Origin: Verrucomicrobiales bacterium
GTDB lineage: Bacteria; Verrucomicrobiota; Verrucomicrobiia; Verrucomicrobiales; DEV007
Assembly: GCA_003232855.1 (NCBI GenBank)
Contig: QIKC01000050.1
Coordinates: forward strand, 1-18,506
Direction: 5' to 3'
DNA: 18,506 nt
This document shows positions 1-18,506 of the stretch, in pieces; the first letter of the stretch is position 1, and the number at the start of each line of letters is the position of its first letter. Position numbers and translations under genes: made by a program. Under the pieces are notes generated by a model, which worked only from the letters and a program-made list of their open reading frames with translations, did no database searches and was not told the origin of the DNA.

Positions 1-478
1 CCATCGCTTGGCGGCAGGCGTCTTGCGCTACCACCTGCGCGGCATAAGCGGTGCTTTTCCGCGAGCCGCGGAAACCCATCTTACCGGAGGTCGACCAGCC
101 GATGACGTTGCCGTTCGGATCGGTGATGGTGACCATCGTATTGTTAAAGGTCGCCTTCACATGAACGATGCCAGAGTGAACATTCTTGCTACCCTTAGCT
201 TTGACAATCTTGGGCGCACCGGCCTCTCCGCCGTCCAGTTCGAGCAGGACTTCAGCGGCGGTGAGCTCCTTCTTCGGCTCGTCGCTGTCAGCCGCTTTCT
301 CTGCTGCGGGCTTCGCCTCCGCTGCGGGCTTCTTGGCTTCCGCTGCGGGCTTAGCCTCCTTTGCAGGCTTGGCCTCTGCTGCGGGCTTTTCTTCGGTGGC
401 GGGTTTCGCCTCCTTTGCGGGAGCGGCCGCTGCTGCGGTCGCCTCTTCTTCTGGTTTCGCCTGTTCTTCGTCAGCCAT
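1..478 (-). CDS. rpsK: 30S ribosomal protein S11 (uS11), 5' part, with long N-terminal extension
   Basis: S11 sits on the platform of the small subunit near the mRNA exit and the 16S rRNA 3' end. I translated the minus strand by hand from the ATG at 478-476; 159 codons are open and the gene runs off the window edge, so the C-terminal third is missing. The S11 core begins near residue 97 and shows [15 protein letters not shown], then [19 protein letters not shown], then [13 protein letters not shown]. Compared with E. coli S11, where the matching valine is about residue 16, some 84 extra residues precede the core. Residues 20-63 are Lys/Pro/Ala/Glu repeats, and residues 71-92 look like a short amphipathic segment. 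The gene follows rpsM by 47 bases in the classic alpha-operon order. No Shine-Dalgarno sequence is visible before the ATG, but the reading frame is unbroken through the tail into the core, so the tail is probably translated. Confidence 0.96.
290..421 (-). repeat. imperfect KPAAEA-type repeat coding for the S11 N-terminal tail
   Basis: Residues 20-63 of S11 are built from about seven imperfect six- or seven-residue units such as [12 protein letters not shown] and KKPAAEA. At DNA level this appears on the plus strand as recurring gctgcgggctt(n)gcctcc units about 18-21 bases apart. The units vary at synonymous and a few non-synonymous positions, so this is an old or relaxed repeat rather than a fresh duplication. 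Lys and Glu are nearly balanced, unlike the strongly basic tails usual in ribosomal proteins. Confidence 0.8.
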
Positions 479-525
479 GGGTCAGTAGGAAATTTGTTGT
501 CGTGGAAAAATGATTAACGGTCTTG

Positions 526-921
526 TTAGACCTTGCTCTTTTTGGCGTTCGGATTGCGCTCGACGCCAACGGTGCGTCGGCCGCCTTTGCGGGTACGGGC
601 GTTGGTTTTGGTGCGTTGGCCGCGAACGGGGATGCCGCGACGGTGGCAGACGCCACGGTAGCAGTTGATCTGCTGCAGGCGCTTCATGTTGGCCTGCAAC
701 TCCCGACGCAGGTCGCCTTCGATGACGATGCCGTTGGTATTAACGATCTGGATGATCTTGCTCAGTTGCTCGTCACTGAGTTCGCCGGTGCGAATGCCCG
801 GGTCGATCGACGCCTGGGCGAGGATCTTCTTTGCCATCGAATGACCAATCCCGTAAATATACGGGAGCGACGCTTCGATACGTTTTTCGTTGGGGATCTC
901 GATTCCTAAAAGCCTAGCCAT
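526..921 (-). CDS. rpsM: 30S ribosomal protein S13 (uS13)
   Basis: S13 lies in the head of the small subunit, contacts the P-site tRNA and forms intersubunit bridges with the large subunit. The 131-residue protein begins MARLLGIEIPNEKRIEASL and continues with the helix-two-turns-helix region YIYGIGHSMAKKIL. Its basic C-terminus has the typical CHRRGIPVRGQRTKTNART signature followed by KGGRRTVGVERNPNAKKSK. It is slightly longer than the E. coli protein (118), the excess being at the C-terminus. It follows rpmJ by 38 bases and precedes rpsK by 47, the usual alpha-operon order. The bases before the ATG (tttgaaaac) hold no Shine-Dalgarno sequence. Confidence 0.98.
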   Translation of the reverse strand: MARLLGIEIPNEKRIEASLPYIYGIGHSMAKKILAQASIDPGIRTGELSDEQLSKIIQIVNTNGIVIEGDLRRELQANMKRLQQINCYRGVCHRRGIPVRGQRTKTNARTRKGGRRTVGVERNPNAKKSKV

Positions 922-959
922 GTTTTCAAATAGGGTAAGTTGCTGCCGACGCCAGAGTT

Positions 960-1073
960 CTAGCCTTGACGCTGTTTGTGACGCGGGTTTTTACAGATGA
1001 CACGGACGACGCCCTCGCGACGGATCACCCGGCACGATTCACATAAACGTTTAACTGACGGTCTTACTTTCAT
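960..1073 (-). CDS. rpmJ: 50S ribosomal protein L36 (bL36), zinc-ribbon type
   Basis: This 37-residue gene was read directly from the minus strand. The protein starts [20 protein letters not shown] and ends [10 protein letters not shown]. Cys11, Cys14, Cys27 and His32 are the zinc ligands of the C+ form of L36, so this is the zinc-binding version, not the zinc-free paralogue. L36 is a small globular protein on the large subunit that organises 23S rRNA helices near the GTPase-associated side. It lies directly upstream of rpsM as in most bacteria. infA, which often precedes it, is not present; instead there is a 254-base gap back to map. No Shine-Dalgarno sequence is seen (upstream agagaaatacg). 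Confidence 0.96.
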
Positions 1074-1327
1074 CGTATTTCTCTGATTGATTTGTCTCTA
1101 GTGGAACGCGGCACTCGTTATTCATGCACCGTCACCATCCGCTCCTCGATGCCAACCTGATTTTGGGCAAATGCCCGAATTTCGGGCGACTTGGGAAAGT
1201 CTGGCTGACGCGGAAAAAGCGGACGGAATCTTTAGCATAGTTCCGGTGTCCTGCAAGGCCGGGATTCCCCAATTTTTCGGAGTTTTTGAATTCTTCTGGA
1301 ACACGGAAATTATGGGAGCAATAGCCA
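1074..1327. other. 254-base intergenic gap between map and rpmJ (place where infA is expected)
   Basis: This is one of the two largest non-coding stretches in the window. I looked for infA and found no IF1-like frame on either strand. It holds a palindrome (1173-1187) with a second, competing GGGC/GCCC pairing beside it. On the minus strand there is a weak promoter-like pair, TTGCAG followed 16 bases later by TAAAGA (within about 1228-1255), too poor to call. An open frame of 69 codons begins at 1331, overlapping the map stop as ATGA, but its product resembles nothing I know. The gap may carry a promoter or attenuator for rpmJ-rpsM-rpsK; this is inference. Confidence 0.6.
1173..1187 (-). promoter_or_regulatory. 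7-bp inverted repeat in the map-rpmJ gap
   Basis: The arms GCCCGAA (1173-1179) and TTCGGGC (1181-1187) are perfect inverted copies round a single base. Just beside them (1165-1176) lies GGGCAAATGCCC, whose GCCC arm is shared, so the two stems cannot both form in RNA. No T-tract follows in the direction of transcription, so it is not a normal intrinsic terminator. It could be a protein-binding palindrome or an RNA switch; there is no evidence that decides. Confidence 0.35.
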
Positions 1328-2119
1328 TCATTCAGCAGCGGCGGTGCTCATGCTGCGTTCTCGCCATGTCAGGATCTCGGGATCGCCCTTGGTGATGAGG
1401 ACGCTGTGTTCGAAATGCGAAGAAAAGCTGCCATCGGCGGTCACCACCGTCCAATCGTCATCGAGAAGTTTGATGCCTGCGGCACCGAGGTTGACCATGG
1501 GCTCGATGGCCAAAATCATCCCGGCGCGCAGCCGCGGGCGGTTGGTCTCCGGTCGGTAATTGGGCACCTGCGGCGGCTCGTGCAGCTTGCGCCCGACACC
1601 ATGGCCGACAAATTCGCGCACGACAGTGTACCCGCCCGCTCTGACGTGGCGGTCGACCGAGGCACAAAGGTCGCCCAACATGACCCCGTCGCGTGCGAAA
1701 TCGATGGCGATATGCAGGGCCTCTTCCGTGGCGCGCAGCAGACCTTCGACCTCCAGCCCGACATCGCCGACCGGAACGGTGAGGGCATTGTCCCCAACCC
1801 AGCCGCCCTTGATAATGCCGACGTCGAGTTTGATAATGTCCCCAGGCTGGATGGTGCGTGGGCCGCCGATGCCATGAACGATCTCATCGTTGACCGAGAT
1901 ACAAACATTGCCGGGGAACGCGGGGCCGCCGTTCTTCTGCCGATAACCGAGAAAGGCGCTCTTGCACTCCTTCTGGCGCATGAGGTCTGCGGCGAAAGCG
2001 TCCACCTCTCCGGTGGTCACTCCGGGCTGGCAGCGCGCGGCGGTCTCGAGCAGGATGTCGCGTGCCATCCCGCAGGCCTGCCGCATGCCGTCGAGTTGTT
2101 TGCCGCGATAAATAGGCAT
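1328..2119 (-). CDS. map: type I methionine aminopeptidase
   Basis: MetAP removes the initiator methionine from nascent proteins as they leave the ribosome, using a two-metal centre. All expected ligands are visible in the 263-residue protein: His82 in NDEIVHGI, Asp99 in IKLDVG, Asp110 in GWVGDNA, His173 in VGHGVGR with His180 in KLHEPPQV, Glu206 in LAIEPMVN and Glu237 in SHFEHSVLI. Length matches the E. coli enzyme (264), with no N-terminal zinc-finger or SH3-binding extension, so it is the plain type Ia form. It follows secY by 48 bases; the adk gene that commonly separates them is missing. A short C-terminal tail (RSMSTAAAE) extends past the catalytic fold. The start ATG has no Shine-Dalgarno sequence. 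Confidence 0.98.
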   Translation of the reverse strand: MPIYRGKQLDGMRQACGMARDILLETAARCQPGVTTGEVDAFAADLMRQKECKSAFLGYRQKNGGPAFPGNVCISVNDEIVHGIGGPRTIQPGDIIKLDVGIIKGGWVGDNALTVPVGDVGLEVEGLLRATEEALHIAIDFARDGVMLGDLCASVDRHVRAGGYTVVREFVGHGVGRKLHEPPQVPNYRPETNRPRLRAGMILAIEPMVNLGAAGIKLLDDDWTVVTADGSFSSHFEHSVLITKGDPEILTWRERSMSTAAAE

Positions 2120-2167
2120 CGGATAATCGTTACGCGGCGCGGGTAGACCAGCGCAAGCCGGGGGCGG

Positions 2168-3682
2168 CTAGCCGGCCTTTTTGGCGATAGCGTAAGTGAC
2201 TCCGACGATCACCATGATGGCGATCAGAGTGTAGAGCCACACCATGGTATTCTTGCTCGCCGTCTTACCGGCAGTGCCGGTACGTCGATCATAGCGACCG
2301 CGGATTTTGCCCTTGCGCAGGAAGCCGTCGTAGTGGCGTTGAATCAAATGGGTCTCCGCCTGGCGCATGATGTCGAGCAACACGCCGACCAAAATCAGCA
2401 AACTGGTGCCACCGAAAAACTGCGACACAGTCATCGAGACGCCCATTTGGCGAGAGATGAGCGAGGGCAGCAGGGCGACGATGGTGAGGAAGCAGGCTCC
2501 GGCGAAGGTCAGCCGACTCATGGTGTAATCGAGGAACCCCGCCGTCGGCTTACCGGGTCGCACCCCGGGGATGTAGCCACCGTTCTTCTTGAGATCCTCG
2601 GCGATCTGCTGCGGCTGGAACATGGTGGCCACCCAGAAGTAACTGAAGAAAAAGATCAGCACGCCGGTGAGGGCGAAGTAGACCCAACCGGTGGTCATCG
2701 ACGATGCGAACCGCTCGGCCCAGCTGCCTTGGAAAGCAAAGTTAACAATCTGCGCCGGGAACAACACGATCGCTTGGGCGAAAATAATCGGCATGACGCC
2801 GGCGTAGTTTACCTTGAGAGGCAAAAACGAACTCTGCCCGCCGTAGACCTTGCGACCGACCACCCGCTTGGCGTACTGGATCGTGATTTTGCGTAGCGCC
2901 TGGGTGATGGAGATCACTGCGGCGATCACCAGAATCAGCAGCGCCACCAGCAGCACAAGCTGCACCGGTTTCGTCACGCCGCCTTCTTCGCCAGCCCCGC
3001 TAATATATGTCTGCCAGACTTGGACAAGGGCGCCCGGAAGTGCAGAGACGATATTCACGGCGATGATCAGCGAGATACCGTTGCCGATCCCCCGCTCGGT
3101 GATTTGCTCGCCGATCCACATCAATAGCATGGTGCCAGCGGTGATGACGATCACCGTCACCATCACGAACCAAAAACCAAAACCGGGAACCAGTTGCGCT
3201 CCGGTATCGGCGATGTAATGCGCGATATCTGCGAGGAAAATATTGTTCGCTGGGTTTTCCAGCGACCGCGCCAACATCCAGCCCTGAACGAGACAGAGGA
3301 CAATCGTCACGTAGCGGGTGTACATGTTGATCTTCGAGCGCCCGCCGTCCTCACGGGCGAGCTTGCTGAGGCGTGGCACCACGGCGGTGAGCAGCTGCAT
3401 CATAATCGATGCGCTGATATACGGCATGATGCCGAGCGCGAAGACCGCGCAGTTTTTCAAGCCGCCGCCACTGAAGACGTTGATCAGCGATCCGATCATG
3501 CCGGTCGAGTCATCCGCCCCTCGTTTACTGGCGGCGTCGAGCGCCCCCTGCAGCACTTCGGCGCTCACCCCGGGCAAGGGGATCGCCGCCCCGATCCGGA
3601 CGATGACGACCATCGCCAGAGTAAAAAGAATGCGCTGTCGCAGTTCGGGGATCTTGAGGGTGTTCGCAAACGCGGAAATCAT
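2168..3682 (-). CDS. secY: preprotein translocase subunit SecY with an extra C-terminal hydrophobic segment
   Basis: SecY is the channel of the Sec translocon in the inner membrane. The protein opens with the typical IPELRQRILFTLAMVVIVRI (TM1) and IPLPGV plug approach, shows the family signature GIMPYISASIMMQLL, and has the cytosolic loops that bind ribosome and SecA (AKRVVGRKVYGG with SSFLPLKVNYAGVMPIIFA, then FQPQQIAEDLKKNGGYIPG). Ten membrane segments end with the usual tail IQRHYDGFLRKGKIRGR near residue 463. At 504 residues it is longer than the common 435-450. Residues about 41-75 in the plug region are enlarged, and residues 480-500 form an additional hydrophobic stretch (WLYTLIAIMVIVGVTYAIA) after a basic linker. 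The start has a weak AAGG eight bases upstream, one of the few Shine-Dalgarno-like sites here. A strong hairpin lies in the gap from rplO. Confidence 0.98.
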   Translation of the reverse strand: MISAFANTLKIPELRQRILFTLAMVVIVRIGAAIPLPGVSAEVLQGALDAASKRGADDSTGMIGSLINVFSGGGLKNCAVFALGIMPYISASIMMQLLTAVVPRLSKLAREDGGRSKINMYTRYVTIVLCLVQGWMLARSLENPANNIFLADIAHYIADTGAQLVPGFGFWFVMVTVIVITAGTMLLMWIGEQITERGIGNGISLIIAVNIVSALPGALVQVWQTYISGAGEEGGVTKPVQLVLLVALLILVIAAVISITQALRKITIQYAKRVVGRKVYGGQSSFLPLKVNYAGVMPIIFAQAIVLFPAQIVNFAFQGSWAERFASSMTTGWVYFALTGVLIFFFSYFWVATMFQPQQIAEDLKKNGGYIPGVRPGKPTAGFLDYTMSRLTFAGACFLTIVALLPSLISRQMGVSMTVSQFFGGTSLLILVGVLLDIMRQAETHLIQRHYDGFLRKGKIRGRYDRRTGTAGKTASKNTMVWLYTLIAIMVIVGVTYAIAKKAG

Positions 3683-3734
3683 GATCTCGGCCTTAGGTGG
3701 GTATCGCCACTCAAGGTGCGGTGTGGTGTGGAAT

Positions 3735-3764
3735 GAGAGCCCCCGACCGGTGACCGGGGCTCTC
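3735..3764 (-). promoter_or_regulatory. strong hairpin between rplO and secY
   Basis: Arms GAGAGCCCC (3735-3743) and GGGGCTCTC (3756-3764) pair perfectly over nine GC-rich bases around a 12-base loop, inside the 101-base gap between the rplO stop and the secY start. In the transcribed (minus) direction it is followed by ATTCCACACC, which lacks a clear U-run, so it is not a textbook terminator. It may act as a partial terminator, an RNase-processing or 3'-end stabilising element, or a site that lowers secY expression relative to the ribosomal proteins. The function is inference. Confidence 0.6.
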
Positions 3765-3783
3765 GGTAAACAAGTGACAGTTT

Positions 3784-4389
3784 TTACTCGCTAGTCTCGC
3801 CCTCAGGGGTTTCGGCAGGCGGTGCGGCTTCTGTGGTTTCCGGGGCAGCTTTCTTCGCCGCAGGCTTTTTAGCCGCAGCTTTCTTCGCCGCAGGCTTCTT
3901 CGGCTTATCGGGTGTATCAAAACGCGGGCCGCGCTCGACTTTGGGAATGATCGATACGGCGCCCCCCGCCTTCTCGATTTTTTCCTTGGCGGAGGCGCTG
4001 ACGTTGTCGGCAGTAATCGAAAATTTCTTGCTCAAATCGCCGGTGCCGAGGATCTTCAATCCGTCATAGCGACCTTTGATTAGACGTGCCTCGCGCAGCA
4101 GCTCTTCGGTGATCTCGGTGCCCGCCTCGAAACGCTCTTCGAGCATACCGACGTTGACCACAGCGTGTACCGTTTTGAATTGGGCGTTGTTGAAGCCGCG
4201 CTTCGGCAGACGGCGGTAGAGGGGCATTTGTCCACCCTCGAAGCTGGTGCGAACACCACCCCCCGAACGAGATTTCTGCCCTTTGTGGCCGCGGCCGCAG
4301 GTCTTACCTAGGCCTGAGCTCTCGCCGCTTCCGAGACGTTTGCGGCGGTGTTTTGCCCCGGGGCGTGGTTTGATATCGTGGAGACGCAT
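3784..4389 (-). CDS. rplO: 50S ribosomal protein L15 (uL15) with Lys/Ala then acidic C-terminal tail
   Basis: L15 is a late-assembling large-subunit protein that threads a glycine-rich arm into 23S rRNA. The N-terminus (MRLHDIKPRPGAKHRRKRLG, then GLGKTCGRGHKGQKSRSGGGV and FEGGQMPLYRRLPKRGF) is a clear uL15 match. The globular part ends near residue 150 (AGGAVSIIPKVERGP). The remaining ~50 residues are extra compared with the 144-residue E. coli protein: a PAAKKAAAKK-type basic stretch (162-181) followed by an acidic Pro/Glu/Thr end (184-201). rpmD (L30), normally just upstream, is absent: only 37 bases separate rplO from rpsE. No Shine-Dalgarno sequence is seen before the ATG. Confidence 0.97.
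   Translation of the reverse strand: MRLHDIKPRPGAKHRRKRLGSGESSGLGKTCGRGHKGQKSRSGGGVRTSFEGGQMPLYRRLPKRGFNNAQFKTVHAVVNVGMLEERFEAGTEITEELLREARLIKGRYDGLKILGTGDLSKKFSITADNVSASAKEKIEKAGGAVSIIPKVERGPRFDTPDKPKKPAAKKAAAKKPAAKKAAPETTEAAPPAETPEGETSE
3845..3897 (-). repeat. two direct copies of a 23-base unit coding for the L15 Lys/Ala tail
   Basis: The plus-strand text gcagctttcttcgccgcagg followed by ctt occurs at 3845-3867 and identically at 3875-3897, a 30-base period. It codes for two rounds of a ten-residue KKPAAKKAAA-like unit in the C-terminal tail of L15. Exact identity of the two copies suggests recent duplication or slippage. Confidence 0.8.
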
Positions 4390-4426
4390 GGCTTCGAATG
4401 GCTAGGGTTTGATGGATACAGGCTTC

Positions 4427-5338
4427 TTAGAGAGCCTTCTTATCGGCGACTTTCTTGCCGCGCAGTTTGTAGATTTCTTCGCGCGAACGCAGCGAACGTA
4501 AACCGGCGAGGGTCGCTTTGACGACGTTGAAATGATTGTTAGAGCCGAGCGATTTGGTAAGAATATCGGTGATCCCGGCTGCCTCGACGACAGCGCGCAC
4601 GCTGGTGCCCGCGACAATCCCGGTTCCGGGAGACGCCGGCCGGAGCAAGACCTTGCCACCACCATACTCGCCGATGGTCTCGTGGGGAATCGTTGTGCCG
4701 CGTAAGGTGATCGGCACCAGCGAAGTCTGGGCAGTCTCGCTCGCCTTACGGATGCATTCGGCGACCTCGTTGGCTTTGCCGAAGCCGAAGCCGACTTTAC
4801 CCGCACGGTCTCCGGCGACCACTAGGGCGCTGAAGCTGAAGCGGCGTCCACCTTTGACGACTTTGGAAACGCGGTTGATCGTGACGACGCGCTCGGCGAG
4901 TTCGGGTTTCTCCGGCTCGGACGAAGCCGACCGCTCACCGCCCACGGGCGGAGTGTAGGTCGAGCTGCGGATCGTATCGCCCTCCGCATCCGGGGCGGCG
5001 CTGGCGACCGTTACCGCAACAGTGGTCGAGGGGGCGCCCTCGGCAGCCTTCTCGGGCGTCGCTTCGGCAGCCTTCTCGGGCGTCGCTTCGACAGCCTTCT
5101 CGGGTGTCGCTTCGACAGCCTTCTCAGGTGTCGCCTCGACAGCCTTCTCGGGTGTCGCTTCGGCAGCCTTCTCGGGCGTTGCTTCGGCAGCCTTCTCAGG
5201 TGTCGTTTCGGCAGCCTTCTCAGGTGTCGCTTCAACGGCAGCCGGTTCCTTGGTCTCGGCGACGGCGGGCTGTTCGGGGGTATCGGTGCCCTTGGTCTCC
5301 TCGACCTCGGGTGCGTTCGGTGTCTCTTCGCTGCTCAT
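4427..5338 (-). CDS. rpsE: 30S ribosomal protein S5 (uS5) with ~140-residue repetitive N-terminal extension
   Basis: S5 lies on the solvent side of the small subunit at the mRNA entry tunnel and affects decoding fidelity. The core begins near residue 146 and shows the S5 dsRNA-binding-like domain ([38 protein letters not shown]) and the C-terminal domain ([37 protein letters not shown]). The core length (~158) equals that of ordinary S5, but the protein is 303 residues: the first ~145 are added, made of an acidic leader, eight tandem octapeptides EATPEKA(A/V) at residues 36-99 and a Ser/Pro linker. The reading frame is continuous from the ATG through the repeats, and no Met-coded start lies near the core boundary, which supports translation of the extension; GTG or TTG starts inside it cannot be excluded. 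It begins 11 bases after rplR and has no Shine-Dalgarno sequence. Confidence 0.97.
5042..5233 (-). repeat. eight tandem 24-bp units coding for EATPEKA(A/V) in S5
   Basis: Eight head-to-tail, in-frame units of 24 bases are visible (plus-strand unit like gcagccttctcgggcgtcgc plus ttcg). They differ at only a few third positions and at one site that switches the last residue between Ala and Val. Units 4-6 carry Val while units 1-3 and 7-8 carry Ala; unit 2 begins with Glu-Thr. Each unit has two Glu and one Lys, so the tract is net acidic. A period divisible by three means copy-number slippage would keep the frame. The region is a likely spot for length variation between strains and for assembly error. 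Confidence 0.95.
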
Positions 5339-5349
5339 AGGTGATCGAT

Positions 5350-5709
5350 CTAAAATTGGAGGCCTGCCTCGCGCGCCGCATCGGCGAGCGCTTTGACTTT
5401 ATTACTATACAAGAACCCGCCACGGTCGAAGACGACGGTATCGACGCCGGCGGACTTGCCACGTTCGGCGATCATTTTCCCCACCTTGGCGGCGGTCTCG
5501 GCGTTGGCCGAACTGGCGAGCCCGCCCTTCCTGTCCTTGGTGGAGGCGGAGGCGAGCGTCTTGCCGGAATCATCGTCGATTAGCTGGGCGTAGACGTTCT
5601 TGTTAGAGAAATGGACAGCCAGCCGGGGGCGTGCAGCGGATCCTGAAACCTTCTTACGGATCCGGTTGTGTACCCGGCGGCGGTTTTTTTTGCGATTGAT
5701 ATAAGCCAT
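5350..5709 (-). CDS. rplR: 50S ribosomal protein L18 (uL18)
   Basis: L18 binds 5S rRNA together with L5 and helps fix the central protuberance to the large subunit. The 119-residue protein has the arginine-rich N-terminus ([19 protein letters not shown]), the core signature [20 protein letters not shown] and the C-terminal [20 protein letters not shown] typical of uL18. Length is normal (E. coli 117), with no added tail, unlike its downstream neighbour S5. It lies 32 bases after rplF and 11 before rpsE. No Shine-Dalgarno sequence precedes the ATG (tcacaatttcc). Confidence 0.98.
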
Positions 5710-5741
5710 GGAAATTGTGATACTGTGATGTTCAGGATTCG

Positions 5742-6278
5742 TTACTGGACGCTCTTACCAGCCTTGCGGCGCACGTGTTCATCGGCGTAACGAACTCCCT
5801 TGCCTTTATAGGGTTCGGGCGGGTAATAGGCGCGCACGTCGGAGGCGAACTGCCCGACGAGGTGTTTGTCGATGCCTTCGACGAGGATCTTTGTGTTCTC
5901 TTCGACGGTGACGGTGATGCCCTCTGGGATCGGGTGCGCGAGCGGGTGCGAGAAGCCGAGCTGTAGGTCGAGCGCCTTGCCCTGCACTTTGGCGCGGAAA
6001 CCAACACCGTGGATCTCCAACTTGCGGGAGAATCCCTTATTGACGCCCTCGACCATATTGGCGACGAGCGCGCGGGAAGTTCCATGCATGGCGCGAGTCT
6101 GACGGGAGTCATCGCGACGCTTGAGCGTCACCGTGCCGTCCTCCTGACTGAGTTCGATGCTTTCAGGCAGAGTCCAGGCGAGCTTGCCTTTCGGCCCCTC
6201 GACGGAAACGGCGCCGTCGGCGACGGCGATCGATACCTTTTCGGGGAGCGAGATAGTTTGGTTTCCGATGCGTGACAT
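5742..6278 (-). CDS. rplF: 50S ribosomal protein L6 (uL6)
   Basis: L6 lies near the sarcin-ricin loop and factor-binding site of the large subunit. The 178-residue protein has the two-domain uL6 form: [19 protein letters not shown] at the start, [13 protein letters not shown] in the first domain, and the C-terminal signature with the rRNA-binding loop ([17 protein letters not shown] followed by HVRRKAGK). Length equals that of E. coli (177). It follows rpsH by 36 bases. The start ATG is preceded by gttaatacc with no Shine-Dalgarno sequence. Confidence 0.98.
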
Positions 6279-6314
6279 GGTATTAACGATGGTTTGAAAA
6301 ATGGGACAAAAGGT

Positions 6315-6713
6315 CTACCAGACGGAGGCGAGCAGTTCGCCGCCGATGTTTTCTTTTCTGGCGCGGTGCCCGGTCATGAGCCCCTTCGAGGTGGAGACGA
6401 TGGTGATGCCGAGGCCACCGAGGACGCGGGGAATTTCCTGGGAGCCGACGTAGCGACGGCGGCCGGGTTTGCTCTCCTTTTTCAAATCGGTGAGCGCCGG
6501 GGTGCCGTCGAGGTATTTTACCTTGATCTTGATCTCGGGAAAATCACCATCGGTGACGACCTCGTAAGACCAGATGTAGCCCTCTTCTTTCAGAATGCGG
6601 GCCACCTCGGCCTTGATCTTGGAGAAGGGTGCTGTGAAATCTTCCTTGCCCGCGCGACAAGCATTCTTGAAGCGGGTGAGAAAGTCGGAGAGAGGATCGC
6701 TTAGGACGGCCAT
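6315..6713 (-). CDS. rpsH: 30S ribosomal protein S8 (uS8)
   Basis: S8 is a primary 16S rRNA binder in the central domain and, in E. coli, the translational repressor of the spc operon. The 132-residue protein begins MAVLSDPLSDFLTRFKNACR and ends with the highly conserved RNA-binding block STSKGLMTGHRARKENIGGE. It follows rplE after only 43 bases; the rpsN (S14) gene that sits here in most bacteria is absent. Whether an S8-binding repressor site exists on this transcript cannot be told by eye; I saw no obvious helix-21 mimic in the short rplE-rpsH gap. Upstream bases are AT-rich (aatttattactacg), without a Shine-Dalgarno sequence. Confidence 0.98.
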   Translation of the reverse strand: MAVLSDPLSDFLTRFKNACRAGKEDFTAPFSKIKAEVARILKEEGYIWSYEVVTDGDFPEIKIKVKYLDGTPALTDLKKESKPGRRRYVGSQEIPRVLGGLGITIVSTSKGLMTGHRARKENIGGELLASVW

Positions 6714-6756
6714 CGTAGTAATAAATTGGTTGGCTTAGAAATTGGGGTTGGGCTGA

Positions 6757-7323
6757 CTATGCAGCGGCATTTTTCTCACGCCCTCGGAAGGGCATGCCGA
6801 GAAGGTGGAGCAGTTCGAGCGCCTCCTCGTCAGATTTGGCGGAAGTGACGACACAGATGTCGAAACCGAGCGCGCGTTTGACCTTATCGAGTTCGATTTC
6901 GGGGAAGATGGTGTGGTCGTTGACCCCGAGGGTGTAGTTGCCCCGACCGTCGAAGGCCTTGGCCGAAACGCCGCGGAAGTCACGGATGCGCGGGATGGCG
7001 GTGCCGATCAGGCGCAGCAGGAAGTCATACATTTGATCTCCGCGCAAGGTCACCTTAGCGCCGACCTGTTCGCCGGCGCGCAGCTTGAAGTTCGAGATGC
7101 TGTTCTTGGCGATGGTAGCGACACCGCGCTGGCCGGTGATCAGACCGATCTCGTCGAGCGCGTCCTGAACCGCCTGCTTGCGCTCGGCCTCGGCTTTGCC
7201 GACGCCGCAGTTGACGACGACCTTTTCGATCTTCGGCACCTGGTGGACGTTCGTATAGCCGAACTTTTCCCTGAGTGCAGGGACGGCTTTCTCTTGATAA
7301 GTGGTGAGCAGCGTTGGTGTCAT
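6757..7323 (-). CDS. rplE: 50S ribosomal protein L5 (uL5)
   Basis: L5 binds 5S rRNA and contacts the P-site tRNA elbow and S13 across the subunit interface. The 188-residue protein carries the family N-terminus (LLTTYQEKAVPALREKFGYT, then QVPKIEKVVVNCGVG), the AKNSISNFKLRAGEQVGAKV region with VTLRGDQMYDFL, and the RDFRGVSAKAFDGRGNYTLG signature. It ends in a short Ala-rich tail (REKNAAA), slightly longer than E. coli (179). It starts six bases after the rplX stop, so translational coupling is probable. Confidence 0.98.
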   Translation of the reverse strand: MTPTLLTTYQEKAVPALREKFGYTNVHQVPKIEKVVVNCGVGKAEAERKQAVQDALDEIGLITGQRGVATIAKNSISNFKLRAGEQVGAKVTLRGDQMYDFLLRLIGTAIPRIRDFRGVSAKAFDGRGNYTLGVNDHTIFPEIELDKVKRALGFDICVVTSAKSDEEALELLHLLGMPFRGREKNAAA

Positions 7324-7329
7324 GATGAG

Positions 7330-7575
7330 TTACTTCGCCGCTTTGGAGACGAGTTTGACGTTGGAAATATGGATTGGGCCCTCGCGTTCGATGATGCCGC
7401 CATCGGGCATCTCCTGAGTCGCCTTGGCGTGTTTTTTAATCATGCGCACGCCTTCGACGAGCACTTGATCCTTCTCGGGGAAGACCTGGAGGATCGCTCC
7501 AGAGGAACCCTTATGGTTGCCGGAGATCACCTCGACGGTGTCGCCCTTTCTTACATGTGTTTTAGCGTTGCTCAT
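7330..7575 (-). CDS. rplX: 50S ribosomal protein L24 (uL24)
   Basis: L24 is an early assembly initiator for the large subunit and lies by the peptide exit tunnel. The 81-residue product has the N-terminal KOW motif ([20 protein letters not shown]) followed by [20 protein letters not shown] and the C-terminal [10 protein letters not shown]. It is shorter than the E. coli protein (104) but in the range of compact uL24 forms. Its ATG overlaps the rplN stop in an ATGA junction, the only such overlap between recognised genes in this window, which strongly suggests coupled translation. Confidence 0.97.
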
Positions 7576-7937
7576 AGCACCTCGGGGGCGAGGGAGACGA
7601 TTTTCATGAAATTCTTTTCGCGAAGTTCGCGGGCGACCGGTCCGAAGATGCGGGTGCCGCGCGGGTTTTTGTCTTTATCGATAATTACGATCGCGTTTTT
7701 GTCGAAGCGCAGGGTCGATCCGTCCGTGCGGCGGATCGGGGCGGCGGTGCGGACTACAACAGCCTGCACCACGGCGCCTTTTTTGATACTGGCGGTGGGC
7801 GTGGCCTCGCGAACGTGCGCGGTGATCACGTCCCCCACCCCGGCGCTCCTAGAGCGTTTCCCGAGCACGCCAATCATCTTGGCGACGCGGGCACCGGTGT
7901 TGTCGGCGATCTGGACTTTGGACTCCATTTGAATCAT
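7572..7937 (-). CDS. rplN: 50S ribosomal protein L14 (uL14)
   Basis: L14 forms intersubunit bridges and is the docking point for the silencing factor RsfS on the large subunit. The 121-residue protein has the family N-terminus [20 protein letters not shown], the central [20 protein letters not shown] and the [20 protein letters not shown] block with [10 protein letters not shown]. The first ATG is chosen because uL14 proteins begin MIQ; a second ATG three codons on is less likely. It is the first gene of the spc-type group, 48 bases after rpsQ, with no visible new promoter in that gap. Its stop overlaps the rplX start by four bases. Confidence 0.98.
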
Positions 7938-7985
7938 AGCAAGAAGAGAGTTATCGGGTGAAAAATAAGGTTGGTGGAATGGTTT

Positions 7986-8258
7986 CTAGTGGGCGAGAAC
8001 CTCGACGAGGCGCCAGCATTTGCTCTTGCTCATCGGTTTGGTCTCGATGATGCGGACTTTGTCTCCGGTCTTCGCTTCGCCCTTTTCATCGTGCGCGTAG
8101 AGCTTCGTCGTCAGCTTGATGATTTTGCGGAATTTCGGGTGCGGGACACGGCGGACGACGACGACGACGATGGTTTTATCCATCTTGTCGGAAGTCACGA
8201 CGCCGACCCGCTCTTTGCGCAGGCCGCGTTTGGTTTCGTTGGCTAGTTCTTCGCTCAT
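7986..8258 (-). CDS. rpsQ: 30S ribosomal protein S17 (uS17)
   Basis: S17 is an early-binding OB-fold protein of the small-subunit body. The 90-residue product shows the typical core RKERVGVVTSDKMDKTIVVV followed by PHPKFRKIIKLTTKLYAHDE and TGDKVRIIETKPMSKSKCWR. The N-terminus has a short hydrophilic addition (MSEELANETK). It is the last gene of the S10-type group, 41 bases after rpmC. Sequence before the ATG (tagaaaagcacca) has no clear Shine-Dalgarno match. Confidence 0.98.
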   Translation of the reverse strand: MSEELANETKRGLRKERVGVVTSDKMDKTIVVVVVRRVPHPKFRKIIKLTTKLYAHDEKGEAKTGDKVRIIETKPMSKSKCWRLVEVLAH

Positions 8259-8299
8259 TGGTGCTTTTCTAAAAATTTACTGTCGTCTGTGGCCGGGCT

Positions 8300-8527
8300 C
8301 TAGCTGGCAGTCGCAGCGGTTTCTGTCGCCACGGCCTCGCTCCCACTACGGGCGGAGAGTATCGTTTCGATACGGGCGATGGTGCGCCGCACGGCTTTGA
8401 TCCGGGCGGGATTTTCGAGTTGGCCACTCTGCTGCTGGACGCGCAGATTGATCGTTTCGTGTTTGAGATCGCGTCGCAGGGTAGCGAGCTCCTCGTTGGT
8501 CATTTCTTTGAGTTCCTTGATTTTCAT
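8300..8527 (-). CDS. rpmC: 50S ribosomal protein L29 (uL29) with short Ala/Thr tail
   Basis: L29 lies at the polypeptide exit site and helps form the docking platform for trigger factor and SRP. The two-helix uL29 form is clear: MKIKELKEMTNEELATLRRD, then ETINLRVQQQSGQLENPARI and KAVRRTIARIETIL. E. coli L29 has 63 residues; this one has 75, the extra being an Ala/Thr/Ser/Glu tail (GSEAVATETAATAS), in keeping with added low-complexity ends on several other ribosomal proteins here. It follows rplP by 41 bases. Confidence 0.97.
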   Translation of the reverse strand: MKIKELKEMTNEELATLRRDLKHETINLRVQQQSGQLENPARIKAVRRTIARIETILSARSGSEAVATETAATAS

Positions 8528-8568
8528 CGCGGTCGTTTAATTACAGTTTGGGTCGGTGTCGTTCCTGA

Positions 8569-8985
8569 CTAAAGGACGCCGCGTTTTACGAAGCGGGTGC
8601 GGATACCGAGCTTGTTGGCAGCGCGGCGGAAAGCTTCACGGGCGAGTGTCTCTGACACACCGCCCACTTCGAAGAGCATCAGGCCGGGGCGCACCACTGC
8701 GACCCAGTGGGCCGGGGCGCCTTTACCTTTACCCATCCGGGTTTCCGGCGGGCGGGAGGTGGTCGGCTTGTGCGGGAAAATGCGGATCCAAACCTTGCCC
8801 TTACGCTTGAGGTAACGGTTGATCGTGACCCTGCAGGCCTCGATCTGGTTGTTTTTGATCCAGTCGCGTTCGAGCGCCTGCAACCCGTAGTCGCCAAAAT
8901 TCAGGCGTGTTCCACGCTGCGCGTTGCCACCACGATTGCCTCGCTGGCTTTTGCGGTACTTAACCTTTCTCGGCATCAAGGGCAT
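8569..8985 (-). CDS. rplP: 50S ribosomal protein L16 (uL16)
   Basis: L16 binds late in large-subunit assembly and positions the A-site tRNA near the peptidyl transferase centre. The 138-residue product has [14 protein letters not shown] at the N-terminus, the [20 protein letters not shown] loop (the arginine that is hydroxylated in E. coli L16 is present) and [14 protein letters not shown] near the end. Two ATGs lie in frame: the first gives MPLMPRK, the second, nine bases on at 8976, gives MPRK. The family usually begins ML(Q/M)PKR, so either start is possible; the upstream one is kept. It follows rpsC by 60 bases. Confidence 0.97.
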
Positions 8986-9045
8986 GATTCAGATCCTTTC
9001 TCGGTCGTTGGGTAAAATGAGTGAATGGGTATATCCGTCTGTGCG

Positions 9046-9747
9046 CTAGCTGCGCGGCGCGGGGCGTTTGCTCTGAGGGCGTCGGCGCGGACCGCCACCG
9101 GTCTCGCGTTTCGGCTTCTCGGAATCTTCTTTCTTATTGATCCAGCATTTGACGCCGATGATCCCATATCCGGTGCGCGCCTCGGCGAAACCGTAGTCGA
9201 TGGGAACGCGCAGGGTCTGCAACGGCACTTTGCCTTTGCGATACCACTCGGCGCGGGCGATGTCGGCGCCGCCGAGACGGCCGCCGCAACGGATACGAAC
9301 GCCCTCGGCGCCGAAGTCCATAGTCGTCTGGATGGCGCGCTTCATCGCACGGCGGAAGGCGATTCTGCGTTCGAGCTGCACCGCGACGTTCTCCGCGACA
9401 AGTTGCGCATCCAGTTCCGGCTGCTTGATCTCGTAGATGTCGAGCTTCACATCGCGCCCTGAGCACATTTTCGAAATCTCGCTGTTCATGCGTTCGATCT
9501 CCGATCCCTTACGACCGATAACCAGACCGGGGCGGGCGGTGAACAGGGTGACGCGGACGCTGTTCCAAGCGCGCTCGATAACGATCTTGGAGACCGCGGC
9601 GCTCATCAGCTTTTTCTTGAGGTGAGTGCGCACCCTGATGTCCTCATGGAGGAAATGGGTGAACTCTTGTTTGTTAGCGTACCACTTCGAACGCCAGTCC
9701 TTCTGGACGGCGAGGCGGAAGCTGATCGGGTTTACTTTACGTCCCAT
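9046..9747 (-). CDS. rpsC: 30S ribosomal protein S3 (uS3)
   Basis: S3 forms part of the mRNA entry pore and, with S4 and S5, has mRNA helicase activity. The 233-residue protein starts MGRKVNPISFRLAVQKDWRS, has a type II KH domain with the GXXG loop at residues 78-81 (VIGRKGSEI), and the C-terminal S3 domain with IRCGGRLGGADIARAEWYR and LQTLRVPIDYGFAEA. It ends in a basic Arg/Pro tail (GGGPRRRPQSKRPAPRS). Length equals E. coli S3 (233). It lies 48 bases after rplV. The start is preceded by gaatatatacc, without Shine-Dalgarno match. Confidence 0.98.
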   Translation of the reverse strand: MGRKVNPISFRLAVQKDWRSKWYANKQEFTHFLHEDIRVRTHLKKKLMSAAVSKIVIERAWNSVRVTLFTARPGLVIGRKGSEIERMNSEISKMCSGRDVKLDIYEIKQPELDAQLVAENVAVQLERRIAFRRAMKRAIQTTMDFGAEGVRIRCGGRLGGADIARAEWYRKGKVPLQTLRVPIDYGFAEARTGYGIIGVKCWINKKEDSEKPKRETGGGPRRRPQSKRPAPRS

Positions 9748-9795
9748 GGTATATATTCAGTAGTGATGAGTGGTTGGAGAGCGGTGCGCTGTTGG

Positions 9796-10194
9796 CTATG
9801 CCTGCTCTGAGGTCTCTGCGCCGGCGGCCGGCTTTTCATTTTTCTTTGCCTTGGGGGCAATCGCCTCGTCGGTGAGGACGATGGTGATATGACTAGTGCG
9901 TTTGCGAATCGGGCCGGCGGAGCCGCGTGCGCGGGGCTTGAAGCGCTTGAAGGTCGGGCCGGAATTTACCACTGCCTCTTTCACCACGAGGGTGTCGACG
10001 GCGAGATCGTGATTGTTTTCGGCGTTTGCCAAAGCGGATTTCAAGGTCTTGCCGATCAGGAACGCCGCCTTACGGGGCGTGAAGGTTAGCACGTCGAGCG
10101 CGGTGGAAACAGGGAGACCCTGGATCTCACGGGCGACGTCGCGAGCCTTGAGTGGCGAGATTCTTGCGTAGCGGTATAGGGAGCGGACTTCCAT
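9796..10194 (-). CDS. rplV: 50S ribosomal protein L22 (uL22) with Lys/Ala/Glu tail
   Basis: L22 lines the peptide exit tunnel through a long beta-hairpin and is a site of macrolide-resistance changes. The 132-residue protein has the family features RYARISPLKARDVAREIQGL, SALANAENNHDL and the hairpin region GPTFKRFKPRARGSAGPIRK ending with RTSHITIVLTDE near residue 110. The last ~22 residues (PKAKKNEKPAAGAETSEQA) are additional to the 110-residue E. coli form and similar in composition to the tails on L15 and S11. rpsS is normally the direct neighbour, but here a gene for an exported protein separates them, 26 bases upstream. Confidence 0.98.
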   Translation of the reverse strand: MEVRSLYRYARISPLKARDVAREIQGLPVSTALDVLTFTPRKAAFLIGKTLKSALANAENNHDLAVDTLVVKEAVVNSGPTFKRFKPRARGSAGPIRKRTSHITIVLTDEAIAPKAKKNEKPAAGAETSEQA

Positions 10195-10220
10195 CGGTTG
10201 TTCTATGGCTAAAGGGTTCC

Positions 10221-11003
10221 TCAGTTGGTAAAAGCGACGGAAGCGAGATCACCGGGTTTCGGTGCGTCGTCTTCCGATATCAAATTTTTCAAGAGCGCTG
10301 CGGCGATATTCTCACGCACATCGACGACGACGGCGCTGCCGACCGGGCGGTCTTTGCGGCGCAAGTCGAAAGGCATTCCGATGCGCACACCGCTGTTGCG
10401 ACCGACGTTGAGCACGATCACTCCGTAATCTTTTTTGACGCTGACGACACGGCTATCATGCAGGGTGCCGACAGCGGATGTTCCGCTCGCTCTGGCGGCG
10501 GTGAGCCCCAGGGCGTGATCGGCGTCGGCGACCGCTTTCTCGATCGCTACGACCGCCTGTGGATTGTCGCTCACGGAGGTTTCGACCAGTCGCAATGACG
10601 CGTCAGAGAGGGTGATGAGTGCTTCCGAAATTTTCAGCTTTTCCTCTTCTAAGAGGCGCAAGTCGCTGACGGCTTTCACTAGCCTGTTTTCGATGCCGTC
10701 TTCGCCACCGACCACGGCTTCGATGCCGAGCGCTTCCATCTGCTTGCGCATTTGGGAGTAGGAGCGGCGGAACTCTTCGGACTCGACATTGGCGGCCATC
10801 AGGCTGCCGGCCAAGTTCTTGTTCACCTGCGTCAAGCGCTCTACCTCGCCCTGTGCCTGACGGCTCAGCGCGACGGCGGCGGAGAGGGCGGCGCGTGCCT
10901 CGACCAGTTCGATGTCCCTCTGAGCATAGGCCACAGGAGCGCCGAACCCGGTCGCGAGGACGAGGGTAAAGCAGCCTTTGGCTATGGTGTTGAGGAATGA
11001 CAT
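10221..11003 (-). CDS. predicted exported coiled-coil protein of unknown function, inserted between rpsS and rplV
   Basis: I do not recognise this 260-residue protein as a named family. Residues 1-27 look like a Sec signal peptide: a short basic start, a hydrophobic core (CFTLVLATGFGAPVA) and an AYA|Q cleavage site. Residues ~32-94 and ~105-145 are Glu/Leu/Ala/Arg-rich with heptad character, suggesting coiled coils. Residues 185-258 form a small beta-rich domain with VVSVKKDYGVIVLNVGRNSG, then VRIGMPFDL, then VGSAVVVDVRENIAAALL; the pattern of a central glycine pair followed by G-M-P-F resembles the SH3-like C-terminal domains seen in FlgT- and MreC-type periplasmic proteins, though this is only a pattern resemblance. 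It is in line with the operon (22-base gap from rpsS, 26 to rplV) and on the same strand, so it should be co-transcribed with ribosomal genes. No Shine-Dalgarno sequence. A role at the cell envelope is inferred from the signal peptide only. Confidence 0.88.
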   Translation of the reverse strand: MSFLNTIAKGCFTLVLATGFGAPVAYAQRDIELVEARAALSAAVALSRQAQGEVERLTQVNKNLAGSLMAANVESEEFRRSYSQMRKQMEALGIEAVVGGEDGIENRLVKAVSDLRLLEEEKLKISEALITLSDASLRLVETSVSDNPQAVVAIEKAVADADHALGLTAARASGTSAVGTLHDSRVVSVKKDYGVIVLNVGRNSGVRIGMPFDLRRKDRPVGSAVVVDVRENIAAALLKNLISEDDAPKPGDLASVAFTN

Positions 11004-11025
11004 CGTTCGTTAATGGATGCGTTGA

Positions 11026-11295
11026 CTACTTCTTACCGACGCCGCCGTGGGCGACGAATTTCCGGGTCGGTGAGAACTCGCCGAGTTTGTGCCCGACCAT
11101 GTTCTCCGAGACGTAAACGCTGAGGAAGTCCTTGCCGTTGTGGACGAGGAAAGTATGGCCGACGAAATCGGGGCTGATCATCGAGCGGCGCGACCAGGTT
11201 TTGATCGGCAGTTTTTTGCCAGAATCGTTCATCTTGTCGATCTTAATGAGCAACTTCTGATCGATAAAAGGTCCTTTTTTTAGGGAGCGTCCCAT
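11026..11295 (-). CDS. rpsS: 30S ribosomal protein S19 (uS19)
   Basis: S19 forms a complex with S13 in the small-subunit head and contacts the A-site tRNA region. The 89-residue product is typical from end to end: [40 protein letters not shown] and [20 protein letters not shown], closing with [14 protein letters not shown]. Length is standard (E. coli 92). It follows rplB by 34 bases. The next gene is not rplV but the exported-protein gene. The start is preceded by AT-rich sequence (cgtattatacacc) with no Shine-Dalgarno match. Confidence 0.98.
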
Positions 11296-11329
11296 GGTGT
11301 ATAATACGTTTTAAGATTGGGTTAGTTAC

Positions 11330-12184
11330 TTATCCGCGGCGGCTACTATTCTTAGTCTTGCGCCGTTGGATGATAAATTTGTCGCTGGCCTTGTGCTTCT
11401 TGCGGGTCTTCTGACCTTTGACGTGCCCCCAAGGGCTCTTCAGGTGCTGGCGTCCGCCGCCGGATTTCGATTTGCCCTCACCACCACCGTTCGGGTGATC
11501 GACAGGGTTCATGCACATGCCGCGCACGGTCGGGCGAATCCCTAACCAGCGAGTGCGGCCGGCCTTGCCCGACACGACATCGCCGTGCTGGATATTGCCG
11601 ACGCGACCGATAGTGCAATAGCACGCGGCGTTGATCTTGCGGATCTCACCAGAAGGCAACTTCACGAGGGCGTATTTGCCCTCGCGGTTCGAAAGGGTCG
11701 CTTGGCCACCGGCGCTGCGGGCGATGCAGCCGCCCTTGTTGGGGACGAGTTCGATGTTGTGAATCTCCGAGCCGAGAGGCACGCTGCTGAGCGGCATGGC
11801 GTTGCCGACGGTCGGCGGCACGGCATCTCCGGCCTGCACTTTGGTTCCGACCTCGAGCCCGAGGGGGGCGATGATGTAGGCTTTCACCCCGTCTTCGTAT
11901 TTGATCAATGCGATGTTCGCAGAGCGATTCGGATCGTACTCTACCGACTCCACGTTGGCGACGACATCGCGCTTGCTACGCTTGAAGTCCACGAGCCGGT
12001 AACGGCGTTTGTGGCCACCGCCGCGGTGGCGACAGGTGATGCGTCCTTGGTTATTGCGACCACCGCTCTTCTTGAGCGGGCGGCACAACGATTTCTCCGG
12101 AGTCGACTTGGTCAGCTCCTCGAAACCGGGCAGCTGCTTGTAACGGCTGGACGGTGTGTATGGTTTGAATTTTTTAAGAGCCAT
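11330..12184 (-). CDS. rplB: 50S ribosomal protein L2 (uL2)
   Basis: L2 is needed for subunit association and for the peptidyl transferase centre. The 284-residue protein shows the OB-fold and SH3-like domains in order ([60 protein letters not shown]) and the C-terminal loop [20 protein letters not shown]. His230, equivalent to E. coli His229, is retained, whereas the second His of the usual HPHGGGEG has become Asn232. The [16 protein letters not shown] segment is slightly longer than in E. coli (273 residues in all). The ATG follows rplW by 24 bases; aagg lies only three bases before the ATG, too close for a good Shine-Dalgarno site. Confidence 0.98.
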
Positions 12185-12208
12185 GGCCTTGTAAGGTCAA
12201 ATGGGGAT

Positions 12209-12493
12209 TTATACTAGGTCGATCGAGTCGCCCTCTTTGAGTCTGACGAAAGCTTTCTTCCAGTGGGCGGTGCGACCGAAATCGGAACGGCGTTCGCGCT
12301 TTTTCTTGCCCTTGTAGTTACAGGTGCGGACATCGACGACCTTCTTGCCGAAGATCTTCTCGATGGCCTCTTTGATCTCGAGCTTGTTGGCGCCGCGGTC
12401 GACCTTGAAGACGTACTCGTTGTTGAGTTCGCCAAGAAGGGTCGCCTTCTCGCTGAGCTGGATCGTTTTAATGACTTGGAAAATGTCTTTCAT
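12209..12493 (-). CDS. rplW: 50S ribosomal protein L23 (uL23)
   Basis: L23 sits at the exit of the peptide tunnel and is the main docking site for trigger factor and SRP. The 94-residue product has the uL23 pattern: VIKTIQLSEKATLLGELNNE, YVFKVDRGANKLEIKEAIEK, IFGKKVVDVRTCNYKGKKKR and a final KKAFVRLKEGDSIDL. Length is as usual (E. coli 100). It is 18 bases after rplD. The bases before its ATG (cgcacgcccgca) contain no Shine-Dalgarno sequence. Confidence 0.97.
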   Translation of the reverse strand: MKDIFQVIKTIQLSEKATLLGELNNEYVFKVDRGANKLEIKEAIEKIFGKKVVDVRTCNYKGKKKRERRSDFGRTAHWKKAFVRLKEGDSIDLV

Positions 12494-12511
12494 TGCGGGC
12501 GTGCGATTGCG

Positions 12512-13120
12512 TTAGACGGTGGTTCGCTTAGCGAGAATGGCCATGGCGCCGGAGGTAATGATGATCTTGTCGTGGAACAGAATCTGTTCGGCTGTCACAT
12601 CGGAGGCGGTCAGGCGGGCGGAAGTGGAGATGTTGCGCCCGGCGAGATGGGTCTCGTCGGTGAACTTGTCGGAGATGATCAGCGCATTCTCGGTGCCGGC
12701 GGCGGCGACGAGTTGGGTGAGGAAGCTCTTGGTCTTGTGGTCGGGAACCTCGAAGGAATCGACGGTGACCACGTCGCCAGACTCGATGCGCGAGCCCAGG
12801 GCGGTGCCCAGTGCCAGACGCTTGGTCTTGCGGTTGACGCTTTTCGAGTAGTCGCGCGGACGCGGCCCGAAGACGATACCGCCTCCACGGTGGATTGGCG
12901 AGGCATTGCCGCCCTGGCGGGCGTTGCCGGTGCCTTTCTGCCGGAAGGGTTTCTTGCCGGTGGCGGCGACCTCTCCGCGCGTCTTTGTGTTGGCCGTGCC
13001 GGAGCGACGGTTGGCACGCAGTGCGGTGATAGTGTCGTGCAGAGCCTGCTGTGCAGGAACATCGGGAATGCCGATGTTGGCCTGCTTAGCAGCGTCGATT
13101 GTGAGAACGTTAGCGGACAT
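12512..13120 (-). CDS. rplD: 50S ribosomal protein L4 (uL4)
   Basis: L4 lines the peptide tunnel through an extended loop and in E. coli also represses the S10 operon. The 202-residue protein has the tunnel loop region (TRGEVAATGKKPFRQKGTGN, then ARQGGNASPIHRGGGIVFGP and RPRDYSKSVNRKTKRLALG) and a C-terminal globular part ending AILAKRTTV. Length equals that of E. coli (201). Whether it autoregulates here is unknown: there is no separate S10 leader, because rpsJ follows fusA after only 13 bases. It lies 27 bases after rplC. Confidence 0.98.
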   Translation of the reverse strand: MSANVLTIDAAKQANIGIPDVPAQQALHDTITALRANRRSGTANTKTRGEVAATGKKPFRQKGTGNARQGGNASPIHRGGGIVFGPRPRDYSKSVNRKTKRLALGTALGSRIESGDVVTVDSFEVPDHKTKSFLTQLVAAAGTENALIISDKFTDETHLAGRNISTSARLTASDVTAEQILFHDKIIITSGAMAILAKRTTV

Positions 13121-13147
13121 CGCTTGAATAAGTTCGTGGGTTAAGTC

Positions 13148-13795
13148 TTACTTTCCCGGAGCTGCTTTCTTCAGCGCGGGACGAATGATAACATAGCCGC
13201 CCTTGGCACCGGGGACGGCGCCGCTGATCAGCAACACGTTGTCTTCCGGGCGGGATTTGACGACTTTAAGATTCTGAACGGTGACGCGCTTGCCGCCCAT
13301 GCGACCGGGCATCTTGGTGTTTTTCCAAACACGTCCCGGGGTCGAGCCGGCACCGATGGCGCCAGTTCGGCGGTGCATCATGGAGCCGTGCGACTGCGGT
13401 AGTCCACCGAAGTTGTAGCGACGGTAGACGCCCTGGAAACCTTTGCCTTTCGTAGTGCCGATGATGTCGACGAACTGGCCGTCCTGGAACATATCGACGC
13501 TGGGCTTGTCCCCCTCTTTGGGAAGGTCGGCATCGCTGTCGAAGCGAAATTCGCGAACGAAGCGCTTGGGCTCCGAACCAGCCTTTTTAAACTGGCCGTT
13601 GCGGGGCTTGTTCATGCGAGATTCCCTCTGCCCATCGAAGCCGACCTGCACCGCGGAATATCCGTCGGTGTCTTGGGTCTTCGATTGGAGAAGCGTGTTG
13701 TCGCTGACGTCGATAACCGTGACGGGGATCATTGATCCATCTTCGTCGTAGATTCGGGTCATTCCGATCTTTTTTCCTAAAAGTCCTATGCTCAT
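13148..13795 (-). CDS. rplC: 50S ribosomal protein L3 (uL3)
   Basis: L3 is an early assembly protein whose loop reaches towards the peptidyl transferase centre. The 215-residue protein shows MSIGLLGKKIGMTRIYDEDG, VTVIDVSDNTLLQSKTQDTD, the FQGVYRRYNFGGLPQSHGSM segment and GRVWKNTKMPGRMGGKRVTV. At the position of E. coli Gln150, which PrmB methylates, this protein has Ser (GAIGAGSTPG), so that modification is not expected; this Gln is not universal among bacteria. It follows rpsJ by 79 bases, the largest gap within the fused str-S10 part, where I saw no convincing promoter. Confidence 0.98.
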   Translation of the reverse strand: MSIGLLGKKIGMTRIYDEDGSMIPVTVIDVSDNTLLQSKTQDTDGYSAVQVGFDGQRESRMNKPRNGQFKKAGSEPKRFVREFRFDSDADLPKEGDKPSVDMFQDGQFVDIIGTTKGKGFQGVYRRYNFGGLPQSHGSMMHRRTGAIGAGSTPGRVWKNTKMPGRMGGKRVTVQNLKVVKSRPEDNVLLISGAVPGAKGGYVIIRPALKKAAPGK

Positions 13796-13874
13796 AGCGC
13801 GTGCGGTTTTCTGCGGGGGCGCGGTTAAAATTACTTAGTTGGCGAAACGGGGTTCTGTGCGGTAACCGGTGGGG

Positions 13875-14183
13875 TCAGATCTTAATCGTGATATCGACAC
13901 CGGCCGGGAGATTGAGTTTTTTGAGTTCGTCCACCGTGCGGGAGGTGGGATCGACGATGTCGAGCAGGCGCTTGTGCGTGCGGATCTCGAACTGCTCAGC
14001 GGCTTTTTTGTTCACGTGTGGCGAACGGTTGACGCTGAATTTTTCGATGCGTGTCGGCAGCGGGATCGGGCCGACCACTTTGGCGCCGGTACGTTTGGCC
14101 GTCTCGACGATTTCTTCGACCGAGCGGTCGAGCGCACGGTGATCGTAAGCCCGGAGGCGGATTCGGATACTTTGGCTTTCCAT
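13875..14183 (-). CDS. rpsJ: 30S ribosomal protein S10 (uS10)
   Basis: S10 belongs to the small-subunit head and in E. coli doubles as NusE in transcription antitermination. The 102-residue product is typical: [40 protein letters not shown] and [20 protein letters not shown]. It begins only 13 bases after the fusA stop; tuf, which sits at this place in many bacteria, is missing, so str and S10 genes are fused. The sequence before the ATG (gccttttagat) has no Shine-Dalgarno site. Confidence 0.98.
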
Positions 14184-14196
14184 ATCTAAAAGGCGT

Positions 14197-16389
14197 CTAT
14201 ACGGGTTCTAAGTCTCTGATGGTTGACGGGTTCGGCACGTAACTGCCACCGCGTTGTTCGACCAGTTCGGCGACGATCTTGGCCGGCACGGTCTCGAAAT
14301 GGGATGGTTCCATGGAATAGCTAGCGCGCCCCGAAGAGAGGGTGCGGATGTCGGTCGAGTATCCGAACATCGCGGCCAGCGGCACTTCGGCCTTGATGAT
14401 ATTGGCGTTGTTCCGGGTACCGATCTGACCGATGCGCCCGCGGCGGCGACTGAGGTCTCCCATGATGTCGCCTTGGAACTCCTCGGGCGTGGTACACTCG
14501 ACGGACATCACCGGTTCGAGCAGCTCGCAACCGGCGGTGTTAAAGGCGTCCTTCATGGCGAAGATCGCCGCCATCTTGAATGACTGCTCGTTGGAATCGA
14601 CGTCGTGTGAGGAACCGTCGAGCAGATCGACGTGAACATCGACGACTTGGTAGCCGGCGATGATGCCGCTGATCATCGACTCTTTGATACCTGACAGGCA
14701 GGCGTTGATAAATTCTTTGGGGATGGTGCCACCGACCACTTTGTTGTCGATGCTGTGTCCGCTGCCACGCTTGTTGGGGCTAACTCTGAGGATCACGTGA
14801 CCGTATTGCCCTTTGCCGCCAGTCTGCTTCTTGAGCGTGCCCTCGCCATCGGCGGCGGTGGTGATGGTTTCGCGGTAGGCGATTTGCGGCTTGCCGGCGT
14901 TGGTATCGACACCGGCTTCGACGCGCATGCGGCTCTGAATGATTTCCAAGTGCAGCTCGCCCATGCCCGAAATGATGGTTTGGCCGGTCTCCTCGTCGGT
15001 CTTAACGACGAAGGTGGGATCTTCTTCCCCGAGGCGTTGCAGGGCGATCGCCATTTTGTCCTGATCGAGCGTCGTGCGCGGCTCGACCGACATGGAGATA
15101 ACCGGCTCCGGGAACGATGGCGGCTCTAACAACACGTTGATATCCGGGCTGCACAGGGTGTCGCCAGTGGTGACGTTTTTGATCCCGACGATGGCGGCGA
15201 TATCACCGGCAAAGCAGGTCTCGATATCCTTATGCACGTCGGCCTGAATCTGAATCAGTCGACCGATGCGCTCCTTGCGGCGGGTGCGCGGATTGAACAC
15301 TTGGTCGCCTTTGGAGACGGTGCCCGCGTAAACGCGGAAGAAGACCAGCTTGCCGCGGCCTTTCTCGCTCCAAAGCTTGAAGGCCAAGGCGCAGAATTTT
15401 TCGCTGTCGTCGGTGATGATTTTGATCTTTTCGTCATCATCGCCAGCGACCTGCGCCTCTGCGGCAGCGATGTCCAACGGGCTGGGCAGGTAGTCGATCA
15501 CGGTGTCGAGCACTGCCTGCACGCCTTTGTTTTTGAAAGCGGAGCCACCGACGACGGGGACGATTTTGTTGGCGGTCGTGGCGCGGCGCAATGCCGCTTT
15601 GACGGTGGGAATCGAAATTTCCTTCTCTTCGATGAATAGCGTGCCGATTTCTTCATCGACATCGGCGAGCCGTTCGAGCAACTGCGCGTAGGCGGCGTCG
15701 GCGATTTCGAGTTCGGCGGTGGTGAGCTCGCGCAGCGCGTAGGTCGAGCCGAGTTTGTCGTCGTCGGCGTAAACGATCGCTTTCTTGTTGATGATGTCGA
15801 TCTGGCCGGAGAGGTCGTCTTCGGCACCGATCGGAATCAGCACCGGAGCGGCGTTGGCGCCGAGCGTCTCGCGAACGTCGTCCACGACCTTGTCGAAGTC
15901 AGCTCCGACGCGATCCATTTTGTTGACGAAGACAATGCGCGGCACCTCGTATTTGTCGGCTTGCCGCCACACGGTCTCGGACTGCGGTTGCACTCCGGCG
16001 ACGCCGCAAAAGACGACGATGGCGCCGTCGAGCACGCGCAATGAGCGCTCCACCTCAGCGGTGAAATCGACGTGTCCGGGAGTATCGATGATATTGATGC
16101 GGTGGTCGCTGCCCTCGAATAGCTTGTAGACGCCCTCGGATTGGGTCTGTTCCCAAGAACAGGTCACGGCGGCAGCGGTGATGGTGATGCCGCGGTCGCG
16201 TTCCTGCTCCATCCAATCGGTGGTCGCCTGGCCGTCGTGAACCTCGCCGATGCGGTGGATGCTTCCCGTATAGAAGAGCACCCGCTCGGTGAGCGTCGTC
16301 TTCCCGGCGTCGATGTGCGCACAGATCCCGATATTGCGCGTGCGCTGCAACGGGAACTCGCGCTTCGGCGAACTGGGATTAGATGACAC
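14197..16389 (-). CDS. fusA: translation elongation factor G
   Basis: EF-G is the cytoplasmic GTPase that drives translocation and, with RRF, ribosome recycling. All G motifs are visible in the 730-residue protein: G1 AHIDAGKT (24-31), G2 RGITI (66-70), G3 DTPGHVDF (102-109, with the catalytic His106), G4 NKMD (156-159) and G5 SAF (283-285). Later domains follow in order: domain II around [20 protein letters not shown], domain III with GMGELHLEI, domain IV with the [20 protein letters not shown] region, and domain V ending [20 protein letters not shown]. It is a full-length, single-copy-type EF-G with a slightly extended N-terminus. The start codon is GTG, which places the short Ser/Pro-rich leader before [12 protein letters not shown] as in the family. 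It follows rpsG by 42 bases and precedes rpsJ by 13. Confidence 0.99.
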
Positions 16390-16431
16390 GGTAGATAAAA
16401 TGAGGTGAGTTGTTCGGCGGAGCGTAAGGAC

Positions 16432-16905
16432 TTACCAGCGGAAGTGGGCGAAGGCGCGGTTGGCCTGCGCCATCTTGTGCATTTCGTCGCGGCGGCGCAC
16501 GGCGCTGCCACTGTTGGATGCGGCGTCACGAATCTCGTTGGAGAGGGCGACGTGCATCGGGGTGCCGCGGCGGGCGCGGGCGAAATTGACCAACCAACGG
16601 ATCGCCAGAGACTCCTGACGCCCAGTGGCTACCTCCAGCGGCACCTGATAGGTGGCGCCACCGACTCGGCGGGATTTGACTTCGACACGCGGCTTGGAAT
16701 TTTCCACTGCGCGGGTGAGGATCTCTAGCGGATCGACGTTGTCGCTGCCATCGTTGGCGCGCTCGACGGCGGCGTAAACGATGCGCTCGGCGAGCGATTT
16801 TTTACCGGCGCCCATGACGGTGTTGACGAATTTGGCAACCAAGACGCTATCGTAATGCGCGTCCTTGGGCTCGGCTTTATGGCGGACTCTTCTGCGGCGT
16901 GACAT
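16432..16905 (-). CDS. rpsG: 30S ribosomal protein S7 (uS7)
   Basis: S7 starts assembly of the small-subunit head and in E. coli represses the str operon by binding the rpsL-rpsG gap. The 157-residue protein is typical: MSRRRRVRHKAEPKDAHYDS, VAKFVNTVMGAGKKSLAERI, PRVEVKSRRVGGATYQVPLE and the closing KMAQANRAFAHFRW. The gap upstream is 70 bases, shorter than in E. coli; I could not identify an S7-binding fold in it by eye. The ATG follows cattcctactctccc, in which no Shine-Dalgarno sequence is seen. Confidence 0.98.
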   Translation of the reverse strand: MSRRRRVRHKAEPKDAHYDSVLVAKFVNTVMGAGKKSLAERIVYAAVERANDGSDNVDPLEILTRAVENSKPRVEVKSRRVGGATYQVPLEVATGRQESLAIRWLVNFARARRGTPMHVALSNEIRDAASNSGSAVRRRDEMHKMAQANRAFAHFRW

Positions 16906-16975
16906 GGGAGAGTAGGAATGAGGTGGGTGGTAAAAACGGGTTGGCTAAGTGCGGGGCAAAGTATCAGCGACTGTC

Positions 16976-17350
16976 CTAACCTTTGGGACGCTTGGTGCCG
17001 TATTTCGAGCGGCTCTGGCGGCGCTTATCGACACCGAGGGTATCGAGCGCGCCACGAACGACGTGGTAACGCACACCCGGAAGGTCTTTCACCCTACCGC
17101 CGCGAACGAGGACGATGGAGTGCTCCTGGAGGTTGTGCCCCTCACCGCCGATGTAGGCAATAATCTCGTGGCCGTTGGTCAGGCGCACCTTTGCCACCTT
17201 GCGCAATGCGGAGTTCGGCTTCTTCGGCGTGCGCGTATAAACCTGCAGGCAGACACCGCGACGCTGCGGACAATTCACCAGCGCGGGTGACTTGGATTTC
17301 TCGACGGGCTTCTTACGACCGTAGCGAACGAGTTGATTGATGGTTGGCAT
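16976..17350 (-). CDS. rpsL: 30S ribosomal protein S12 (uS12)
   Basis: S12 lies at the decoding centre and sets translational accuracy; it is the classic streptomycin-resistance locus. A longer open frame extends upstream, but the family N-terminus [14 protein letters not shown] fixes the start at 17350 and gives 124 residues, the same as E. coli. The two loops altered in resistant strains are wild-type here ([13 protein letters not shown] and [13 protein letters not shown]), so a streptomycin-sensitive S12 is predicted. The Asp that RimO methylthiolates in E. coli is present in KDLPG. This is the first gene of the ribosomal series, after a non-coding leader with promoter candidates. No Shine-Dalgarno sequence lies before its ATG (acctcgcacgaaatt). 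Confidence 0.98.
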
Positions 17351-17364
17351 AATTTCGTGCGAGG

Positions 17365-17391
17365 TGTCCCGGGAAGCGAAAGAGCGGGACA
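17365..17391 (-). promoter_or_regulatory. hairpin in the rpsL leader
   Basis: TGTCCCG (17365-17371) and CGGGACA (17385-17391) are perfect inverted copies around a 13-base loop, ending 14 bases before the rpsL ATG. In the leader RNA this stem would sit where the ribosome must land. It has no U-tract, so it is not a terminator. It may affect rpsL initiation or bind a ribosomal protein; this is inference. Confidence 0.45.
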
Positions 17392-17501
17392 ACAGCTCAA
17401 CACGCAGCGCCAATCGCCAGTGCAGAAAGTCGACCCGTCGGCTACACAAGGGAAGAAATCTCCCCCCACGCAGAGCGCAGTCACCCCCGAAAGGGAGCGC
17501 G

Positions 17502-17529
17502 AATATATCGAGGTTCCCTACCGTGGCAA
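17502..17529 (-). promoter_or_regulatory. sigma-70-type promoter candidate for the rpsL series
   Basis: On the minus strand TTGCCA (17529-17524, five of six consensus bases) is followed after 16 bases by TATATT (17507-17502, five of six). Upstream are A-rich runs (aaaaccgaaaatatcaaaat) resembling an UP element, with the small palindrome CCGATTTATCGG at 17531-17542 next to the -35 box. The bases after the -10 box (cgcgctccc) are GC-rich, the kind of discriminator found in growth-rate and ppGpp-controlled promoters. Transcription would start near 17494, giving a leader of about 145 bases. It is the best promoter candidate in the window. Confidence 0.6.
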
Positions 17530-17572
17530 GCCGATTTATCGGGATATTTTGATATTTTCGGTTTTCTTGCGT

Positions 17573-17602
17573 ATTCTCCGCAACACGCCGAAACGCGGTC
17601 AA
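17573..17602 (-). promoter_or_regulatory. second, weaker promoter candidate upstream of rpsL
   Basis: TTGACC (17602-17597) followed after 18 bases by GAGAAT (17578-17573) lies just after the stop of the upstream gene. The -35 box is good (five of six), the -10 box fair (four of six). Tandem promoters are common before ribosomal operons, but this one could be chance. Confidence 0.35.
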
Positions 17603-17612
17603 AACAAGGCCG

Positions 17613-18500
17613 TTATCGACTGCCCAGCACCACCCAGCCCATCGCCAGCAGCTCCTCCACCTCGAACAGGCCACCGCCCTCCGCCTTGACCCGCAGGGTC
17701 ATATGCTGGCGGAAGTCGCGCGTGGCCATGACGGCGGATTGCATCCGCGCCGCCAGATCGCTGCCCGCTGGGGCGTAGGCGTAGAGCGAGCCCTCGAAAT
17801 CCGGCGTCTCCAACAGGAAGCAGACCCAGCGTTCCGCATCGAAAAAACGCCCGCCGAAATGCTCTCCGGGGCGCACGAAGACGCGCACCTCGCCCACCGC
17901 CGCCGCCACACCATTGACCAGATCACCCCAAGGGATCGACCCGTAGCGCGCGTAGCTGTCCCAGTCCACCAGCGGCCCCACCCCCTCGTCCACCACGCTC
18001 AACATACGGAAAGAGCCGTCGGCGAAGCGCGCGGCGAAGGAGGTCACCTCCACCCCATCGACCACACTGCGCCCCAATTCCCGCAAATCCTCCACCGCCC
18101 CGCTGCGCGCCTGCTCCGGGTAGCCTTCCAGATGGCCGCGCACCACCTCCGGTTCCCTGACCAAGACCAGCCGCTCCTCCACATCATCCGCTGCCACAAA
18201 CGCCCGCGCCACCTCCAGCGCAAGATCGACCACCACCTGCCGGGGCTCCGCCAACGCCACCGGGCTCTTTCCGACCTTCGCCGCCACCCACACCACCAAG
18301 CACACCGCAACCACGACGCCGATCCCCCCAAACACGATCAACCAAAACGGTCGCCCGCCCTTTGCCGGCGCGGCCAGCTCATCCCAACCCAGATCGACAC
18401 CATCCCGGTTCTTCCGCCTCTTCCGCTTTTTCCCCCGATTCCTATCGGCGATATACCGCGGACTGGATAACCTATCTTCTAATTTATCACTGTCAGACAT
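17613..18500 (-). CDS. single-pass membrane protein of unknown function
   Basis: I do not recognise the family. The 295-residue protein has a hydrophilic N-terminus with a strongly basic tract at residues 21-32 ([12 protein letters not shown]), one membrane segment at about 52-74 ([20 protein letters not shown]), and a C-terminal domain of about 220 residues that by the positive-inside rule should lie outside the cytoplasm. That domain has alternating Glu/Val/Leu-rich helices and a beta-rich second half ([40 protein letters not shown]) with no catalytic motif I can name. The gene is on the same strand as the rpsL series but is separated from it by 262 bases with promoter candidates and no clear terminator, so it is probably a separate unit with possible read-through. 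The start ATG is six bases from the window edge, so its own control region is not visible. A His-rich plus-strand frame overlaps it and is taken as a shadow. Confidence 0.8.
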
Positions 18501-18506
18501 ACCAGA

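Follow-up and report, generated by a model that had tools for sequence, protein, structure and literature searches.

Few bacterial gene clusters have been studied as much or vary as little as the S10 operon, and the keeping of an envelope gene among ribosomal protein genes has a precedent in secY of the spc operon, which is universal and whose function is known. Several described envelope proteins share the plan that concerns us here. MreC (PF04085) consists of an N-terminal hydrophobic segment, a coiled coil and two barrels; the periplasmic adaptors (AcrA, HlyD and MacA) combine a membrane-linked coiled coil with a barrel; and the C-terminal domain of FlgT (PF16538; PDB 3w1e and 8z5n), from the Vibrio flagellar motor ring, is a barrel. 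SecM-type leaders, which sense export, are exported proteins encoded immediately upstream of the gene that they regulate. PMC4446572 describes the barrel of the periplasmic adaptors and the FlgT C domain as alike in topology.

Here we describe an overlooked part of the S10 operon, gene X, in a window of 18,506 nucleotides (the whole stretch of DNA that was analysed) that carries secY in its 3′ part. Unlike secY, X was found here only in one lineage. It shares the barrel fold with FlgT, whose other domains are presumably replaced in X by a coiled coil; in contrast to FlgT, it lies in a ribosomal operon, surrounded in the window by genes for ribosomal proteins, translation and secretion. As regards the adaptors, no Pfam family, adaptor families included, matched X at E ≤ 1 and transporter genes are not adjacent. 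X differs from SecM in having a folded, conserved C-terminal domain and lacking a shared C-terminal stall motif.

Position and architecture of gene X

The features of the locus are as follows.

10221..11003, minus strand: gene X, 260 aa with stop codon and ATG start; putatively exported coiled-coil/barrel protein
10923..11003, minus strand: predicted signal peptide of X, residues 1–27 (AYA before Q28), read from the translation
10728..10922, minus strand: first long helix/coiled coil, residues 28–92 (AlphaFold helix 25–92; block pLDDT 83–96 over residues 31–90)
10485..10706, minus strand: second helical part, residues 100–173 (AlphaFold helices 100–142, 148–164 and 167–173)
10224..10478, minus strand: C-terminal six-stranded barrel, residues 176–260, of FlgT C-terminal/F1-ATPase N-terminal fold (AlphaFold strands, structure matches)
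11026..11295, minus strand: rpsS (S19), upstream neighbour of X, read from the translation; query in locus searches
11004..11025, minus strand: rpsS–X gap, 22 nt
9796..10194, minus strand: rplV (uL22), downstream neighbour and constant partner of X, read from the translation; search query, also used in the bait alignment
10195..10220, minus strand: X–rplV gap, 26 nt

A first-pass annotation, made from the sequence alone, had proposed a 260-residue frame spaced 22 and 26 bases from rpsS and rplV on the same strand. We confirmed this at 10221–11003 (minus), where the frame is intact with no internal stop. With gene names assigned by reading translations, the order on the minus strand is rpsL, rpsG, fusA, rpsJ, rplC, rplD, rplW, rplB, rpsS, X, rplV, rpsC, rplP, rpmC, rpsQ, rplN, rplX, rplE, rpsH, rplF, rplR, rpsE, rplO, secY, map, rpsM. 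Neither a promoter-like nor a terminator-like site was found on this strand between 9000 and 13000, an Rfam scan of the window gave no family at gathering score, and Pfam and NCBIfam searches with the window X protein returned zero matches.

The AlphaFold model of the window protein (mean pLDDT 81.4, with barrel strands between residues 184 and 256) agrees with the two coil stretches and small beta-rich C-terminal domain that had been predicted. Structure matches place the C-terminal domain in the six-stranded barrel fold of the FlgT C terminus; VIA structure listings for X were filled by barrel matches, and coiled-coil matches to unrelated PDB coils were left out of the evidence. AlphaFold models from two widely separated branches each resemble the FlgT C-terminal/F1-ATPase barrel fold, and G201, G205, G209, R230 and G251 of the barrel are conserved among 41 diverse members. 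The fold alone is uninformative on function, as it occurs also in cytoplasmic ATPases. Read by eye, the N terminus has a basic residue followed by a hydrophobic core, with AYA preceding Q28, and a hydrophobic segment is present in 25/25, 38/41 and 15/16 members of three alignments. X is probably exported, or anchored by its N terminus, as judged from hydrophobicity and by eye; the envelope-directed architecture proposed earlier is supported, with a signal peptide read by eye and a cleavage site that is predicted. One member outside the class (L169, 721–1464, minus) shows, by eye, a close internal duplication of about 55 residues within the coil.

The C-terminal pattern had also been likened to both FlgT and MreC. 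The FlgT-like barrel stands on the structure matches. The PF16538 (FlgT_C) model itself gave no match to the window protein at E ≤ 1; at E ≤ 0.1 it matched three of 41 relatives, all weakly (best E 0.01). The likeness to MreC proved to be only architectural, an N-terminal hydrophobic segment followed by coiled coil and barrel, and there was no PF04085 match to the window protein at E ≤ 1. Profile similarity is weak (9dvb, E 1.1e-4, with the anchor and coil as the best stretch) and a Foldseek match to 6zm0 covers 58 columns at 28% identity (E 0.016); X has one barrel and its occurrence does not co-vary with that of MreC. MreC occurs at another locus in 161 of the 188 class genomes, X-less ones included; it is missing from 19 g19 genomes (Akkermansia-type), all 19 of which have X, from 7 further genomes, unlisted, and from the window's own assembly, which is 62% complete. 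X is neither MreC nor tied to the presence of MreC, and this candidate was rejected on the family search and on presence and absence.

Conservation and distribution

Within the order, here Verrucomicrobiales by inference, X was matched at E ≤ 0.001 in 57/57 genomes searched and lies directly upstream of rplV in 56/56 genomes that have rplV, the window's own genome being included in both counts. Positions were taken from 30 loci, four further loci (G047, G049, G052 and G055) and 22 of the 23 remaining genomes through X and rplV coordinates; two loci (L020 and L021) begin at a contig edge before X, so that only the rplV side is visible. The remaining genome (G012) has no rplV in its assembly and a weak X match (8.8e-4). 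The first-pass annotation had named as its refuting case a gene present only here and broken in close relatives; what we found were homologous open frames in all 56 rplV-bearing genomes. In 14 of 15 close pairs, dN/dS is 0.06–0.28 (dS is saturated in the other), and X is under purifying selection. That the frame is a non-gene or an assembly artefact, a reading to which the lack of curated family matches to the window protein might lend weight, is therefore vanishingly improbable: dozens of genomes conserve the frame, its dN/dS lies far under 1, and on these two grounds we rejected the idea of a spurious frame. X is a real and widespread gene.

Protein distances of X track those of rplB, rpsS, rplV and rpsC (ρ = 0.52, 0.59, 0.39 and 0.52; permutation maxima 0.127–0.185; 49 of 53 loci, four being dropped for a missing or too short gene), which fits joint inheritance with the operon. 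Mean identity of X is 0.338, compared with 0.575–0.761 for the four ribosomal proteins. In the mostly open-access literature searched on the S10 operon, PVC signatures and FlgT, PMC3444138, PMC2474590 and PMC11480725 among it, we found no description of X; as far as this literature goes, it is apparently undescribed.

Across the class, 145 of 188 genomes match a 25-row profile at E ≤ 0.001, a count that includes paralogues and barrel-only matches. At all 23 best-match loci not seen before (L038–L060), X lies between rpsS and rplV. We then considered 58 class genomes: in 55 the profile match was weak or missing, and in three (G143, G149 and G206) it was strong; rpsS was detected in 55 of these and rplV in 55. 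Nineteen slots could be read fully: 14 contain a short form and one (L119) a long form that is divergent, whereas L120, L122, L123 and L124 have nothing in the slot. The short form, found in several families, is 108–137 aa as called and retains the signal peptide and barrel without the coil, so the coil is not essential; all 14 remain in the slot before rplV. Among the other 36 class genomes, the search found neither rpsS nor rplV in three, and 32 of the remaining 33 have 26–132 nt between these genes, too little room for X. The last (G080, a 0.9-Mb genome; L071) has a 313-nt gap with no X-like frame, and X is missing from the slot in both 0.9-Mb genomes. One of the empty slots (L120, from G109) has a 552-nt rpsS–rplV gap of X-like size with no recognizable X frame, possibly a decayed copy.

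The best-match loci, the phylum genomes and the 32 genomes outside the class considered below were reached through similarity to X and are biased towards it. A sample baited with rplV, drawn from a one-genome-per-species collection and comprising the best 80 of at least 583 relatives, is free of that bias. In it, X precedes rplV in 30 of 39 loci of Verrucomicrobiota, Lentisphaerota or Kiritimatiellae type, which include Verrucomicrobia(les), Akkermansia, Prosthecobacter, Roseibacillus, Chthoniobacterales, Opitutales, Lentisphaerae/Lentisphaeria, Victivallales, Kiritimatiellae and PVC group entries. Recurrence of the slot across Verrucomicrobiota, proposed earlier as a check, is widespread. The X genes of this sample match at E 8.7e-81 to 2e-6 in 29 cases and at 0.0027 in the other (L230); at one locus (L209) the contig edge truncates the gene or its surroundings. 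X is missing at nine loci: L210, L218, L220, L221, L224, L225, L226, L252 and L272. At the 41 loci from other phyla (Firmicutes, Actinobacteria, Proteobacteria and Acetothermia among them) within the same best 80 of at least 583, X was never found before rplV, and rpsS ends −1 to 115 nt before it. No X was detected in 58 X-less loci (these 41, the nine baited loci, L120, L122, L123, L124, L187, L194, L197 and L198) when stop-to-stop frames of at least 60 aa were searched with three profiles at E 0.1. L219 is counted as Verrucomicrobiota-type because its genome, G341, is of that phylum, and the sets overlap (L211 comes from G240 and L219 from G341). Of 194 phylum genomes, 83 gave no X match, with the slot read only for those in the class set; Planctomycetota and Chlamydiota lie outside the sample.

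In a profile comparison, the Lentisphaerota-type family (A6, 16 rows) matches the Verrucomicrobiales-type family (A3, 77 rows) at a probability of 96.6 and E 5.5e-10 over 159 columns, which include part of the helical region. X may be ancient and vertically inherited in the Verrucomicrobiota/Lentisphaerota lineage, as part of an explanation to which, taken whole, we give about an even chance.

Association of X with rplV in split operons

The first-pass annotation had taken rpsS–rplV as a constant pair that frames X. This constancy did not hold: the S10 operon is split between the two genes in many genomes outside the class (L147, L151, L155, L156, L158–L162 and others). We chose 32 genomes outside the class for a weak X match and obtained 30 rpsS loci, of which 21 have no rplV downstream, two of them with a contig end within 340 nt. 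At the nine remaining loci rplV is close by, with X between the genes in two (L169 and L174) and absent in seven. In the 23 genomes with no rplV near rpsS or no rpsS locus, X lies immediately upstream of rplV in 19 (it is missing at L187, L194, L197 and L198); it does so in 17 of the 21 split genomes, two of which are unproven as split owing to contig ends, and in 21 of the 32 overall. All 17 loci outside the class fetched for stronger X matches, two from the same 32 genomes, also have X before rplV. Because X stays with rplV in split operons, its constant partner is rplV and not the pair.

In G331, which we take to be Lentisphaerota bacterium ZTH and which is a single contig, rpsS lies at about 1.62 Mb, and a trpB-like gene, X, rplV and rpsC through rplO lie at about 2.53 Mb, with X overlapping rplV by 10 nt. 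None of the five split loci of this kind that were read contains rpsS; the closest large frame upstream is co-directional with X in L281 and L285, and in L282, L283 and L284 it seems to be divergently oriented. X is thus kept before rplV in many Verrucomicrobiota and Lentisphaerota even after the operon has broken, which mildly favours coupling, whereas its repeated losses argue mildly against it. Specialists would hardly expect a gene of this kind here, and its losses show that the operon can function in its absence; the lack of X in 9 of 39 baited loci, 11 of 32 picked genomes and many families of the class indicates that it is dispensable.

The X family is defined here by a position directly upstream of rplV, an N-terminal export or anchor signal and a C-terminal barrel, all found in X. 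Paralogous coil–barrel proteins are encoded elsewhere in the genomes, including the window's own, with two in tandem in 4 of 6 loci examined (L140, L141, L142 and L143) and a pnp-like frame just upstream in L142.

Expression and possible roles of X

X is present in a cultivable organism, Akkermansia muciniphila, which we take to be G149. The order there, read by eye, is rplN, rpsQ, rpmC, rplP, rpsC, rplV, X, rpsS, rplB, rplW, rplD, rplC, rpsJ, fusA, rpsG, rpsL; two genes follow rpsL and then an NtrB-type kinase and a Fis-type regulator. PMC5945754 tabulates this kinase and regulator as Amuc_0311 and Amuc_0312, and X therefore counts as Amuc_0299. This placement fits the ribosomal tags given in PMC13335675 (Amuc_0296–0297, 0301 and 0304). 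In an Akkermansia RNA-seq study, the ribosomal cluster is reported as up-regulated together, and the tag range includes X by count. That X expression follows ribosome synthesis would fit this cluster-level result and the lack of promoter-like or terminator-like sites on the minus strand of the window. A literature search by tag found no paper on Amuc_0299 or Amuc_0300, and in the literature searched X apparently has neither name nor study. In a locus taken as A. muciniphila (L144, 4708–14192), the ribosomal cluster ends at rplN, and rplX to secY are not adjacent.

We consider it about evenly balanced whether X is a growth-coupled envelope scaffold. The protein would be exported or N-terminally anchored and would assemble into oligomers through its coiled coil, and its FlgT-C-type barrel might dock it on another envelope component. 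Translated from the rplV–rpsC–rplP message, as would be the case if X is co-transcribed in this organism, its amount would scale with ribosome production and so with growth rate, and selection may have acted on this coupling. X offers a tangible starting point for experiments on how cells match the growth of their envelope to the making of ribosomes. Operon location can, however, persist by inertia without selection for dosage, and a frozen accident is the main rival, a possibility that we rate somewhat lower: an ordinary envelope gene would have entered the ancestral S10 operon and stayed because breaking the operon is costly, its product being of slight importance and the tie to dosage without function. 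The fast divergence of X, its repeated loss and the coil–barrel paralogues elsewhere point this way; its retention directly before rplV in the split genomes counted above, the two unproven ones among them, and the persistence of every short form in the slot argue against it.

The place of X immediately before rplV in the X-bearing loci read, split operons and the overlap in G331 included, would also suit a regulatory leader, SecM-like with a stable exported product, whose translation or export would gauge the capacity for secretion and thereby control how strongly the rplV half-operon is translated. The one hint is that X diverges less at fourfold sites of its last 20 codons (37/140 versus 561/1396, p = 1.4e-3, from pairs that are not independent), but so does the end of rplB (22/101 versus 691/1696); rpsS, rplV and rpsC show no such 3′-end reduction, and over the first 20 codons divergence is low in each of the five genes. 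Because the 3′-end synonymous constraint is common to rplB and thus unspecific, and because no motif common to 41 members could be seen by eye in their final 14 residues, we rejected an arrest peptide. X–rplV distances range from overlap to more than 100 nt, X-less lineages keep rplV, and a leader role seems improbable to us. We think it similarly doubtful, and would be surprised to find, that X belongs to a known machine, either taking the place of MreC in the elongasome or forming, like FlgT or TsaP, part of a flagellar or type IV pilus ring. The coil-plus-barrel plan, the FlgT barrel fold and profile matches to MreC 9dvb and TsaP (the latter to the barrel and weak, E 0.02, with no stretch passing alone) speak for it; the single barrel, the lack of an MreC family match, and the presence of MreC in most class genomes and its absence where the 19 g19 genomes have X speak against it. 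The boldest reading is speculative and unlikely: a dedicated connection of ribosome production to the envelope, in which X is an exported sensor-scaffold translated from the shared mRNA immediately before uL22. How far X has been exported or assembled would act back on the synthesis of ribosomal proteins, and envelope capacity would thereby set a ceiling on ribosome output.

Other features were noticed in the window, where the genes named here lie on the minus strand. The rpsE gene (4427–5338) encodes a 303-aa S5 with a long N-terminal extension of about 8 copies of a 24-nt unit (TPEKA.EA-type; repeat at 5040–5233), and the product of rplO (3784–4389) ends in a tail rich in Ala and Lys, where a short tandem repeat lies at 3848–3902. 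The gaps between rplE and rpsH (6714–6756) and between rpsE and rplO (4390–4426) are too short for rpsN and rpmD, which are absent there. Upstream of rpsL, a 295-aa frame (17613–18500) with a transmembrane-like segment has no Pfam or NCBIfam match above cut-off.
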